DNA of 64,000 bases from Terriglobia bacterium (GTDB lineage Bacteria > Acidobacteriota > Terriglobia > Bryobacterales > Bryobacteraceae): positions 1 to 64,000 of the forward strand of contig JAIQFS010000006.1 of assembly GCA_020073145.1 (NCBI GenBank). The letters are read 5' to 3'. Below the pieces are notes generated by a model. That model had not been told where the DNA came from. It saw nothing but the letters and a program-made list of their open reading frames with translations, and did no database searches. A program made the position numbers and the translations under genes. Each line of letters begins with the position of its first letter. Positions within the stretch are counted from its first letter, which is position 1. Shown here piece after piece: positions 1 to 64,000 of the stretch.

Positions 1-138
1 CAGGTGTTCTGGAAGCACTTCCAAGGTCTCCCCGTCGACCTCCTCAACGGATGGGAACCGCCGTACGGGCTTTCAGGGCCCTGCGGGGAGTTCAGTTCCA
101 CTACAATGCAACGCTTGCTGGCCAGCAAGTTTTCCTGA
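1..138 (+). CDS. C-terminal end of an unidentified protein (partial)
   Basis: The plus-strand frame is open from the first base and ends at a TGA at 136-138, giving 45 residues that begin QVFWKHFQGL. I do not recognise the family. It could be the tail of a gene that begins outside the window, or a chance open frame, since 45 codons is not decisive in GC-rich DNA. The following 75 bases up to the end of the convergent M56 peptidase gene hold nothing I can identify. Confidence 0.3.
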   Translation, partial: QVFWKHFQGLPVDLLNGWEPPYGLSGPCGEFSSTTMQRLLASKFS

Positions 139-212
139 TTTGACGATAGCAGACAGGTCCGCTGCTCGGAGCGTAAGGTGTTGAGACGATTAGCGAAAAA
201 TGTGGTGACTGG

Positions 213-2027
213 CTAATTCGCGGAGGGGCGTTCGATGTGGTCGATGACAATCACCTCGACGGGGCCGCGCGCCGACTCAAGCCGCAAGCCAAGCTGTTGC
301 TGAAGGGCGGTCAGGATCGAGGGGCTGCCGGAGTCGGGGGGCGCACCGGTCGTACCGGGCGGAGGAGGCGGCAAGGCGGGGGTGGTGTCATCCGGTTGGA
401 AATCCAGCTGAACATCGAATCGTTCCGTGAAGCCTGTTTGATCGATGACCGTGCGGCCGAGCACTAGCGAGAGCTGCCGGACGAGATCTGCCATGTGGAG
501 CTTGCCGCCCTGCATGCGCGCGCCGGCAAGTTGCAGCACGACACTCACAGTGCCGCACCGCGCAGCGGGCTTCTGGCCCTGTTCGGGCGGCAGCATTCTG
601 CCGCCGGCCCACTCCATCGGGGCGTCCGGATCGGGATTCACACAGCCATTCTCTTGGGGAGGCCGCAGCTTGAGGCCACTCCTGGCGGCAACCAGGTCAT
701 AGACGGGGAGTTCTCGGGCCTCGCGATGGATCTTCAACTGGAAGCGGCCCTCCAGAAGCGATTGCAGCATGAGAAACATCTGGGCGCGACTGGGGTTGCC
801 GGCGGCCTTGGCATCGAGTTCGTACCGGTCGGCATCGATCCAGGGCGGGCCACCGGCGATTTGATACGACTGGACCGTGTACGCGCTCTGCAGGAGCAAG
901 CGCACGTTGGCGTCGGCAGTCAACCGGCCGGGAAGCGGGCGGACTGTTCGAAGGCCGGCGGCGACAGAGGGCTTGATCGACGCCACTTCAAATCGAGGGA
1001 GAGCAACGGGCTGGCCGAACAGGGCAAATCCGGTAAGGGCCAGGAAGACGGCGGCGGCGATGATTCCCGGCCCCGAGAAAGTGCGGGGGGTGGGACGGGA
1101 CTGGCCCATCAAGCGGGCAATGCGGTAAGCGAGGGAACCGCCGGTGGCGGCCAGGACCGGGTGGCGATGGGCCGGGCGCGCCGACTCCAACTCCGCCAGG
1201 GCAAGAGCGTAGGTGAGAGCGCTGCCGTGAACGGAAACGGCCACGTGGTCGCAACAGAGCTCGCGCTCGGCGCGGATGTGGCCGGAGATCCACCAGACGG
1301 CGGGATGGTAAAAGAGGAGGGCCTCGACGGCGCTCTGCATCAAGTTGACGAGGTAGTCGTGGCGGCGGATGTGGGCGAGTTCGTGGAGGAGAAGCGCTTC
1401 GATCTGTTCCGGCGGCAAACCGGCGAGGACGCCCACCGGCACCAGCACAACGGGGCGCAGCCAACCGACGACCACGGGAACTTCGACTAGGGCGGACACG
1501 AGCAGGCGGACGGGGCGCGCGATGAGCATGCGGGTTCTGAGGCGGTCGAAAGCCTGCTGCCAGCCGGGGGGCGCTGGGCGCACGCTGCGGGAGCGGAGGC
1601 GCTGGGCGGAGATCCAGCCGCCGGTCAGGCGCAGCCAGAACACCATTGCGCCCATGAGCCAGACGGCAACGACCCAGGGCAAAAACGAGGGCGGCACCAG
1701 GGGATCCGTGCCGGCGAAAACGAGCGCAGGGAGATTCCGGACGGCGGTGGAGGCAACGGCGGAAACCGGGGCGGCGACCGGAATCGTGACGGGGCCTGGC
1801 GCCGCCGGACGCAGCAGGATCCAGGTCAGCACGGGGACAGCGGCCAGAAGCGCGAGGGCGGCGCAGGCGAGCACGTACCGGACGTTGGCGCCGGAGGAGC
1901 GTGCGGTCCATCGTCTCGCGGCGGCATAGACGGCAGCGATCAGGACGCCCTGCCACAGGAAGTGGAGCAGGGCGGCACCGAGGCGTTCGACCCAGGGCTG
2001 GGCCGAGAGGAACGGGATGGCGTTCAT
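213..2027 (-). CDS. BlaR1-like M56 zinc peptidase fused to a TIGR03435 domain
   Basis: A 604-residue membrane protein. Residues about 15-135 hold the hydrophobic segments of a BlaR1/MecR1-type sensor. The zinc-binding motif HELAH lies at 215-219 and the downstream AERELCCD at about 253-260 supplies the usual third ligand region. A further membrane segment lies at about 320-340. From residue 346 (FEVASIKPS) to the end it matches the acidobacterial TIGR03435 domain in place of the penicillin-binding sensor of true BlaR1. The ATG at 2027 overlaps the stop of the upstream blaI-like gene by four bases (ATGA), so the two are translationally coupled. An upstream in-frame ATG would add 92 residues of shadow-like sequence and was not used. 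By analogy with BlaR1 it should sense something outside and trigger loss of the repressor. The ligand is unknown. Confidence 0.9.
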   Translation of the reverse strand: MNAIPFLSAQPWVERLGAALLHFLWQGVLIAAVYAAARRWTARSSGANVRYVLACAALALLAAVPVLTWILLRPAAPGPVTIPVAAPVSAVASTAVRNLPALVFAGTDPLVPPSFLPWVVAVWLMGAMVFWLRLTGGWISAQRLRSRSVRPAPPGWQQAFDRLRTRMLIARPVRLLVSALVEVPVVVGWLRPVVLVPVGVLAGLPPEQIEALLLHELAHIRRHDYLVNLMQSAVEALLFYHPAVWWISGHIRAERELCCDHVAVSVHGSALTYALALAELESARPAHRHPVLAATGGSLAYRIARLMGQSRPTPRTFSGPGIIAAAVFLALTGFALFGQPVALPRFEVASIKPSVAAGLRTVRPLPGRLTADANVRLLLQSAYTVQSYQIAGGPPWIDADRYELDAKAAGNPSRAQMFLMLQSLLEGRFQLKIHREARELPVYDLVAARSGLKLRPPQENGCVNPDPDAPMEWAGGRMLPPEQGQKPAARCGTVSVVLQLAGARMQGGKLHMADLVRQLSLVLGRTVIDQTGFTERFDVQLDFQPDDTTPALPPPPPGTTGAPPDSGSPSILTALQQQLGLRLESARGPVEVIVIDHIERPSAN

Positions 2028-2437
2028 TTGAGCCCTCGATTCTTCTTGTCGAGCGTGTTGATCATCCTGCGAATCTCCGCGAGGTCCCCGGAGGATGCGG
2101 GCTGCGCTCCGAGGGCGCCCATGACCAACGCCATGGCCGAACCCCCGAAGACGCGGTTCAGGAGGTCTCCCGCGATGCGCTTCCGCATCTGGTCCTGGGG
2201 CACGCGGGCTTCGTAGACGTGCGAGCGAAAGCGCTCGGTGCGAACGAGGAGGCCCTTGTCGATCATCAACTGCATCTGCTTGAGGGTGGTGGTGTAGCCG
2301 CAATCTTTGCCGAGAGCCTCATGGACTTCGCGCACGGTGGCCGGCCCCAGACGCCAGAGGGCGGCGAGGATATCGACTTCTGCGGGCGTGGGGACGGGCG
2401 GTTCGGGCGATTTGCGATTTCCGGGTTTCGGAGGCAT
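2024..2437 (-). CDS. BlaI/MecI-family transcriptional repressor
   Basis: A 137-residue winged-helix repressor. The recognition region at about residues 17-70 (TPAEVDILAALWRLGPATVREV, then GYTTTLKQMQLMIDKGLL) matches the BlaI/MecI DNA-binding domain, and the remainder is the dimerisation region. It forms an operon with the downstream M56 peptidase, which in characterised systems leads to BlaI cleavage. Two palindrome-like sites lie just upstream of its start, one inside the predicted promoter spacer, which fits autorepression. No ribosome binding site is visible before the ATG at 2437. Confidence 0.92.
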   Translation of the reverse strand: MPPKPGNRKSPEPPVPTPAEVDILAALWRLGPATVREVHEALGKDCGYTTTLKQMQLMIDKGLLVRTERFRSHVYEARVPQDQMRKRIAGDLLNRVFGGSAMALVMGALGAQPASSGDLAEIRRMINTLDKKNRGLK

Positions 2438-2445
2438 CTGGGAGA

Positions 2446-2474
2446 AGCCTACAACGATTAAAATCGTATGTCAA
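2446..2474 (-). promoter_or_regulatory. Predicted promoter of the blaI-like gene
   Basis: On the minus strand a perfect -35 hexamer TTGACA (2474-2469) is followed after 17 bases by TAGGCT (2451-2446). The expected transcript start near 2439 is only about two bases before the ATG at 2437, so the message may be leaderless. Sequence match only. Confidence 0.55.
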
Positions 2475-2487
2475 CGATAAAATTCGT
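2454..2487. promoter_or_regulatory. Tandem BlaI-type operator sites
   Basis: Two 14-base inverted-repeat sites, ACGATTAAAATCGT (2454-2467) and ACGATAAAATTCGT (2474-2487), lie exactly 20 bases apart, about two helical turns. The first is inside the -35/-10 spacer and the second covers the -35 edge. Paired sites before a blaI-like gene are what dimeric BlaI-family repressors use for autorepression. The base sequence differs from the staphylococcal operator, so the assignment rests on symmetry and position. Confidence 0.6.
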
Positions 2488-2491
2488 AGTC

Positions 2492-2695
2492 GCGCCACTC
2501 GGAGAAGGCGGCATGGGGGTGGTGTACCGGGCGCAGGTACCAAACTGAATCGCGAGGTGGCGGTGAATCCTGTCCAGCGACATTGCAGATGCCGCCGCGC
2601 GACGACGATTCCAGCAGGAAGCGCAGATGGCGTCCTCGCTCAACCACCCGCACATCGTGACGGTTGCCGACATCCTGACGGATTTTGTCCACAGA
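2492..2695 (+). pseudogene. Remnant of a Ser/Thr protein kinase N-lobe
   Basis: Three fragments in shifting frames reproduce the start of a bacterial Pkn2-type kinase: the glycine-rich loop LGEGGMGVVYRAQ from about 2498, then KLNREVAV from about 2545, then LSSDIADAAARRRFQQEAQM followed by ASSLNHPHIVTV up to about 2675. The catalytic lysine region is disrupted, at least two frameshifts are needed, and nothing of the catalytic loop follows. It is therefore a decayed, truncated copy. Intact relatives of the same kinase family occur elsewhere in this window. Confidence 0.72.
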
Positions 2696-2740
2696 GGGGG
2701 AATAGGGGGGGCCGGAGCGGATTCGTGACTCTATTCAAGG

Positions 2741-2774
2741 AGTTAAAGGTCTTGAACCATTAAGACCCTTAACT
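2741..2774. repeat. 13-base-arm inverted repeat upstream of a small gene
   Basis: AGTTAAAGGTCTT (2741-2753) pairs with AAGACCCTTAACT (2762-2774) with one mismatch and an eight-base loop. It lies about 60 bases before the start of the small gene at 2834. No T-run follows on either strand, so an operator or 5' leader hairpin is as likely as a terminator. The rest of 2696-2833 shows nothing else recognisable. Confidence 0.5.
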
Positions 2775-2833
2775 AAAGATAACTTGTTCGGTCTGGTCTG
2801 CAGGCAACAGGATAGAACCGGAGGCAAAAGATA

Positions 2834-3079
2834 ATGTACACCCTATTCAGCGATGCAACGGGGTTTCAGGAAGGCTTCGTTCTGGCCGTGGGCGACAACC
2901 GGTTGAGACTGGCGGTGCGGGGCTCCAAGGACGCCGTCGAACTGAAGCGGTCGCAGGGGCGATGGTTCAACGATCGCCGTCCGGTCGAGATCGAGTTTCT
3001 GACGCTGGAGGAAGGCTCCCGCATTTCCGGCACCTTGGCGCTCCGAGCGACGGCGAGGATGCACCAAGAAGTGGCGTAA
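2834..3079 (+). CDS. Small conserved-looking hypothetical protein
   Basis: An 81-residue soluble protein beginning MYTLFSDATGFQEGFVLAV, rich in beta-prone segments and without a signal peptide or membrane segment. A good ribosome binding site, GGAGGC, lies nine bases before the ATG. I do not recognise the family. The alternation of hydrophobic and charged residues (DNRLRLAVRGSKDAVEL) suggests a small beta-barrel fold, but that is a guess. Two hairpins separate it from the next small gene. Confidence 0.6.
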   Translation: MYTLFSDATGFQEGFVLAVGDNRLRLAVRGSKDAVELKRSQGRWFNDRRPVEIEFLTLEEGSRISGTLALRATARMHQEVA

Positions 3080-3087
3080 CGAGTGAC

Positions 3088-3127
3088 GCCGGCAGGGCCG
3101 GCGGAGATGCGCGATTTCGAGCATCTC
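3088..3127. repeat. Two tandem hairpins between small genes
   Basis: GCCGGC-AGG-GCCGGC (3088-3102) is followed immediately by GAGATGC (3104-3110) pairing perfectly with GCATCTC (3121-3127) across ten bases. They fill the gap between the genes at 2834 and 3148 and could stabilise or attenuate a joint message. There is no T-run. Confidence 0.4.
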
Positions 3128-3147
3128 GAGTAGGAAGAGGTATTGTT

Positions 3148-3321
3148 ATGGCGGATACGATCAGTTTGCTGTGCGGGGCGATGCTGGCGCTTCTGCTGGG
3201 ACTGAGCCGGCGGCGGCAGGTGTTGGACCGGGAACGGCAGGCGCAGGCGCTGCGGCGCGCGGTGCAACGGCTGGAGGCCGAAGGGAGGCGGGACGGCCAC
3301 CACGGCGCGCTCGCCGCGTAG
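3148..3321 (+). CDS. Small single-pass membrane protein
   Basis: A 57-residue protein with one membrane segment at about residues 5-19 (ISLLCGAMLALLLGL) followed by a basic stretch (SRRRQ) and a charged helical tail. The ATG at 3148 has AGGAAGAGG upstream at good spacing. The frame is open further upstream, but that part overlaps the preceding gene and lacks a start signal. The topology suggests an anchored cytoplasmic helix; the function is unknown. Confidence 0.55.
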   Translation: MADTISLLCGAMLALLLGLSRRRQVLDRERQAQALRRAVQRLEAEGRRDGHHGALAA

Positions 3322-3350
3322 GGCGCGGTGCGGGCACACCCGGCAGGGGT

Positions 3351-3980
3351 TCAGACTCGGCCGGCATGCACGCGGGAGCGGGGCCTCGCGGGCGGGGTGA
3401 GCAGCAAGCGGAAGTGCTCGCGCAATTGGGCGACGGCGCGGTCAAACGGCACGACCGAGCTGTAGGACCGGGACAGCATGACGCCCCCCTCCATCACAGC
3501 CAGCACATACGTCGCCAGCGCGTCGAGATCATAATTCTTGGGAAGTCTGGCCCGGATTGCCTCGAGGCATTCGCGGACCGCGCCGATCCAGCCCTGGAAA
3601 TTCTCCGCGATGAGCTTGTGCGCCGGGCGGTTCTCGGGGTCGATTTCGAGGGCCAGGCGGCCGAGCGGGCAGCCGTACTGACAATCGGTCTGTAGAATCC
3701 GCTCGCGATATCCGGCCAAGATGGCGAAGATGCGCTCCACGGGCTGGTTCGACTTCTGGAAGGCCGGATCGACTACTTGCGGCCGCAGAGCCTCGAGGTA
3801 TTGCTCGAGAACGGCGCGGAGCAGGGCCTCTTTGCTTTCAAAGAAATGGTAGAAGCTTCCGCTATTGACGCCGGCATGGGCCAGGAGATCGGACATGCTG
3901 GTGCCGGCAAAGCCGCGCTCCCAGAACAGGAACCGGGCGGAATGGATGAGGCGGTCGCGAGTGCCGGAGGATTTGGCCAT
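3351..3980 (-). CDS. TetR/AcrR-family transcriptional regulator
   Basis: A 209-residue regulator with an N-terminal helix-turn-helix (TSMSDLLAHAGVNSGSFYHF at about residues 28-47, followed by FESKEALLRAVL), the TetR signature. The C-terminal region is the ligand-binding/dimerisation part, with no closer assignment possible. It is transcribed divergently from the SRPBCC gene at 4044, whose control region it probably binds. The ATG at 3980 was chosen because an ATG 16 codons earlier adds a poorly conserved-looking leader. TetR members often repress the neighbouring divergent gene. Confidence 0.9.
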   Translation of the reverse strand: MAKSSGTRDRLIHSARFLFWERGFAGTSMSDLLAHAGVNSGSFYHFFESKEALLRAVLEQYLEALRPQVVDPAFQKSNQPVERIFAILAGYRERILQTDCQYGCPLGRLALEIDPENRPAHKLIAENFQGWIGAVRECLEAIRARLPKNYDLDALATYVLAVMEGGVMLSRSYSSVVPFDRAVAQLREHFRLLLTPPARPRSRVHAGRV

Positions 3981-3999
3981 GAAAAGGCTTGATTTTTGG

Positions 4000-4028
4000 A
4001 GGATACTGCGTTTTACTTGAATGATCAA
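4000..4028 (-). promoter_or_regulatory. Predicted promoter of the TetR-type gene
   Basis: On the minus strand TTGATC (4028-4023) and TATCCT (4005-4000) are separated by 17 bases and precede the ATG at 3980 with a short leader. The site lies in the 63-base gap shared with the divergent gene at 4044, so one bound regulator could affect both. Sequence match only. Confidence 0.4.
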
Positions 4029-4043
4029 CCAAGAAGGAGATTC

Positions 4044-4586
4044 ATGAGAACGCTACTTTCCGTTGTGGCGCTGGCGGCAGCCGCGCTGGCGCAGAGTCCG
4101 GTGCGGGTAACCAAGACCCAGACGCCCAACAAATCATTGGTTTTCGAGGTGACCGTTCCGGCGCCGGTCGATGCAGTGTGGGAGGCTTTTGCGACCAGCC
4201 AAGGACTGAGCACGTGGCTGACGCCGGGCGCGGTGGTGGATTTGCGGAAAGGCGGAGAATGGACGGCGCATTATCCGGGCGGCAAAACCGGCGGCGGAAC
4301 GATCCTCGCCTTCACGCCGAAGCGGGAGATGATTCTCTCGGCCATGGCGCCGGAGCAATTATCCACGGTCCGGGCGGAACGAACGACGGCCACATTCCAG
4401 TTCGCGGCCGGGGCGGGCGGGTCGACGGCGGTCCGGCTGGTCCAGACCGGCTGGAAGGAAGGCGCCGAGTGGGACCAGGCCTATGACTATCTGGCCCAAG
4501 GGAATGCGCAGTTGCTGGAGACGCTGCGCCGGCGGTTTGTGAGCGGGCCGATCGATTGGGCGAAAGAGTGGGGCGTGTCGCGGTAG
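4044..4586 (+). CDS. Secreted SRPBCC (AHSA1-like) domain protein
   Basis: A 180-residue protein with a signal peptide (MRTLLSVVALAAAALAQS) followed by a START/Bet v1-type fold of the AHSA1 group: the core VTVPAPVDAVWEAFATSQGL, then STWLTPGAVVDLRKGGEW, and the C-terminal helix WDQAYDYLAQGNAQLLETL. AAGGAGA lies just upstream of the ATG. Family members bind hydrophobic ligands. Most are cytoplasmic, so the signal peptide is a notable feature. The divergent TetR-type gene is a likely regulator, and the DUF1761 gene follows after 15 bases, suggesting co-transcription. Confidence 0.82.
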   Translation: MRTLLSVVALAAAALAQSPVRVTKTQTPNKSLVFEVTVPAPVDAVWEAFATSQGLSTWLTPGAVVDLRKGGEWTAHYPGGKTGGGTILAFTPKREMILSAMAPEQLSTVRAERTTATFQFAAGAGGSTAVRLVQTGWKEGAEWDQAYDYLAQGNAQLLETLRRRFVSGPIDWAKEWGVSR

Positions 4587-4601
4587 CGGCAGGAGATCAC
4601 G

Positions 4602-5009
4602 ATGGACTTGAGTCATTTGAACATCTGGGCGATTCTGGCGGCGGCCGTTTCGGCATTTCTGGTGGGAGGGCTGTGGTATTCGCCGATGCTGTTTGGCAAA
4701 GCCTGGCGGAAGGCGAACCGGTTTGCAAGCGCCGACGAACCGGGCCCGGCCAGCGCGAAACTCTTCGCAATCAGTTTCGCGCTGACCTTAGTCATGGCGG
4801 TGAATCTGGCGCTGTTTCTGAATGACGCCAAGACGACGCTGGCGTGGGGAGCGACCGCGGGGCTGCTGGCGGGCCTGGGGTGGGTGGCGATGGGGATTGG
4901 CGTCATCTCCCAGTTCGAGCGGCGGCCCTGGACCTACGTGGCGGTGAACGGCGGCTACATGACGGTGATGCTGGTGTTGATGGGGGCGATTCTCGGAGGC
5001 TGGCGTTGA
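4602..5009 (+). CDS. DUF1761 family membrane protein
   Basis: A 135-residue protein with four predicted membrane segments and the family signature LVGGLWYSPMLFGKAWRKAN at about residues 20-39. DUF1761 proteins have no established function. It follows the SRPBCC gene by 15 bases with a GGAG-type site (GCAGGAG) before the ATG, so the two probably share a transcript; co-occurrence of DUF1761 and SRPBCC genes is common in soil bacteria. Confidence 0.85.
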   Translation: MDLSHLNIWAILAAAVSAFLVGGLWYSPMLFGKAWRKANRFASADEPGPASAKLFAISFALTLVMAVNLALFLNDAKTTLAWGATAGLLAGLGWVAMGIGVISQFERRPWTYVAVNGGYMTVMLVLMGAILGGWR

Positions 5010-5027
5010 ACGGCCGCAGGCGCGGCT

Positions 5028-5540
5028 TTACAGGTACCGCTGTTCGAGAATGACGCGGTGATGGATGAAGTGGCCGGCGATGATCCAGGCGAGCGCGCGC
5101 ACGGTGAAGGGATTGCCGCTGGCGATGCCACTTCGCGTCCACGCCTCGGGGGGAAGATTGCGGAAGAACGAGAGCGTGGCCTGGCGGACCGTGCGGAATT
5201 CGTCCAGGTGACTGGCCCAGGAAACCCGGTCTGCTTCGGCGGCGACGACGCTCGTGTCTTGATCGAAGCTCGGTAGCGGCGTATCGAACCCGCGGGCAAA
5301 CCAAAAGGCGCGCGACACGAGAACGCGCTCGGTGTCGGTGATATGGCTGAGGACCTGGCGGATGCTCCACTTGTCCGGCGCATAGCGGTGGAGGGACTGC
5401 TCTTCGGAGATGCGCGACAGGAGCAACGGGGCGTCTTGCCCTTGCGTTTCGAGGACCGCAACGATGTCGGCGCCGGCGACCTGCGAGATATAGGTGAAAT
5501 AGTAAGGCGCGGCTTCGCCGGATGCGGGAAATTCGGTCAT
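5028..5540 (-). CDS. DinB-superfamily protein
   Basis: A 170-residue protein of the DinB/YfiT four-helix metal-binding superfamily. Seen: WSIRQVLSHITDTERVLVSR at about residues 58-77 with the first histidine, and AGHFIHHRVILEQRYL at the C-terminus with the remaining histidines. Members include thiol transferases and stress-induced proteins of unclear activity. It is convergent with the DUF1761 gene, with only 18 bases between stops. No operon partner is obvious, since the upstream small gene is 41 bases away. Confidence 0.85.
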   Translation of the reverse strand: MTEFPASGEAAPYYFTYISQVAGADIVAVLETQGQDAPLLLSRISEEQSLHRYAPDKWSIRQVLSHITDTERVLVSRAFWFARGFDTPLPSFDQDTSVVAAEADRVSWASHLDEFRTVRQATLSFFRNLPPEAWTRSGIASGNPFTVRALAWIIAGHFIHHRVILEQRYL

Positions 5541-5581
5541 GCGAACACTCTACCGCCAGAACCGGGGAGGCGGCAATGGGA

Positions 5582-5737
5582 TCAGATGATGTACTGGAGC
5601 AGAATGAAGAGCACGGCGAGGATGAAGAGAGCCGACCCGACCCAGATGGCTGCGGCGAGCACGACCTTGTCGGGAGGCGGCGTGCTGATGCCAATGGTGT
5701 TGTGCAAACCGTTGAGGAGGCTGGCCAGGAATTTCAT
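5582..5737 (-). CDS. Small membrane protein of 51 residues
   Basis: The protein MKFLASLLNG...LLQYII carries one strongly hydrophobic C-terminal segment (about residues 25-50), preceded by a short soluble region with a PPPDK turn. It lies between the DinB and DNA ligase genes on the same strand. A coherent composition (start, polar part, single membrane helix, stop) supports a real gene, although no clear ribosome binding site is seen. Confidence 0.5.
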   Translation of the reverse strand: MKFLASLLNGLHNTIGISTPPPDKVVLAAAIWVGSALFILAVLFILLQYII

Positions 5738-5805
5738 GAAAGGGGAACCCTACTCTGACTATACTGCGGACGTCCGGGGGCGCGTGCGACGAGTGTCGTC
5801 TGCGC

Positions 5806-7335
5806 TTACGGTGCGGCGGCTAATGCCTGGACGGTCTGGAAGGTATCGGCGGCTTCCGCTGGTTTGTCGGGGCGGTAGCGTTTGACGCGGGCGAAGCGCA
5901 ACGCCAGTCCGCTGGAATAGCGGGGGCTGATCTGCAGGTCGCTGAAGGCGATCTCGACCACCAGCTTGGGCTGGACGTGAACGGTGTAAGAGTCGCGGGC
6001 GATTTCGAGTTGGAGAAGCTGCTCGGTTTGCCAGGCGAGCATTTCGTCGGTCAGGCCCTTGAAGGTTTTGCCGAGCATGGCGAAGCCGCCTTTTTCGGTG
6101 TCGCGCGCGCCGAGGTGGAGGTTGCTCAACCAGCCCTGGCGGCGGCCGTGGCCCCATTCGGCGGCCAGGACGACGAGGTCGAGGGTGTGCGCCTTTTTGA
6201 CTTTCAGCCAGGCCTGTCCGCGGGCGCCAGCGGCGTAGCCAGCGGTAGTGGATTTGGCCATGACGCCTTCGTGGCCGCGGTCGAGAGCGCCGCGCAGGAA
6301 GTCGTCGGCGGCTCGCGGGTCGGCGGTGAGGAGGTGCGGGACCACGGTATCAGGCGGCGTGAGTTCGGTGAGGGCGTTGAAGCGGCGGGATTGCGGCTCA
6401 TCGATCAGGGACTGGCCGTCCCGATACAGCAGATCGAACCAGAAGGGCGTGAGCGGCAGTTCAGCCCGCATGCGGTCGAGATCGAGCTTGCGGCCGAAGC
6501 GGCGCATGGTCACTTGAAAGGGCTGAGGGCGGCCTTGCGGGGTGAGGCTGAGGACTTCGCCTTCGAGGATGAGGTCGCGGCCGGGCAAAGCGCGGACGGC
6601 CTCGACGATTTCGGGGACGGCGCGGGTGACGTCGTTCAGGTTGCGCGAGAAGACGGCGACTCGATCGCTGGAGCGATGAACCTGGACGCGCGCGCCATCG
6701 AATTTGTACTCGAGCGCGGCTTCGCCGAGATCCGCGAGAGCGGCGGCGACGTCTTCGGCGGTTTGGGCGAGCATGGGCTGGACGGGCTGGAAGAGCTGGA
6801 TGTCGCAGCGGTCGAGGCCGGGCGGACCGTGCTCGAGGAGGAGGCGGGCGATGGGGGCGGCATCGCCGGCGAGCATGGCGGCGCGGCGGACGCGATCGGG
6901 GTTGGCGTGGAAGGCTTTGGCAAGAGCTTCGAGCATGATGCCTTCGAGCGCACCCTGGCGGAGTTCGCCGAGCAGGAGGGCGGTGAGGAAGGCTTGTTCG
7001 GGCGCGGTGGTGCGGGACTGCAGAGAGGCGAGGAGATCGCGTTTGACGCGGTCGGAGCCGGGGCCTGCGGTGGCCGAGAGGGTTTCGAGGGCGCGATCGA
7101 CTTCGGCGATGGCGAGAGTGGGACGATCGGCGGGGGACGCGGCGGCGTCGCGTAGAGCGGCCCAGCCGACGCCGATGCGGGACTGGCGGGCGCGGCCGGA
7201 GAGGAACGCGACGAGGGTTTCGATTTCATCGGGCGCGGCTTGTTGGAGGAGAGCAGCGAGGAGATCGATCTTCTCCAGGCGGCGGCTGGTGTCGGCAATG
7301 CGGCGGGAGGTGGCGACGAGGGTGGCGAGAAGCAT
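5806..7335 (-). CDS. ATP-dependent DNA ligase
   Basis: A 509-residue ligase. Residues 1-190 form the DNA-binding domain. The adenylation motif is EYKFDGAR with the nucleophilic lysine at 211. Further motifs include ILEGEVL, the region FWFDLLYRDG, and EGVMAKS and AWLKVKK typical of motifs IV-V, followed by an OB-fold domain to the C-terminus. Length and layout match the bacterial/actinobacterial LigB-like group of about 500 residues, not the short LigD-type ligase. It seals nicks using ATP and is accessory to the NAD-dependent LigA. The ATG at 7335 was chosen because the longer frame runs into palindromic repeat DNA. No Ku gene is nearby. Confidence 0.92.
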   Translation of the reverse strand: MLLATLVATSRRIADTSRRLEKIDLLAALLQQAAPDEIETLVAFLSGRARQSRIGVGWAALRDAAASPADRPTLAIAEVDRALETLSATAGPGSDRVKRDLLASLQSRTTAPEQAFLTALLLGELRQGALEGIMLEALAKAFHANPDRVRRAAMLAGDAAPIARLLLEHGPPGLDRCDIQLFQPVQPMLAQTAEDVAAALADLGEAALEYKFDGARVQVHRSSDRVAVFSRNLNDVTRAVPEIVEAVRALPGRDLILEGEVLSLTPQGRPQPFQVTMRRFGRKLDLDRMRAELPLTPFWFDLLYRDGQSLIDEPQSRRFNALTELTPPDTVVPHLLTADPRAADDFLRGALDRGHEGVMAKSTTAGYAAGARGQAWLKVKKAHTLDLVVLAAEWGHGRRQGWLSNLHLGARDTEKGGFAMLGKTFKGLTDEMLAWQTEQLLQLEIARDSYTVHVQPKLVVEIAFSDLQISPRYSSGLALRFARVKRYRPDKPAEAADTFQTVQALAAAP

Positions 7336-7349
7336 GAGTGCAAATAGCC

Positions 7350-7403
7350 GGCCTTCGGCCGCCGAGACCGGCTGGAAAGCCGGTCCGCAGGCAGAAAGCC
7401 TGC
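7350..7403. repeat. REP-like cluster of three palindromes
   Basis: Three hairpins lie in tandem: GGCC-TTC-GGCC (7350-7360), ACCGGCT-GGAA-AGCCGGT (7367-7384) and GCAGGC-AGAAA-GCCTGC (7387-7403). They sit in the divergent gap between the ligase and hydrolase genes. The GGCTGGAAAGCC-type core recurs as single hairpins elsewhere in the window (10933-10945, 39415-39435), suggesting a dispersed palindrome family. Confidence 0.6.
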
Positions 7404-7460
7404 CCCACAGTCGGAAAACCAAGGATACCAGAGGTGAAAGGGAGGCATATACTATGCCTT

Positions 7461-8795
7461 ATGAATCAGCGGCAATTCCTCGGTTGGGCAGCGGCGCTGG
7501 CGCTTGGGGTTTTGCCGGCCGCGCGCGGTCAGCAGGCGGATTCCAAGGTTGACGCGGCGTTTCAAAAGTTCTGGGCGGCCGATAGCCCGGCGGCGGCGGC
7601 GAAGCGCGCCAGTGACATTGAGAAGTCGGGCGTTTCGTTTGACGAGGCGTTGCGGCGTCTGAAGGCGGGGCGCGCGTACACGGCGCAGAAGAGCGGCGTG
7701 GTGCAGTTGATGAACCGGACCGAGGATGGAGCGGAGCATTATTACTCGGTGGACATTCCGGAAGCGTACGATCCGGGGCGGCGCTACCAGGTGCGGTTCC
7801 AACTGCATGGGGGCATCGGGGCGCGAACCGACAACAAACCGCGAGGCAACGGAGAGATCGGAAGGCTGGCGGGCGCCGAGCAGATCTACGTGCTGCCGTA
7901 TGCATGGGAGGACGCGCCGTGGTGGGGGGCCGACCAGGTGCTCAACCTGGGCGCGATTGTGGACGCGCTCAAGAGGACGTACAACGTTGACGAAAACCGG
8001 GTGGTGGTGGCGGGCGTGTCCGACGGGGCGACGGGCGCGTATTACATCGCGATGCGGGACACGACGCCGTACGCCAGCTTCCTGCCGCTGAACGGATTTC
8101 TGATGGTGCTGGCCAACCGCGAGATTGACGACGGCCGGATTTTCCCCAACAACCTGCGGAACAAACCGCTGTTTGCGGTGAACGGAGGGCGGGACCCGTT
8201 GTATCCGACGTCGGACGTGGAACCGTTCACGCGGCACCTGATGAACAGCGGGGTGACGATGGAGTATCATCCGCAGCCGGACGGGGAGCACAACACGCGG
8301 TGGTGGCCGGAGGTGAAGGACGTGTTCGAGAAGTTCGTGAGCGATCATCCGCGCGATCCGGACCCGGACCGGCTGACGTGGGAGGCGGCGGACGCGGTGC
8401 ATGGCCGGGCGCATTGGCTGGAGATCAACCGGTTCGGCAAGGCCTTGGGAGAAAACGCGGCGATGTCGGATGTGAACGACGTGGATGCTTCCGAGACGGG
8501 GCGATTCGGCGTGCCGGCAGGCCGGTTGTTCCGGGGCTCGAAGGACGCTGGTCGCGTCGACCTGGAGCGGGCGGGGAACACGGTGAAGGCGTCGACACGA
8601 GGGGTGACGGAGTTCACGCTGCTGCTCGCGGCGGAGAAATTCGACTTCAGCCAACCCATCGTGGTGATCGCGAACGGGCGGGAAGTGTTTCACGGGCGTG
8701 TGGAGCGGAGCGTGAAGACGCTGCTGCAGAGGGCCGCGCGGGACAATGACCGGACGATGCTGTACGCGGCGGAGTTGCCGGTTCATCTGCAGTGA
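7461..8795 (+). CDS. Secreted alpha/beta-hydrolase, esterase-like
   Basis: A 444-residue protein with an N-terminal signal peptide (RQFLGWAAALALGVLPAARG) and an alpha/beta-hydrolase core. The nucleophile motif is GVSDG with serine 187. FQLHGGIG at about 113-120 forms the oxyanion-side strand, NGGRDPLYP carries a candidate acid, and PDGEHNTRWW a candidate histidine. The fold resembles PHB-depolymerase/feruloyl-esterase-like enzymes; the substrate is unknown. The C-terminal 130 residues form a separate beta-rich region. The ATG at 7461 is about 16 bases after GGGAGG, a longer gap than usual. It may be co-transcribed with the VOC gene downstream. Confidence 0.82.
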   Translation: MNQRQFLGWAAALALGVLPAARGQQADSKVDAAFQKFWAADSPAAAAKRASDIEKSGVSFDEALRRLKAGRAYTAQKSGVVQLMNRTEDGAEHYYSVDIPEAYDPGRRYQVRFQLHGGIGARTDNKPRGNGEIGRLAGAEQIYVLPYAWEDAPWWGADQVLNLGAIVDALKRTYNVDENRVVVAGVSDGATGAYYIAMRDTTPYASFLPLNGFLMVLANREIDDGRIFPNNLRNKPLFAVNGGRDPLYPTSDVEPFTRHLMNSGVTMEYHPQPDGEHNTRWWPEVKDVFEKFVSDHPRDPDPDRLTWEAADAVHGRAHWLEINRFGKALGENAAMSDVNDVDASETGRFGVPAGRLFRGSKDAGRVDLERAGNTVKASTRGVTEFTLLLAAEKFDFSQPIVVIANGREVFHGRVERSVKTLLQRAARDNDRTMLYAAELPVHLQ

Positions 8796-8848
8796 CGGCG
8801 GTTCGCGGCGGCCGGCCGAACACTTGGGGGGGCACCCAGGAGGGCGAC

Positions 8849-9673
8849 ATGAGATCAGGAGCAATGGGGCGGCGCGCGGCGCTGGGCGCGATGGGCGCGG
8901 CGGCGTGGGCGGCGCGGCAGGCAACGGCGGCGGGCGAGCCGGGGTTTGGGTTCCGCGGGCTCGATCACGTGGAGTTTTGGACCGCGGACGTGGAGAAATC
9001 GGCGGGGTTCTATGCGCGGGTCTTCGGCCCCACGGTGCTGAAGAACCGGCGGACGCCGCGGCGGTACGTCAAGCTCGGCTCGGGATTTGTGGCGATGGAC
9101 AAGGGACCGGAGATTCGGGTGGATCACGTGTGCGCTGGGATCGAGGGGTTCCAGATCGCGAGTCTGCACAGCTACCTGGAGCAGCAAGGGCTGGCGTACA
9201 AAGATTATCCCAGCGGCAAGGATTTGTACGTCACCGATCCGGATGGGACGCGGCTGCAGTTGGGAGCGGCGGATTCGTGGAGCGGGCTGCCGGGTGATCC
9301 GGAAGCGGTGGCGGCTGCGGGAGGTCCGATCTTCCAGCCGGCGGGCATCGACCACATTCTGCTGAACGTTTCCGACGTCGCGAAGGCGGAGGCGTTCTAC
9401 GAGAAGATTTTCGGACCGGTGACGCAGCGCCGGAACAACCGCACCTGGTTCCAGGCGGGGAAGTCGCGCGTCGGGCTGCTCAAAACGCCGGGGGGGCAGC
9501 GCGCGGGCGTGAATCACTACTGCGTGTTGGCGGGGGCGTTCAATTACGATGAAGCGGTCCGGAAGCTGACTGAGGCCGGGGCCCAGGTGGAAAAGCCCGA
9601 GATCGCGGGGGCGCCCGAATTCCGCGACCCGGACGGGTACCTGGTGCAGGTGATGGGGCCGCGGACGGCGTAA
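8849..9673 (+). CDS. Exported two-domain VOC (glyoxalase/dioxygenase-fold) protein
   Basis: A 274-residue protein with a twin-arginine-like leader (GRRAALGAMGAAAWAA). It holds two vicinal-oxygen-chelate modules: the first from FRGLDHVEFWTADVEKSAGF to TDPDGTRLQL, the second from AGIDHILLNVSDVAKAEAFY to RDPDGYLVQVMG. VOC enzymes bind a divalent metal through His/Glu residues; the His of GLDHVEF and of GIDHILL are candidates. AGGAGGG is placed well before the ATG. It follows the hydrolase by 53 bases. The substrate is unknown, and export of a VOC protein is uncommon outside acidobacteria and planctomycetes. Confidence 0.82.
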   Translation: MRSGAMGRRAALGAMGAAAWAARQATAAGEPGFGFRGLDHVEFWTADVEKSAGFYARVFGPTVLKNRRTPRRYVKLGSGFVAMDKGPEIRVDHVCAGIEGFQIASLHSYLEQQGLAYKDYPSGKDLYVTDPDGTRLQLGAADSWSGLPGDPEAVAAAGGPIFQPAGIDHILLNVSDVAKAEAFYEKIFGPVTQRRNNRTWFQAGKSRVGLLKTPGGQRAGVNHYCVLAGAFNYDEAVRKLTEAGAQVEKPEIAGAPEFRDPDGYLVQVMGPRTA

Positions 9674-9731
9674 CGAGGCGCCCGTCAAGTTCCGCAGGAA
9701 TCCGCCGATAGAACAGGCGGAGGATTCTTCC

Positions 9732-10904
9732 TTGAAAACAACAATGGCGCTGGTGGTGGCGGTGTGCGGCGGGATTGCCGCGGCGCAGCGGACGGGGCCG
9801 CCGGCCGCCAGGGGCAATTACTATCGGATGAAAGTGGCGCGGATCGTGGATGAGCGGGGGTTCGAACGGGCGATGACCGCGCTGACGATGCTGATCCCGG
9901 CGGACTGGCAATTTCAAGGGAATGCGCAATACGCGGCGGCGCCGGGGTGCCACGCCAACCTGGTGCGGCTGGGATTTCGCGCGACCAGTCCAGACGGGCG
10001 GCTGGCGATCGAACTGTTTCCGGGCAACGTGTGGCAGTGGGCGGACGACCGGAACGCGGTCGGGCTAATGCAGGCGAGCAACCAGCAACTGGCGCAATTC
10101 GGCGGGCGCGGCTGTGACCTGAATCCGCCGCTGACGGCCGAGGAGTTTCTGCGGCGGGCGGTGCTTCCGGGCGCGCGGCGCGAGGCCCGGGTCCAGGGTG
10201 TGGAACCGATTCCCGATGTGGCCCAGGAGGCGCAGGAACAAGCGCGGCAGATGGAGCAGGGGGCGGCGCGCCAGGGAGTGCCAATGCGGCTGCGGGTGGA
10301 CGTGACGCGCCTGCGTCTGAATTACAATCTGAGCGGGCAGCCAGTGGAAGAGTGGATGACGGCGATGACGTATGCCAGCGGCATTCCGGGGCCCACGTTC
10401 AATCCGATGACCGGCCAGATGGGGCAGGCGCTGTATTACACCTGCGGGGGCGATCACGTGATTGGGTTGCGCGCGCCGCAGGGCCAGTTGGACGGGCAGG
10501 AGAAATTCTTCCGTATGGTGCTTTCGACGATCCGGGTGGATCCGGAGTGGGCGGCGCGGGTGGCGCAGTCGATCGCGAATCTGCAGGCGACGGATCTTAA
10601 GGGCGCGCGCGACCGTTCGGCAATCGCGACCCAGAGCAGGCGGGACATCGGCAACATCATCCGCGAGACGCACGCGAACACCAATCAAGGCCGCGATCGC
10701 GCGATGGAAGGCTGGAGCCAGTACATGCGCGGGGTGGAGACGTTCCGGAATCCGGCGACCGGCGAGAGTGTGGATCTGAGCAACCAGTACGGCCACGCCT
10801 GGGCCGGGGCGAACGGCGAATACATTGTCAGCGACTCGACCAGCTTCGACCCGAACGTGTCGGTGCGAGGGAACTGGACTCGGCTGGAGCCGGTGCGGCG
10901 CTAG
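9732..10904 (+). CDS. Secreted protein of unknown function
   Basis: A 390-residue protein with a short signal peptide (MALVVAVCGGIAAAQ). The body contains a region YYTCGGDHVIGLRAPQGQLD and a C-terminal part rich in Gly and Asn (ATGESVDLSNQYGHAWAGAN). A coiled, Glu/Gln-rich stretch (VAQEAQEQARQMEQGAARQG) lies at about 165-190. I do not recognise the family. The frame begins at a TTG (9732) about ten bases after GGAGGA; an ATG four codons later is the alternative. It follows the VOC gene by 58 bases and may belong to the same transcript. Confidence 0.7.
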   Translation: MKTTMALVVAVCGGIAAAQRTGPPAARGNYYRMKVARIVDERGFERAMTALTMLIPADWQFQGNAQYAAAPGCHANLVRLGFRATSPDGRLAIELFPGNVWQWADDRNAVGLMQASNQQLAQFGGRGCDLNPPLTAEEFLRRAVLPGARREARVQGVEPIPDVAQEAQEQARQMEQGAARQGVPMRLRVDVTRLRLNYNLSGQPVEEWMTAMTYASGIPGPTFNPMTGQMGQALYYTCGGDHVIGLRAPQGQLDGQEKFFRMVLSTIRVDPEWAARVAQSIANLQATDLKGARDRSAIATQSRRDIGNIIRETHANTNQGRDRAMEGWSQYMRGVETFRNPATGESVDLSNQYGHAWAGANGEYIVSDSTSFDPNVSVRGNWTRLEPVRR

Positions 10905-10932
10905 CGGCCTGTACCAGGATTCGTGAACGGAG

Positions 10933-10945
10933 AGGCTGGCAGCCT
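10933..10945. repeat. Short GGCTGGCAGCC-type palindrome
   Basis: AGGCT-GGC-AGCCT lies between the secreted unknown gene and the PhzF gene. Its core resembles the palindromes at 7367-7403 and 39415-39435. No T-run follows. Confidence 0.3.
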
Positions 10946-11017
10946 GCTCCACGAGCGCTTACCGCAAAGAGCGCGTTGGCGGTGGTTCCAGACGCGGCAG
11001 CCGCGATACGCTGGAGT

Positions 11018-11809
11018 ATGCCTGTTCGGATCGTTCAAGTCGACGCCTTCACCAGCCGCCCGTTTGCGGGTAACCCGGCGGCGGTGTGCATTCTTCCGGC
11101 GAGCCCCGCGGAAGAGTGGATGCGCGATGTCGCGCGCGAGATGAACCTGTCGGAGACGGCCTTCCTGGTGCCGCTGGAAGACCGCTACAGCCTCCGCTGG
11201 TTTACGCCGGCGGTGGAAGTCGACCTCTGCGGGCACGCGACGTTGGCGGCCGCTCACGTGCTGTGGGAAAACGGCCATCTGGCGGCGGGAAAGCAGGCGC
11301 GGTTTCAGACGCGCAGCGGGCTGTTGTTGGCGGACCAGCGGGGCGATTGGATCGAACTGGACTTTCCGGCGACGGTGGCAGCGCCGGCCGAAGCGCCGCC
11401 GCATCTGCTGGAAGCCTTGGGAACGAGCGCGAAATTCGTGGGGAAGTCGCGGTTCGACTACCTGGTGGAGGTGGAGTCGGAGGAACGCGTGCGAGCGTTG
11501 GCGCCGGACTTCACCGCACTGCGCACGGTGGGGGTGCGGGGGGTGATCGTCACCGCGCGGTCGGCGCCGGCGGAGTTCGATTTCGTCTCACGGTTCTTCG
11601 CGCCGGGTTCTGGAATCGACGAAGACCCGGTGACGGGCTCGGCGCACTGCGCGCTCGGCCCGTACTGGAGCAAGCAACTGGGCAAGCAGGAACTGGTGGC
11701 GTACCAGGCCTCGGCGCGCGGCGGCGTGGTGCGGGTGCGGATGGCCGGCGACCGCGCCATCCTGGGCGGGCAGGCGGTGACGGTGCTGCGGGGGGAACTG
11801 GCAGCGTAG
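11018..11809 (+). CDS. PhzF-family isomerase/epimerase-like protein
   Basis: A 263-residue protein of the diaminopimelate-epimerase-like fold. Family signatures are VQVDAFTSRPFAGNPAAVC at the N-terminus, NLSETAFL with the catalytic glutamate at 46, CGHATLAAAHVL, and FAPGSGIDEDPVTGSAHCAL in the second half. PhzF of phenazine synthesis is an isomerase, but most relatives, including YddE, have no known substrate and no phenazine genes are present here. The ATG at 11018 begins the conserved PVRIVQVDAF; an ATG 14 codons upstream adds unrelated sequence. Confidence 0.9.
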   Translation: MPVRIVQVDAFTSRPFAGNPAAVCILPASPAEEWMRDVAREMNLSETAFLVPLEDRYSLRWFTPAVEVDLCGHATLAAAHVLWENGHLAAGKQARFQTRSGLLLADQRGDWIELDFPATVAAPAEAPPHLLEALGTSAKFVGKSRFDYLVEVESEERVRALAPDFTALRTVGVRGVIVTARSAPAEFDFVSRFFAPGSGIDEDPVTGSAHCALGPYWSKQLGKQELVAYQASARGGVVRVRMAGDRAILGGQAVTVLRGELAA

Positions 11810-11826
11810 GGACGCCGGGCTGTTCA

Positions 11827-11849
11827 GGCGGCAAGCCCAAGCTGCCGCC
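11827..11849. terminator. Hairpin between convergent genes
   Basis: GGCGGCA (11827-11833) pairs with TGCCGCC (11843-11849) across nine bases, 18 bases after the PhzF stop and 28 before the stop of the convergent gene. It could end both transcripts, though no T-run is present. Confidence 0.4.
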
Positions 11850-11876
11850 CTCAGCTTGCAGCAGTTCGGACCAGAC

Positions 11877-12257
11877 CTACGGATCAATCGAGTGACCGTA
11901 GCTCTTGTCCTTCGGGTAGCCGTAGAGTTTGCCTTCCGAGACAAAACCGCAGTAGGCATGTGCCTTCTTGATCGGCTTCACAATCTTGACTGGCCCGGAC
12001 CCAGAGGAAAAGATCGCCGGTTGGAACGCGCTGGCCGGTTGCAGGTGCACGACGAAATCGGTGATACCCGGGGTATCCATGACCCAGTCGAGGGAGTCTC
12101 CCTGTTTCGCGTGGATCACCGACATCTGACCGGGTTTCACATCGGTGGCGGTGGTTGCGGCCGCTCCGGTGCGCGAGCCCGGGGTTATGGATTGCGTGGA
12201 GGCGGTCAGCGTCCATTTCGCCAGATCGTATTTCAGATGAATCTTCTTTTGTGCCAT
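11877..12257 (-). CDS. Hypothetical protein, possibly cupredoxin-like
   Basis: A 126-residue protein without a signal peptide, beginning MAQKKIHLKYDLAKWTL. The order of beta-prone segments and the motif HAKQGDSLDWVMD, followed by a late Cys in KAHAYCGFV, resemble the layout of small blue-copper folds, but a full His-Cys-His-Met ligand set is not evident. A strong AAAGGAGAGG site precedes the ATG. It lies 20 bases after the kinase-TPR gene on the same strand and probably belongs to that operon. No family is recognised. Confidence 0.6.
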   Translation of the reverse strand: MAQKKIHLKYDLAKWTLTASTQSITPGSRTGAAATTATDVKPGQMSVIHAKQGDSLDWVMDTPGITDFVVHLQPASAFQPAIFSSGSGPVKIVKPIKKAHAYCGFVSEGKLYGYPKDKSYGHSIDP

Positions 12258-12277
12258 TTCCTCTCCTTTTGCAAATG

Positions 12278-14968
12278 CTACGGCTGGGACATTCTATTTC
12301 TGAGCAGGTCCTGGAAGCGGGAGTCACCCTGCAACTCCTTCAGGTCCGGCTGTTGGCTCAATTCTTGGACCAGCGGCGCCGGCGCCGTGGCGAGCACTCT
12401 GAGGGTCTGATCTCGTTCCCGCAGGGCTTCAAAAGTGAAGGCTGCCTCCCTGGTAACGGTGGCGTTACCAGGGCCCATTCCCAAAGCTTGAAGAACTTCG
12501 AATTCCGCCTGGTCCCTCACGCCGAGCTGTGCGAGCGAATATGCGAGTCCAACCCTGGCGACGGCATCCCGCGGGTTCTGGATCAGGTCCGACTGGGACA
12601 TCGCCTGGGCCTTGCGGTACATCTCCGATGCCTCCGCGTTGCGCCCCAGTTGACGGTAGGCATCCGCGAGATTCCAGAACGGGATCGCATTGGGCGTTGT
12701 TGCCTGCACGCTCCGCTCGAAGTAGCGCGCGGCTTCCGAGTAGCGTTCCTCCTGGTAGTAAAGAGCTCCCAGGTTTGTCAGTACGGAGGGCGACGGCAGG
12801 AGCTGTAATGAGGTTAGGAGTGATTGTTCCGCCGCTTGAAGTCGTCCTTGCTGCTTGAGTGCCAACCCCAAATCCATATGGCCTCGGGCGAAACCGGGGG
12901 CCACAGCGGTCGCCTGCCGATAGAGTCCTTCGGCCTCATGGAATTGCCCTCGGTTCAAATAGAACGTGCCGAGCTCCATGTATGGGGCATAGTAATCGGG
13001 AAGAGCCGCAATCGCCTTCTGGTAGGTTGCAATCGCCTCGTCGGTTCGATTCATGCCGGCGTACGCCGACGCCAGACGGTTCCAGGCTTCGGCATCGTTC
13101 GGGGCTAGTTCGAGAGCGCGATTGAAGTCCTGCGCGGCTTGTTCGTACCAGCCATGCTGCTGCTTGTATAACCCGGCAGCCTTCAGCACCGGCGGCGTAT
13201 CGGCGTTCAGGCTCTGAGCCTTGGCGACCGACTGGGCGGCTCGGTCGAGCCACTCCGCGCCATAGCCCCGTTGAAACTTCTGCACCTGGGCTTCGGCGAG
13301 TCCGGCATAGGGGAGCGGGGAGCGGGGATCCAGATCGCTAGCCTTTTGGAGGAACGGAATGGCCTCATCCGCGCTGACCCCGTCGCGGCGGAGCAGGTTG
13401 ATGCCCTGGATGTACCAGGGATAGGCCGCGACGGACACCAGTTCAAGGGAAACGCCGGCGCGCAGGTGGAACGCTCCGGTGACGGTGGCGGTGAGGGCTT
13501 TGGCCAAGAGCGAAATATCGTTAAGCCGGTAGGTGCCCTTCAATTCCTGGACGACTTGACCGGATCCAGTGTCGATGACAGAAGCTTGGACCACGGCCTG
13601 GCCGCCTTGGTTGCGGAGACGAGTGCGCAGCAGGTGGGTGGCCGACAGGACCGTGTGGGCGCGTTCGGACGTATCGACGCGGTTGCGCGCGGCTTCATTG
13701 GGCGGGATGACGACGAAGCCGCGGCGCGCGCCGGACAACCGGTCGGCCAGGTCGACGGCGAGGCCGGCCGCGGCCGGGACCGGCGCGCCCTCGACGGTAA
13801 TCGGGAGGATCGCCAGGCGCACAGCGGGACCTTGGGGTTCTCGTCCAAACCACAGGAGGGCGGCGACCATCGCCAGGGCGGCGGCTGCAACGGCGACGAT
13901 CCAGGGGCGCGGGCCGGCGGGGGCGTCCAGGCGGCCGCTGACCTCATCGGCCGAGGCGAAGCGGTCCTCCGGCGCGGATTCCAGGCAGCGCTTCACGATG
14001 CCGCTCCACGGCGCCGGGAGCTTCTCGCAGCGGCGGGCGACGGGGCGTTGGATGCTGGCCCGTCCCAGGGTCAGGGTGGTGGCGTCGGAGGCGAGGCGCG
14101 GTTCTTTGACCGGCGTGGGCAGCTTCCCGGTCAGCATCACGTGAACGATGACACCGAGCGCGTAGAGGTCGGACGCGACGCTGGGAGAAGCGCCAGAGAA
14201 CAGCTCGGGGGCCATGTAGTCGAGCGAGCCGCGCAACTGGTTGGTCAGGGCATCCTCAAGGCCGGCCGGGTTCATGGAGGCGAGTCCGAAATCGGTAATC
14301 ACAGCCCGTACTTCGGCACCGGGCATCGCGGTGAGGATGACGTTGCCGCATTTCAGATCGCCATGGATGACGCCCTGGCGGTGGGCCTGGGCCAGGCCGG
14401 CACAGATCTGGCGGGCGATCTCGCGCGCTTCGTCCGGCGGCAGAGGACCGGCGCGCCGGATGCGGGCGCTGAGGGTCTCTCCGTCGATGTATTCCATGGT
14501 GAGGAATTGGACCTCACCGGACTCGGTCCGGGTGGAGTGCAGGTCATGCACCTTGCACACGTTAAAGTGGCTGATCTCGCGGGCGGCGCGGGTTTCTGGG
14601 GGCAGGCGGTTATCGTGGCCGCGGACGGCCGATTTGAGGGCGACGCGGCGGTCGAGTTTTTCGTCGAAGGCCTCGTAGACCACACCCATACCGCCGCGGC
14701 CGACCTCGGATAGGACACGGAAGCGGCCGGCCACGAGTTCGCCCGGCTCGAAAGGGCGATCGAGATATTCGAAGGCGTCGAGGACGGTGTGGCAGAGGAA
14801 CCCGTCCATCCGCCCTTCCCACTGGACACGACCGGCGACTTCGTCGTACAGGCCGGCATCGCCGGCGCAGGCGGAGCGCAGGTAGCCCTCACGCGTCTCG
14901 GGCGATTGCTCGAGGGCCGCGCTGACCAGCGTCATGACGCGTTCGTCGCGTTGGCTTTCGTCTCGCAT
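12278..14968 (-). CDS. Membrane-anchored Ser/Thr protein kinase with TPR domain
   Basis: An 896-residue protein. An N-terminal segment (residues 1-60) of the type preceding acidobacterial kinases is followed by the kinase domain at about 82-350: glycine loop VGRGGMGVVYEAFD, lysine 112 in VALKS, catalytic loop HGDLKCGNVIL (His202, Asp204) and DFG at 226-228. A membrane helix lies at 355-373, then a TolB-like region, then many TPR units from about 580 to 840. Unusual points: HGD replaces HRD, and only two residues separate the alpha-C glutamate (131) from the HFNVCKVHD segment, so about seven residues of helix C appear lost. The start overlaps the sigma-factor gene by 37 bases; an ATG at 14935 would give an ATGA overlap instead. 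It probably phosphorylates unknown partners and works with the adjacent sigma factor. Confidence 0.9.
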   Translation of the reverse strand: MRDESQRDERVMTLVSAALEQSPETREGYLRSACAGDAGLYDEVAGRVQWEGRMDGFLCHTVLDAFEYLDRPFEPGELVAGRFRVLSEVGRGGMGVVYEAFDEKLDRRVALKSAVRGHDNRLPPETRAAREISHFNVCKVHDLHSTRTESGEVQFLTMEYIDGETLSARIRRAGPLPPDEAREIARQICAGLAQAHRQGVIHGDLKCGNVILTAMPGAEVRAVITDFGLASMNPAGLEDALTNQLRGSLDYMAPELFSGASPSVASDLYALGVIVHVMLTGKLPTPVKEPRLASDATTLTLGRASIQRPVARRCEKLPAPWSGIVKRCLESAPEDRFASADEVSGRLDAPAGPRPWIVAVAAAALAMVAALLWFGREPQGPAVRLAILPITVEGAPVPAAAGLAVDLADRLSGARRGFVVIPPNEAARNRVDTSERAHTVLSATHLLRTRLRNQGGQAVVQASVIDTGSGQVVQELKGTYRLNDISLLAKALTATVTGAFHLRAGVSLELVSVAAYPWYIQGINLLRRDGVSADEAIPFLQKASDLDPRSPLPYAGLAEAQVQKFQRGYGAEWLDRAAQSVAKAQSLNADTPPVLKAAGLYKQQHGWYEQAAQDFNRALELAPNDAEAWNRLASAYAGMNRTDEAIATYQKAIAALPDYYAPYMELGTFYLNRGQFHEAEGLYRQATAVAPGFARGHMDLGLALKQQGRLQAAEQSLLTSLQLLPSPSVLTNLGALYYQEERYSEAARYFERSVQATTPNAIPFWNLADAYRQLGRNAEASEMYRKAQAMSQSDLIQNPRDAVARVGLAYSLAQLGVRDQAEFEVLQALGMGPGNATVTREAAFTFEALRERDQTLRVLATAPAPLVQELSQQPDLKELQGDSRFQDLLRNRMSQP

Positions 14969-15525
14969 GAGGACGGGTTCAACTTCTCAAACAGCCAGCG
15001 CCGGGCGTCGCTGAACTGGCGCTGCATGGTCCGGAGGCGCAGGCCGAGCACTTCGGCCGTTTCGTCATCGGTGAGCCCCATGAAGTACTTCATCTCGACA
15101 ATGGAACACCAGTCGGGGTGGCTGGCCTGGAGTTCATCGAGCAAGGTATCGACGGCGATGGCCAGTTCGAGCTGGCCGCCCGGCCCGCGGAGGAAATCGC
15201 GAGTGCCATCGATCGGAACCATTTCCGACTTGGTGCGAGCGCGGGCGTGATCGATCAGCAAGCGCCGCATGATGCGGGCGGCCACGGCAAAGAAATGGCG
15301 CCGGCCTTCCCAATCGCGCTCGCGGCCGGCCAGCAGCCGCACATAGGCTTCGTTGAGCAGGGCGCTGGGCTCGAGGGTATGGTCGCGGCGCTCGCGGCGC
15401 ATCAAGGCGCGGGCGAGATTGCGGAGATCGGGCAGAACCAGACTGAAGAGACGTTCTTCGACAGCCCGGTCTCCGGCGCTCCAGGCGTGAAGCAGTTGGG
15501 TGATTTCGCCCGCAGCACGGTCCAT
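14932..15525 (-). CDS. ECF-type sigma factor (TIGR02999-like)
   Basis: A 197-residue sigma factor. Region 2 lies in EERLFSLVLPDLRNLARALM through LEPSALLNEAYVRL to RRHFFAVAARIMRRLLIDHA, and region 4 in SIVEMKYFMGLTDDETAEVLGLRLRTMQR. The phrases RNLARALMRRER, LEPSALLNEAYVRLL and RHFFAVAARIMRRLLIDHAR are characteristic of the family common in Acidobacteria and Planctomycetes and usually encoded beside Ser/Thr kinases, as here. The ATG at 15525 was preferred because GGAGAG precedes it; an upstream ATG adds 30 residues. Its target promoters are unknown. Confidence 0.9.
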   Translation of the reverse strand: MDRAAGEITQLLHAWSAGDRAVEERLFSLVLPDLRNLARALMRRERRDHTLEPSALLNEAYVRLLAGRERDWEGRRHFFAVAARIMRRLLIDHARARTKSEMVPIDGTRDFLRGPGGQLELAIAVDTLLDELQASHPDWCSIVEMKYFMGLTDDETAEVLGLRLRTMQRQFSDARRWLFEKLNPSSCETKANATNAS

Positions 15526-15665
15526 GAATCTCTCCGGGGGCCCAGTGAATTCTATCACGGGCCGGCCGCGCACCTGTGGAGAAACGTACGAATATAAGGT
15601 GGTCATTGCAGTCACTCAGGGGGATAAGCGGGAAATCCCTGAGGGCTCCGCCAAGAAATTTTGGC

Positions 15666-16319
15666 TCAGCCGCCGGAGGCGATGCGGAAGCCGTAATCCG
15701 CGTAGCGGAAGTCAGGAGGAATGCTGCTGCGGGCGGCGCATCGGGCGAGCTTGATGTGATGACGCCAGGCGCCGCCGCGCGAGACGCGCCGGGCGCCGGA
15801 TGGGGGGCCGTGGGGATTCCCGGCGGGAGACTCGATGTAGTAGTCGTGGGAGTACCAGTCAGAGCACCACTCGTGCACGTTCTCGCACATGTCGAACAAG
15901 CCGTAGGCGTTGGGCTCTGAGGCTCCGACAGGCTCGGGGCCGTGATGCCAGCGCAGGGCGTAGCCGGGCCGCGAGTCGGGGGGCGCATCTCCCCACGGGT
16001 ACAACTGCTGTTCGGCACCGCCGCGCGCGGCGTACTCCCACTCCGCTTCGGTGGGTAGGCGCAGAGGCAGGTTCCATCGGGCGGAGAGCCAGGCGCAGTA
16101 GTCCACGGCGTCGAACCAGTTGACGGAGGTCACGGGCAGGGCCGGGTTGTCGAAGGGGAAGGGGCGGAACAAGGCAAAGTCGGCGTTGGTCACCTGAAAG
16201 CGGCACAGGCGGAAGGGGGCCAGCGCGACGCGGTGGACAGGGCGTTCATCGTCGCGGCCGTTTTCCTGACCCATCCGGAACACGCCGCCGGGGATTGCGA
16301 GCAGATCGCCGGGGTTCAT
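15666..16319 (-). CDS. FGE-sulfatase-domain (SUMF1-like) protein lacking catalytic cysteines
   Basis: A 217-residue single-domain protein. Family motifs are IPGGVFRMGQE at the N-terminus, VTSVNWFDAVDYCAWLSARW, RLPTEAEWEYAARGG, YPWGD, NAYGLFDMCENVHEWCSDWY, and the closing RRVSRGGAWRHH then ARCAARSSIPPDFRYADYGF. Formylglycine-generating enzymes carry two copper-binding cysteines just after the GGSY/W motif; here that stretch is GGAWRHHIKLAR with none, so sulfatase activation is unlikely. The start lies inside the 3' end of the RNase R gene (74-base overlap, different frame), with no ribosome binding site, implying coupled translation. Confidence 0.85.
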   Translation of the reverse strand: MNPGDLLAIPGGVFRMGQENGRDDERPVHRVALAPFRLCRFQVTNADFALFRPFPFDNPALPVTSVNWFDAVDYCAWLSARWNLPLRLPTEAEWEYAARGGAEQQLYPWGDAPPDSRPGYALRWHHGPEPVGASEPNAYGLFDMCENVHEWCSDWYSHDYYIESPAGNPHGPPSGARRVSRGGAWRHHIKLARCAARSSIPPDFRYADYGFRIASGG

Positions 16320-18570
16320 TTTCGAGAAGCGAGAACTGCAGCTTGCGTTCGTTGGCGTCCACGCGATCGAGGAGGACGCGCAGGCGGTCGCCGATGGAAA
16401 ATTCACGGCGGGTGCGCTTGCCCACGATCTTACGGACGTTCTCCTGATAAGTGTACTGGTCGCCGGGGAGGGTGTCGATGGGGATGAGGCCTTCGATGAA
16501 CAGGTCGGAGAGTTCCACAAAGAGGCCGTATTTGGCGGTGCTGATGACGAGGGCGTCGAAATCCTGGCCCACGCGCTCGGCCATGAACTTCACTTTTTTC
16601 CATTCGACCAGTTCGCGCTCGGCATCGGCGGCGCGGCGTTCGGATTGGGAGCACTCTTCGGCGATGGAGGTCAACTCCGTTTCGGGCGGGGTGGCCTGGC
16701 CGGCCAGGACAGCGCGCAGCAGGCGGTGGACGATCAGATCGGGATAGCGGCGAATGGGCGAAGTGAAGTGGGTGTAGGTCTCAGCCGCCAGCGCGAAGTG
16801 GCCTTCATTGTCGACGCTGTAGCGCGCCTGCTTGAGCGAGCGCAGCATGAGGTAGCTGAGAATGCGCTCTTCGGGCTTGCCTTCAATTTTGCCGACGAGG
16901 CGCTGGTAGTTGCGCGAGGAGAGATTGAGGTTGGAATCGGCCAGGACGATCTCGCGGCGGCGCTTGCCGCCATCGCGGTGGCGGTCGGTGATGGCGAACT
17001 TCTTCACGGGAATGGCGCCGATGCCGAGCGAGTACCCGAAGTGGGCGGCCACTTCCTCGAATTCCATGACGCGCTTGGGGTCGGGCTTTTCATGGATGCG
17101 GTAGATGGAGGCGATGCCGGCGGTCTGAAGGTGCGAGGCCACGGCTTCGTTGGCGGCCAGCATGAACTCCTCGATGAGGCGGTGGGCCAGGTTGCGGGGG
17201 GCGCGCGAGACGCCGGTCATTTCGCCGAACTGGTCGAACTCGATGAGCGGCTCGGGGAGGTCGAAATCGATGGAGCCTCGGCGGACGCGCTTGCGGTTGA
17301 GCAGCAAAGCCAACTCCTGCATGAGCTCAAAGCGAGCCAAGAGGGGGCGGTAGCGATCGCGCAGGGAGGCGTCGCCTTCGAGCAGGCGGTGGACATTGGT
17401 GTAGGTCATGCGCTCGGCACTGCGAATCACGCCGGCGGTGAATTCCTGCGCGACCGGCTCGCCCTGATGGTCGATTTCGAGGAGCGCCGAGAGCACCAGG
17501 CGGTCGGCCTGCGGGACGAGCGAGCAGATGTTGGTAGAGAGCTCGAAGGGCAGCATGGGCACGGCGCGGTCGGGGAAGTAAACGCTGGTGCCGCGCAGGC
17601 GGGCTTCGGCGTCGATGGGAGCGCCGGGGCGGACGTAATGGCTGACGTCGGCGATGTGGACGTGGAGCGCGTAGTTGCCGTTGGGGAGGCGGTCGACCCA
17701 GACGGCGTCATCGAAATCGCGCGCGGTCTCGCCGTCGATGGTGACGATGTCGAGAGACCGGAAATCGCGGCGGCCTTCGAGCTCCCGGGCAGTGATGGCG
17801 GTGGGAACGGACTCGGCCTGCTCGATCACCTCCGGAGGAAACTGATGCGGCAGATGGTGTTTGCGGATGACGATTTCGACATCGACGCCGAAATCGTCGG
17901 GATGGCCGAGAATCTCGACGACGCGGCCGACGGGGCCGGCGCCGCGCTCGGGGTACTCCAGCAGCTCGACGTTGACGATCATGCCATTGAGATCCGCGAC
18001 GGAGGCCACCTGAGGAGCGGTCACGCCGATGCGGTCGACCAAAGGACCCGGCGGCGGCATTTCGAGGCCCTCGGGAATTTCGATCCACTGACGGACACGC
18101 TCGTCCTGCGGCACGACGAAGCTGCCGCGGCGGCCGATGCGGAACTCGCCGACGACGCGGACCTGGGCGCGTTTGAGGACCTTGACGATTTCGCCGTCGG
18201 CGCGGCCGCCGGCTTCGATGCGGGCGATGCGGACCACGATGCGGTCCCCGTGCATGGCCTTTTCGGCGGATTCCGGAGGGATGAAGACGTCGCCGGAAAC
18301 ACCTTCGATGGGGCGGTCGGCGATCAAGAACCCGTAGCCGTCTTTGTGCATGTGCAGGCGGCCGACGGCGAATTCGCGGCTACGGGCGGTGACGGCGTAC
18401 TGGCCGGAGCGGAGCTCGATCAGGTCGCCGCGCGCGGTGAGGCGAGCCAGGGCGGTTTCGAGCTCTTCGCGGGCGTCGCCCCGGGCGCCCAGTTCGCGGA
18501 CCAACTGTTTGAAGTTCGCGCGAGCGTGGGGCAGGCGGGCAATGTGATCGACGAGCGCCGCATCCTTCAT
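16246..18570 (-). CDS. rnr: Ribonuclease R
   Basis: A 774-residue exoribonuclease of the RNase II/R family. An N-terminal helix-turn-helix region (about 1-60) is followed by cold-shock domains, then the RNB catalytic domain with DIVTIDGETARDFDDAVWVD carrying the metal-binding aspartates, HVHIADVSHYVRPG, RGTSVYFPDR and HFTSPIRRYPDLIVHRLL. A C-terminal S1 domain (SKYGLFVELSDLFIEGLIPI-like) and a basic tail follow. It degrades structured RNA 3' to 5' and takes part in RNA quality control. The last 74 bases overlap the start of the FGE-like gene. The downstream end is Arg-rich as in other RNase R proteins. Confidence 0.95.
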   Translation of the reverse strand: MKDAALVDHIARLPHARANFKQLVRELGARGDAREELETALARLTARGDLIELRSGQYAVTARSREFAVGRLHMHKDGYGFLIADRPIEGVSGDVFIPPESAEKAMHGDRIVVRIARIEAGGRADGEIVKVLKRAQVRVVGEFRIGRRGSFVVPQDERVRQWIEIPEGLEMPPPGPLVDRIGVTAPQVASVADLNGMIVNVELLEYPERGAGPVGRVVEILGHPDDFGVDVEIVIRKHHLPHQFPPEVIEQAESVPTAITARELEGRRDFRSLDIVTIDGETARDFDDAVWVDRLPNGNYALHVHIADVSHYVRPGAPIDAEARLRGTSVYFPDRAVPMLPFELSTNICSLVPQADRLVLSALLEIDHQGEPVAQEFTAGVIRSAERMTYTNVHRLLEGDASLRDRYRPLLARFELMQELALLLNRKRVRRGSIDFDLPEPLIEFDQFGEMTGVSRAPRNLAHRLIEEFMLAANEAVASHLQTAGIASIYRIHEKPDPKRVMEFEEVAAHFGYSLGIGAIPVKKFAITDRHRDGGKRRREIVLADSNLNLSSRNYQRLVGKIEGKPEERILSYLMLRSLKQARYSVDNEGHFALAAETYTHFTSPIRRYPDLIVHRLLRAVLAGQATPPETELTSIAEECSQSERRAADAERELVEWKKVKFMAERVGQDFDALVISTAKYGLFVELSDLFIEGLIPIDTLPGDQYTYQENVRKIVGKRTRREFSIGDRLRVLLDRVDANERKLQFSLLENEPRRSARNPRRRVPDGSGKRPRR

Positions 18571-18634
18571 ATCCAGATTGTAAGGGTTCGCGGGCCGTGG
18601 ACCGGCTGGGATCGCACGAAAGCGGCCGCGCGAG

Positions 18635-19174
18635 TCAAATCAGCGAGGCGCATCGGATCAGCTCGAGCGGGCCAAGGTTGGGGAAGCGCTCGGGGGAGCG
18701 TTCGAGGGCGCTCCGGATGGTCTCGAAATCGGCGGCATTGTTGTGAACCAGGGGCATCCGGGCCACCAGAGCGGTCGCCGCAATCATCGCGTCAAAACGC
18801 CAACGAGCCATTCGATCCGAGTGGGATTCGGCGAGGCGATGGGACCGGCGCGGGGGCGTCGGCGGCTGGGGGAGGAGGGCCATGATCTCGCCAGCCACGA
18901 CGGCGGCCGCCGCATCCAGCGGCCAAACGCGCCCGAGTCCGCTGAGGTACGCGATCCGTGCGGCCTCGATCGCGCTCCGCCTCGGTTCCGGAGCCCGGCG
19001 CCAGAGCAAGCCATATCCCCGGACGCGTTCGACGACGGTGATCGCGGAAATGTGGATCTGGTGATGGGACAGGTACTCGCGCATCCAGTGCATCACGGCG
19101 GAATCTTGGGCCCGCGCCAGCCAACTCTCCGCGCTGGCATCGAACAAGAACGGGCCCGAGGCCGGATGGCGCAT
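18635..19174 (-). CDS. PIN-domain toxin (VapC-like)
   Basis: A 179-residue PIN-fold protein. Acidic positions expected for the metal site are visible: Asp12 in FLFDASA, Glu49 in ITVVERVRGY, Asp in WRFDAMIAATAL and Asp in NNAADFE. PIN toxins are metal-dependent RNases. The gene begins three bases after the stop of a small ribbon-helix-helix-like antitoxin gene, the classic toxin-antitoxin layout. It is longer than most VapC proteins (about 130-140 residues), the extra length lying in the middle (PQPPTPPRRSHRLAES). Activity is inferred. Confidence 0.82.
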   Translation of the reverse strand: MRHPASGPFLFDASAESWLARAQDSAVMHWMREYLSHHQIHISAITVVERVRGYGLLWRRAPEPRRSAIEAARIAYLSGLGRVWPLDAAAAVVAGEIMALLPQPPTPPRRSHRLAESHSDRMARWRFDAMIAATALVARMPLVHNNAADFETIRSALERSPERFPNLGPLELIRCASLI

Positions 19175-19177
19175 CGG

Positions 19178-19459
19178 TCAACGTCCGGATTCCGGCTCCA
19201 GGAGGACTCCGTCCAAGATGGAGATCTCCTCATCCGAGAACCCCGCAAACGCGCGCCGGTAGGCCTGCAGGACCTGCTGACTGCGCTCGGTTGCGGCATG
19301 GAGACTAAGACCTTCGGACAGGGCTTCGGAAATGACGGTGCTCAGATTGACCTTGCGGGCACGGGCGATGCGCTCGGCTTGTGTCAGCGAATCGATTGGT
19401 AGCGTCAAGGTAGTCCGGCGTTTGCCTGGCGCGCCCATGGATCGGACCCGTTGTGCCAT
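19178..19459 (-). CDS. Ribbon-helix-helix-like antitoxin
   Basis: A 93-residue protein whose residues about 15-50 (KRRTTLTLPIDSLTQAERIA and the following RKVNLSTVISEALSEGL) match a short beta strand plus two helices of the RHH/CopG fold. The acidic C-terminal part would wrap the toxin. It precedes the PIN gene by three bases. Such antitoxins repress their own promoter, and an inverted repeat lies immediately upstream. Confidence 0.75.
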   Translation of the reverse strand: MAQRVRSMGAPGKRRTTLTLPIDSLTQAERIARARKVNLSTVISEALSEGLSLHAATERSQQVLQAYRRAFAGFSDEEISILDGVLLEPESGR

Positions 19460-19465
19460 AGATAC

Positions 19466-19481
19466 AGTATAGCATCATACT
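19466..19481. promoter_or_regulatory. Candidate operator of the antitoxin-toxin pair
   Basis: AGTAT (19466-19470) and ATACT (19477-19481) form an inverted repeat around AGCATC, directly before the antitoxin start at 19459. TATACT of the minus strand within the same stretch could serve as a -10 element, and two direct TTGATG copies lie just upstream. Position fits autorepression. Confidence 0.4.
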
Positions 19482-19576
19482 CGGCATCAATTGTCATCAA
19501 CACAGAGCACGCGAGGGCAAATGGGCTCCGCTGGAACAGTCTGGTTGGCCGTGTATTTTCCGCTGTCGCCTCCCCC

Positions 19577-19605
19577 TTGCCCGCGCCAGAGACCTCGGGT
19601 ATCCT
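19577..19605 (+). promoter_or_regulatory. Predicted promoter of the cytochrome/monooxygenase-like gene
   Basis: TTGCCC (19577-19582) and TATCCT (19600-19605) are separated by 17 bases and lie about 40 bases before the GTG at 19645. Sequence match only. Confidence 0.4.
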
Positions 19606-19644
19606 GATTTCACTGGCAGATGCCCGCCCAGGAGGGGCCTACCC

Positions 19645-20985
19645 GTGAAGATCTCCCGACTTATCTCCGCCGGCTGTCTGACGGCCACCGTCGCGGTGGC
19701 CGCCTCCAGCGTGCCCGTCACGTTCGATAAAGACGTCCTCCCCATCCTTCAGAGTAACTGCCAGAGCTGCCATCGGCCCGGCGAAGTGGCACCGATGTCG
19801 CTGCTGACCTATCAGGACGCCCGGCCGTGGGCCAAAGCCATCAAAACCGCGCTGCTGAACCATCAGATGCCGCCCTGGTTCGCCGATCCCAAGATCGGCC
19901 ACTTCGCCAACGACCGCGCCTTGAAGGAAGCCGACATCCAGACCATCGTGGCCTGGGCCGACAACGGAGCCCCGAAAGGCAACCCCGCCGACGCGCCGCC
20001 GCCCCTGAAGTTCGAGGACGGCTGGAATCTCCAGCCCGACCTGGTCATCGAAATGCCGCGAGACTTCGCCGTGAAGGCCACCGGCACCATCAATTATCAG
20101 TACATCCGGGTCAAGGGCAATATCGCGCGCGATCTCTGGGTGTCGGAGGCGGAAATGCGCCCCGGCAATCCCGCTGTGCTGCATCACGGGAAGGTGTGGG
20201 TGGTTCCGCCGGGATCGCACTGGATGGAAGACGCCGAGTACGGTGTGGCCTATGAAGCCGGCATGGGGCGCAACACCACGGAAGAAGGCAACGACATCCT
20301 GGGCAAATTCAATCCCGGCCTCGGCGCCCAGACCTTCGAGGTGAACGGGTCCGCCAAGCTAGTTCCCAAAGGCTCGGACTTCGTCTTCGAGATGCATTAC
20401 ACCGCCACCGGCAAACCGACCACGGACCGGTCGAAGTTGGGCTTGGTTCTAGCCAAGACTGCGCCGGCCAGCCGCTATTTCCTCTCCGCTGGACCGACCG
20501 CGTCCAACCTGGTCATTCCGGCGGGCGACGGCAACGCCGAAGTGGTGAGCGAGGTGACCGTCGGTCTCCCCGACGCCAAGCTGGTCTACGCCCAACCGCA
20601 CATGCACCTGCGCGGTAAGGATTTCGAACTGCGCGCCATCTATCCCACGGGGGAGACCGAGACGCTGTTCAAGGCCAAGTTCGATTTCAACTGGCAGCTT
20701 GGCTACCAGTTCGCCAAGCCCATCCCGCTTCCCCAGGGCACCCGGCTGCTCGGCATCTCCCACTTCGACAACTCCGTGAACAACCGCTTCAATCCCGATC
20801 CCAGCCAGGAAGTCCGCTGGGGCCCGCAGAATTGGGATGAGATGAGCAACTGCTTCGTCGGTCTGGTATTCGGTGTTGACGACGATCCGGCCCGGCTGTT
20901 CTATCGCTCCGGTGTCAGCCTGCAGCCGCGCGGCACCGCGGGTCCCAAGCTGGTGGACGTCCAATTGACCGCAGCCGCGCACTGA
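19645..20985 (+). CDS. Secreted cytochrome c / copper-monooxygenase-fold protein
   Basis: A 446-residue protein with a signal peptide (residues 1-20). A heme c site CQSCH lies at 39-43 within a short cytochrome domain (VTFDKDVLPILQSNCQSCH). The C-terminal two thirds resemble the copper type II ascorbate-dependent monooxygenase (PHM) fold: VLHHGKVWVVPPG, FEMHYTATGKP, and AQPHMHLRGKDFELRAIYPT with the paired histidines. The combination suggests direct electron supply from the heme to a copper site in the periplasm; the substrate is unknown. The start is a GTG with AGGAGG upstream. Proteins of this layout are frequent in acidobacteria and planctomycetes. Confidence 0.82.
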   Translation: MKISRLISAGCLTATVAVAASSVPVTFDKDVLPILQSNCQSCHRPGEVAPMSLLTYQDARPWAKAIKTALLNHQMPPWFADPKIGHFANDRALKEADIQTIVAWADNGAPKGNPADAPPPLKFEDGWNLQPDLVIEMPRDFAVKATGTINYQYIRVKGNIARDLWVSEAEMRPGNPAVLHHGKVWVVPPGSHWMEDAEYGVAYEAGMGRNTTEEGNDILGKFNPGLGAQTFEVNGSAKLVPKGSDFVFEMHYTATGKPTTDRSKLGLVLAKTAPASRYFLSAGPTASNLVIPAGDGNAEVVSEVTVGLPDAKLVYAQPHMHLRGKDFELRAIYPTGETETLFKAKFDFNWQLGYQFAKPIPLPQGTRLLGISHFDNSVNNRFNPDPSQEVRWGPQNWDEMSNCFVGLVFGVDDDPARLFYRSGVSLQPRGTAGPKLVDVQLTAAAH

Positions 20986-20995
20986 CGGCCGCGCG

Positions 20996-23674
20996 TCACT
21001 CCTCGCGCAGCAGTCTCGAAGGGTCGACCGAGAGCGCGCGTTGCGCCGGAATCCAGGTGGCCAGCAGTCCCAGCAGCAGCATCACCAGGACGGCGCCCGC
21101 CAGGACCACCGGATCGCGCGGGCTTGCCTGATACACGATGAAGGCCAGCACCTTGGCCGCCGCAATGCCGAGCAGCAATCCGGCGGCGGAACCGAACGCC
21201 AGCAATCGGAAGGCTCGTCCCAGCGCCGTCTGCAGCACTTCCTGGCGTTGCGCGCCCAAGGCGATCCGAATGCCCAACTCCCGCAAACGCTTGCTCACCG
21301 AGTATGCGGCCATCCCGAAGATGCCGGTGATCGACAGGATCGCGCCCATCAGGCCGAGCACCCCGAGCGCCACGGTCGCCACGCGCGAGGGGAACAACGC
21401 GCCGTCCAGTGCCTGGGTCCAGCTCTGGATGAAAGCCGGTAGCCCGGGATCCAGGCCCCGCAGAGTGCTTCGCACGGCAGCCGCCAGTTGCTGGAGATCC
21501 CGGTTGGAGCGCACCACCAGCCAGGTGGAGCTGGACGGCGTTTGCAGGAGGGGAACAAACATTGCCGGCTGCTGATCCTCGGTGAGGTTCAAATACTTCC
21601 CGTCTTCCACCACCCCCACCACCTGGATGCGGGTTCCATTCCGCCGTTTGAAAAATCCGCCCAAGGCGCCGGTGACCGAGCCGAAGACTTTGACAGCGAA
21701 CTTCCGATTCACGACGGCAGCTCGCGGCGCGTTTTTGTCGTCATGCCAGGAAAGAGCCCTGCCCGCGAGCAGGGCCGTGCCGGCCGCCTGGAAGTATTCG
21801 GGCGAGGCGTTGTACATGTAGGTTTGGGCCACCGCATTCGAGACTCGCGGCTCGGCCGTCTGGTCGGTAAAGACCAGGGTCGTGGTCCCGCCCAGGGCGA
21901 GCGGGGGCTGATCCACCAAGCCCGTGGAGGCCACCCCTGGAATCGCCTTCACGGCCTCGATCATGTGCCGTTGCATTTCGGCCGCTCCATCGCCGCTGTA
22001 TCCCGCCATATTCAGATCGGTGTTGATCAGCAGGGCGTGGCTTGGGTTAAAGCCGAAATTACTGTGCAGCGAGCGGGCCAGACCGCGCACCGCGACCATG
22101 GAGGAGGCGACCAGCACGGCGCAAATCGCGATTTGGACGACGAGGAGCAGGTCGCGGACTGTCATCCGCAGCCCGCCCGTGCCCGTCGATCCCGCTTTGA
22201 CGATTTGGTAGGGATCGGTCCGGAGCACCTGCCGCACCGGGACCATGCCAAACAGGAACCCGCTCACCAGCGCCAGAACCAGCGCGACGACATAAACATT
22301 GGGGTCCGGATTGACCGGGACATGAATCGGAAAGTTCGGGAGTGGCTGCCACACACTCAACCAGCGCAGCAGCACGACGCTGCCCCAGAGCCCCGCGACG
22401 CCGCCGCCCAAGGAAATCAGGATGGCTTCGGTAAACAGTTGCCGCAGAATGCGGTTGCGGCTGCCACCCAACGCCAGCCGCAGGGCGACTTCCCGCGACC
22501 GGTCGGCGGCGCGCGCCGCAAACAGGCTGCCCAGGTTGGCGCAGGCGGCCAACAGAATCAACCCCGCCAGCAGCATCAGTCCGGCCATGAACGCGCGTGC
22601 CGGCCGGCCGAGGAAGTCGCCGGCCAGACTCGGCTGCCCCAACGTAAACGTCATTTGGCCATCGTCTTTGGGATACTTCTTTTCCAGATCGGCGCCAATC
22701 GAGTTCAGATCGGCAATCGCCTGGGCCGGGGTGACGCCTGCCCTGAGATGCCCCATCGTCATGAAAATGAAGCGGCTGGCGCGCGTGTTCAGGACCTGGA
22801 CCCCCATCGAGCTCTCTCCTTGCAATTGCTCGTAGTTCACAATCGGCACAAAGAAATCGGGAGAGAAAAATAACATCGTCCCTTGGAACTCGGGGGGCGC
22901 TACTCCGACGATCGTGAACGGATGCTTGTTCAACCGCACCGTCCGACCCACCACGCCGCGATCGTCCTGAAAATGCGTGTGCCAGTACCCGTACGTGAGC
23001 ACCACATAGGGCGCGCTGTTGAACCCATGCTCATCCGAGGCGTCAAAGAAACGGCCCAGATACGGCCGGATGCGCAGGACGTCGAAGTAGTTCCCGCTGG
23101 CTTCATAGACCCAGGCGCGCGAGGGATTGTCGCCGGTGTCCAACCCTACCTCGGAGATGTTAAAGGCGGCTACGCCATCGAAGCTGCGGTTGCGGTCGCG
23201 CACGTCGAGGTAGTTGGGATAGGACTCCCAGGTGGATTTGTCATTTCCCTGCTGGATGGCATAGAGGCTCTCGGACTGGGGCACATTCAGCGGGCGCAGG
23301 ATCAGCCCATTCAGGACCCCGAAAACCACGGCGTTGGCGCCAATCGCCAGCGCCAGGGTCGCCACGGCCACCGCCGTAAACCCCGGTGACTTGCGTAGAA
23401 CCCGAACGCCGTAGCGGATGTCCTGCAGGGTGTTCTCGATCAGGGTCACTCCCCGCGCGTCGCGGCATTCCTCTTTGCGTTGCGTGAGGCCGTCCATCGC
23501 CCGCAAGGCTGCTGCGCGCGACTGCGCGGGCGTCAGACCCTGGGCCATCGATTCTTCGATTTTCCGCTGCAGGTGATCCTGCAGTTCTTCATCGAGATCC
23601 TGCTCCACTCGCCGGCGGCGAAACAGCGACCGGATGCGCAGCGGCAGGGCGTAGAACCAGTGTTCCATGCGCAT
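20996..23674 (-). CDS. ABC transporter permease of the ADOP type (MacB-like, duplicated)
   Basis: An 892-residue protein matching acidobacterial duplicated orphan permeases (TIGR03434). An N-terminal cytoplasmic domain (RRRRVEQDLDEELQDHLQRK) is followed by a first membrane helix (SPGFTAVAVATLALAIGANA), a large MacB-type periplasmic domain, and FtsX-like membrane helices in two copies, the second ending with VLLGLLATWIPAQRALSVDPSRLLREE. No ATPase gene adjoins it, as is typical of this class. It begins three bases after the PadR-type gene, with GAGGAGG before the ATG, so the regulator and permease form one operon. The substrate is unknown. Confidence 0.93.
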   Translation of the reverse strand: MRMEHWFYALPLRIRSLFRRRRVEQDLDEELQDHLQRKIEESMAQGLTPAQSRAAALRAMDGLTQRKEECRDARGVTLIENTLQDIRYGVRVLRKSPGFTAVAVATLALAIGANAVVFGVLNGLILRPLNVPQSESLYAIQQGNDKSTWESYPNYLDVRDRNRSFDGVAAFNISEVGLDTGDNPSRAWVYEASGNYFDVLRIRPYLGRFFDASDEHGFNSAPYVVLTYGYWHTHFQDDRGVVGRTVRLNKHPFTIVGVAPPEFQGTMLFFSPDFFVPIVNYEQLQGESSMGVQVLNTRASRFIFMTMGHLRAGVTPAQAIADLNSIGADLEKKYPKDDGQMTFTLGQPSLAGDFLGRPARAFMAGLMLLAGLILLAACANLGSLFAARAADRSREVALRLALGGSRNRILRQLFTEAILISLGGGVAGLWGSVVLLRWLSVWQPLPNFPIHVPVNPDPNVYVVALVLALVSGFLFGMVPVRQVLRTDPYQIVKAGSTGTGGLRMTVRDLLLVVQIAICAVLVASSMVAVRGLARSLHSNFGFNPSHALLINTDLNMAGYSGDGAAEMQRHMIEAVKAIPGVASTGLVDQPPLALGGTTTLVFTDQTAEPRVSNAVAQTYMYNASPEYFQAAGTALLAGRALSWHDDKNAPRAAVVNRKFAVKVFGSVTGALGGFFKRRNGTRIQVVGVVEDGKYLNLTEDQQPAMFVPLLQTPSSSTWLVVRSNRDLQQLAAAVRSTLRGLDPGLPAFIQSWTQALDGALFPSRVATVALGVLGLMGAILSITGIFGMAAYSVSKRLRELGIRIALGAQRQEVLQTALGRAFRLLAFGSAAGLLLGIAAAKVLAFIVYQASPRDPVVLAGAVLVMLLLGLLATWIPAQRALSVDPSRLLREE

Positions 23675-23677
23675 GGC

Positions 23678-24016
23678 TTATGCCTCCTCGAGCCGCACCA
23701 CTTGCGTGATGGCATTCGAAAGCCGGGTCCAGTCCGCCGCTTCTTTTTGCAGCTGCCGGCGGCCCAATCGAGTCAGCGAGTAGAATTTCGCACGCCGGTT
23801 GTTCTCGCTCGCCTTCCATTCCGCCGAGATCCACCCCTCCTGTTCCAGCTTGTGCAGGGCGGGGTAGAGCGACCCATCGCTCACTTGCAGCACTTCGCCC
23901 GAAACCGTTTTGAGACGCTGGCTGATGGCCCATCCGTTGAGCGGTTCCAGGGCCAGAATCTTGAGAAGCAGCAGGTCCAGCGTGCCCTGCACGAGGTCGG
24001 AGGGTCGGCTCATCAC
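23678..24016 (-). CDS. PadR-family transcriptional regulator
   Basis: A 112-residue regulator with the PadR winged helix: LVQGTLDLLLLKILALEPLN, then VSDGSLYPALHKLEQEGWI and RRAKFYSLTRLGRRQLQ. PadR genes regularly precede ADOP permeases in acidobacteria, and here the spacing is three bases. TAGGAG lies before the start. A palindrome and a promoter-like sequence upstream suggest that it represses its own operon until an inducer is bound. Confidence 0.92.
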   Translation of the reverse strand: MMSRPSDLVQGTLDLLLLKILALEPLNGWAISQRLKTVSGEVLQVSDGSLYPALHKLEQEGWISAEWKASENNRRAKFYSLTRLGRRQLQKEAADWTRLSNAITQVVRLEEA

Positions 24017-24024
24017 GGCTCCTA

Positions 24025-24068
24025 TCGGTTACCGAGACAATCCTACGGCAACTCCTCTCGGTAAGCAA
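24025..24068 (-). promoter_or_regulatory. Promoter and PadR-type operator of the padR-ADOP operon
   Basis: On the minus strand TTGCTT (24068-24063) and TAGGAT (24045-24040) are spaced by 17 bases. Immediately downstream TCGGT-T-ACCGA (24025-24035) is a perfect palindrome, and a further TCGGTAA half-site lies within the spacer region near 24058. Bound PadR would block the start site. Confidence 0.5.
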
Positions 24069-24123
24069 GGGGAAACTAGACGGGCGGTGGTGAGCCTCGG
24101 GCGGACGTTATTCCGCCTCCGAG

Positions 24124-24295
24124 ATGGAACGGATGATAAACCTACAAGACGTGCTGTTGCAGGCGATGGCCAAGAAGATCCGCTGGTTGACGGCGGCCGG
24201 GATCATCGGGGTGACGCCCGCACGATGCGCCGCTGGCGGGAGCGGCTGGAGGAACAGGGGCCGCGAACCGTTGGGCCGCGACGTAGATCTTACGC
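24124..24295 (+). pseudogene. Transposase N-terminal remnant (ISNCY-like)
   Basis: The frame from 24124 gives INLQDVLLQAMAKKIRWLTA followed by AGIIGVT, and after a frameshift the sequence continues RTMRRWRERLEEQG. Together these match, from memory, the helix-turn-helix N-terminus of ISNCY-type transposases (QDVVLQAMA...AAEILGVSDRTMRRWRERYEE). The catalytic part is missing and the remnant runs into the convergent gene at 24290. No terminal inverted repeats were identified. Confidence 0.62.
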
Positions 24296-24769
24296 CAGGG
24301 CTTTGCGCTGGCGGGGGATGTCGTCAATGCTGACGACGGCCTTGTCGAACACCGTCATGTCCGCCAGCAGGCGGCCGACGTCGGCGCCCTCTTCGAGCGT
24401 GATTTCGTGTTCGATCCAGTCCGACAGCGGGATATTGCGGAAGTACATGCGTTCCTGAATCACCAGGCTCTTGCGGGTCTGCAGGAGAAGGCGGTTCTCG
24501 CGGGTATAGTGGCGTTGCTCCACTCGTAATTCGTCCAGGAAATTATCCAGAGCCACCCGTTTGGCGCTTTCCTCGGCGGCGCGAATGGCCGTTCCGAGCT
24601 GCGCTTCGAGCGCCGTCCGCTCGGCGTCGATGGCGCCGCGCGACTGGGCCAGGCTCTCCCGCTCCTGCGCCAGCGCGACCTCCATGCGCGACTGCATCAC
24701 GAACCAGGCGAGCAAACCGGAGCTCACGGCCACAAAACCGGGCAGTAGGATCCAGAGCATGCCTTCCAT
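24290..24769 (-). CDS. Membrane-anchored coiled-coil protein of unknown function
   Basis: A 159-residue protein with one N-terminal membrane helix (MLWILLPGFVAVSSGLLAWF) followed by a long charged helix rich in Glu, Gln and Arg (about residues 25-85, a likely coiled coil) and a C-terminal globular part containing YFRNIPLSDWIEHEITLEEG. I do not recognise the family. The ATG at 24769 was chosen over an upstream one whose leader looks non-coding. It lies 78 bases from the glycosyltransferase gene on the same strand. Confidence 0.65.
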   Translation of the reverse strand: MEGMLWILLPGFVAVSSGLLAWFVMQSRMEVALAQERESLAQSRGAIDAERTALEAQLGTAIRAAEESAKRVALDNFLDELRVEQRHYTRENRLLLQTRKSLVIQERMYFRNIPLSDWIEHEITLEEGADVGRLLADMTVFDKAVVSIDDIPRQRKALA

Positions 24770-24847
24770 ATGGTTTATGGTAACCGTGCCCCGGCAGGGA
24801 AGACTAGATATCAAAGGTAACGAGCGGGGTCATAACCAGCGGCAACT

Positions 24848-25729
24848 TCACATTTGGGTGCCGTCGATCTTTTGCCCCGCCAGCATAAAGCGGAACTCAC
24901 TGAATCGGAACGACGCCAGCAGCCCCAAAAGGATCGTCAGGCGGGCCCACAGGCCGGCTCCGAAGCCCCGGTGCTTGCCGACCCAGACCGCGCGCGCCAG
25001 GAGAAGGTCTGCGCGCCGCAACGCCGAGTCGTGCGTCCCGCCGTGGTGCCGAACTCGCGCCTCGGGCACCAGCAGAATCTTCCTCGATCCCCGCCGGATC
25101 TGGGCCGCCAGGTCCGCATCGCTGCCGAATTGCCCGAACCGCTCGTCGATCTGGCGGATGGATTTAAGGACAAAGGACCGCACCAGCAGCGCCGCGCCGC
25201 GCGGATATTCCACCACCACCGGGTCGCTGCCCGCCACCGGGGCCGGCCGCCAGTGGCCGTCCGGAGGCAGGTTTCCCAACTGCGGCGCCGGTTGCCCGGT
25301 ATCGTCTACCAGGAGCGGACATACCGCGGCCGCCTCGCTGGTGGTTTCCAGCACCGCCGCCAGACGCTCGATCGCCTCCGGCTCCACTTCCGTGTCCTCG
25401 TGCAGAAACAGGATGGACTCGGCCTCCGCCGCGCGCCAGCCGATGTTCATCGCCTTGGTCAGACCGAAGTTCTTCGGCAGCCGGAAAAAGCGTACCTTCG
25501 GAAAGTCCGGTTCCAGATCCAGGCTCTCATCCCACGATCCGTTGTCCACCACGATGACCTGCACGCTCTCGCGGCCATTCGTTTTTTCCAGCGACTCCAG
25601 GCACTTTCGCAAGAAGTCCGCCCGGCTATGGGAAACCACCACCACCGACACGCGGGGCGGCGGCGACGGTTCTTCGGGATTGGGACGCGGTGTCAAGTCA
25701 CTAGAATAGCGCGTGGGCGGACGGTTCAC
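24848..25729 (-). CDS. GT2-family glycosyltransferase
   Basis: A 293-residue GT-A-fold enzyme. The nucleotide-sugar region is VSVVVVSHSRADFLRKCLES with VQVIVVDNGS; the N-terminal half continues with KNFGLTKAMNIGWRAAE and the metal-binding segment is LFLHEDTEVE, a variant of DxD. RGAALLVRSFVLKSIRQIDE and the GSDADLAAQIRRGS region match rhamnosyltransferase-like members. A hydrophobic segment near the end (LWARLTILLGLLASF) may associate with the membrane. The start is GTG, one base after the stop of the MFS gene, so the two are co-transcribed. The acceptor is unknown. Confidence 0.88.
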   Translation of the reverse strand: MNRPPTRYSSDLTPRPNPEEPSPPPRVSVVVVSHSRADFLRKCLESLEKTNGRESVQVIVVDNGSWDESLDLEPDFPKVRFFRLPKNFGLTKAMNIGWRAAEAESILFLHEDTEVEPEAIERLAAVLETTSEAAAVCPLLVDDTGQPAPQLGNLPPDGHWRPAPVAGSDPVVVEYPRGAALLVRSFVLKSIRQIDERFGQFGSDADLAAQIRRGSRKILLVPEARVRHHGGTHDSALRRADLLLARAVWVGKHRGFGAGLWARLTILLGLLASFRFSEFRFMLAGQKIDGTQM

Positions 25730-25730
25730 G

Positions 25731-27080
25731 CTAGTCTTCCGGCGGCGTCTGCAGCGCCGAGGCCTGCTGCACGCCCAAGGCCAGCTCCTGCAGGATCCCC
25801 AACTTCACATAGATCGGCCGCACCACCGCGCGCACGGCGGGCAGTTGCCGCGCGAACCAGACGCTCCCCATCACCACCAGCGCGCCGCAAACCAGAAGCG
25901 TGTTCGGCGCCCCCAACCGCGCCGCCAGCGCCCCCGCCAGCAGGCTGCCGAACGGCGCCATACCCAGGAACGACATCCCATAAAAGGCCATCACCCGCCC
26001 GCGTTTTTCATCGTCCACGATGGTTTGCAGAATGGTGTTGCTCGCGGCCATCTGTTGCATGAACCCGAAACCGACGAACGGCATCAGCAGCAGCGAGAGC
26101 CAGAAGACCCGGGATAGCGAGAACGCCATCAGCGCCACCCCGAACAGCGCCGAGCACACGGCGATGTACCGGCCCAGCCCCAGCACGCTCTTGCGCATCG
26201 CCAGGGCCACGGCCCCCACCAGAGCCCCGACCCCGGTCGCCGCCATCAGGAATCCCAGCGTGTGCGCGCCGCCGTGCAGCACATCGGAAGCGATGATGGG
26301 CATCAGCACCGAGTACGGAAACCCGACCAGGCTCACCAGGGCCAGCAACAGCAGGATCGACCGGATGGCCACCGAATCCACCACGTACCGCCAGCCTTCG
26401 TGCAGTTCCTGCAGGGCGCGCCGCGACGGAGCGCGGTGCTGCGGCACGGTGATCTTCATCATCAGCAGCGAGACAATCACCGCCAGGTAGCTCAGGCCGT
26501 CGATCAGGAAGCAGTAGCCTTCGTTCGAAGCCGCGATGATCACCCCCGCGATCGCCGGTCCCACCAGCCGCGACGCGTTCACCATCGACGAGTTGAGCGC
26601 GATTGCGTTGCCCAAATCGTCGCGGTTCTCCACCATCTGGATGACGAATGCCTGCCGCGCCGGCATGTCAAACACGTTAATCAGCCCTTGCAGCAGCGAC
26701 AGAATGAGAATCTCCCAGATGTTGATCGTGCCCGTCAAAGCCAGCACCGCCAGGGCCAGCGATTGCAGCATCGACAGCACCTGAGTCACCACCAGCGTCC
26801 GGTGCCGGTCCCAGCGGTCCACCCAGACCCCCGCCAGCGGCCCCAGAAAGAACATGGGGATCTGCCCCGCGAAACTCACGAAACCCAACAACACCGCGGA
26901 ATCGGTCAGCCGATAGACCAGCCAGCTAGTGGCGATGCGCGTCATCCACGTGCCCACCAGCGACACCGTCTGGCCGCCGAAGAACAGCCGGTAGTTTCGG
27001 GAGCGTAGCGCGCGTACGGCGAAGGCCCAGTTCTCCACGGTTCTATTGTCGATGGAGACGGCTTCGGATTGAAAGCTCAT
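25731..27080 (-). CDS. MFS transporter, EntS-like group
   Basis: A 449-residue protein with about twelve membrane segments. It begins the family core at NYRLFFGGQTVSLVGTWMTR and carries the loop GVWVDRWDRHRTLVVTQ, with MPARQAFVIQMVENRDDLGN, typical of the enterobactin-exporter-like MFS (MFS_3) group. Function is probably export of a small molecule. It is divergent from the cupin gene at 27106 and one base from the downstream glycosyltransferase start. The ATG at 27080 is preferred; an ATG at 27107 would overlap the divergent start codon. Confidence 0.88.
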   Translation of the reverse strand: MSFQSEAVSIDNRTVENWAFAVRALRSRNYRLFFGGQTVSLVGTWMTRIATSWLVYRLTDSAVLLGFVSFAGQIPMFFLGPLAGVWVDRWDRHRTLVVTQVLSMLQSLALAVLALTGTINIWEILILSLLQGLINVFDMPARQAFVIQMVENRDDLGNAIALNSSMVNASRLVGPAIAGVIIAASNEGYCFLIDGLSYLAVIVSLLMMKITVPQHRAPSRRALQELHEGWRYVVDSVAIRSILLLLALVSLVGFPYSVLMPIIASDVLHGGAHTLGFLMAATGVGALVGAVALAMRKSVLGLGRYIAVCSALFGVALMAFSLSRVFWLSLLLMPFVGFGFMQQMAASNTILQTIVDDEKRGRVMAFYGMSFLGMAPFGSLLAGALAARLGAPNTLLVCGALVVMGSVWFARQLPAVRAVVRPIYVKLGILQELALGVQQASALQTPPED

Positions 27081-27105
27081 CCAGTGATGTAAAATAAACG
27101 ACGCC

Positions 27106-27708
27106 ATGAAATCTGCCGCCGTGATGATTGCGTCTGTCGCGAGCCTGGTGTGCTCCAGTCTGGGTTATGCTCAGGATCCGAAACCGATCATTGATAACGA
27201 GCGCGTCGTGGTGTGGGATCTGGCCGGGGTGCAATCCAAGCTCCTCCTCAGCCAAGACTACGACAAGGTCGAGATCTATATTGCGAAGGATCAGGGCACC
27301 GCGTTCTTCATGCCAAAGGTCGGCTCGTCCACGATTGCTTTTCCGTTCCGTCCCGAGCGCACTATCCTGATCGGCCTGAAGGACCACAAGGTAGCCCCAC
27401 TTCCCAACACCTCCGGCTTGCCCAATGCATTCCCGCGGCCAGGCGTCAAAAGGCTGATTGACAACGACCGCGTCACCGTCTGGGAATACACCTGGATGCC
27501 CAATCAGCCCACCCCGATGCATTTTCACGACAAGGACGTCGTAGTGGTTTACCTCAATGAGGGCGCGCTGCAATCCACCACGCCCGACGGAAAGAAAACG
27601 GTCAATCATTATTCGTACGACCAGGTCAAGTTCAACCAGCGGGATCGGAAGCACACCGAACTGCTGATTGACGGCCACCAGCACGCCATCATGATGGAAC
27701 TGAAGTAG
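27106..27708 (+). CDS. Secreted cupin-like protein
   Basis: A 200-residue protein with a signal peptide (residues 1-22). Two related halves begin PIIDNERVVVWDLA and RLIDNDRVTVWEYTW, an internal duplication of the cupin fold. The second half carries a metal-site-like HFHDKDVVVVYL; the first half lacks the histidines. No ribosome binding site is visible in the short gap, and a possible -10 (TAAAAT at 27090-27095) lies so close that the message may be nearly leaderless. The next gene begins one base after its stop. Confidence 0.78.
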   Translation: MKSAAVMIASVASLVCSSLGYAQDPKPIIDNERVVVWDLAGVQSKLLLSQDYDKVEIYIAKDQGTAFFMPKVGSSTIAFPFRPERTILIGLKDHKVAPLPNTSGLPNAFPRPGVKRLIDNDRVTVWEYTWMPNQPTPMHFHDKDVVVVYLNEGALQSTTPDGKKTVNHYSYDQVKFNQRDRKHTELLIDGHQHAIMMELK

Positions 27709-27709
27709 C

Positions 27710-28492
27710 GTGAGACGCCGTGGATTTCTACGCGCAGCCTTGCTGTTGAGCCTCGCAGCGCTCGTGAGTGCCCAGAACCGTGGCGGAGCGCCGCCTCTTC
27801 CGCCGCGGGCCGCGGCTCCCTTCGATATGAGCGGGTATTGGGTGTCGCAGATCGTGGATGAATGGCGCTTCCGCGTGGACCCGCAGAAAGGCGACATCCT
27901 CTATCTGCCGCTGAATGCCGCCGCGCGCCGCGCCGCCAATGCCTGGGACCCCGCCAACGACGAGGCCGAGGGCAATGCCTGCAAGGCCTATGGCGCCGTC
28001 GGCGTTATGCAAAGGCCTGGACGCTTGCACATCACCTGGGAAAACGACACTACCCTACGAATCGATACCGACGCCGGAACCCAGACCCGCCTGCTGCATT
28101 TCGGACCGGCACCCGCGCTACCCGGCCCGCCCTCGCGGCAAGGATACTCCACCGCGGTGTGGCAGTTCTCCGCGCGCGCCATGCTCGACCTCGGAGGCGT
28201 CGGGTTCGTTCCAGGAGGCGGTCCGGACCAGCGGCGCGGCGGCACGTTGCGAGTCACCACGTCCCAGATGCTGCCGGGCTACCTGCGCAAGAATGGCGTC
28301 CCCTACGGCGACCACGCGGTTCTGACGGAGTATTTCAACCGACTCACCGGAGCCCAGGGGGAAGCGTACCTGGTGGTGACCGCCATGCTCGACGATCCCG
28401 CGTACCTGACCCAGCCTTTCGTCCGCACCTACACCTTTCAGCAGCGGCCCGACGCCTCCGGCTGGGACCCGACTCCCTGCTGGCCGCGCTGA
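27710..28492 (+). CDS. Secreted protein of unknown function
   Basis: A 260-residue protein with a signal peptide containing RRRGFLRAALLLSLAALVSA (possible Tat-type Arg pair). Regions DMSGYWVSQIVDEWRFR and RLHITWENDTTLRIDTDAGTQ recall secreted acidobacterial proteins seen with DUF6152-type genes. The start is a GTG one base after the cupin gene stop, so the two are co-transcribed. It converges with the operon on the minus strand, with five bases between stops. No function can be assigned. Confidence 0.7.
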   Translation: MRRRGFLRAALLLSLAALVSAQNRGGAPPLPPRAAAPFDMSGYWVSQIVDEWRFRVDPQKGDILYLPLNAAARRAANAWDPANDEAEGNACKAYGAVGVMQRPGRLHITWENDTTLRIDTDAGTQTRLLHFGPAPALPGPPSRQGYSTAVWQFSARAMLDLGGVGFVPGGGPDQRRGGTLRVTTSQMLPGYLRKNGVPYGDHAVLTEYFNRLTGAQGEAYLVVTAMLDDPAYLTQPFVRTYTFQQRPDASGWDPTPCWPR

Positions 28493-28497
28493 ATCGG

Positions 28498-29376
28498 CTA
28501 GAAGCGCGGCCCGCCGTACATGTGTTTCGGATCGCGATTGTTGTCCTGGCAGACGTATTCGTACAGTTCCTGGTCCGGCTGCCACTGGATCAGCCAGCCG
28601 CCAGTCCACGGCTTGGTGTACGCGCCCGGATCGTCGATGGTCGCTTCGTACTTGAGCGTGTCGTAGTCGGTGCGGGTGAACCGTTCCGTCAGATGGAGGA
28701 AGCTGGTGTGCGGAATCCCCTCCCGCGTCAGCCAGAACTTCTCATTGAACCCGACTGTATCCACCACCAGCGCATCTCCCTCCCAGTGGCCCACCGAATG
28801 CCCGAAAAAGGAAGGCTCCAGATCCTTGGGATGGGTCCGCCCATCCATATAGATGGTGCGCCAGGTATGCGGCCCGCCCACCTCGACCATGTCAATTCGT
28901 TTGGCTTCCGGAATATCCAGAAACTCAAAACCGTACGGAGTGTGAAACAGCCGCGGCCCTCCAGAGGGCTTGCAGCGGATGTGGGGATCGTCTTTCGTCG
29001 TGGTGCTCTGCCGGTAGTCGTACACGGCGCGCGCCCACGGCTGGAAGGGAACTTCGCTCACCTTCAGATTCGTGGGTAGATTCATGAGCGGGTTGTCGAT
29101 GCCCCGCGCATTGGTGGCCAGCGTCGAGCCGGCATTGCCTTCCCATACGCCCTTTTCGCCCGGCGCCGGGCCCAGGTTCACGCGACCGTTCGGCCAGTGC
29201 GGAGTGGGCTTCGCCGGCGGCCGGGCCCGTCTCCCGCGCCCCCGGCCCGCTGCCAGCCGGCCCGAGTTCAAATCGACGCCGCCCGCCGGTGGCGCCGGAA
29301 ACTGCGCCCAGACCGGCGTCATCAGGACGGCCGCAACTCCTACAGCCGCGATTCTCACCATCGACCCACGTTGCAC
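28498..29376 (-). CDS. Secreted acidobacterial protein, unknown function
   Basis: A 292-residue protein with a signal peptide and a conserved core: DPHIRCKPSGGPRLFHTPYG, TWRTIYMDGRTHPKDLEPSF, GHSVGHWEGDALVVDTVGFN, HTSFLHLTERFTR and YEATIDDPGAYTKPWTGGW. The same core forms the C-terminal two thirds of the protein at 29822. It starts at a GTG with GGAGGA five bases upstream. It is the last gene of a five-gene minus-strand operon with a small cytochrome c. Related genes are abundant in Solibacter-like genomes; the function is unknown. Confidence 0.8.
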   Translation of the reverse strand: MQRGSMVRIAAVGVAAVLMTPVWAQFPAPPAGGVDLNSGRLAAGRGRGRRARPPAKPTPHWPNGRVNLGPAPGEKGVWEGNAGSTLATNARGIDNPLMNLPTNLKVSEVPFQPWARAVYDYRQSTTTKDDPHIRCKPSGGPRLFHTPYGFEFLDIPEAKRIDMVEVGGPHTWRTIYMDGRTHPKDLEPSFFGHSVGHWEGDALVVDTVGFNEKFWLTREGIPHTSFLHLTERFTRTDYDTLKYEATIDDPGAYTKPWTGGWLIQWQPDQELYEYVCQDNNRDPKHMYGGPRF

Positions 29377-29401
29377 TCAATCCTCCGCGCCCGCGCCGCC
29401 G

Positions 29402-29815
29402 TTACGGAACGTTCTTGTTGGCTTCGCTCGAGGCCGCGCCCAATTTCTTGCCGCTGTTGGCCATGGTGACCGACCGGGCATTGGCTTGGTTGCTGCCGTC
29501 CTTGGCCATGGTCCCTTCGACGACCACTTCATCGCCCACCTTCATGGTGTTCCGCGTCCATCCGGCACGCTGCAGCCCGTTCGGCGGGCCCATTTCGAAG
29601 CCCCAGTTGGTGATCTTGCCGCCATCGTCGGTCACGTCCAGGTAGAAATAGACGTGGGGGTTGTTCCACTCGACTTTGGTGACAATGCCTTTGAGCGTCA
29701 CCGGTTTTTTGCTGTCGTATTCGGCCGCGAATGAGTGGTGGGCCCACGCAGGCGCCGCCACGAGCAGGCCAAATCCCACCACGAGCAGACATCCCATGCT
29801 CCGTTTCATCGCCAT
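29402..29815 (-). CDS. DUF6152 family secreted protein
   Basis: A 137-residue protein with a signal peptide ending in AHHSF. The family core is AEYDSKKPVTLKGIVTKVEW, NPHVYFYLDVTDDGG, and KVGDEVVVEGTMAKDGSNQA, a small OB-like beta barrel by pattern. AAGGAGAA precedes the ATG. It lies between the fused protein (29822) and the separate unknown-core protein (28498); together they repeat, as two genes, the domain order of that fusion. Function unknown; periplasmic. Confidence 0.85.
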   Translation of the reverse strand: MAMKRSMGCLLVVGFGLLVAAPAWAHHSFAAEYDSKKPVTLKGIVTKVEWNNPHVYFYLDVTDDGGKITNWGFEMGPPNGLQRAGWTRNTMKVGDEVVVEGTMAKDGSNQANARSVTMANSGKKLGAASSEANKNVP

Positions 29816-29821
29816 TTCTCC

Positions 29822-30949
29822 TTACCTCTCGGCGTCGATGTTACTATCATCGCAAAAGTATTCTTCGATTTCCTGGTTCGGAACCCATTGCAGGGTCCAG
29901 CCGCTCGACCACGGGCGCGTGTACGCTCCCGGATCGTCGACCGTCACTTCGTACCGCAGCGTGTTGAAATCCGGGCGCGAGATCCGCTCCGTCAATTGCA
30001 GGCTCTCCGTGTGCGGCAGGCCGCCATTGGAAAACCAGAAGCGCTCATTGAAGCCGATGGAGTGGATAACCAGCGTATCTCCCTCCCACTGCCCCACCGC
30101 AAAGCCAAAATAGGTGGGAGTTTCGTCCTCCACCTTCGGCATGGGCCGCCCGTCCAGATTGATGAGCCGCCAATTGCGGTCACCGCCTCCGGACATCACC
30201 AAGACGCGTCTGCGCTCGGGTTGTTCCAGGATCTGCAGCCCATAGGGGACCTGGAACTGCCGCGGCCCGCCGGGCGGCAGACAACTCGCCATGGGATCGT
30301 CTTTCAACAGGGTGCGCTGCCGATACTCATAAAGGCCTTGGGCCCAGGGCTGGAACGGGGCCACCTTGCCGGCATCGGCGAGGTTCGTTAGCAGGCCGTC
30401 GCTGCTCATCCGGATGGCGCCGGCCGAGGCTTCCACCAGGCTGGCCGCGCTGGGGTAAGCCCAGTAGCCCGTTTCGCCAGGCGCCGCGCCCAAACGGACA
30501 TGGCCGTCCGGCCAGCGGGGGACCGGCCGGGTCGCGCCGCGCACTGCCGGCCGCGCGTTCGAGGCTTCCGTCAACCGCTTGCCTCCGGCCAGCAGCACCG
30601 ACTTGCCGTACGCCTCTTTGGCGCCATCCCGAGCCGCGCTCGCTTCCACCGTCACCACATCGCCCACTCTCAAGGAATTCTGAGTCCAGCCATTCCTCCG
30701 CAGTTCCGGCTTGCTGGCGAACTCCACCGTCCAGTGCGCGATCCGGCCTCCGGCATCGGCAACGTCCAACCCAAAATAGACGTGTGGATTTGCCCATTCG
30801 AACTCGCTCACGGTCCCTTTGAGGGTGACCGGCTTCCGGGCATCGTAATGGGCCGCAATCGAGTGGTGGGCGCAGACGGGCGCGGCCGCCGCCCACAAAC
30901 CCCATGCCAGAGCCAAGGAACGCCGTGCGTTGCTCATCCCCATCCCCAT
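29822..30949 (-). CDS. Fusion of DUF6152 and the secreted unknown core
   Basis: A 375-residue secreted protein. After the signal peptide, residues about 25-130 are a DUF6152 domain (AHHSIAAHYDARKPVTLKGT and NPHVYFGLDVADAGG), a close parallel of the protein at 29402. The rest matches the protein at 28498: GGPRQFQVPYGLQ, NWRLINLDGRPM, GFAVGQWEGDTLVIHSIGFN, TLRYEVTVDDPGAYTRPWSS. The first of these motifs is less conserved here (DPMASCLPPGGPR replacing DPHIRCKPSGGPR). Three in-frame ATGs (30949, 30943, 30937) are possible starts. It is four bases from the cytochrome gene. Confidence 0.82.
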   Translation of the reverse strand: MGMGMSNARRSLALAWGLWAAAAPVCAHHSIAAHYDARKPVTLKGTVSEFEWANPHVYFGLDVADAGGRIAHWTVEFASKPELRRNGWTQNSLRVGDVVTVEASAARDGAKEAYGKSVLLAGGKRLTEASNARPAVRGATRPVPRWPDGHVRLGAAPGETGYWAYPSAASLVEASAGAIRMSSDGLLTNLADAGKVAPFQPWAQGLYEYRQRTLLKDDPMASCLPPGGPRQFQVPYGLQILEQPERRRVLVMSGGGDRNWRLINLDGRPMPKVEDETPTYFGFAVGQWEGDTLVIHSIGFNERFWFSNGGLPHTESLQLTERISRPDFNTLRYEVTVDDPGAYTRPWSSGWTLQWVPNQEIEEYFCDDSNIDAER

Positions 30950-30953
30950 CCCA

Positions 30954-31259
30954 CTATGGATTCTTCTCGCCGAAGTTCTTCGCCAGGTAGTCGACGATCG
31001 TGGAGAATTCGTCATCGGTCACCGGCGGCCCTTCCGAAATCATGCCTTTGATCAGGCCCCGCCACTCTTCTTTGGTCAACCTCTCATGAGTGACGCGCTC
31101 AATTTCATGGCAATACGTGCAGACCTCAAGAACCAACTCGCGTCCCCGGTCGCCCTTGGCGGTTTTCTTGGCCTCCGGAAGCACCGCGGGTCCGGCCGCC
31201 AAAGCGGCGGCAGCGATCCACCCCGCCGCTGCAAACCAGACTGCGCTCGTTCCCACCAT
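30954..31259 (-). CDS. Small periplasmic cytochrome c
   Basis: A 101-residue protein with a signal peptide and a single heme c motif CTYCH at 47-51. A methionine in LIKGMISEG may be the axial ligand. FSTIVDYLAKNFGE at the C-terminus is the usual last helix of a class I cytochrome. It is a plausible electron carrier for the secreted proteins of the same operon, though none of these has a recognisable redox domain. It begins five bases after the stop of the upstream gene. Confidence 0.88.
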   Translation of the reverse strand: MVGTSAVWFAAAGWIAAAALAAGPAVLPEAKKTAKGDRGRELVLEVCTYCHEIERVTHERLTKEEWRGLIKGMISEGPPVTDDEFSTIVDYLAKNFGEKNP

Positions 31260-31264
31260 CGGTG

Positions 31265-31666
31265 TTAGTCCCGGGTAATCTTGAAATCGGCCTTGGTGCT
31301 GCCTTGCAACCAGGTGCCCGTGATGGTGCGGTGGTACGAGCCGATGTCGTCCAGCTTTCCGTCGATGACAATATGAACGGGGTTGCCGGATGCGTCTTTG
31401 CCATCGGCTTCGAAATGCACGGTCCAGTGGGTGGCGTCGAGGGTCGCGACCTTCAGGGGAATCGCGTGCGGCCCGGGGTTGATCGTGCCCTCCACGTCCT
31501 TGGAGTTCCACTTCATGTAAATCAGGACGGGCGTCCGCTGGGTGGCGCTGGTTCCCCAATCGCCGTGCCAGGACCCGGTCAATGGGTGCCCTTCTTGCGC
31601 CGGCGCCGGCGCCGCCATCATGAGAATTCCCAGCAAACCCACCGACAGGAGGGCCTTCCCTCGCAT
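31265..31666 (-). CDS. Secreted protein of unknown function, first gene of operon
   Basis: A 133-residue protein with a signal peptide (LLSVGLLGILMMAAPAPAQ) followed by a beta-rich domain: LTGSWHGDWGTSATQRTPVL, WTVHFEADGKD, HIVIDGKLDDIGSYHRTITG and TWLQGSTKADFKITRD. The pattern resembles small lipocalin-like domains of acidobacterial secreted proteins. Two adjacent ATGs (31669 and 31666) follow GGAGG; the second has the better spacing. It heads the minus-strand operon that ends at 28498. Confidence 0.72.
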   Translation of the reverse strand: MRGKALLSVGLLGILMMAAPAPAQEGHPLTGSWHGDWGTSATQRTPVLIYMKWNSKDVEGTINPGPHAIPLKVATLDATHWTVHFEADGKDASGNPVHIVIDGKLDDIGSYHRTITGTWLQGSTKADFKITRD

Positions 31667-31748
31667 CATTTCCTCCCACACCGCGAATCGCGTTTTGCTT
31701 CAGGCATCATACCGCAACCGTTTCCCCACGGGCACGCTCCGCTTTCAG

Positions 31749-31790
31749 CCCGCCGTGAGGGCGGGTTCTTCCAGGGAGTGAAAGACTCCC
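31749..31790. repeat. Two hairpins upstream of deoB
   Basis: CCCGCC-GTGAG-GGCGGG (31749-31765) is followed by GGGAGT-GAAAG-ACTCCC (31774-31790). They occupy the divergent gap between the secreted-protein operon and the phosphopentomutase gene. TTCTT follows the first, so a weak terminator reading plus is possible; a leader structure is the alternative. Confidence 0.4.
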
Positions 31791-31821
31791 CGTCTGGTGG
31801 AGAGATGCTACATTCGAATTT

Positions 31822-32997
31822 GTGTTTCGACGCGTAATCTGGATCGTATTGGATAGCGTGGGCATCGGTGAGATGCCGGATGCCGCGAAGTACGGCGATG
31901 CGGGCAGCGATACGCTCGGCAACATCGCCCGCCAGCGAGGTCTCACGCTCCCCAACCTGGCACACCTGGGCCTGGGAAACATCAAACCGCTGGCAGGGAT
32001 CGCCCCGGCAGCTGGGCCCGCCGGCTCTTATGGCCGCTGCACACTGGCCTCTCCCGGCAAAGACACCACAACGGGTCACTGGGAAATGGTCGGCATTCAC
32101 CTGGAGCGCCCGTTTCCTCTTTATCCGCGCGGCTTTCCAGCGGACGTCATGAACGAATTCGAACGGCGCATTGGACGCCGCTCGCTGGGCAACAAGGCCG
32201 CTTCCGGCACCGAGATTCTCAAAGAATTGGGCGAGGAACACATGCGCACCGGTTCGCCCATTGTGTACACATCGGCCGATAGCGTCTTCCAAGTGGCCGC
32301 GCACGAAGCGATCATTCCTGTGCCGGAGTTGTACAAGATCTGCGAGACCGCGCGCGACATCCTGCGCGGGCCGCACGAGGTGGGGCGTGTCATTGCGCGG
32401 CCCTTCGTTGGCACACCAGGGAACTTCAGCCGGACTCCCAACCGGCACGATTACGCCGTTCCGCCGCCGCCGGGCATGCTGCTCGATCAGTTGGACGGCC
32501 GTGGTGTGGCTGTGCACGCCATCGGAAAGATTTCCGACGTCTTCCTCGGCCGGGGTATCCGGCAGTCCGACAAGACGAAGAACAACGCCGACGGCATGGC
32601 CAAGACGCTGGACGCCCTGCGGAAGACGCAAGACGGCTTGATCTTCGTCAACCTGGTGGATTTCGATCAGCAGTTCGGGCACCGCAACGACGTCGAAGGC
32701 TACGGCGCGGCCCTCGAGCAGTTTGACGCCTGGGTGCCGCAATTCGAAGCCTCGCTCAGCGCGGGCGACCTAGCCATCTTCACCGCCGATCACGGTTGCG
32801 ACCCCACCACCCCCTCCACCGACCACAGCCGCGAATATGTACCGCTGCTGGTTTCCGGCCCAAACGTCCGCCGCGGCGTCAATTTGGGCTTGCGGGCCAC
32901 CCTTTCCGATATCGGCCAGACCGTGGCCGCCAACTTCGGCGCGCGCCTTGTCGAGGGCGCCAGTTTCCTTCCGGAGGTTGTATGCGAAAACCAGTGA
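31822..32997 (+). CDS. deoB: Phosphopentomutase
   Basis: A 391-residue enzyme of the alkaline-phosphatase-like metalloenzyme superfamily. VIWIVLDSVGIGEMPDA starts the metal site, GKDTTTGHWEMVGI carries the phosphorylated threonine, and ADHGCDPTTPSTDHSREYVP the C-terminal metal ligands. It interconverts ribose/deoxyribose 1- and 5-phosphates in nucleoside salvage. The start is a GTG; no good ribosome binding site is near. Its 3' end overlaps the tpiA start by 16 bases, coupling the two. Length is normal for the family. Confidence 0.95.
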   Translation: MFRRVIWIVLDSVGIGEMPDAAKYGDAGSDTLGNIARQRGLTLPNLAHLGLGNIKPLAGIAPAAGPAGSYGRCTLASPGKDTTTGHWEMVGIHLERPFPLYPRGFPADVMNEFERRIGRRSLGNKAASGTEILKELGEEHMRTGSPIVYTSADSVFQVAAHEAIIPVPELYKICETARDILRGPHEVGRVIARPFVGTPGNFSRTPNRHDYAVPPPPGMLLDQLDGRGVAVHAIGKISDVFLGRGIRQSDKTKNNADGMAKTLDALRKTQDGLIFVNLVDFDQQFGHRNDVEGYGAALEQFDAWVPQFEASLSAGDLAIFTADHGCDPTTPSTDHSREYVPLLVSGPNVRRGVNLGLRATLSDIGQTVAANFGARLVEGASFLPEVVCENQ

Positions 32998-33731
32998 TGG
33001 CGGGTAATTGGAAAATGTACAAAACGCCCGCCGAGACCCTGGCGTTTTTCGAAAAGTTCCGGCCGCTCGCAGGGAATGCGGCGCATTGCGAAGTGGTGAT
33101 CTGCCCGCCCTTCACCAATCTCTTCGCGGCGGTCGAAGCCGCCAAGGGCACGGCCATTCGCATTGGCGCGCAAAATATCGGCTGGGCCAAAGAAGGCGCG
33201 TTCACCGGCGAAGTTTCGGGGTCCATGATTCAGGCGACCGGCGCCACACATGCCCTGGTCGGGCATAGCGAGCGCCGCCAATACTTCGCCGAGTCTGACG
33301 AAACCGTGCTGAAGCGCTCGCAAGCCGCCCTCGAGATCGGCCTGACTCCAATCGTTTGCGTCGGCGAACGGCTGGATGAGAGGGAAGGCGGCCGGACCGA
33401 GTCCGTCCTTACTCAACAGTTCCAGAACGGCATCGCCGGACTCACCGAACAGCAGTTTGCCCGCATCGTGATCGCCTATGAGCCGGTGTGGGCGATCGGG
33501 ACGGGCAAAACCGCCACGCCCGAGATCGCCGCCGACGCCCACCGCGTGATTCGCGGTCTGGTGCGCGCCAAGTTCGGCAAAGGGGCCGGCGACGCCATCC
33601 GCATTTTGTATGGCGGCAGCGTCAAGCCCGACAACGTGAAGTCGCTGATGGCCCAGCCCGAAATCGACGGCGTTCTGGTGGGGGGCGCCAGCCTCGACCC
33701 GGCGGGATTCGCTTCGATCGTGAATTTCTAA
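32982..33731 (+). CDS. tpiA: Triosephosphate isomerase
   Basis: A 249-residue TIM-barrel enzyme. Catalytic residues are visible in NWKM (Lys11), GHSERR (His) and AYEPVWAIGTGKTA (Glu), and the phosphate-binding ILYGGSVKPDN and LVGGASL. It interconverts dihydroxyacetone phosphate and glyceraldehyde 3-phosphate. The ATG at 32982 lies inside the end of deoB with GGAGG upstream. Pairing with deoB is unusual compared with the gapA-pgk-tpiA cluster. Confidence 0.97.
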   Translation: MRKPVMAGNWKMYKTPAETLAFFEKFRPLAGNAAHCEVVICPPFTNLFAAVEAAKGTAIRIGAQNIGWAKEGAFTGEVSGSMIQATGATHALVGHSERRQYFAESDETVLKRSQAALEIGLTPIVCVGERLDEREGGRTESVLTQQFQNGIAGLTEQQFARIVIAYEPVWAIGTGKTATPEIAADAHRVIRGLVRAKFGKGAGDAIRILYGGSVKPDNVKSLMAQPEIDGVLVGGASLDPAGFASIVNF

Positions 33732-33783
33732 TCTCTCGACGCGGATATCTTGCCTGGAGTCCGGTTGTCTGATCCAGAAGGAC

Positions 33784-34481
<698 letters not shown>

Positions 34482-34485
<4 letters not shown>

Positions 34486-35912
34486 GCTTCGCGCCCTCCG
34501 CCGCGGACGGGGAGCGTAAAGAAGAAAACGGAGCCATCGCCGGGCTCACTCTCCACCCAGATTCTTTCGCCGTGCGCTTCCACAATCGCTTTGGCGATGG
34601 CCAGCCCCATACCGGTTCCCTTGGTCTCGAAGCGGTGCTGCCGGCCGCGGAAGAACTTCTCGAAGATCAGGAGACGTTCGTTCTCATCGATGCCCGGACC
34701 GCTGTCCGCCACGCCGATCACGATTTTCGCATTCTTCACGTCAGCTGTCACGGTTACGGGCGACTGCCCCGACGTGTATTTGACGGCATTTTCAACAAGC
34801 TGCTTCAAAACCTGCGGGATGAGTTCGGCGTCGGCCTCAGCCAGAGGCAGTTCGCGCGGAATCCGCACCGTGACCGAGCGGCCTTTGAGCAACGTCTCGA
34901 GTTCGGTCAGCACGCGCGCGATCACATCTTCCACGACGACGGCGTTTCTTTCCAGACGGAGCTTGCCGGCCTCGATGCGGGCCATTTCGACCACCTCGGC
35001 GGTCAGCTGGTTGAGGCGGTCGGCCTCTTCGTTGATAATGGTCAGCAGTTCGTGCTGGCTCCCGGTGGAGCCTCCCAGCAAGCTGGTCGCGGCCGCTTTG
35101 ATGGAAGTCAGGGGGGTCTTGATATCGTGCGCCAGCGAATCGAGCAGCGCCGACTTGAGCACCTCGCTTTGGCGCGCGGCCTCGGCGTGGCTGGCCTCTT
35201 CCAACGCTCGAGCCTTTTCGATGGCCAGCGCCAGCAGATTCACCAGCGCGCGCACGACTTGTTCGGAGGGGAACTGCCCCAGCAACGCCAGACTTCCCAG
35301 CGGCCGACCGCCGAAGCGGACGGGTGCGATCGCCACCGAGCGCGCCGGATCGATCGAGAAATCGTCGATCTCAGCGGCAGCCAGCAGATCGTGGTCGGAG
35401 ACGGGCTTGCTCTCCGGCCCGGAACGGACGAAATCACCGGACGAACGATGATAGAACGCGGCCGCCTGTAGCCCGAACACGCGGACTACGCGGCCGACGA
35501 ATTCGCCGATGGTTTTGCGCGCGCTGCCGGTGAGCATCATGCTCTGCACCAGCTCATAGAGACGTTCGATTTCCAGACGGCGGGCCTCGGCTTCGGCGGC
35601 GCGGCGGCGGACCCGCACCGAAAGCTGGCTAGCCGTCACGGCGGTCACCAGAAAGGCGAACAACGCCACCCAGTTCTGCGGGTCCTGGATCGTGAACGTG
35701 CCGACCGGCGGGAGAAAATAATAGTTGAAGCCAAGAACGGCCACTAGCGACGCGACGGTCGCCTCGGCCAGTCCCCAAACCGCCGACACACCCAGAATCG
35801 CCAGCAGTAGGGTGAGCGCCACGGTAGTGTTGTTGACCGGCAGCGCCAGCCGGTATAGCGCCAGGATGGCCGCTACCAGGATCACGGATGCGGCGAAACG
35901 CAAGATTTTCAT
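34482..35912 (-). CDS. Sensor histidine kinase, KdpD-like without the N-terminal domain
   Basis: A 476-residue kinase. Four N-terminal membrane helices (about 5-105) match DUF4118 of KdpD (LLAILGVSAVWGLAEATVAS, and FNYYFLPPVGTFTIQDPQNW). A GAF-like segment, then the H-box SLAHDIKTPLTSIKAA and the ATPase domain with LVENAVKY, ADSGPGIDENER, GTGMGLAIAKAIVEAHG follow. The cytoplasmic KdpD/UspA region at the N-terminus of true KdpD (about 380 residues) is absent, so the input may differ. It is in an operon with the KdpE-like regulator. Confidence 0.9.
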
Positions 35913-35930
35913 GAACGTCGCAGAAGACGC

Positions 35931-36026
35931 CTAGGATCGCAGTTGCGCGCAGCAGATATCCATCTTGCCCGGTTCCGTCGGCAGACGTTCCCACTCTTCA
36001 GGAGTCAGAAGAGTGGTCGCGCCCAT
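35931..36026 (-). pseudogene. Probable N-terminal fragment of a Uma2-type protein
   Basis: The 31-codon frame MGATTLLTPEEWERLPTEPG ends with KMDICCAQLRS. It resembles, from memory, the start of Uma2/DUF820 proteins (LMTVEEFLALPEEPG...ELVRGEL), but stops where the domain should begin, 18 bases before the sensor kinase start. It could instead be a genuine small leader gene. Confidence 0.3.
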
Positions 36027-36053
36027 GGCAGTTTCATCTTAGCACCGGGGTAT

Positions 36054-38912
36054 TTACGAACTCCCGAAGAGGCGATTGAAGAACTCACGGGTGCGCTGGC
36101 GGATGTCGCGCAGAGTCAGGTCGAGGCGCTCCTGGTGCATGTGGCCGGGAGTCCAGCGCTTCACCAGATCGGTGAGCATTTCGAATTGGGCCTGGGCGGT
36201 GGGCAGGCTGCCTTCGGCATGGCCGGTGACAATGCGCTGGCCGTGGTCGATGGCCCGGTAGCAGGTGGCCGCTTCGCGCAGGAAATCGGCATCTTCGCGT
36301 TCCAGGTGGCCCATCTTCTCGATCACATCGATGCGTTCGGGGGTGTTCAGCACCTTATAGAAAATGCCGGCGCCCTTGAGCCGCAGGTACATGAGGGCGA
36401 AGTCGATGTCGTAATAGCCGCCGACTCCCGCCTTCAACGGATTGCGCGGGCCTTGCTCCCGTTCCAGGCGCGCGCGCATCTCGGCCAATTCCGTGCGGGA
36501 GCGCATGCTCTGGCCGTACCGCCGCCAGTCCACGTCCTGCAGCTCGTGCAGGAATTCGGTGGCGCGCTCGGCGCTGCCCGCCACGGCGCGCGACTTCATG
36601 TAGGTGATGCCTTCCCAGGCTTCGGCGTGGGCACCGAAGTAGCTCTTGTACGCGCCCTCCGACTGCACCAGGTCGCCCTCGCGGCCATTGGGGCGCAGGC
36701 GCGTGTCGACGGTGAACATGACGCCTTCACCGGTATACGAGCTCAGGGTCTGGACCATGCGCTCGGCGACACCGGTCCAGTAGACCTGCTCGCCCGCATC
36801 GGCATCCGGAATGACAAAGACCAGATCGGCGTCCGAACCCAGGTCGAACTCGCGCATCCCCAGCCGGCCGAGGGCGATCACCATCATCTGATCGCGCGGC
36901 ACGTAGGATGGGTTCACGGGAGGCGGCGCTTCGGTCAGAGCGATGCGATAGGCGGCCGCAATCACGCGGTCCGCCAGCGCCGAGGTCTGGCCGAGAGTGT
37001 CGAAGATGGGCGCGGCCCGCAGGATGCTCTCAGTCTGAATGCGGAGCATCTGGCGGCGATAGAAGCGGCGCAGGACGTCGCCGTGGTCGAGCGTTTCGCC
37101 CTCGAGTTGGACCGGCCGTCCGATTTCGTCCAGTAGCTCCGCATGGCGCAACAACTGGTCGGAAAAATGCGGGCTGTGCTCAAAGATATCGAGCACTGCA
37201 GCGGCCAGAGGAGCGTCCACGTCGAGGCGGTGAAGCACCTCGGGGTTGGCGAAGGCCTTCTCCAAAAAGTGCTCGAACCGTTCGCGGCCTCGGTGCAGTC
37301 CGGCGCGGCGCACGGCCTCCGCAAGTTGCGGAGCGCGCTGGTCGAGGAACCGGGTCAGGTTACTGGCCGGCGCCAGAGTCTCCACCTCTTCCTGGATGAC
37401 GGCCGGTTCCAGAGGCAGCGTGTAGTACATGGGTTTCTGGGCATGGATCACGCGCTCGTAAATCTCGCGCACGGCCGCCAGATGCTCCTGCAAGCGGCGG
37501 GGCAGATAATCGCTGGTCAGGGGAGCGCCTGGGGTTTCGGGCGGCATCTTGCGCGCCAGCAAATCCAGCTCGTCGGGATCGGAGGGCAGGGTGTGGGTCT
37601 GGCGGTCGTCCTGAATCTGAAGCCGGTGCTCCAGATGGCGCAGAAACTGATAGGCGGTGGCGAGGCGCGCATATTCGGCCCCGGACAGCAGCCCTTTGTC
37701 GCGCAGGCGGAAGAGGGCAAACATGGTGCCGCCGTGGCGCACCCACTGCTCGCGGCCGCCATGGAGGCGCTGCAGGCACTGCACTAGGAATTCGATATCG
37801 CGAATCCCGCCGGGGCTGAGCTTGATGTCGAGGCCGCCGCCCAGGCCGCGCTTGGCCGCCACCTTTTCACCGATCCGCTGCCTCGTCTCGGAGACGGCTT
37901 CGAGCGCGCGGAAATCGAGCGAACTCTGGTAAATCAACGGCTCGACGAAATCGAGCAGCGCGGTTCCCGGCTCGCGCTCGCCGGCGGACACCCGCGCCTT
38001 AATCAGCATCTGCTTTTCCCAGTCGCGCGCCCGCTGCTCATAGTAGATCCGCGCGCCTTCGAGCGAGGTGCAGATCTCACCCAACGTGCCGTCAGGACGC
38101 AGGCGAAGATCGACGCGGTAACACTGGCCTTCGGTGGTGTAGCTGGAAAGCAGCGCCGTGTATTGATTGGCGACCTTCTTATAGAACTCTTTATTGGTGA
38201 CGGGGTCCAGCCCGTCGGTTTCGCCGGCGCCGCCGTAGACGAACATCAGGTCGATATCGGAGCTGTAGTTCAGTTCTTTGCCGCCCAGTTTACCCAGCGA
38301 GATCACGGAGAAGCCACAGATCCCACCATCTTCCAGTCGCGGCTCTCCATGACACGCCACCAGTTCCTCGCGAATGCGGCGGTAGGTCACGTCGAGGATC
38401 GCATCCGCCAGGTTGGACAACTCCTCGGTGATGTCGCTGAGAGTGGCGATCCCCCACCCGTCGCGTACCACGATGCGCGGCAACTGGCGGCGGCGGAAGC
38501 GGGCCAGGTCCTCTGGCAAAGGAAATCCGCGGCGATCGTGACCCAGGAAATCGAACAGCCGCTCCTCATACTCTTCCGCGCTGAGCACGCGGTAGAGGCT
38601 TCCGGAATTGGCGACTTGCAGGATGCGTTCCGGGTTCTTCAGAACGTCTTGGGAGAGGAAGTTGCTGAAGGAAAACAGCTGAACAGCGCAACGCAAGGCA
38701 GCGGGCGAACTAGCGACGCGGTCGAAAGCGGACGGCGATTCCAGCCGCAGCCGCCCGAGATAGCGAACGACCGTATCGGGGTCAGGCACGGTCGTGAGCA
38801 AGACCTGGATGCGGGCGGCAATTCGCTCCGGCAGCCCGGCTCCCAGGCGGAGCACCGCCTCGCGAGCACGTGCTGGGTCCCGGAACTCCACCCCGTCGAG
38901 CAGGCTAGGCAT
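36054..38912 (-). CDS. glnE: Glutamine synthetase adenylyltransferase/adenylyl-removing enzyme
   Basis: A 952-residue bifunctional enzyme with two nucleotidyltransferase domains. The first active site has LGGKELNYSSDIDLMFVYGG, and the second LGMREFDLGSDADLVFVIPD. Each is followed by helical regulatory segments (SPGGIRDIEFLVQCLQ, and KAGVGGYYDIDFALMYLR). It adds AMP to, or removes it from, a tyrosine of glutamine synthetase according to nitrogen status, usually under PII control. The glnA product is encoded in the same operon, with its modified tyrosine intact. It starts three bases after the MOSC gene stop. Confidence 0.95.
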   Translation of the reverse strand: MPSLLDGVEFRDPARAREAVLRLGAGLPERIAARIQVLLTTVPDPDTVVRYLGRLRLESPSAFDRVASSPAALRCAVQLFSFSNFLSQDVLKNPERILQVANSGSLYRVLSAEEYEERLFDFLGHDRRGFPLPEDLARFRRRQLPRIVVRDGWGIATLSDITEELSNLADAILDVTYRRIREELVACHGEPRLEDGGICGFSVISLGKLGGKELNYSSDIDLMFVYGGAGETDGLDPVTNKEFYKKVANQYTALLSSYTTEGQCYRVDLRLRPDGTLGEICTSLEGARIYYEQRARDWEKQMLIKARVSAGEREPGTALLDFVEPLIYQSSLDFRALEAVSETRQRIGEKVAAKRGLGGGLDIKLSPGGIRDIEFLVQCLQRLHGGREQWVRHGGTMFALFRLRDKGLLSGAEYARLATAYQFLRHLEHRLQIQDDRQTHTLPSDPDELDLLARKMPPETPGAPLTSDYLPRRLQEHLAAVREIYERVIHAQKPMYYTLPLEPAVIQEEVETLAPASNLTRFLDQRAPQLAEAVRRAGLHRGRERFEHFLEKAFANPEVLHRLDVDAPLAAAVLDIFEHSPHFSDQLLRHAELLDEIGRPVQLEGETLDHGDVLRRFYRRQMLRIQTESILRAAPIFDTLGQTSALADRVIAAAYRIALTEAPPPVNPSYVPRDQMMVIALGRLGMREFDLGSDADLVFVIPDADAGEQVYWTGVAERMVQTLSSYTGEGVMFTVDTRLRPNGREGDLVQSEGAYKSYFGAHAEAWEGITYMKSRAVAGSAERATEFLHELQDVDWRRYGQSMRSRTELAEMRARLEREQGPRNPLKAGVGGYYDIDFALMYLRLKGAGIFYKVLNTPERIDVIEKMGHLEREDADFLREAATCYRAIDHGQRIVTGHAEGSLPTAQAQFEMLTDLVKRWTPGHMHQERLDLTLRDIRQRTREFFNRLFGSS

Positions 38913-38915
38913 GCG

Positions 38916-39410
38916 TCAGGCCAAGGCGGCCTCGACTGAGATTATATCGCCCGCTCCTACGGGACCGGGCGTGAGCACGCGAGCGTAGAAGCCGCTCAGG
39001 CCCCAACGGGGGGACGCGGAGTCAAGCGCTCGCACCGCGGCGTCATAGACTTCGTCCTTAATCGATTCGCCGTAGATGTGGAGGGCGCTGCAGGGGCCGC
39101 GCGGCCCCGTGATCTCGAGGAAGGCGCCGCCGGCGCGGATTCGATCGCCGACGCGGATGTCGCGGACGCGAATCCCGCGGGTGGTGAGATTCTCACCGAG
39201 CGCGCCATAGAAGACCGGGTAACCCCGGGCAGCAAGGTCATCGACCACTTCAGAGGCGATGACGAGAATGGCTTTGTCAGGACCGCCGTGAATGCCGGGA
39301 TGGGCGTGAACATCGCCCTCGATGCCGATGGGAGTGATGAGGCCTCCAGAAACCGCGCGCTTCGGGAGGCCTCCCCGAGAAACACTAATTTGGACGATGG
39401 TGCCTTGCAT
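38916..39410 (-). CDS. MOSC-domain protein
   Basis: A 164-residue stand-alone MOSC domain, with core motifs GIEGDVHAHPGIHGGPDKAI, YGALGENLTTRGIRVRDIRV, GDRIRAGGAFLEITGPRGPC (carrying the conserved cysteine) and WGLSGFYARVLTPGPVGAGD. MOSC proteins relate to molybdenum-cofactor sulfurases and YiiM-type 6-hydroxylaminopurine reductases; the substrate is open. It lies between glnA and glnE, three bases before glnE. No molybdenum-enzyme genes are nearby. Confidence 0.88.
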   Translation of the reverse strand: MQGTIVQISVSRGGLPKRAVSGGLITPIGIEGDVHAHPGIHGGPDKAILVIASEVVDDLAARGYPVFYGALGENLTTRGIRVRDIRVGDRIRAGGAFLEITGPRGPCSALHIYGESIKDEVYDAAVRALDSASPRWGLSGFYARVLTPGPVGAGDIISVEAALA

Positions 39411-39414
39411 GGGA

Positions 39415-39435
39415 GGGCAGGTTGGAAACCTGCCC
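39415..39435. terminator. Hairpin between glnA and the MOSC gene
   Basis: GGGCAGGTT (39415-39423) pairs perfectly with AACCTGCCC (39427-39435) across GGA. It lies 12 bases after the glnA stop on the minus strand and could reduce transcription into the MOSC-glnE genes or protect the glnA message end. No T-run follows on the minus strand. The GGxTGGAAxCC core resembles the palindromes at 7367-7403. Confidence 0.45.
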
Positions 39436-39446
39436 GTCTTTGCTTC

Positions 39447-40856
39447 TTAGATGTCGTAATACAGGGCGAACTCGTAGGGATGCGGCCGCAGGCGGATGGC
39501 ATCCGACTCGTTCTTGCGCTTGTAATCGATGAAGGTCTCGATCAGCTCCTCGGTGAACACATCGCCCTTCAGCAGGAAGGCGTGATCGTCTTCGAGGCAG
39601 CCGAGGGCCTCTTCGAGCGAAGCCGGCATCGAGGGGACGCTCTTCATTTCCTCCGGCGTCAGATCGTAAATGTCTTTGTCGAGCGGCTCGCCGGGATTGA
39701 GCTTGTTGAGCACGCCGTCCATCCCCGCCATCATCATGGCGGCGAAGGCCAGGTACGGGTTGGCGGAGGGATCGGGCGGCCGGAACTCCACGCGCTTGGC
39801 CTTGGGGCTGGCCGAATACATGGGGATGCGGCAGGCGGCCGAGCGATTGCGGCGCGAATAGGCCAGATTCACCGGCGCTTCGTAGCCCGGCACCAGGCGC
39901 TTGTAGCTGTTGGTGGTGGGGGCGATGATGGCCGACAGGGCGCGCGCGTGCTTCAGCAGGCCGCCAATGTAATGCAGACCGAGCTGGCTGAGACCCGCGT
40001 AGCCGTCGCCCGCGAACAGCGGCTTGCCGCCCTTCCACAGGCTCTGGTGGGTGTGCATGCCGCTGCCGTTATCCTGGAACAGGGGTTTCGGCATGAACGT
40101 CACGGTCTTGCCGTACTGGTTGGCCGTGTTGCGGATGACGTATTTGTACAGCATCATGTTGTCGGCCGACTTCACCAGGGTGTCGAAGCGCTGGTCGATT
40201 TCGCACTGGCCGCCGGTGGCGACTTCATGATGGTGGCACTCGATGTGGAGGCCGCACTTGATCATGGTCTGGACCATTTCGCTGCGCAGGTCCTGGTAAT
40301 GATCGGTGGGCGGCACCGGGAAATAGCCTTCCTTGTAGCGCGGGCGGTAGCCGAGGTTGTTCTCCCTTTGGCCTGAGTTCCAGCGCCCTTCGTCGGCATC
40401 GACGTGGTAGTAGCCTTCGTGCTGGTTCTGATCAAAGCTGACGTTGTCGAAAATGAAGAACTCGGCTTCGGCGCCGAAGTAGGCCGTGTCGGCGATGCCG
40501 CTATTCTTCAGATACAGCTCGGCCTTCTGGGCGATCCAACGCGGATCGCGCTCATAGCGCTGCTTGGTGATCGGATCCTTGACATCGCCGTACATGATCA
40601 GCGTGGGGGTCTCGGCGAAGGGGTCCATGAAGGCGGTATTGGGATCGGGGATCAAGAGCATGTCGCTCTCATGGATCGCCGCCCAGCCGCGGATACTCGA
40701 TCCGTCCATCCCGAAGCCGTCTTCGAAGCTGCTCAGTTCGAGCTCGCTGATCGGGTAGGACACATGATGCTGCAAGCTCGGAATGTCGGTAAAGCGCAGA
40801 TCGAGCTGCTTGGCATCGTTTTTCTTGGCGAATTCCAACACTTCTTGCGGACTCAT
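39447..40856 (-). CDS. glnA: Glutamine synthetase type I
   Basis: A 469-residue enzyme of the GSI-beta type. Motifs include [11 protein letters not shown] (the DGSS latch), [11 protein letters not shown], the ATP-binding region [12 protein letters not shown] with [29 protein letters not shown] and [19 protein letters not shown]. The adenylylation tyrosine lies in [11 protein letters not shown], consistent with glnE nearby. It condenses ammonia and glutamate using ATP. GGAGG precedes the ATG. A TTGACC-N18-TATCCC promoter-like sequence lies about 60-85 bases upstream. It heads the operon with MOSC and glnE. Confidence 0.97.
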
Positions 40857-40913
40857 CCAGCCTCCATAGCGGGGATATTTGGTGGGATTGTCCGTAGCCC
40901 GCAGATTGGACTA

Positions 40914-40943
40914 GGGATAGCCCACCGCTTTCTTCCGGGTCAA
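40914..40943 (-). promoter_or_regulatory. Predicted glnA promoter
   Basis: On the minus strand TTGACC (40943-40938) and TATCCC (40919-40914) are 18 bases apart, giving a leader of about 50 bases before the ATG at 40856. No sigma-54 type GG-GC element was seen. Confidence 0.4.
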
Positions 40944-40997
40944 GTTGAGTTCCACATAGTAGCACGGCGTACGGCATGGATTTACGTACATATTCAG

Positions 40998-41012
40998 ATG
41001 TACACTGTACAT
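40998..41012. promoter_or_regulatory. Palindromic operator at the start of the Phd/VapC-type pair
   Basis: ATGTACA-C-TGTACAT is a perfect inverted repeat with seven-base arms, ending one base before the GTG start at 41013 of the antitoxin gene. A related TACGTA lies just upstream. Antitoxins of this class repress their own operon through such palindromes. Confidence 0.6.
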
Positions 41013-41264
41013 GTGAGAGTGACGGCCACGGAATTTCGGAAAGACCTGTTCAAGATCATGGAGCGGGCTTTGCAGGGAGAGCCGGTCGAGGTGGCGTACA
41101 AGGGTGCGACGGTGCACGTGGCCGCGTCCGGTGCGACGACCAAACTGGGACGCGCGAAGAGGCAGCACGCGCTGATTGCGGATCCCGACGCGATTGTCCC
41201 CACCGACAAGAAACTGATGACGGCTCTCGAGGCAAAGTGGCGCAAGGAGCGGAGCAAGCTGTGA
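41013..41264 (+). CDS. Phd/YefM-type antitoxin
   Basis: An 83-residue protein. The N-terminal MRVTATEFRKDLFKIMERAL followed by GEPVEVAYKGATVHV matches the DNA-binding part of Phd/YefM antitoxins, and the C-terminal helix (KLMTALEAKWRKERSKL) would bind the toxin. The GTG at 41013 gives the usual VTATEF start; an ATG at 40998 would translate through the palindrome. It precedes the PIN gene by seven bases. Confidence 0.8.
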   Translation: MRVTATEFRKDLFKIMERALQGEPVEVAYKGATVHVAASGATTKLGRAKRQHALIADPDAIVPTDKKLMTALEAKWRKERSKL

Positions 41265-41271
41265 GCCAACC

Positions 41272-41652
41272 GTGAGCGCGTATCTCGACACGCACGTCGC
41301 CGTCTGGCTTCACGACGGGCTGGTGGAGCGGCTGTCGGCAGCGGCCAAGCGGGAGATTGAAAACAACGACCTGCTGATCTCGCCGATGGTGCTGCTGGAG
41401 TTCCAGTATCTGCGGGAGCGCAAGCGCATCCGGGTGGACGCCGGGGAGCTGTACGCCTATCTGAACGCCACCTTTGGAATCGGTTTATGTACGGTTCCGT
41501 TTCCAGCAGTGGCGCAAGAAGCGCTTTCGGTGACCTGGACGGCCGACCCCTTCGACCGGATCATCGTGGCGCAGGCCCAGTCCAACCGGGCCGCGCCGTT
41601 GGTCACCGCCGACGTCCAGATCCGCCGGAACTATGAACGGGCGGTGTGGTGA
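41272..41652 (+). CDS. PIN-domain toxin (VapC-like)
   Basis: A 126-residue PIN protein of normal VapC length. Acidic residues are in place: Asp6 in AYLDTHVAVWL, Glu43 in LLEFQYL, Asp in WTADPFDRIIVAQAQ and in LVTADVQIRRNY. It should be a metal-dependent RNase neutralised by the upstream antitoxin. The start is GTG. This pair is unrelated in layout to the second PIN pair at 18635-19459, which uses an RHH-like antitoxin. Confidence 0.88.
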   Translation: MSAYLDTHVAVWLHDGLVERLSAAAKREIENNDLLISPMVLLEFQYLRERKRIRVDAGELYAYLNATFGIGLCTVPFPAVAQEALSVTWTADPFDRIIVAQAQSNRAAPLVTADVQIRRNYERAVW

Positions 41653-41677
41653 GCCGCGATCACCGATGCCCCGCGCC

Positions 41678-43231
41678 TCAGTGCAAAGCCGTACCGGTGC
41701 GGTGGTGCTTGGGTTTTCGCATGAACAACAGCAGCGGCAGCACCAGCAGAAACACCACTGCCATGGCGCGGAAGGTGTCGATGAAGGCCATCATGGCGCC
41801 CTGCCGCTGCACCATGCCCCACACGGCTCCGTAAGACTGGCGGAGCGCGGTTTGCGAGTCGGCGCCGCGCGCCATCAGGCCGGACTGGATGCCTTTGATG
41901 TAGGTCAGGGTCTGCGGGCTGTACGCGTTCACATGCGCTCCGAGCAGGTTGGTGTGGAACTGCTCGCGGCGGAACAGAAACGTAGTGGCGCAGGCGATCC
42001 CCACGCTGCCGCCCACGTTGCGCATCAGATTGAACATGCTGGTGGCGTTGCCCATCTCCTCTTTGGGAATCGGGTCCATGGTGGCCGTGGTCAGCGGCAC
42101 GAACAGCAGGGCCAGGCAGCCGCCCTGCACGAACTGCGGCCAGAAGATGTCCCAATAGCCGGCGTCCAGGCTGAGCTTGGAGAGCGCGTAGAGGGTCCAG
42201 GCGGAGCCCACCAGGCCGGCGGCCAGCACCTTACGCGGATCGAAGCGGCCGAGCACCGTGCCTACCAGAGGCATCATGAGGAACGACCCGAGGCCGCGCG
42301 GGGCCATGGCGATTCCAGCGTCCAGCGCCGGATAGCCGAGCAACGTTTGGAGGAAGACGGGGAGCAGCAGAATGCTGCCGTACATCACGAACCCCATGGT
42401 CGTCATGACGAACACCCCCGCCGCGTAGGTCCGGTCTTTGAAGACGCGCAGATGCACTACCGGGTCGCGCGTGCGCATCTCGCGAATCACGAAGACGACG
42501 ATCCCGGCGACGGAAAGATACGCCAGGGCCGTGATCCAGTTCGATTCGAACCAATCTTCTTCCTGGCCCTTGTCGAGGACGAGCTGGAGCGCGCCAATCC
42601 CGACCGTTAGCAGGCCGATCCCCCAGTAGTCGATGCCGCGGCTGACCCGGCGGATGTAGGGCGGGTCGAAGATGAACATCCGGGTCATAATGACCGACAT
42701 CAATCCCACGGGCAGGTTGATGTAGAACACCCAGCGCCAGCTATAGTTGTCCGTCAGCCATCCGCCCAGCACGGGCCCGAGCATGGGCGCCACCACGATG
42801 CCCAGTCCCCAGAACGCCATGGCTTTGCCGCGGTCCTGCGGCGGGAAGGCTTCCAGCATCACGGCCTGCGACAGCGGCTGCAGCGCGCCGCCGGTGGCCC
42901 CCTGGATGATGCGAAAGATGACCAGCATCTTCAAGCTGGGGGCCAGGCCGCACAGGAACGAGGCGGCGGTGAATCCGAAAACAGCGGCCAGCAGGACGCG
43001 CTTGCGCCCGAAGAAACTGGCCAGCCAGCCGGTCATCGGCAGGACGATGGCGTTGGCTACCAGATAGGAGGTCAGCGCCCATGCCGCTTCGTCCACGCTG
43101 GCCGACAGGCTGCCGGCGATGTGAGGGAGCGACACGTTCACCACCGTAGTGTCCAGCACCTCCATGAAGGTGGCGAACATGACCGCGATGGCGATAATCC
43201 AGGGATTGACGTGCGGATGCGACTCGGGCAT
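41678..43231 (-). CDS. DHA2-family MFS drug transporter (EmrB-like)
   Basis: A 517-residue exporter with 14 predicted membrane segments. Motifs: FMEVLDTTVVNVSLPHIAG in helix 1, WALTSYLVANAIVLPMTGWL, FFGRKRVLLAAVFGFTAASF, and PQDRGKAMAFWGLGIVVAPM with GPVLGGWLTDNYSWRWVFYI (motif C). These place it in the EmrB/QacA group of proton-driven multidrug antiporters. No EmrA-type adaptor gene adjoins it, so the partner may be elsewhere or absent. It converges with the toxin gene at 41652. Confidence 0.92.
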   Translation of the reverse strand: MPESHPHVNPWIIAIAVMFATFMEVLDTTVVNVSLPHIAGSLSASVDEAAWALTSYLVANAIVLPMTGWLASFFGRKRVLLAAVFGFTAASFLCGLAPSLKMLVIFRIIQGATGGALQPLSQAVMLEAFPPQDRGKAMAFWGLGIVVAPMLGPVLGGWLTDNYSWRWVFYINLPVGLMSVIMTRMFIFDPPYIRRVSRGIDYWGIGLLTVGIGALQLVLDKGQEEDWFESNWITALAYLSVAGIVVFVIREMRTRDPVVHLRVFKDRTYAAGVFVMTTMGFVMYGSILLLPVFLQTLLGYPALDAGIAMAPRGLGSFLMMPLVGTVLGRFDPRKVLAAGLVGSAWTLYALSKLSLDAGYWDIFWPQFVQGGCLALLFVPLTTATMDPIPKEEMGNATSMFNLMRNVGGSVGIACATTFLFRREQFHTNLLGAHVNAYSPQTLTYIKGIQSGLMARGADSQTALRQSYGAVWGMVQRQGAMMAFIDTFRAMAVVFLLVLPLLLFMRKPKHHRTGTALH

Positions 43232-43245
43232 CGGACTCCTTCAGT

Positions 43246-43833
43246 CTACGATGCTTCGGCCAGGGCAAACGCGACCAGCGTGTCGGCGTGGGCGCTGGAA
43301 CCGCGCGCGAGTTGTTCGAGGAGTTCCGCTTCCAGCCGCAAATCGAGATCCACCGCGCAGTTCGCGATCTGCCGGTCGGTGGCGCCGTGGTAACAGAGCT
43401 CGCAGACGGCGAGAGACTCGTTGTCCGGCTCGGAACCAAATCGCAAGGCGGGGCCGAAGGTGCAGCAGGTGATGGGGCGGGCGGCGTAGAGGTCGCAGCC
43501 GCCGGTGTCCGGGTCGAGCGCCGGGCAGGGTTCCTGGTCCATGGCTCCGTCGACCGTCAGCACGGTCGCCACCGGATCTTGCGGGAATTCCCGGGAGATC
43601 CGCGCCACCGATTCCTTGGCGCGGACGCGGACGCGGCCGGCCCGCTCGGGATCGCGAATGTCCAACTCCGCCAGACCTTGGCGCAGGCGGCGGACATCGA
43701 GTGGCGTGATGGCAAAAGGCCCCATGCAGCACTCGTTGCAGCCCAGGCGGCAGGCCAGCCACGGCCCGCTCCGCCGGGCGGCTTCGGCGATCGCCGCATC
43801 CACGATCTGGACCAACTCCCGGTCGAAATTCAT
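43246..43833 (-). CDS. YkgJ-family cysteine cluster protein
   Basis: A 195-residue protein with a CxxxCxxCC cluster near the N-terminus (CRLGCNECCMGPFAITPLDV) and later cysteines in GGCDLYAARPITCCTFGPAL and VCELCYHG. The pattern matches UPF0153/YkgJ proteins, which bind zinc or an iron-sulfur cluster; no activity is established. The ATG at 43833 is used; a GTG 17 codons upstream is possible. It is divergent from the ATP synthase genes. Confidence 0.85.
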   Translation of the reverse strand: MNFDRELVQIVDAAIAEAARRSGPWLACRLGCNECCMGPFAITPLDVRRLRQGLAELDIRDPERAGRVRVRAKESVARISREFPQDPVATVLTVDGAMDQEPCPALDPDTGGCDLYAARPITCCTFGPALRFGSEPDNESLAVCELCYHGATDRQIANCAVDLDLRLEAELLEQLARGSSAHADTLVAFALAEAS

Positions 43834-43958
43834 ACCGGATTGTCCCGGTACGGTTTCGCCAGCCGGACCGTTGACGGAGGACACCGCTAAATGGTAACCT
43901 ATTATCCTTAAAAGACAGCAGACTACTGCGCCAGTCTCTCCTTTTTTAAATTTAGGTC

Positions 43959-44408
43959 ATGGACTCCACGTTACAAGCCCTAGGCGGGCTACTGCTGAAA
44001 GCCGTACCTACGTTTTTGCTGGTGATTCTGCTCCATTTCTATCTAAAGAGCGTATTCTTTAAACCGTTGGAGCGCGTACGGCGCCGACGCTACGAGGCCA
44101 CCGAAGGGGCGCGGCAGAAGGCTCAAGAGAGCATGGAGCGGGCGGCGGCCCGGACCGCCGAATATGAGACGGCGCTGCGCGCAGCCAAGGCGGCCGTGTA
44201 CCAAGCGCAGGAGAAGTTGCACCACGAACTCCAGGAGAGGCAATCCGTGGAACTGCAAGCGGCCCACCAGCAGGCCGATGCCACCGTGCAACAGGCCAAA
44301 GCGGGGCTGTCGCGGGACGTGGATGCCTTGCGCTCCTCGCTCGAACGTGACAGTGAAGTGCTGGCCGGCCAGATCGTAGAGTCCATCCTGCGGCGGAGCG
44401 CGGCATGA
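43959..44408 (+). CDS. atpF: ATP synthase F0 subunit b (first copy, b'-like)
   Basis: A 149-residue protein with one N-terminal membrane helix (LKAVPTFLLVILLHFYLKSV) and a long charged coiled coil to the end, the layout of the peripheral stalk subunit b. Next to a second b-type gene it probably forms a heterodimeric stalk as in b/b' systems. TTTAGG precedes the ATG weakly. TTGACG upstream at 43871 could be a -35 element but no convincing -10 follows at 17 bases. It overlaps the next gene by four bases (ATGA). Confidence 0.88.
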   Translation: MDSTLQALGGLLLKAVPTFLLVILLHFYLKSVFFKPLERVRRRRYEATEGARQKAQESMERAAARTAEYETALRAAKAAVYQAQEKLHHELQERQSVELQAAHQQADATVQQAKAGLSRDVDALRSSLERDSEVLAGQIVESILRRSAA

Positions 44409-44974
44409 AACGCTTCGCGACTCTCCTGCTGGTCGGCCTGGCGGTGATGGCGCCGGCTGCGTTCGCGCAATCCGAGGGCGGCGAGGGCGGACTGGAATTA
44501 TGGAAGTGGGCCAACTTTCTGCTGCTGGCGGGAGGCTTGGGCTATCTGGTGGTCAAGAACGCCGGACCGTTCTTCGCGGCCCGCTCGCGCAAGATCCGCG
44601 AGGATATTGCGCAGGCGGAGGAATTGCACCAGGCGGCGGAGGCCCGCGTCCATGAGGTGGAGAGCCGGCTGGCCAACCTGGAGGCCGAGATCGCCAGTTT
44701 GCGCGCGGAATCGGAGCTGGAAGCCGGCAGCGAAATGGAGCGGATGCGGCAGCAAACCGAATCCGAGATGGCCAAGATCCGGACGCATGCCGAGCAAGAC
44801 ATCGCGTCGGCCGGCAAAGCGGCCCGTCTGGAATTGAAGCGTTATTCGGCCCACCTGGCGATCCGCCTGGCCGAGCAGAAGATCCAGGGCCGCATGACGC
44901 CGGAGACGCAGGATAAGCTGGTGCGCGGGTTCGTGCGCGAGCTCGACCGCCCCTCACCGGCCCGGACCAAGTAG
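44405..44974 (+). CDS. atpF: ATP synthase F0 subunit b (second copy)
   Basis: A 189-residue protein. An N-terminal signal-like segment ([20 protein letters not shown]) is followed by a second hydrophobic stretch ([19 protein letters not shown]) and a coiled coil ([20 protein letters not shown] onward), ending with [20 protein letters not shown]. The cleavable-looking leader before the b-type helix is common in acidobacterial and delta-proteobacterial b subunits. It lies in the ATP synthase operon before atpH. Confidence 0.92.
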
Positions 44975-44978
44975 ACCG

Positions 44979-45539
44979 ATGACCGTTTCTGCCATAGCCG
45001 TGCGATACGCCGATGCCCTTGCGGACGTCGTCACCGCCCCAGGCGCCGCGCTGCGGCCCCAGGATGCGCTGGCTGAATTGCAGTCCTTCGAAGCCGCGCT
45101 GCGGTCGTCCGTCAATCTCCGAAATGCACTGATCTCGCCGGCCGTTCCGGGCAGCCGTAAGAAAGCCGTGGTCGCCCGGGTTGGCGATGTGCTCGGGCTT
45201 TCGCGCATCACGCGCAACTTTCTTTTTGTTCTGATCGATCATCGCCGTATCGCCGGGCTGGCGGAGGTCGTACAGATCTTCGAGCAGAAGGTGGACGAAC
45301 GGCTGGGATTTGCCAGCGCTCAAGTGGTCTCGGCGCGCGAGCTGACCGAGGCGCAGCGCACGGCCCTGAACGCCGAGCTGGAACGGCGGGCCGGAAAACG
45401 CATCCGCATGCGGGTGTCGGTGGATGACGCGCTGATCGGTGGGGTGATGGCGCGGATCGGGTCCACGGTGTATGACGGGTCAGTGCGCGGCCGGTTGCAA
45501 TCGCTGGAACGGCGCTTGACCGCGGAACGCTATTCGTAA
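44979..45539 (+). CDS. atpH: ATP synthase F1 subunit delta
   Basis: A 186-residue subunit of the stalk cap (OSCP type). The N-terminal helical domain begins [16 protein letters not shown], and the C-terminal domain shows the family pattern [20 protein letters not shown] and [20 protein letters not shown] followed by [12 protein letters not shown]. It links the peripheral stalk to the alpha3beta3 head. It begins four bases after the second b gene. Confidence 0.93.
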
Positions 45540-47075
<1,536 letters not shown>

Positions 47076-47081
47076 AGGCAC

Positions 47082-47939
<858 letters not shown>

Positions 47940-47946
47940 GAGTTAA

Positions 47947-49437
<1,491 letters not shown>

Positions 49438-49439
49438 CC

Positions 49440-49853
49440 ATGGCGGATGGTCTTGAACTGGAAGTCACCACGCCCGAGCGCCAGTTGGTCCGCGAGCGGG
49501 TGAGTGAAGTCGAGCTTCCCGGCAAGAAGGGCTATATGGGAATCCTGCCCGGCCACGCGGCGCTGCTGGGCGAGCTGGGGATCGGCCATTTGAGTTACCT
49601 GGCCGGCCGCAAGCGCTGGACTCTGGCCGTGCACAGCGGTTTCCTGGAAGTGCTCGATGACCACGTGCGCGTGCTGGCCGATGCCGCCGAACGCGCCGAG
49701 GATATTGACGTCGAGCGCGCTCGCAAGGCGCTGGGGCGCGCGCGGGAGCAAGTGAGCAATCCGCCCGCCGACGCCGACCCTTCCGTCGCGCTCGCAGCGT
49801 TTGACCGCGCGCAGGCCCGCATCGAAGCTTCGGAACACAAGCAGTCCATCTGA
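49440..49853 (+). CDS. atpC: ATP synthase F1 subunit epsilon
   Basis: A 137-residue subunit with the N-terminal beta sandwich (LELEVTTPERQLVRERVSEV, ELPGKKGYMGILPGHAALLG) and a C-terminal helical hairpin. It binds the central stalk and can inhibit ATP hydrolysis. It starts two bases after atpD and ends the run. Subunits a and c are not present in the window. Confidence 0.95.
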   Translation: MADGLELEVTTPERQLVRERVSEVELPGKKGYMGILPGHAALLGELGIGHLSYLAGRKRWTLAVHSGFLEVLDDHVRVLADAAERAEDIDVERARKALGRAREQVSNPPADADPSVALAAFDRAQARIEASEHKQSI

Positions 49854-50002
49854 ACTGACCTCAGAAGACAGGCCGCGCCACAACCGCGTGATGCCGCCCG
49901 CCGGCCCCTCCGTATGTTTCCTCACAGCCCACCCGGGACCCCGAAACGGTAAAATCTAGCGAATCGGCGCGGCCGATCCGGTCAAAAAATATTTGAGGGG
50001 CG

Positions 50003-50029
50003 TGTCGATTTCGCGGGCCCTCGTTCGAC
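50003..50029 (+). promoter_or_regulatory. ECF-type promoter before the YCII genes
   Basis: TGTCGA (50003-50008) and CGAC (50026-50029) are 17 bases apart. From memory, TGTCGA at -35 with CGA-type -10 is the motif reported for ECF42 sigma factors, and an ECF42-type gene lies downstream at 51962. The predicted leader to the ATG at 50115 is about 80 bases. The rest of the 49854-50114 gap shows nothing else recognisable. Confidence 0.55.
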
Positions 50030-50114
50030 GCGTCAGTAGAGGCGAGATTTCGGCCGATTTGGACCATCCGGAAAGCCGGCGCCGGACTCTCGGAACTAGA
50101 AAGGAACCACGACC

Positions 50115-50501
50115 ATGCGATTCATTTTGATGAGCACCTCCAACGAGAACAAGAAAGTCGCCCCTCCCACCCCGGAGCTGATGGCCGCCCTAGGGAAGCT
50201 GACGGAAGAAATGACCAAGGAAGGCAAGCTGATCTCGACCGGAGGCCTCATGCCGAGCGCACGGGGCGCACGCCTCCACCTCTCGGGCGGAAGAGTGACT
50301 GTAACCGACGGGCCCTTCACCGAGGCCAAGGAGATGATCGGCGGCTACGCCATCGTTCAGGTGAATTCCAAGGAAGAAGCCATCGAATTGGGCAAGCGCT
50401 TCCTAAAGATTCACGCCGACATCCTGGGACCGTCATACGAGACCGAGTCCGAGATTCGCCAGATGTTCGATCCGTCGGATTTCGGGCCCCAGAAGCGGTA
50501 A
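50115..50501 (+). CDS. YCII/DGPF-domain protein (first)
   Basis: A 128-residue protein of the DGPF group. Core: MRFILMSTSN at the start, TKEGKLISTGGLMPSARGAR in the middle, and VTVTDGPFTEAKEMIGGYAI, whose DGPF motif defines the group, followed by VNSKEEAIELGKRFL. AAAGGAA precedes the ATG. DGPF proteins commonly occur in several copies with an ECF42 sigma factor, as here; their activity is unknown. The predicted ECF promoter lies upstream. Confidence 0.9.
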   Translation: MRFILMSTSNENKKVAPPTPELMAALGKLTEEMTKEGKLISTGGLMPSARGARLHLSGGRVTVTDGPFTEAKEMIGGYAIVQVNSKEEAIELGKRFLKIHADILGPSYETESEIRQMFDPSDFGPQKR

Positions 50502-50520
50502 CCGCGCGACCAAGGAGGAA

Positions 50521-51033
50521 ATGCTCATGCAACCCGCGAGTCAAATGGATCCGGTCTCCAAAGGGAGGTTGTGGGGTGGACGCGTTCTTACCGCCGTCCC
50601 GGTGCTGTTCCTGGTGTTTGACGGCGTCAGCCACATCTTGAAGCCGGGTCCCGTGGTGGAGGCCTTCGCCCGGCTGGGATTTCCACTCAGCCTGGCCGTC
50701 CCTCTCGGGATCCTTGAATTCGGCTGCCTGGCCTTCTATGTGTTTCCGCGTACGGCCACGCTGGGAGCGATCCTGCTGACCGGCTATCTGGGCGGCGCCG
50801 TGGCTAGCCACGTCCGAGTCGGCGATCCGCTCTTCGATACCATTTTTCCGACCCTCATCGGCGCGATGTTCTGGGGGGGATTTTCTTGCGCGACGGACGG
50901 GTGCGCGCCCTTTTTGTTGTCCATTCGGCGGCCTCCCGTACGACGTCATAGTAGAGCCGGTCATGACCGACCGGCGGACTGCGAAACCAAACCAGAAAGG
51001 AAATTCAACGATGCGATTCCTATGTGTGTATAA
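50521..51033 (+). CDS. DoxX-like membrane protein, apparent frameshift at a G run
   Basis: A 170-residue frame with four membrane helices, beginning LWGGRVLTAVPVLFLVFDGV. Near the end, after GAMFWGG, the frame continues FSCATDGCAPF, but a one-base shift at the seven-G run (50873-50879) would instead give IFLRDGRVRALF, the expected DoxX-like ending (GLWLRDPRLRAL), stopping at 50951. The present frame runs into the next gene by 23 bases. DoxX-like proteins are membrane proteins of the redox-linked DoxX superfamily. It lies between two YCII genes. Confidence 0.78.
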   Translation: MLMQPASQMDPVSKGRLWGGRVLTAVPVLFLVFDGVSHILKPGPVVEAFARLGFPLSLAVPLGILEFGCLAFYVFPRTATLGAILLTGYLGGAVASHVRVGDPLFDTIFPTLIGAMFWGGFSCATDGCAPFLLSIRRPPVRRHSRAGHDRPADCETKPERKFNDAIPMCV

Positions 51034-51370
51034 ACCGAGCAGAGCCGAAGCCACCCCCACGACTCAGCAGGAGATGACCGAGATGGGGAAGTTGATCGAA
51101 GAGTTCACCAAGGAGGGCGTGCTGGTGTCTACCGAGGGCTGTCTGCCCAGCGCCCTGGGAGCAAGGGTGCGTCAGTCAGCCGGGAAGGTCACCGTAACCG
51201 ATGGACCCTTCGCCGAGGCGAAGGAGTTGATCGGCGGCTTCGCGATGATCAAGGCAAACTCGAAGCAAGACGCGATCGAGCTGACCAAGCGGTTCCTCAG
51301 AGTGGCGGGCGATGGCGAAACCGAGATCCGCCAGTTATACGAGGCGGGCCCGATCCCGGGGAAGCCGTAG
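51011..51370 (+). CDS. YCII/DGPF-domain protein (second)
   Basis: A 119-residue protein closely parallel to the first: FTKEGVLVSTEGCLPSALGA, then VTVTDGPFAEAKELIGGFAM and the IKANSKQDAIELTKRFLRVA segment. AAAGGAAA lies just before the ATG. It belongs to the YCII-DoxX-YCII-YCII-sigma series and its close similarity to the gene at 50115 suggests local duplication. Confidence 0.9.
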   Translation: MRFLCVYKPSRAEATPTTQQEMTEMGKLIEEFTKEGVLVSTEGCLPSALGARVRQSAGKVTVTDGPFAEAKELIGGFAMIKANSKQDAIELTKRFLRVAGDGETEIRQLYEAGPIPGKP

Positions 51371-51407
51371 CCGGTTACCCCTGCAACGAAAAGAAGGAGA
51401 AACCGCG

Positions 51408-51836
51408 ATGCGATTCATGATGCTGATGATCCCGAAAGGGTATGAGAGGGCCGCTCCGGGCACCATGCCGGACCCTCAGGCCGTTGCGGCCATGATGAAG
51501 TACAACGAATCCCTCCAAAAGGCCGGCGTGCTCCTCGCGCTCGATGGCCTGCATCCGCCCTCGGCGGGAGCGCGCGTCTCGTTCTCCGGAGGGAAGCCCC
51601 AGGTCACCGACGGCCCTTTTGCCGAGGCCAAGGAAGTCATCGGCGGCTATTGGATGATCCAGGTGAAGTCGAAGGAAGAGGCCATCGAATGGGCCTCGCG
51701 TTGTCCGGGGTCGGACAACGAAGTGATCGAACTGCGCCAGGTGCAGGAGTTCGCGGACTTTCCCGGCGACGTCCAGAAGGCCGCGGCTGGGTTCTCCGAC
51801 CTTCAGGCGAAGACCGGCCAGCGCGGCGGCGTGTGA
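51408..51836 (+). CDS. YCII/DGPF-domain protein (third)
   Basis: A 142-residue DGPF protein beginning MRFMMLMIPKGYERAAPGTM, with the motif QVTDGPFAEAKEVIGGYWMI and VKSKEEAIEWASRCPG. It is more diverged than the other two and has a longer C-terminus (ELRQVQEFADFPGDVQKAAA). AAGGAGA lies upstream of the ATG. It is followed by a strong hairpin before the sigma-factor gene. Confidence 0.9.
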   Translation: MRFMMLMIPKGYERAAPGTMPDPQAVAAMMKYNESLQKAGVLLALDGLHPPSAGARVSFSGGKPQVTDGPFAEAKEVIGGYWMIQVKSKEEAIEWASRCPGSDNEVIELRQVQEFADFPGDVQKAAAGFSDLQAKTGQRGGV

Positions 51837-51850
51837 TGACGCGATGAGCG

Positions 51851-51880
51851 GGGCAGGCGACCGATGTGCGTCGTCTGCCC
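51851..51880. terminator. 11-base-stem hairpin before the sigma-factor gene
   Basis: GGGCAGGCGAC (51851-51861) pairs with GTCGTCTGCCC (51870-51880), one G-U pair, loop of eight bases. It lies 14 bases after the last YCII stop and would partly insulate the sigma gene. Only TTGG follows, so an attenuator or mRNA-end structure is as likely as an intrinsic terminator. Confidence 0.5.
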
Positions 51881-51961
51881 TTGGCTTAAGACTCTGCGCG
51901 GCGCAGCGAATGCTGCCATCGGCTTGCACGAGCAGACGCCAAGATGGTGTGATCGGTAGCA

Positions 51962-53290
51962 GTGAAACCTACCGACGCTGGTCGTATCGTGACCGATCAA
52001 ACCCTCGACGCCGTGTGGAGGATCGAGTCTCCAAGGCTCATCGCCGGCCTGGGGCGCATCGTGCACGACGTCGGTCTGGCCGAGGAACTGGCCCAGGATG
52101 CGCTCGTGGCGGCGCTTGAGCAGTGGCCGGACGAGGGCGTGCCGCGCAATCCGGGTGCATGGCTCATGGCCGCGGCCAAGAATCGTGCGATCGATCAGCT
52201 GCGGCGGAACAAACGGATTGAGCGCAAGCACGAGGAACTCGGCCGCGACGTCGAAGCCCAGCAGGAGATGGCGGTGGCGAATTTCGAAACCGCGATGGAT
52301 GACGACATCGGCGATGACCTACTGCGCCTGGTGTTCACGTCCTGTCACCCGGCGCTGCCGCCGGAGGCCCGCGTGGCGCTCACGCTGCGTTTGCTGGGAG
52401 GGCTGACCACCGATGAGATTGCGCGCGCGTTCCTGGTCCCCGAGCCCACCGTGGCCCAGCGCATCGTCCGGGCCAAGCGGACCCTGGCCGAAAAGCGGGT
52501 TCCCTTCGAGGTGCCGCGCGGGGACGAGTTGGCCCTTCGGCTGTCGTCCGTGCTCGAAGTCCTCTACCTCATCTTCAATGAAGGCTATTCATCAACCGCC
52601 GGTGACGACTGGATGCGGCCGGCGCTGTGCGAGGACGCGCTGCGTCTCGGCCGGATCCTGGCCGAGATCGCTCCCCAAGAACCCGAGGTTCATGGCCTGG
52701 TCGCTCTGATGGAGATTCAGGCGTCGCGCTTACGCGCACGTGTCGGCCCATCAGGCGAGCCCATTCTGCTGTTCGATCAGAACCGCGTGCTTTGGGATCA
52801 ACTCCTCATCCGGCGGGGCCTGGCCGCCCTCGAACGTGCCGAAAAGCTCAGCGGGTCGCGCGGGCCGTATAAGCTGCAAGCCGCGATCGCCGGCTGTCAC
52901 GCCCAGGCGCGCACCGCGGCCGAGACGGATTGGGTGCGCATCGTGGCGCTCTACACCGAGCTCGCCAGGGTGGCGCCATCCCCCATCGTGGATCTGAACC
53001 GTGCCGTCGCGGTGTCTATGGCCACCGGGCCTCAGGCCGGCCTCGACCTGGTGGACGCGCTGGCGGCGGAGCCGTCGCTGCAGGCGTACCATCTCTTGCC
53101 GAGCGTGCGCGGCGACCTGCTCGCGAAGCTCGGCCGTGCCGGCGAGGCCCGCCGCGAGTTCGAGCGCGCCGCCGCGCTGACGCGCAACGCCCGCGAGCGG
53201 CAGTTGCTCCTCGAGCGCGCGGCCGCCAGCGTACCTTCGGAGCCAGTTCGGAACCGCCTCAGACGCGGTGACGAAGCGCGTAGCATGTAA
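51962..53290 (+). CDS. ECF sigma factor of the ECF42 type (DUF6596)
   Basis: A 442-residue sigma factor. Region 2 is in ESPRLIAGLGRIVHDVGLAE to LAQDALVAALEQWP, the linker AWLMAAAKNRAIDQLRRNKR follows, and region 4 in LLGGLTTDEIARAFLVPEPT. The long C-terminal extension (about residues 190-430) with LIFNEGYSSTAGDDWMRPAL is the DUF6596/TPR-like region of ECF42 proteins. Such factors have no classic anti-sigma factor; the extension is thought to control activity. GTG starts at 51962 or 51989 are possible. The YCII genes upstream are the expected targets. Confidence 0.92.
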   Translation: MKPTDAGRIVTDQTLDAVWRIESPRLIAGLGRIVHDVGLAEELAQDALVAALEQWPDEGVPRNPGAWLMAAAKNRAIDQLRRNKRIERKHEELGRDVEAQQEMAVANFETAMDDDIGDDLLRLVFTSCHPALPPEARVALTLRLLGGLTTDEIARAFLVPEPTVAQRIVRAKRTLAEKRVPFEVPRGDELALRLSSVLEVLYLIFNEGYSSTAGDDWMRPALCEDALRLGRILAEIAPQEPEVHGLVALMEIQASRLRARVGPSGEPILLFDQNRVLWDQLLIRRGLAALERAEKLSGSRGPYKLQAAIAGCHAQARTAAETDWVRIVALYTELARVAPSPIVDLNRAVAVSMATGPQAGLDLVDALAAEPSLQAYHLLPSVRGDLLAKLGRAGEARREFERAAALTRNARERQLLLERAAASVPSEPVRNRLRRGDEARSM

Positions 53291-53401
53291 GGATGGGTGG
53301 GGCAAACGAGGGAAGCGGCGCGTACCGGTACAATCAGAGCACCGCAAGAAACCAGAAAATGGTGGCAGCGGTCTATTCTAGCTAGAAGGAGCGGCGCGAT
53401 C

Positions 53402-53437
53402 CTCGCGATTGAGGAACGAATCGTCTCGATTCGCGAG
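53402..53437. repeat. Inverted repeat upstream of a secreted-protein gene
   Basis: CTCGCGA (53402-53408) and TCGCGAG (53431-53437) are exact complements, and the inner bases continue as an imperfect stem (TTGAG / CTCGAT). It lies 40 bases before the start at 53477, in a 186-base gap with no other recognisable signal. Confidence 0.35.
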
Positions 53438-53476
53438 TCACTGCCGGACGGAGAGACTTTTCCAATGGGAGGTAGC

Positions 53477-54238
53477 ATGAGTAAGATAAGCCGGATTTGG
53501 TTCTTGGTTGCATTCCTATCGGGAATTTCGTACGGATGGGCTCAGGGAACGCTCGCCCAAATTGCGGTCGGTGGTGGGTGGCAAACGACAATTACCCTTC
53601 TCAACCGCTCCACATTGCCAACCACAGCAGAAGTGACGCTCTATTCCGACTCCGGTCTCCCGCTCATAGTGACCCCGGTAGGCCTCACCTCCAATTCGAC
53701 GTTTGACGTTTCATTGCCAAGCAACGGATCAGCGGTTCTGGTCCTACCCGATGTGGGTAGTAACACCCAGGGATGGGCGAACGTCGTCTCTTTAAGTGGC
53801 GGCGCCATTGGCGGCCAGGGCACCTTTCTTTACCATCGACAGGGTGGAACCGATTGGGAGGGCGCGGTTCCGCTGACGCCTGCTACTTCCAATTCGTTAT
53901 GTATCATCGCGCTGCCGCCACCGCAGACCACCACCACGTTACTGCCCTTCGACAATATGGCCGGAGCGGTAGCCGGCATCGGCATCGCGAATCTCTCGGG
54001 CACCAATCAAGCGATCACTCTCGAGGTGGATGGTCAGGACGGCAGCGTGCTACAGACGGATACCTTAAACTTAGGGCCTCTGAACCACACATCGTTTTTG
54101 TTATCGGACCGCTATTCCTCATTGGCGAACCAAAAGGGCGTGCTTCGCCTGAGGGCGGCGAATGGTGTGGTCGGCCTGTTGGGGCTGAGAGTGGGCAGTA
54201 CGGGAGGTTTTTCGACGTTGCTTCCCATCAGCCAGTAG
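53477..54238 (+). CDS. Secreted protein of unknown function, beta-rich
   Basis: A 253-residue protein with a signal peptide (IWFLVAFLSGISYGWA). The body begins LAQIAVGGGWQTTITLLNRS, a motif that recurs in acidobacterial secreted and surface proteins, and continues as alternating beta strands rich in Thr, Ser and Asn; IGIANLSGTNQAITLEVDGQ resembles a second unit of the same kind. GGGAGG precedes the ATG. The codon and residue use (more Asn, Thr, Ile) differs from neighbours. No enzymatic motif is seen. Confidence 0.72.
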   Translation: MSKISRIWFLVAFLSGISYGWAQGTLAQIAVGGGWQTTITLLNRSTLPTTAEVTLYSDSGLPLIVTPVGLTSNSTFDVSLPSNGSAVLVLPDVGSNTQGWANVVSLSGGAIGGQGTFLYHRQGGTDWEGAVPLTPATSNSLCIIALPPPQTTTTLLPFDNMAGAVAGIGIANLSGTNQAITLEVDGQDGSVLQTDTLNLGPLNHTSFLLSDRYSSLANQKGVLRLRAANGVVGLLGLRVGSTGGFSTLLPISQ

Positions 54239-54630
54239 TCTTGTCTCTGGATCCTCGAACTGCCGATTACTTCCTGGGCACCGTTCAAAATACTGTAGGG
54301 CGGGTGCGTTCATCCAGTTCCGGAAACCATATTCTCATCTCAGCAAGTCCAGGAGGGGGCCAATGAGGTTTGGGCTCTTACCAGTGTCGAGCCGGCTCGC
54401 CTCATTAGGCGAAGGCGGAAATCTTCCGCTGGTCCAGTCCCGGTCCCGAGTGACTGCCACTAACCTATGGGAGCTGCGCGGCAATCCGATCTAGACCGTC
54501 GCAGGGAGGCTTATTTCGCCACCCTCCGCCCGTCCTCTTGGAATGTAACGAACCGGCGGAGTTTACAAAGTTGGGGCCACACGTTTTCCCGTGGAAATCG
54601 TCATAATAGGGAATACCGCGGAAAACTCCT
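54239..54630. other. Intergenic stretch of about 390 bases
   Basis: No convincing gene is present. A 43-codon frame at 54363-54494 has a good AGGAGGGGG site but no recognisable product. CACG-TTTTCC-CGTG near 54580 is a weak hairpin, and CATAAT at 54602-54607 could be a -10 for the downstream gene, without a clear -35. Confidence 0.4.
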
Positions 54631-56388
54631 GTGTCCCAGCCGAGGCGTACGCCAATCCAGCACTCGGCGATTCGGCGGCAGCTCGATACGATCGTGGCCC
54701 ACGGTCTATTCGCGCGCTCCGAGCGCATGGCCCGATTTCTGCGCCTGGCCGTCGAGCGGACCCTCGAGGGCAAGTCGGATGAGCTCAAAGAGTACCTCAT
54801 CGGAGTGGAGGTCTTCGACCGCCAGCCGTCCTATGACCCGCGGGTGGATCCCATCGTGCGCGTCGAGGCGCGCCGCCTTCGCTCCAAGCTGAAAGCCTAC
54901 TACGACGGCGACGGACGCCAGGATCCCGTGGTGTTTGACTTCCAGACCGGGACGTACGCGCCGGAGATTCGAATGCGCGAAGACGGCCATGTAGCGCCGC
55001 AGCCGGAGGGCCATACGGTAGCGGTTCTCCCCTTTGCCAACCTCAGCGGGAGCGCCGAGAACGACTACTTCAGCGATGGGCTTACCGAAGAGCTCATCCA
55101 CGCACTGACCAAGTTCAGCGGGATGCGCGTGGTGGCCTGGAACTCCGCAGCCCGATTGCGCGGAGTCGAGCAGGATGTGCTCGAAGTGCGCCGCCAGTTG
55201 AACGTGGCCAACGCGCTCACCGGCAGCGTCCGCATCTCCGGCCAAAGCCTCCGCGTTCGCGCGCAATTGATCGATACGGCGACCGGGGTCTACCTGTGGT
55301 CGGAGACATTCGATCGTGAGATGCAAGACGTCTTCGCCATTCAGGAAGACATTGCCCGCGCCATCGTGCGCACCCTCCGCGTGCAACTGGCCGGCGGAGC
55401 CGAGGCCACACCGGTGGCGCGCAGTCCCGTCAGCGTCAGTTCCTACGACTATTACCTCAAGGGCCGTTATCACCTGCACCGGCGCACGCCAGACGAACTC
55501 ACGCGCAGCCTCGAGAACTTTCAGGCCGCCATTGCCGCCGACCCCGGTTCGGCCCTGGCGCAGGCCGGTGTTGCGGATGCTTACTGCCTGCAAGTGGATT
55601 ACGGGATGCTGCATCCCGCCGAGGGGATTCCCCATGTCCGGGCCGCCGCCATGCGCGCGATCGAGCTCGACGCCAGCCTCGCCGAAGCCTACCCGGCGCT
55701 GGCCGTGATCCGCGCGCATTACGACCGGGAATGGGCGGACGCGGAGAACTTGTACCGCAAGGCGATCTCCCTCAATCCCGGATACGCCATGGCCCACCAG
55801 TGGCTAGCCACCGACTATCTGGCCCTGGTCGGCCGATTCGAAGAAGCAATGGCGGAAATCGACCTCTCTCTCGAACTGGACCCGCTGTCGAGCATCATCC
55901 ACGAGGGGCGAGCTTCTTTCTTTACCCTGCAGCGGCGCTATGACGAGGCCATCCGCGGCTTCCGCGAGATTCTCACGTTCGATCCTTCGTTCTACAAGGC
56001 GTATACCTCTATGGGCCGCGCCTATGCGCAGCAGGGGAAACACGGGGAAGCTTTGGCCATGCTGGAAAAAGGACGCTCGCTGGCGGGCGATGTCCCCAGC
56101 ATCATGGCGGCCATGGGACAGGTCTTTGCCCTTTCAGGCGACACGGCTAGCGCCCGTGGTGTGTTAGCGCAACTCACTGCGCGGGCATTGGAGCGGTACA
56201 TCCCCTCCACTTGCTTTGCTGTGGTCCACCTGGGCTTGGGCGAACCGGCGCGCGCGCTCGACTGGCTGGAGAAGGGCTGCCAGCAGCGGGAACTGTCTTT
56301 GGCGCCGCTCAAGGTACATCCGATCTACGATCCCCTTCGCGGCGAGCCGCGCTTTCAGAACATCCTCCAGACCATGCGGTTTCCCTAG
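54631..56388 (+). CDS. TolB-like/TPR signalling protein with a CadC-associated N-terminal domain
   Basis: A 585-residue protein without a membrane helix. Residues 1-105 match a conserved region found before TPR proteins in acidobacteria and rhizobia (LKEYLIGVEVFDRQPSYDPR and DPIVRVEARRLRSKLKAYY). Residues about 125-265 are the TolB-N/FlgO-like domain (VAVLPFANLSGSAENDYFSD). TPR units follow to about 560. The N-terminal part may bind nucleic acid or protein. The gene starts at a GTG. It resembles the sensor halves of adenylate-cyclase/TPR proteins without a cyclase. Function unknown. Confidence 0.78.
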   Translation: MSQPRRTPIQHSAIRRQLDTIVAHGLFARSERMARFLRLAVERTLEGKSDELKEYLIGVEVFDRQPSYDPRVDPIVRVEARRLRSKLKAYYDGDGRQDPVVFDFQTGTYAPEIRMREDGHVAPQPEGHTVAVLPFANLSGSAENDYFSDGLTEELIHALTKFSGMRVVAWNSAARLRGVEQDVLEVRRQLNVANALTGSVRISGQSLRVRAQLIDTATGVYLWSETFDREMQDVFAIQEDIARAIVRTLRVQLAGGAEATPVARSPVSVSSYDYYLKGRYHLHRRTPDELTRSLENFQAAIAADPGSALAQAGVADAYCLQVDYGMLHPAEGIPHVRAAAMRAIELDASLAEAYPALAVIRAHYDREWADAENLYRKAISLNPGYAMAHQWLATDYLALVGRFEEAMAEIDLSLELDPLSSIIHEGRASFFTLQRRYDEAIRGFREILTFDPSFYKAYTSMGRAYAQQGKHGEALAMLEKGRSLAGDVPSIMAAMGQVFALSGDTASARGVLAQLTARALERYIPSTCFAVVHLGLGEPARALDWLEKGCQQRELSLAPLKVHPIYDPLRGEPRFQNILQTMRFP

Positions 56389-56397
56389 CCTGGCGGC

Positions 56398-57087
56398 TCA
56401 CCGGAAGCCCGCGGCTAGACCTCGAATGCGGCGGCGAACCGCGGCGGCCTCGGGCGCATGGCGGGTTTGGTCCAGCAGGCGGGCATAGTTCGCCAAAGCG
56501 CGGATCACCCGGGGATCGCGATCGCCCAAGCTCTTTTCCAGCGGCTCCAACGTCTCCCGGCTCAACCTCTCCGATTCGGAGACTCTGCCCTCACCGCGCA
56601 GGACTTCGGCCAGTTCGTTGCGCGCCACCAGGGCCAACGGGTCGTCCTTGCCGTAGGAGGCTTCGAAGATGGCGTCCGCTCGGCGGTACAGGTCTTCCGC
56701 CCCGCCATCGCGCCCGCGTTCGTGATCGAGCGCCGCCAGGTTCATGAGCCCCCGTGCGGTGTCGGGGTGCTGTTTCCCGAGGGCGGCCTCCCAGATGCCG
56801 ATCGCTTCCCGATAGTCCCGTTCGGCCTCCAGGTAGTGACCTTCGAACCGGTAGCTTTGCGCCAGATTGTTCAGGGTCACGGCAATGAGAGGATCGCCGG
56901 GCGGTACCGCCTGCCGTGCGAGGTCCAGGGCTTGCTGGGCCAGCAATTGCGCGCGGCCCAGCTGATTCTGATGAAGCGCCCCGACCGCCTGATCGTTCGC
57001 TGCAACGGCGGCTTGGCGATCCATGTTCCCCGAGGCACCCGCCATCCCAGCAGCCGTGGTAACCAACAAAGCGAAGACCTTCATCAC
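56398..57087 (-). CDS. Secreted TPR-repeat protein
   Basis: A 229-residue protein with a signal peptide (VFALLVTTAAGMAGASG) and about four tetratricopeptide repeats of the NPHA/Kinesin-light-chain type, e.g. LIAVTLNNLAQSYRFEGHYL and HPDTARGLMNLAALDHERGR. AAGGAGGG precedes the ATG. Such proteins act as protein-interaction scaffolds in the periplasm. It converges with the TolB-like/TPR gene, nine bases between stops, and is divergent from the zincin-like gene at 57195. Confidence 0.82.
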   Translation of the reverse strand: MMKVFALLVTTAAGMAGASGNMDRQAAVAANDQAVGALHQNQLGRAQLLAQQALDLARQAVPPGDPLIAVTLNNLAQSYRFEGHYLEAERDYREAIGIWEAALGKQHPDTARGLMNLAALDHERGRDGGAEDLYRRADAIFEASYGKDDPLALVARNELAEVLRGEGRVSESERLSRETLEPLEKSLGDRDPRVIRALANYARLLDQTRHAPEAAAVRRRIRGLAAGFR

Positions 57088-57194
57088 TACCCTCCTTGCT
57101 CTCCAGGTTGGGGCAGGCGGCCGCCGCCGAAGAAGTATGGAGAGGTTAGCTTACGGTAAAGGCGGCCCCACTCAAACCTGCGTACGATGGAAGA

Positions 57195-58112
57195 ATGCGC
57201 GCTGGCATTCTGGAGGGGGTGGCCCTCGCGGTCTCGTGCTTTTCCACTCACGCTGCGGATTCCAGCAGTAAACCGCACGGTCCGGAGCCGATGATTCGGC
57301 AGTTGAAAGCCGCGGAGCGTTCGGCCGGGTTCCAGCCGACGGGAAATTTCGAACGATCGGACGACCGGGTAGCCGCCTATTACCGCTGCTATTTCACGGG
57401 GAAGCTGGAAATCCCGGAATCCTACGACAGACTGGGGCTGCGGGAGGGCACCAAGGACGGCTGCTCGTTGGATGAGAATCGATACGATGTCTTCTTCTAT
57501 CCGATTGAAGCGGTTTCGAGCGGGGACGTTCCCGTCACTCAGGCACTGGCCGCCGCAACTCCCGAGCGGTTAGCCACCGTGGTCCCGCACGAAGATTTTC
57601 ACGCCCAGGTCCGGAACCTGCCCGGCTCCATCGCGGAGGCCGCCGCCACTCTGGCGGGCTTTCTGACCGGCGCCGTCGTGATGCAGAAGTCCGCTCCCGG
57701 CGAAGCCGAGCTGTTCCTGCGGAAGGCCGAGATCGTGAACCGGTATTACGACCGCCTGCGAGCCGTGTATCGTTCCACGCGGGACAAAGCAGCCGCGCTG
57801 GAAGAGAAACGCCGCCTATTCGCAAGCTTGGAGCGGGAATGCGCGTCGATCCAGCCCGACCCGGTTTCGTTTAACAAATGTGTATCCGCCCCAAACAACG
57901 CGGGCCTGGCCTTCGACCGCACCTACACGAAGTATTATCCGCTGCTTTATCGGGTATTCCTGGCGTGCCGGCAGGATCTGCGATGCACCACCGAGGCCCT
58001 GGTCAACGCGCCGAAAAAGCGTGGGGAAGCGGAGACCGCTCGATACTTCGAAGAGTCTCTCCGGGCTCTGGAAACGCGATTTCCCCGGCCCTCTCTCCCT
58101 CAACTCCGCTGA
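57195..58112 (+). CDS. Putative secreted zincin-type metalloprotein
   Basis: A 305-residue protein with a signal peptide. The segment VVPHEDFHAQVRNLPGSIAE carries an HExxH zinc motif (HEDFH), and the glutamate of SIAEAAATLAG is a candidate third ligand 13-15 residues later, a spacing like that of the predicted aminopeptidase family (Pfam DUF2265). Several cysteines (CRCTTEAL region) suggest disulfides. The rest is mainly helical. It could be an active peptidase or a relic; proof is lacking. It lies upstream of the LiaF-like gene by 95 bases. Confidence 0.6.
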   Translation: MRAGILEGVALAVSCFSTHAADSSSKPHGPEPMIRQLKAAERSAGFQPTGNFERSDDRVAAYYRCYFTGKLEIPESYDRLGLREGTKDGCSLDENRYDVFFYPIEAVSSGDVPVTQALAAATPERLATVVPHEDFHAQVRNLPGSIAEAAATLAGFLTGAVVMQKSAPGEAELFLRKAEIVNRYYDRLRAVYRSTRDKAAALEEKRRLFASLERECASIQPDPVSFNKCVSAPNNAGLAFDRTYTKYYPLLYRVFLACRQDLRCTTEALVNAPKKRGEAETARYFEESLRALETRFPRPSLPQLR

Positions 58113-58207
58113 CGGGGTCGGGCGCCGACCGGACGCTCACCGGCAAAATGGCGGTATTCGCCGATTTTCGGTCGCACCGGTGGCCCGGGGGCTGATACGC
58201 TCCAGGC

Positions 58208-59038
58208 ATGGACTACGACGATCGCTGGCAGCGCATGCAAGACCGCATGGCACGCCAGCAGGAGCGGTTTGCGCGGCGGCAGGAGCGCTGGGACCGCCGG
58301 CAGGAACGCCGGGCCAACCGGCAGCATTACCGGGGCACGCACAGCGCGGCCCACGGGATCGTCGTCAGCGTGGCCGTAATCGCGATCGGCGCTCTGTTCC
58401 TATTGGACAACCTCGGGATTGTACGTTTCCGCGATGTCTGGCGGTTCTGGCCGGTGGTCCTGATCGCGCTGGGAACGGTCCGGCTGGTGGATTCGCACGG
58501 GACGGCGTCGGTGGTTTGGGGCGCCATGCTCGCAGGCATCGGAGGCCTGCTGCTGCTCGACAACCTGAATATCATCTTCTTTGACTGGCGGCTGTTCTGG
58601 CCCGGAGCCCTCATCGCCGTCGGCATCCTGATGCTGCTCCGGACCACGCAGTGGTCTCATCATGGCCCTGCGGGGCCCAGCGGCGCTCCGCCGCCACCCG
58701 GAACCCTGAACCTGTTTACGATGTTCCAGGGCGGCGAGCATCGCGTGGACGCGCAGGATTTTCGAGGCGGCCAGATCAGCGCCATGTTTGGCGGATTTGA
58801 AATCGATCTGCGGGGCGCAAAGATGGCTGACGCACAATCCACTATCGACGTGAGTCTCATGTTCGGGGGAGCGGAGATCCAGATTCCCGACACCTGGATA
58901 GCGGATGTGCGTGGCATGGGGCTGTTCGGAGCTTTCGTCAATGAAACGCGGCCCCCGCGCCCTGAGGCCAACGTCACACCGCCGCGGCTGATCATAACCG
59001 GCTACGCTATGTTTGGGGGCGTCACCGTCACCAACTGA
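58208..59038 (+). CDS. LiaF-like membrane protein with beta-helix (toast-rack) domain
   Basis: A 276-residue protein. The N-terminal 45 residues are highly basic and Gln/Arg-rich (ARQQERFARRQERWDRRQER). Four hydrophobic segments follow (GIVVSVAVIAIGALFLLDNL, WPVVLIALGTVRLV, AMLAGIGGLLLLDNL, LFWPGALIAVGILMLL), then a C-terminal beta domain (FGGFEIDLRGAKMADAQ, MFGGAEIQIPDTW) as in LiaF/VraT. LiaF proteins control a cell-envelope-stress histidine kinase, and the gene is followed 16 bases later by a LytS-type kinase gene, implying a joint sensor. Confidence 0.85.
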   Translation: MDYDDRWQRMQDRMARQQERFARRQERWDRRQERRANRQHYRGTHSAAHGIVVSVAVIAIGALFLLDNLGIVRFRDVWRFWPVVLIALGTVRLVDSHGTASVVWGAMLAGIGGLLLLDNLNIIFFDWRLFWPGALIAVGILMLLRTTQWSHHGPAGPSGAPPPPGTLNLFTMFQGGEHRVDAQDFRGGQISAMFGGFEIDLRGAKMADAQSTIDVSLMFGGAEIQIPDTWIADVRGMGLFGAFVNETRPPRPEANVTPPRLIITGYAMFGGVTVTN

Positions 59039-59054
59039 CGCGATCGGGCCGTCC

Positions 59055-60068
59055 ATGCATCCCATTCTGATCAGCCGGACCCGGCTGGCATTCTATCTGC
59101 TGGCCTGGGTTCCCCTCGCCGCGGCCTGCACCCTTTTGCTATCGGGCGCCGGACGATTGCCGTGGACCCAAGGCGCCCTGACGGCGGCCGGCTTGGCCCT
59201 GTTCTACGCCCTGGTCTGCCTATCGCCCTGGTATTCCGGCCGGTATCTTCCGTTCCGGCCGTCGGCCCTCGCGAGCCTTCTGCTCCACCACACGGCCGCC
59301 GCGGTGGTGGCGGCCGCGCTCCTGCTGGGAGTGGCCCGGCTGGCGGCGGTGCCCGCATCCCAACAAGCGTTTCTGTTCGGCGCCGGCGTATTGCTCTACC
59401 TGTTAGCGGTGGCGCTGCACTATGTTCTGTTTTCGTTTCAGAGCTCGCGCGAGGCCGAAACGCGCATGCAGGAGGCGCGCGTGCTGGCGCGCGAGGCCGA
59501 ACTGAAGGCTCTCAAAGCCCAGATTAATCCGCATTTTCTATTCAACAGCCTCAACTCCATCAGCGCTCTGGCCACTGTGGATGGCGCGCGCGCCCGCGAA
59601 ATGTGCCTGCTGCTTTCGGACTTTCTGCGTTCCACGTTGGCCCTGGCCGAGGAAGAGATCATTCCCATCGGACGAGAGATTGCGCTGGCTCACGCATACC
59701 TGGAAGTGGAGCGGGTGCGCTTTGGCGAGCGGCTGCGGGTGGCGCAAACGATGGGACCCGGCTGCGGCGATTGCACCGTCCCCTCGCTGATCCTTCAGCC
59801 GCTCGTGGAAAATGCGGTAAAGCACGGGATCGCCGGGCTCTTGGATGGCGGCGAAATCCGCCTCGATGCCTTGTGCGGTAACGGCATGCTCCGCATCACC
59901 GTGGAGAATGATTTCGATACCGATGCCGGTTCGGCGGCTCGCACCGGGCTCGGCCTCGCCAATGTGCGCAATCGTCTGAAAACCTATTACCAGAACCGCG
60001 CCCGCCTCACCACCGAAGTTCGCGAGCATCGGTTCTGCGTCGATCTGGAGCTGCCATGCGTTTCGTAG
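59055..60068 (+). CDS. LytS-type sensor histidine kinase
   Basis: A 337-residue kinase with four N-terminal membrane helices (about 10-130) and no extracellular domain. The His_kinase module has ELKALKAQINPHFLFNSLNS with the phosphorylated histidine at 160, followed by an ATPase domain with LVENAVKHGIAGLLDGG and TGLGLANVRNRL. LytS-type kinases normally pair with a LytTR response regulator, which here is the C-terminal part of the next gene, overlapping by 13 bases. The LiaF-like protein encoded just upstream probably modulates it. Confidence 0.93.
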   Translation: MHPILISRTRLAFYLLAWVPLAAACTLLLSGAGRLPWTQGALTAAGLALFYALVCLSPWYSGRYLPFRPSALASLLLHHTAAAVVAAALLLGVARLAAVPASQQAFLFGAGVLLYLLAVALHYVLFSFQSSREAETRMQEARVLAREAELKALKAQINPHFLFNSLNSISALATVDGARAREMCLLLSDFLRSTLALAEEEIIPIGREIALAHAYLEVERVRFGERLRVAQTMGPGCGDCTVPSLILQPLVENAVKHGIAGLLDGGEIRLDALCGNGMLRITVENDFDTDAGSAARTGLGLANVRNRLKTYYQNRARLTTEVREHRFCVDLELPCVS

Positions 60069-61696
60069 CGGGAGATGCGATTGCGCAATACCGGGTGGTC
60101 GCCGCCTTGGGCGCGGGCGGCATGGGCCAGGTATATCTGGCGCTGGACACCCGTCTGGACCGCCAGGTCGCTGTCAAGGTGCTCTCCGAGGAACTGGCCG
60201 GCGACACCTCCGCCTTGCAGCGCTTCCTGCTGGAGGCCCGGCTGGCGTCTGCGCTCAATCATCCCAACATCACCCACATCTATGAAATCGGCGAAACCGC
60301 GGGCGCCCCCTTCCTGGTGATGGAATACGTGGAAGGCCAGCCCCTGAGCCAACGGCTGGAGCAGGGCGCGCTGCCGGCCGAGGAAGCCTGTGGCATCGCG
60401 GCGCAAGTGGCGGATGCGCTCGATGCCGCCCACACCAAGCGCATTGTGCATCGTGACATCAAGCCGGCCAACATCATGGTGGGCGCACGCGGACACGTCA
60501 AAGTGCTGGATTTCGGTCTGGCCAAACTGCAAGCGAAGCTGCGGCCGTCGGAAGAGACGCAGTTTCTGACGCGTGAGGGAGTGGTGCTGGGGACCGTGAA
60601 CTATATGAGCCCCGAGCAAGCCATGGGCCGCGAAGTCGGCCCCACCGGGGATCTCTTCAGCCTGGGCGCCGTACTCTACGAGATGTGCACCGGGCGCGTC
60701 CCGTTTGCCGGCGGCACGGTCCAGGAGACGCTCGCACGGCTGCTCCACGGCACGCCCGAAGCCATGGCCCGATTCCAGTACTACGTGCCGGAGGCCCTCG
60801 ACCGGATCGTGCGCAAGTGCCTGCAGAGGGACCCGGACCAGCGGTATCAGTCGGCGCGGGAAATCGCCATCGACCTGCGCGCCATGCAGGACCCGCCGCG
60901 TCCCGCACCCTCGCTCGATGAAAATCGCCAACGCCCGCCGGCCCACGGCCGGCGGATTACCGCGGCGATCGTGGACGATGAGGAACTCGCCCGCCACCTT
61001 CTGCGCGAGTATCTGCAAAGCATCCCGGACATCGACATTGTGGCCGAGTGCGCCAACGGCTTCGAAGCCGTGAAGGCCATTGCGGAGCGGAAACCGGACC
61101 TGGTGCTTCTCGACGTGCAGATGCCCAAGCTGGACGGCTTCGAAGTGCTGGAGCTGATTGGCCGGGACGTGGCCGTGATTTTCACTACCGCGTATGACAC
61201 CTACGCCATGCGCGCCTTCGACGCCAACGCGGTGGATTACCTGCTCAAGCCGTTCCGCCTGGAACGCTTCCAGACCGCGGTAGAGCGCGCCCGCCAGCGC
61301 ATCGGCACGCCGGCGCCGCCGCCCGAGGACCTGGCTGCCGCCGCCCGAGGACCGGAACAGTACGCGGCGCGCCTGGTGGTGAAAGACGGAACCAAAGTCC
61401 ACGTGATCCCGGTCGAGCGCCTGGACTATGCCGAATCGCAAGACGATTACGTCGCGCTGCACAGCGAAGGCAAGAGCCACCTCAAACAGCAAACCATTTC
61501 CAGTCTGGAAGGGGCACTCGACCCGCGGCTGTTCGTGCGGATTCACCGTTCCTATCTGGTGAACCTGGCACGTGTGGCGCGGATCGAACCTTACGGGAAA
61601 GACAGCCGGGTGGCGGTGCTGGCCGATGGCACCCAGCTTCCGGTCAGTCGAGCGGGCTACGACCGCCTGAAGGCGCTGCTCGACGAGCGTACCTAG
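60056..61696 (+). CDS. Ser/Thr protein kinase fused to a LytTR response regulator
   Basis: A 546-residue protein joining three domains. Residues about 10-275 are a complete bacterial Ser/Thr kinase: glycine loop LGAGGMGQVYLALD, Lys41 in VAVKVL, HRDIKPAN at 132-139, DFG at 152-154 and GTVNYMSPEQA. Residues about 301-418 are a receiver domain with the acidic pair at 307-308, phosphoacceptor Asp353 in LLLDVQMPKLDG and Lys398 in YLLKPF. Residues about 437-540 are a LytTR DNA-binding domain (VIPVERLDYAESQDDYVALH, FVRIHRSYLVNLARVARIEP). The linker 281-300 is Pro/Arg-rich and no membrane helix is present. The open frame is continuous, with no stop or frameshift between parts. It would receive phosphate from LytS and also from its own kinase, coupling both systems to transcription. 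Confidence 0.95.
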   Translation: MRFVAGDAIAQYRVVAALGAGGMGQVYLALDTRLDRQVAVKVLSEELAGDTSALQRFLLEARLASALNHPNITHIYEIGETAGAPFLVMEYVEGQPLSQRLEQGALPAEEACGIAAQVADALDAAHTKRIVHRDIKPANIMVGARGHVKVLDFGLAKLQAKLRPSEETQFLTREGVVLGTVNYMSPEQAMGREVGPTGDLFSLGAVLYEMCTGRVPFAGGTVQETLARLLHGTPEAMARFQYYVPEALDRIVRKCLQRDPDQRYQSAREIAIDLRAMQDPPRPAPSLDENRQRPPAHGRRITAAIVDDEELARHLLREYLQSIPDIDIVAECANGFEAVKAIAERKPDLVLLDVQMPKLDGFEVLELIGRDVAVIFTTAYDTYAMRAFDANAVDYLLKPFRLERFQTAVERARQRIGTPAPPPEDLAAAARGPEQYAARLVVKDGTKVHVIPVERLDYAESQDDYVALHSEGKSHLKQQTISSLEGALDPRLFVRIHRSYLVNLARVARIEPYGKDSRVAVLADGTQLPVSRAGYDRLKALLDERT

Positions 61697-61780
61697 GAGC
61701 GCATCCGTGCGTGAGCGGCGACGCCGCCCGCCCAGGCGCCGTCTGCTAGTCTCAGTAGTGACTGCTGGGGGGCAGCACTA

Positions 61781-62236
61781 GTGGAAACCCCGGTCCCTCA
61801 ACTCATCACCATCCTTTCGGCATCCATCGCGCCAGTGATCGTGATCTCGGGCGTCGGTCTGCTGCTGCTGAGCATGACCAACCGTTACAGCCGCGTCATC
61901 GACCGCGCCCGGGAGCTGACCCGGGACCTGGAGGGAGCCGGCGAGACGCCGCGCCGCAATCTGATCGTGGAGGAACTGCGAATTCTGTACCGGCGCGCCC
62001 GAATTCTGCGCCTCGCCATCATCCTGAGTTCGGTGAGCATTCTGTTTGTCGGCGTCACCGTATTTTCGCTATTCGCGGGGCAAGTGCTCGGAGTGCGAGC
62101 CGACACGGTCTCGGTGCCATGCTTCGCCTTTTGCCTGATCGCCCTGATCGGCTCGCTCTATTTCTTCATCCGCGACGTCGGGATTTCGCTCACGGCGCTC
62201 GAACTGGAAATTGCTCACTACGTAAAACAAAACTGA
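61781..62236 (+). CDS. DUF2721 family membrane protein
   Basis: A 151-residue protein with three membrane helices (about 10-32, 78-100, 112-130) separated by a cytoplasmic Arg-rich loop (NRYSRVIDRARELTRDLEG). The pattern matches DUF2721, of unknown function. It starts at a GTG. It lies 84 bases after the kinase-regulator gene and may be separately transcribed; a small TGCTG/CAGCA hairpin lies just before it. Confidence 0.85.
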   Translation: METPVPQLITILSASIAPVIVISGVGLLLLSMTNRYSRVIDRARELTRDLEGAGETPRRNLIVEELRILYRRARILRLAIILSSVSILFVGVTVFSLFAGQVLGVRADTVSVPCFAFCLIALIGSLYFFIRDVGISLTALELEIAHYVKQN

Positions 62237-62268
62237 CCCCACCGCCGGCCATCGGGTAGAATCAAAGG

Positions 62269-62706
62269 GTGCCCTACCCTGAACAGTTCATTGCTCCCAT
62301 GCGGGCGGACCTCACCCGATTTGGAGTCGAAGAGGCCCGGACTCCGGCCGAGGTGGACCGGCTCCTGGGACCGGACAGCGGCACTGTCCTGATGGTGGTG
62401 AACTCCATCTGCGGGTGCGCCGCGGGAAGGGCACGGCCCGCCATTGGGATGGCCTTGCAGCATTCGGTTCGGCCCTCGAAGGTGGCGACCGTGTTCGCCG
62501 GCGGAGACGGAGCGGCCGTAGCCCATCTGCGCGCCCTGCTGTCCGCTTATCCGCCGTCCTCGCCCTCGATGGCCCTTTTCCAGAACGGCAAGCCCGTCCA
62601 CATGTTGCACCGCAGCGACATCGAGCGGCGCGAACCGGCGGAGATTGCGGAATTGTTGAGGGGCGCCTTCGACCGCTACTGCGCCGCGAACGCATCGGCG
62701 CAGTGA
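62269..62706 (+). CDS. BrxA/BrxB-family bacilliredoxin
   Basis: A 145-residue thioredoxin-like protein with the CGC active site in VVNSICGCAAGRARPAIG and the typical FQNGKPVHMLHRSDIE. The start is a GTG. Bacilliredoxins remove bacillithiol from oxidised proteins in Bacillus; many acidobacteria encode homologues without a proven thiol partner. It precedes a STAS gene by 66 bases with a palindrome between. Confidence 0.92.
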   Translation: MPYPEQFIAPMRADLTRFGVEEARTPAEVDRLLGPDSGTVLMVVNSICGCAAGRARPAIGMALQHSVRPSKVATVFAGGDGAAVAHLRALLSAYPPSSPSMALFQNGKPVHMLHRSDIERREPAEIAELLRGAFDRYCAANASAQ

Positions 62707-62719
62707 CTCGCGACCCGTC

Positions 62720-62740
62720 CCGTTACCGCATCTGTAACGG
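62720..62740. promoter_or_regulatory. 7-base-arm palindrome upstream of the STAS gene
   Basis: CCGTTAC (62720-62726) and GTAACGG (62734-62740) are exact complements around CGCATCT, 33 bases before the ATG at 62773. It could be an operator or a 3' structure of the bacilliredoxin message. No T-run follows. Confidence 0.4.
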
Positions 62741-62772
62741 AACTGAAACCTCCGTTTGCTAGACTCTCGCAA

Positions 62773-63129
62773 ATGGACCCCCTCGAAATCCGCAGTGACG
62801 AGAGTTTAAGCGGCTCCCGCACGTTGTTCTTGAAAGGCCCTGTGACCCTCGGGAACATCTTTGAATTCCAGGACCTCGTCCGCCAGGTGCAGGCCAAGTC
62901 CTTGATCATCGTGCTCGATGAAGTTTCGTACATGGATTCGGCGGGGCTCGGAGCCATCCTGGGCGCCTATGCCTCGTGCCAGCGCCATGGGCGCCAGTTC
63001 GGCCTGGCAAACGTTTCGCCGCGGGTCCGTACCGTCCTCCAAGTCGCCGAGGTCGATACGCTCATTCCCTGGTATGACACCTTCGAGGCAGCCAGATTGC
63101 ACCTCGCCTCCCAGGCGGAGAGCGCGTAG
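62773..63129 (+). CDS. STAS-domain protein (anti-sigma factor antagonist type)
   Basis: A 118-residue single-domain protein with the family phosphoserine region DEVSYMDSAGLGAILGAYAS and the flanking strands SRTLFLKGPVTLGNIFEFQD. The DSAG serine is the residue normally phosphorylated by an anti-sigma kinase. The partner kinase is not in the window. It may act in partner switching or as a modulator of a general stress pathway. Confidence 0.9.
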   Translation: MDPLEIRSDESLSGSRTLFLKGPVTLGNIFEFQDLVRQVQAKSLIIVLDEVSYMDSAGLGAILGAYASCQRHGRQFGLANVSPRVRTVLQVAEVDTLIPWYDTFEAARLHLASQAESA

Positions 63130-63233
63130 TGGTGTGCGAGGCTGCGCAGGCTTACCAGGAGTGTCAGGGAAGAATGACCCTTCGGCGTGCTTTGGTGGTT
63201 TGATAAGTTCATTGGTTTCAGAGACGAACGCAG

Positions 63234-63575
63234 ATGGTTATGGGATTGCTCAAGGTAGGCCGAGGCCTTATGCAAGCATCTGCGGAATTCCTGGACTGCA
63301 ACAACCTGGCGCCTGGTTCGTTCGTGGACGTGGAGACCAAGAGCCGCCGCTACCATATCGAATGCCTGGGCGGGAATTCGGTCCGCATCTCCGGTCATCC
63401 GCAGTATTGCCCGCTTCCCGTGTTCGCCCACTTGGAAGGCTCGATCAATGGCGACGGCCTGCTCGACACCGGCCTCATTGAGCGCGGCATGCGTTTGTTG
63501 TTTGTCGTAGAGGACCGAGTCCCGGTCACCACTTCGAAAATCCTGCACGTGCACTGCGAATCCAGGCGGGATTAA
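63234..63575 (+). CDS. Small soluble hypothetical protein
   Basis: A 113-residue protein with segments FVDVETKSRRYHIECLGGNS and VRISGHPQYCPLPVFAHLEG, which recur in small acidobacterial proteins by recollection. It contains no signal peptide or membrane helix. Several Cys/His residues (CNN, HIEC, GHPQYC) could bind a metal, but this is only a possibility. In-frame ATGs at 63240 and 63270 are alternative starts. It follows STAS by 105 bases. Confidence 0.6.
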   Translation: MVMGLLKVGRGLMQASAEFLDCNNLAPGSFVDVETKSRRYHIECLGGNSVRISGHPQYCPLPVFAHLEGSINGDGLLDTGLIERGMRLLFVVEDRVPVTTSKILHVHCESRRD

Positions 63576-63759
63576 TCAGGCCGTCCAATCGACAGCAACT
63601 TCCAGGCCGCCACCGCTCAGAGTCTTGCGAGTTTGACCCTTAACGAAAGACCACTCCTATGAATTCCCCGAATTCCGGGTTGTGCGAAAGTGAACTTCCA
63701 GACCGGTCAAGATTCCGAGAGGGAGAGTTTCGGGGGACGGAGCTCCGACGCGCGCCCGG

Positions 63760-64000
63760 TCAGCGTTTCTCACGCCACGGCGCCGTGAAGATGTTGAATT
63801 CATACGGCGTCTTGGCGTCTTTGTCCGAGGCGAAGACGATGGTCTTGCCGTCGGGGGAGAACTCGGGGAAGGCGGTGAAGCCGCCGAATTTCGTCACTTG
63901 CTCCAGGCCAGTGCCGTCTACGTTGATGAGATACAGCTCGAATTTGCGGCTGTCGCATTCGTGCTTGTTGGAGGCGAACAGAATCCGCTTGCCATCCGGC
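63760..64000 (-). CDS. C-terminal end of a TolB-like/PD40 beta-propeller protein (partial)
   Basis: The minus-strand frame is open at the window end and stops at 63760-63762. It reads PDGKRILFASNKHECDSRKF, then LYLINVDGTGLEQVT, then FTAFPEFSPDGKTIVFASDK and NIFTAPW, two blades of the WD40-like PD40 repeat. Such propellers are periplasmic sensor or scaffold domains, often C-terminal to other modules. The N-terminal part lies outside the window. The stretch 63576-63759 before it shows nothing recognisable. Confidence 0.9.
   Translation of the reverse strand, partial: PDGKRILFASNKHECDSRKFELYLINVDGTGLEQVTKFGGFTAFPEFSPDGKTIVFASDKDAKTPYEFNIFTAPWREKR

Follow-up and report, generated by a model that had tools for sequence, protein, structure and literature searches.

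A LytTR response regulator with an N-terminal PknB-type kinase in a probable envelope-stress module of a soil bacterium

When a Ser/Thr kinase, a receiver and a LytTR DNA-binding domain occupy one polypeptide, does the kinase feed into the regulator, or does the regulator drive the kinase? In the literature surveyed, crosstalk between Ser/Thr kinases and regulators takes place in trans and is hard to separate from the other work of the kinase. For instance, in the parts of the papers covered, StkP phosphorylates the LytTR regulator ComE at Thr128, raising its DNA binding (PMC6010298), and PrkC phosphorylates WalR within the receiver (PMC4478028). Both pairs link a Ser/Thr kinase to a response regulator, but in trans and in the direction from kinase to regulator, whereas the system studied here is a single chain. 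It is encoded in a window of 64,000 nucleotides (contig JAIQFS010000006.1 of the Terriglobia bacterium assembly GCA_020073145.1), with the following features:

58136..58164, + strand: putative LytTR operator, direct repeat CTCACCGG (58136-58143) and TTCGCCGA (58157-58164) with a 21-base period, from sequence
58193..58201, + strand: extended -10-like element TGATACGCT (TGnTAnnnT), from sequence reading
58208..59038, + strand: LiaF-like membrane protein (PF18917, PF22570)
59055..60068, + strand: LytS/BtsS-type histidine kinase with about four predicted transmembrane helices (PF06580, hydropathy)
60056..60895, + strand: Ser/Thr kinase domain, fusion residues about 1-280 (PF00069; catalytic residues)
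60896..60952, + strand: flexible linker, fusion residues 281-299 (pLDDT under 50 at 281-297)
60953..61300, + strand: receiver domain with phosphoacceptor Asp353 (PF00072)
61391..61696, + strand: LytTR DNA-binding domain and stop (PF04397)

The fusion gene is one frame (60056-61696, + strand, 546 aa) with zero internal stops, and its Pfam matches (Pkinase, 12-265, 7e-52; Response_reg, 304-409, 6e-25; LytTR, 447-542, 2e-22) agree with the original prediction of a kinase, a receiver with Asp353 and a LytTR domain in a single open frame. The gene arrangement is also as predicted, with the fusion frame reaching back 13 bases into the LytS gene (whose stop ends at 60068), and the LytS start at 59055 lying 16 bases past the liaF stop at 59038. 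The kinase residues claimed to be intact (Lys41, HRD 132-134, DFG 152-154) are present together with Glu60, and the catalytic residues are conserved in all 25 fusions reaching them, G597 counted; the HRD Arg is replaced by Cys in two fusions. Asp307, Asp308, Asp353, Thr378 and Lys398, all present in the window receiver, are found in 26/26 fusion receivers. Kinase and receiver are joined by a linker that is disordered in the structure model and displays 0 invariant positions at 281-300 in the fusion alignment. Judged by its sequence, the kinase is a PknB-type Ser/Thr kinase, with complete catalytic residues of this type and PknB as top PDB sequence match (2.8e-55). PASTA kinases such as PknB, StkP and PrkC carry a transmembrane segment and extracellular PASTA repeats; assignment to this group was rejected, as no transmembrane segment is predicted in the fusion and its match to the PASTA-kinase model NF033483, confined to the kinase part, stays below cut-off (325 bits, cut-off 450).

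The LiaF-like protein displays an N-terminal helix, four membrane-region helices and a beta C-terminal domain (model pLDDT 83), with PF22570 and PF18917 above cut-off. LiaF-like_C is weak in the window protein (0.0016, 18.7 bits, below the cut-off of 29) and matches 29/29 aligned LiaF-like proteins at E<=0.01; comparison of the C-terminus with the toast-rack fold gave no Foldseek match at E<=0.001 and no VIA-align match at Z>=8. The LytS start agrees with most aligned orthologues, which open with MHP. This kinase carries PF06580, His174 and an N-box, with His174, Asn267, Gly312 and Gly314 found in 30/30, and HATPase_c at 23.3 bits, under the curated cut-off of 26.4. LytS proper possesses a 5TM-5TMR_LYT sensor domain, for which the window kinase gave no Pfam match at E<=0.001, having about four hydrophobic helices instead, and it was therefore not assigned to LytS proper. 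The downstream DUF2721, PF06491 and STAS genes were rejected as members of the system, as they had no match in the other loci compared (flanks under 1 to 8 kb).

Among known systems, LiaFSR combines a LiaS-type kinase with a LiaR-type HTH regulator. Like LiaFSR and VraTSR, the present module sets a protein with LiaF-type transmembrane and C-terminal parts next to a histidine kinase-response regulator pair; here, however, the histidine kinase belongs to PF06580 (LytS type), and a LytTR protein preceded by a Ser/Thr kinase serves as response regulator. Conversely, it shares with BtsSR/YehUT, AlgZR and YpdAB a PF06580 kinase whose His and ATPase motifs are conserved, the REC-LytTR regulator with its phosphoacceptor Asp and the paired-repeat geometry, differing in the extra N-terminal Ser/Thr kinase and the LiaF-like operon partner; the best REC-LytTR NCBIfam model, BtsR NF008677, fell short of its cut-off (165 against 246 bits). 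The LytTR Regulatory System, described in the part of the source covered as a regulator lacking the receiver Asp with a membrane inhibitor lacking a kinase (PMC6193735), was rejected, since Asp353 and a PF06580 kinase are present. Operons joining LiaI-LiaF-TM/Toastrack genes to LytTR or two-component genes are known, with a LytTR example in Firmicutes (PMC11237479); the parts of that paper covered describe no Ser/Thr kinase in them, unlike here, and neither 'acidobacteri' nor 'serine' occurs in its main text.

A check for LytTR repeats upstream of 58208 had been proposed, and one was found there. A paired direct repeat with a 21-base period precedes liaF in 44/46 loci, fused or not, several of these regions coming from near relatives, and it is kept in both fusion lineages. 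With a matrix built without its own site, the window repeat scored 31.0 bits, whereas the 16 loci surrounding the genome's remaining pattern matches reached <=17.7. The sources, in the parts covered, describe LytTR operators as two 9-11 nt repeats with an 11-13 nt spacer (PMC4847170), positioned upstream of the -35 (PMC6193735, PMC11347149), and by sequence the geometry of the repeat fits such an operator. The conserved repeat is new here and, being conserved upstream of liaF with this geometry, implies autoregulation of the operon through the putative operator. The extended -10-like element lies 28 bases past the second repeat and 6 bases ahead of the annotated liaF ATG, with similar boxes at similar distance seen by eye in several relatives; scanning for promoters at liaF gave no sigma-70 consensus. 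The liaF transcript may be leaderless, or its true start codon may be further downstream.

Elsewhere in the window genome the proposed check found no excess of repeats (17 pattern matches at operator spacing vs 16 at control spacing), and a large regulon there was rejected. Only the liaF site reached E<0.1 when 150/7912 first-look candidates were scored by the site profile, so the DNA output looks narrow; the best 150 were scored per genome, and lower-ranked sites could escape. Stand-alone regulators likewise show few strong sites, and thus a narrow output is not special to fusions. The profile draws on 31 of the 44 sites, and its matches at the own operons therefore arise largely by construction; three other places, in G061, G195 and G142, reached E<=0.01. 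In some relatives further predicted sites precede efflux/ABC export genes, which is consistent with envelope stress.

The search for the architecture and its neighbours, also proposed originally, recovered the fusion in relatives, where the LiaF-LytS-REC-LytTR backbone usually lacks the kinase. This kinase-free form is the common one; most of its loci preserve the gene order, and it has the same repeat, which argues that the regulator works without the kinase. The common backbone, the repeat and the extended -10 go beyond the original prediction. The fusion was found in at least 25/237 genomes of the family, and a second fusion clade in 7/193 genomes of another class, that of G597; it is thus uncommon among the genomes surveyed, as had been anticipated. 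These counts leave out long open frames in G469 (family) and in G857, G886 and G715 (other class), count the records shared by L023 and G503 and by L024 and G142 once each, and derive from the best first-look candidates per genome (6 in the family, 7 in the class of G597, 3 in other searches), below which fusions could escape. The wider-phyla survey covered the best 80 of 592 relatives, and fusions elsewhere are possible. Viral contigs matched the kinase part only, and no plasmid record contained 80% of the query within a single region. In the literature searched, the architecture is absent from the titles and abstract openings among the matches listed, which speaks against its being already characterised.

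Careful trees place the kinase parts in one clade and the receiver-LytTR parts not, which points to a probable single acquisition of the family kinase, from TPR kinases, followed by several losses. Seven stand-alone regulators are nested among fusions in the regulator tree, which was built after removal of G597 and of 13 rows that were long or duplicated. Against a single kinase clade, a quick first kinase tree (104 rows, 3 changes; 9 in the quick regulator tree) placed four non-fused TPR kinase rows among the fusions (L020, L021, L022 and L029; L020 and L029 are identical); the careful kinase trees, which hold 50 and 52 rows including further TPR kinases and leave out G300 (kinase cut at a contig end), place these rows outside the fusions. 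The nearest non-fused kinases found are 51-57% identical TPR kinases; all six examined have a C-terminal TPR part, and a transmembrane segment occurs in 3/4 checked. These kinases of the same bacteria carry a TPR half where the fusion, which lacks it, has REC-LytTR. The two halves of the fusion are co-inherited (Mantel r 0.76, 0/2000; 13 representatives, r 0.57, 4/5000; G300 and G597 left out). Forcing the fusion kinases of f1 and f53 into one group lowers the likelihood by 22 log units (AU p 0.048), which disfavours one origin for all fusions, and the same constraint with G597 alone is not rejected (p 0.133); the second clade is therefore probably, though not provably, independent.

Our leading reading, held tentatively, is an autoregulated LiaF-LytS-LytTR module for envelope stress in which the regulator has gained, at its N-terminus, a PknB-type kinase that serves as a second output; the module itself is a probable envelope-stress switch. 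Domains, residues, the conserved repeat and the evolutionary history are read from sequence, whereas what the module senses, that it binds the repeat, which part controls the other, how the kinase is activated and what it phosphorylates are inferred. Membrane disturbance would be relayed by the LiaF-like protein, by analogy, to LytS, which would phosphorylate Asp353 so that the receiver dimerises. LytTR would then pair on the 21-base direct repeat, activating the operon that encodes it and, in certain relatives, export genes as well. Dimerisation would also bring together two flexibly tethered kinase domains for autophosphorylation (Thr172/Thr180 region), and these, once activated, would phosphorylate other proteins; the regulator's outputs would be DNA binding and Ser/Thr phosphorylation. 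With slightly greater reserve, we propose that Asp353 phosphorylation by LytS drives both operator binding and, through receiver dimerisation, the kinase, an arrangement that would have been built twice on one regulator family and discarded several times.

The kinase could instead be an input, with a cytoplasmic cue or other kinases activating it, phosphorylation of the receiver or LytTR in cis, and convergence of His-Asp and Ser/Thr signalling, as originally predicted. StkP-ComE and PrkC-WalR are precedents in trans, and Ser/Thr 480, 499 and 531 in LytTR, nearly invariant and common to fused and stand-alone forms, could be targets and keep this role possible. However, no Ser/Thr column of the receiver-LytTR part is both fixed in fusions and absent from stand-alone regulators (26 vs 51 rows, 45 of the latter distinct), and an intramolecular phosphosite was accordingly rejected; Ser/Thr are enriched in fusions at columns 401, 407 and 467 (by more than 0.35) and at 482 (by 0.35) and depleted at 533; columns 296 and 546 are covered by few rows. 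Moreover, the kinase retains no sensor domain. Of the predicted convergence, the LytS and receiver phosphotransfer residues are kept, but the lack of fusion-specific Ser/Thr and the lost TPR half make an input role rather unlikely, and for these same reasons the kinase as second output is favoured; a receiver driving the kinase fits at least as well as the reverse.

A doubtful alternative is that LytTR serves to bring the kinase to the module's own promoter or to the nucleoid, letting it modify RNA polymerase or neighbouring proteins there, the receiver gating residence only. A soluble kinase flexibly linked to a DNA-binding domain and the repeat kept in both fusion lineages fit this, but the idea is drawn from architecture. 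Equally improbable, and already disfavoured, is a nearly neutral kinase that is being lost and has no regular function in the circuit: it is missing from the seven nested stand-alone regulators, is 74% identical between G000 and G003 vs 86% for the regulator half, and in the second clade shows the canonical Gly-loop pattern in 4/7. Against this, that clade keeps HRD and DFG in 7/7, and the catalytic residues kept in 25/25 together with a dN/dS of 0.03-0.23, well below 1 in all 15 pairs (rough ratios, as dS is above 1 in many), suggest that selection has maintained the kinase in some lineages, while others have dropped it. Finally, a frameshift or chimeric assembly, named originally as what would undo the prediction, can be dismissed, as the same fusion occurs in 24 other family genomes, once on a 6.18-Mb contig (G061); the 21 of these 24 that were aligned are 56-78% identical to that of the window, and full-length fusions in other genomes 57-78%.

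If the two-output reading is true, a two-component system would here start a Ser/Thr phosphorylation branch directly. Since a single polypeptide holds kinase, receiver and DNA-binding domain, and natural versions with and without the kinase share the liaF repeat, the direction and purpose of the crosstalk are directly testable in this family, with the repeat as a ready read-out.

The original prediction that a complete Ser/Thr kinase, a receiver and a LytTR domain share a single gene was borne out. The start of this gene overlaps by 13 bases the 3' end of a PF06580 histidine kinase gene (lytS), which in turn follows a LiaF-like gene (liaF). Its features are as follows:

60056-61696, + strand: Ser/Thr kinase-REC-LytTR fusion, one open frame of 546 residues
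residues 12-265: Ser/Thr kinase domain of the fusion
residues 304-409: receiver (REC) of the fusion
residues 447-542: LytTR domain of the fusion

Within the window genome (assembly of 6.32 Mb in 88 contigs), more than 50 matches to the kinase part were found versus one full-length match to the fusion. A search of 237 genomes of the same family gave matches at E<=1e-90 in 96, and kinase and receiver were in frame in at least 25 of the 237, the window counted, with no frameshift splitting them; the fusion of G300 is cut at a contig end, and that of G388 was identified only by inspecting its frame. The 21 aligned family fusions display 56-78% identity to the window protein. Of 399 genomes drawn from the class, 74 gave matches at E<=1e-95, and none of these beyond the window's family extended into the kinase. 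A draw of 396 genomes from the phylum yielded one further fusion, in genome G597, whose class carries fusions in 7 of 193 genomes, all from one family (f53), at 48-52% identity; kinase and receiver share one frame in all seven, and in one of them (G895) a stop is present only at the extreme end of the match. A sequencing or assembly artefact is ruled out by the in-frame fusions in other family genomes and in f53. A kinase in front of the regulator is as unusual as predicted: the domain fusion is real, conserved and uncommon, and it sits on a module whose type is known.

The catalytic residues Lys41, HRD and DFG had been described as intact, and this holds beyond the window. All 25 fusions long enough to include them (G597 and 24 from the family) keep the Gly-loop, Lys41, Glu60, catalytic Asp134 and Asn139, and DFG is present in 26 of 26; in two fusions (G061 and G455) the HRD Arg is replaced by Cys. 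The resulting HCD, at loci L156 and L162 respectively, would make these possible non-RD kinases. All seven f53 fusions retain HRD and DFG, and the canonical Gly-loop and receiver LLKP patterns were each found in four of the seven. Nei-Gojobori dN/dS of the kinase part was 0.03-0.23 (15 pairs), a rough estimate as dS exceeded 1 in most pairs, and exceeded that of the regulator part in 11 of 14 pairs with both values. As for the phosphorelay, all 30 aligned LytS proteins, whether their locus is fused or stand-alone, have His174 and Asn267, and Asp353, Thr378 and Lys398 of the receiver occur in 26/26 fusions, which argues from sequence conservation that the His-Asp route is kept in the family fusions. 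Structure prediction gave three confident domains with a disordered activation loop (155-178) and linker (281-297), and its pTM of 0.53 suggests no fixed domain arrangement.

Stand-alone REC-LytTR orthologues lacking the kinase are 49-73% identical, with close ones present in named Bryobacterales MAGs among the matches listed. At most loci examined in the window's class the stand-alone regulator follows liaF and lytS in the same order, which is also found in two Vicinamibacteria MAGs and a Pseudohongiella MAG; as exceptions, the regulator faces lytS at L014 and L025, and no lytS was found within the short flank of L017. Fused loci of the usual order have the kinase placed between LytS and the receiver, and the backbone without the kinase is the older form. 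The fusion gene lies on the strand opposite to liaF-lytS in G436 and in the f53 clade, the f53 loci (L167, L258-L263) having it divergent from liaF-lytS with an operator-like site in between. G597 has an additional REC-LytTR match without kinase. Neither liaF nor lytS was found in the stretch retrieved around the fusions of G061 and G455, and the downstream DUF2721, PF06491 disulphide isomerase and STAS genes (61781-63129 in the window) had no match in the other loci compared.

The kinase parts of the 24 placeable family fusions form one clade in two careful trees (support 90/88 and 95/92); a first, wider and quick kinase tree had four TPR kinase rows among them. The receiver-LytTR parts of 25 fusions do not form one clade (AU p 1.25e-07), as seven stand-alone rows are nested among them, and the starred branches of this tree force at least four changes, the branch holding the whole set being weak (30/55). 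Kinase and regulator halves were co-inherited (Mantel r 0.76, 0/2000 permutations, 24 fusions; r 0.57, 4/5000, 13 representatives), and the N-termini of five nested stand-alone genes, on inspection, showed no trace of a linker. One kinase gain followed by several clean losses would be the simplest reading. The f53 fusion is probably a second, independent event, since its kinases group with another lineage (98/91) and constraining all fusions together was marginally rejected (p 0.048). A C-terminal TPR half was found in the six nearest non-fused kinases examined, and a transmembrane segment in three of four checked, the fourth having none by the threshold used. At 54631-56388 the window encodes a TPR-rich protein with no kinase of its own; over its C-terminal part it shares 33-36% identity with the TPR half of the kinases closest to the fused one.

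Upstream of liaF, 44 of 46 regions contained a pair of YTYRCCGR half-sites with a period of 21 bases, neither half having more than one mismatch; half-site pairs numbered 46 at 21 bases, and no other spacing between 9 and 60 gave more than 4. In the window these correspond to:

58136-58143 and 58157-58164: putative operator half-sites upstream of liaF
58193-58201: extended -10-like box TGATACGCT, 28 bases after the second half-site

LytTR operators are described in parts of the literature as repeats of 9-11 nt, 11-13 nt apart (PMC4847170), and in LRS operons as lying mostly 10 bp upstream of the -35 (PMC6193735). A promoter scan found no sigma-70 consensus at the liaF promoter region. With 6 bases between the -10-like box and the liaF ATG, either a leaderless message or a true start codon further in (Met10 or Met14) is possible. 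The window site scored 31.0 bits (PWM built without it) versus at most 17.7 for the loci of 16 other genomic pattern matches, and the window genome had no pattern excess at operator spacing (17 versus 16 at control spacing). In f53, an operator-like site lies between the fusion and liaF matches in 7/7 loci, at 15-26 bits (PWM without G597).

In 18 chosen genomes searched with a profile, the own-operon site was recovered in 17, an outcome built in to a large extent by how the profile was made. Fourteen other places were inspected, ten of them scanned for downstream domains; several overlap other open frames. Export-type downstream genes encode two ABC ATPases, an outer-membrane efflux protein, and a MacB-like permease and a membrane-fusion-like protein, both assigned below Pfam cut-offs; at L215, L229, L225, L227 and L232 the site lies near 1501-1535, 26-137 bases before the export-type gene starts. 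Other downstream genes encode a LiaF-like protein, a TetR regulator, a P450, a Yip1 protein, an unassigned membrane protein and, judged by eye, a methyltransferase-like protein, and three sites had no clear downstream gene. The liaF-like case is that of G061 (L156, L233), whose site is outside the profile and whose fusion is unlinked to liaF and lytS: the site precedes a separate liaF-like gene about 155 kb off on the same contig. These few sites, with rough E-values, suggest envelope and export functions in the relatives.

Most likely, the LiaF-like protein would pass membrane disturbance to LytS, which would phosphorylate receiver Asp353; the regulator dimer would bind the repeat upstream of liaF and amplify its own operon, and receiver dimerisation would also switch on the tethered kinase, which would act on other proteins. 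The kinase is read as an output because it lacks the sensor half that its nearest relatives carry, no fusion-specific Ser/Thr was found in the regulator half (26 fusion versus 51 stand-alone rows), and the DNA output in the window genome looks narrow by profile search. The original prediction held the reverse, with the kinase as input to the regulator and two signal routes converging; the action in trans of StkP on ComE Thr128 (PMC6010298) and of PrkC on WalR (PMC4478028) offers good precedents, and on balance we consider this the less likely reading.

LiaI-LiaF-TM/Toastrack proteins adjoining LytTR or two-component genes have been described (in part of PMC11237479). The kinase-REC-LytTR fusion was not found in mostly narrow searches of open-licence papers, nor in 12 of 27 places of a review of Ser/Thr kinases and transcription (PMC4601284), nor in the sections covered of a myxobacterial survey (PMC7694542). 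Chains of a kinase and a receiver may in themselves not be unique, since kinase similarity runs into the receiver region in a Chlorohelix plasmid protein (residues 10-398) and, among the matches listed, spans residues 10-419 in one Chloroflexi contig. Kinase matches in Aminicenantes and Chloroflexi contigs (L049, L053, L062) reach the receiver region, to residues 347-419, and are candidates for further chains of this kind. Taken together, this fusion joins a kinase to a known module type; the operator-like repeat of the module is conserved, and the history of the fusion reads as gain and loss.
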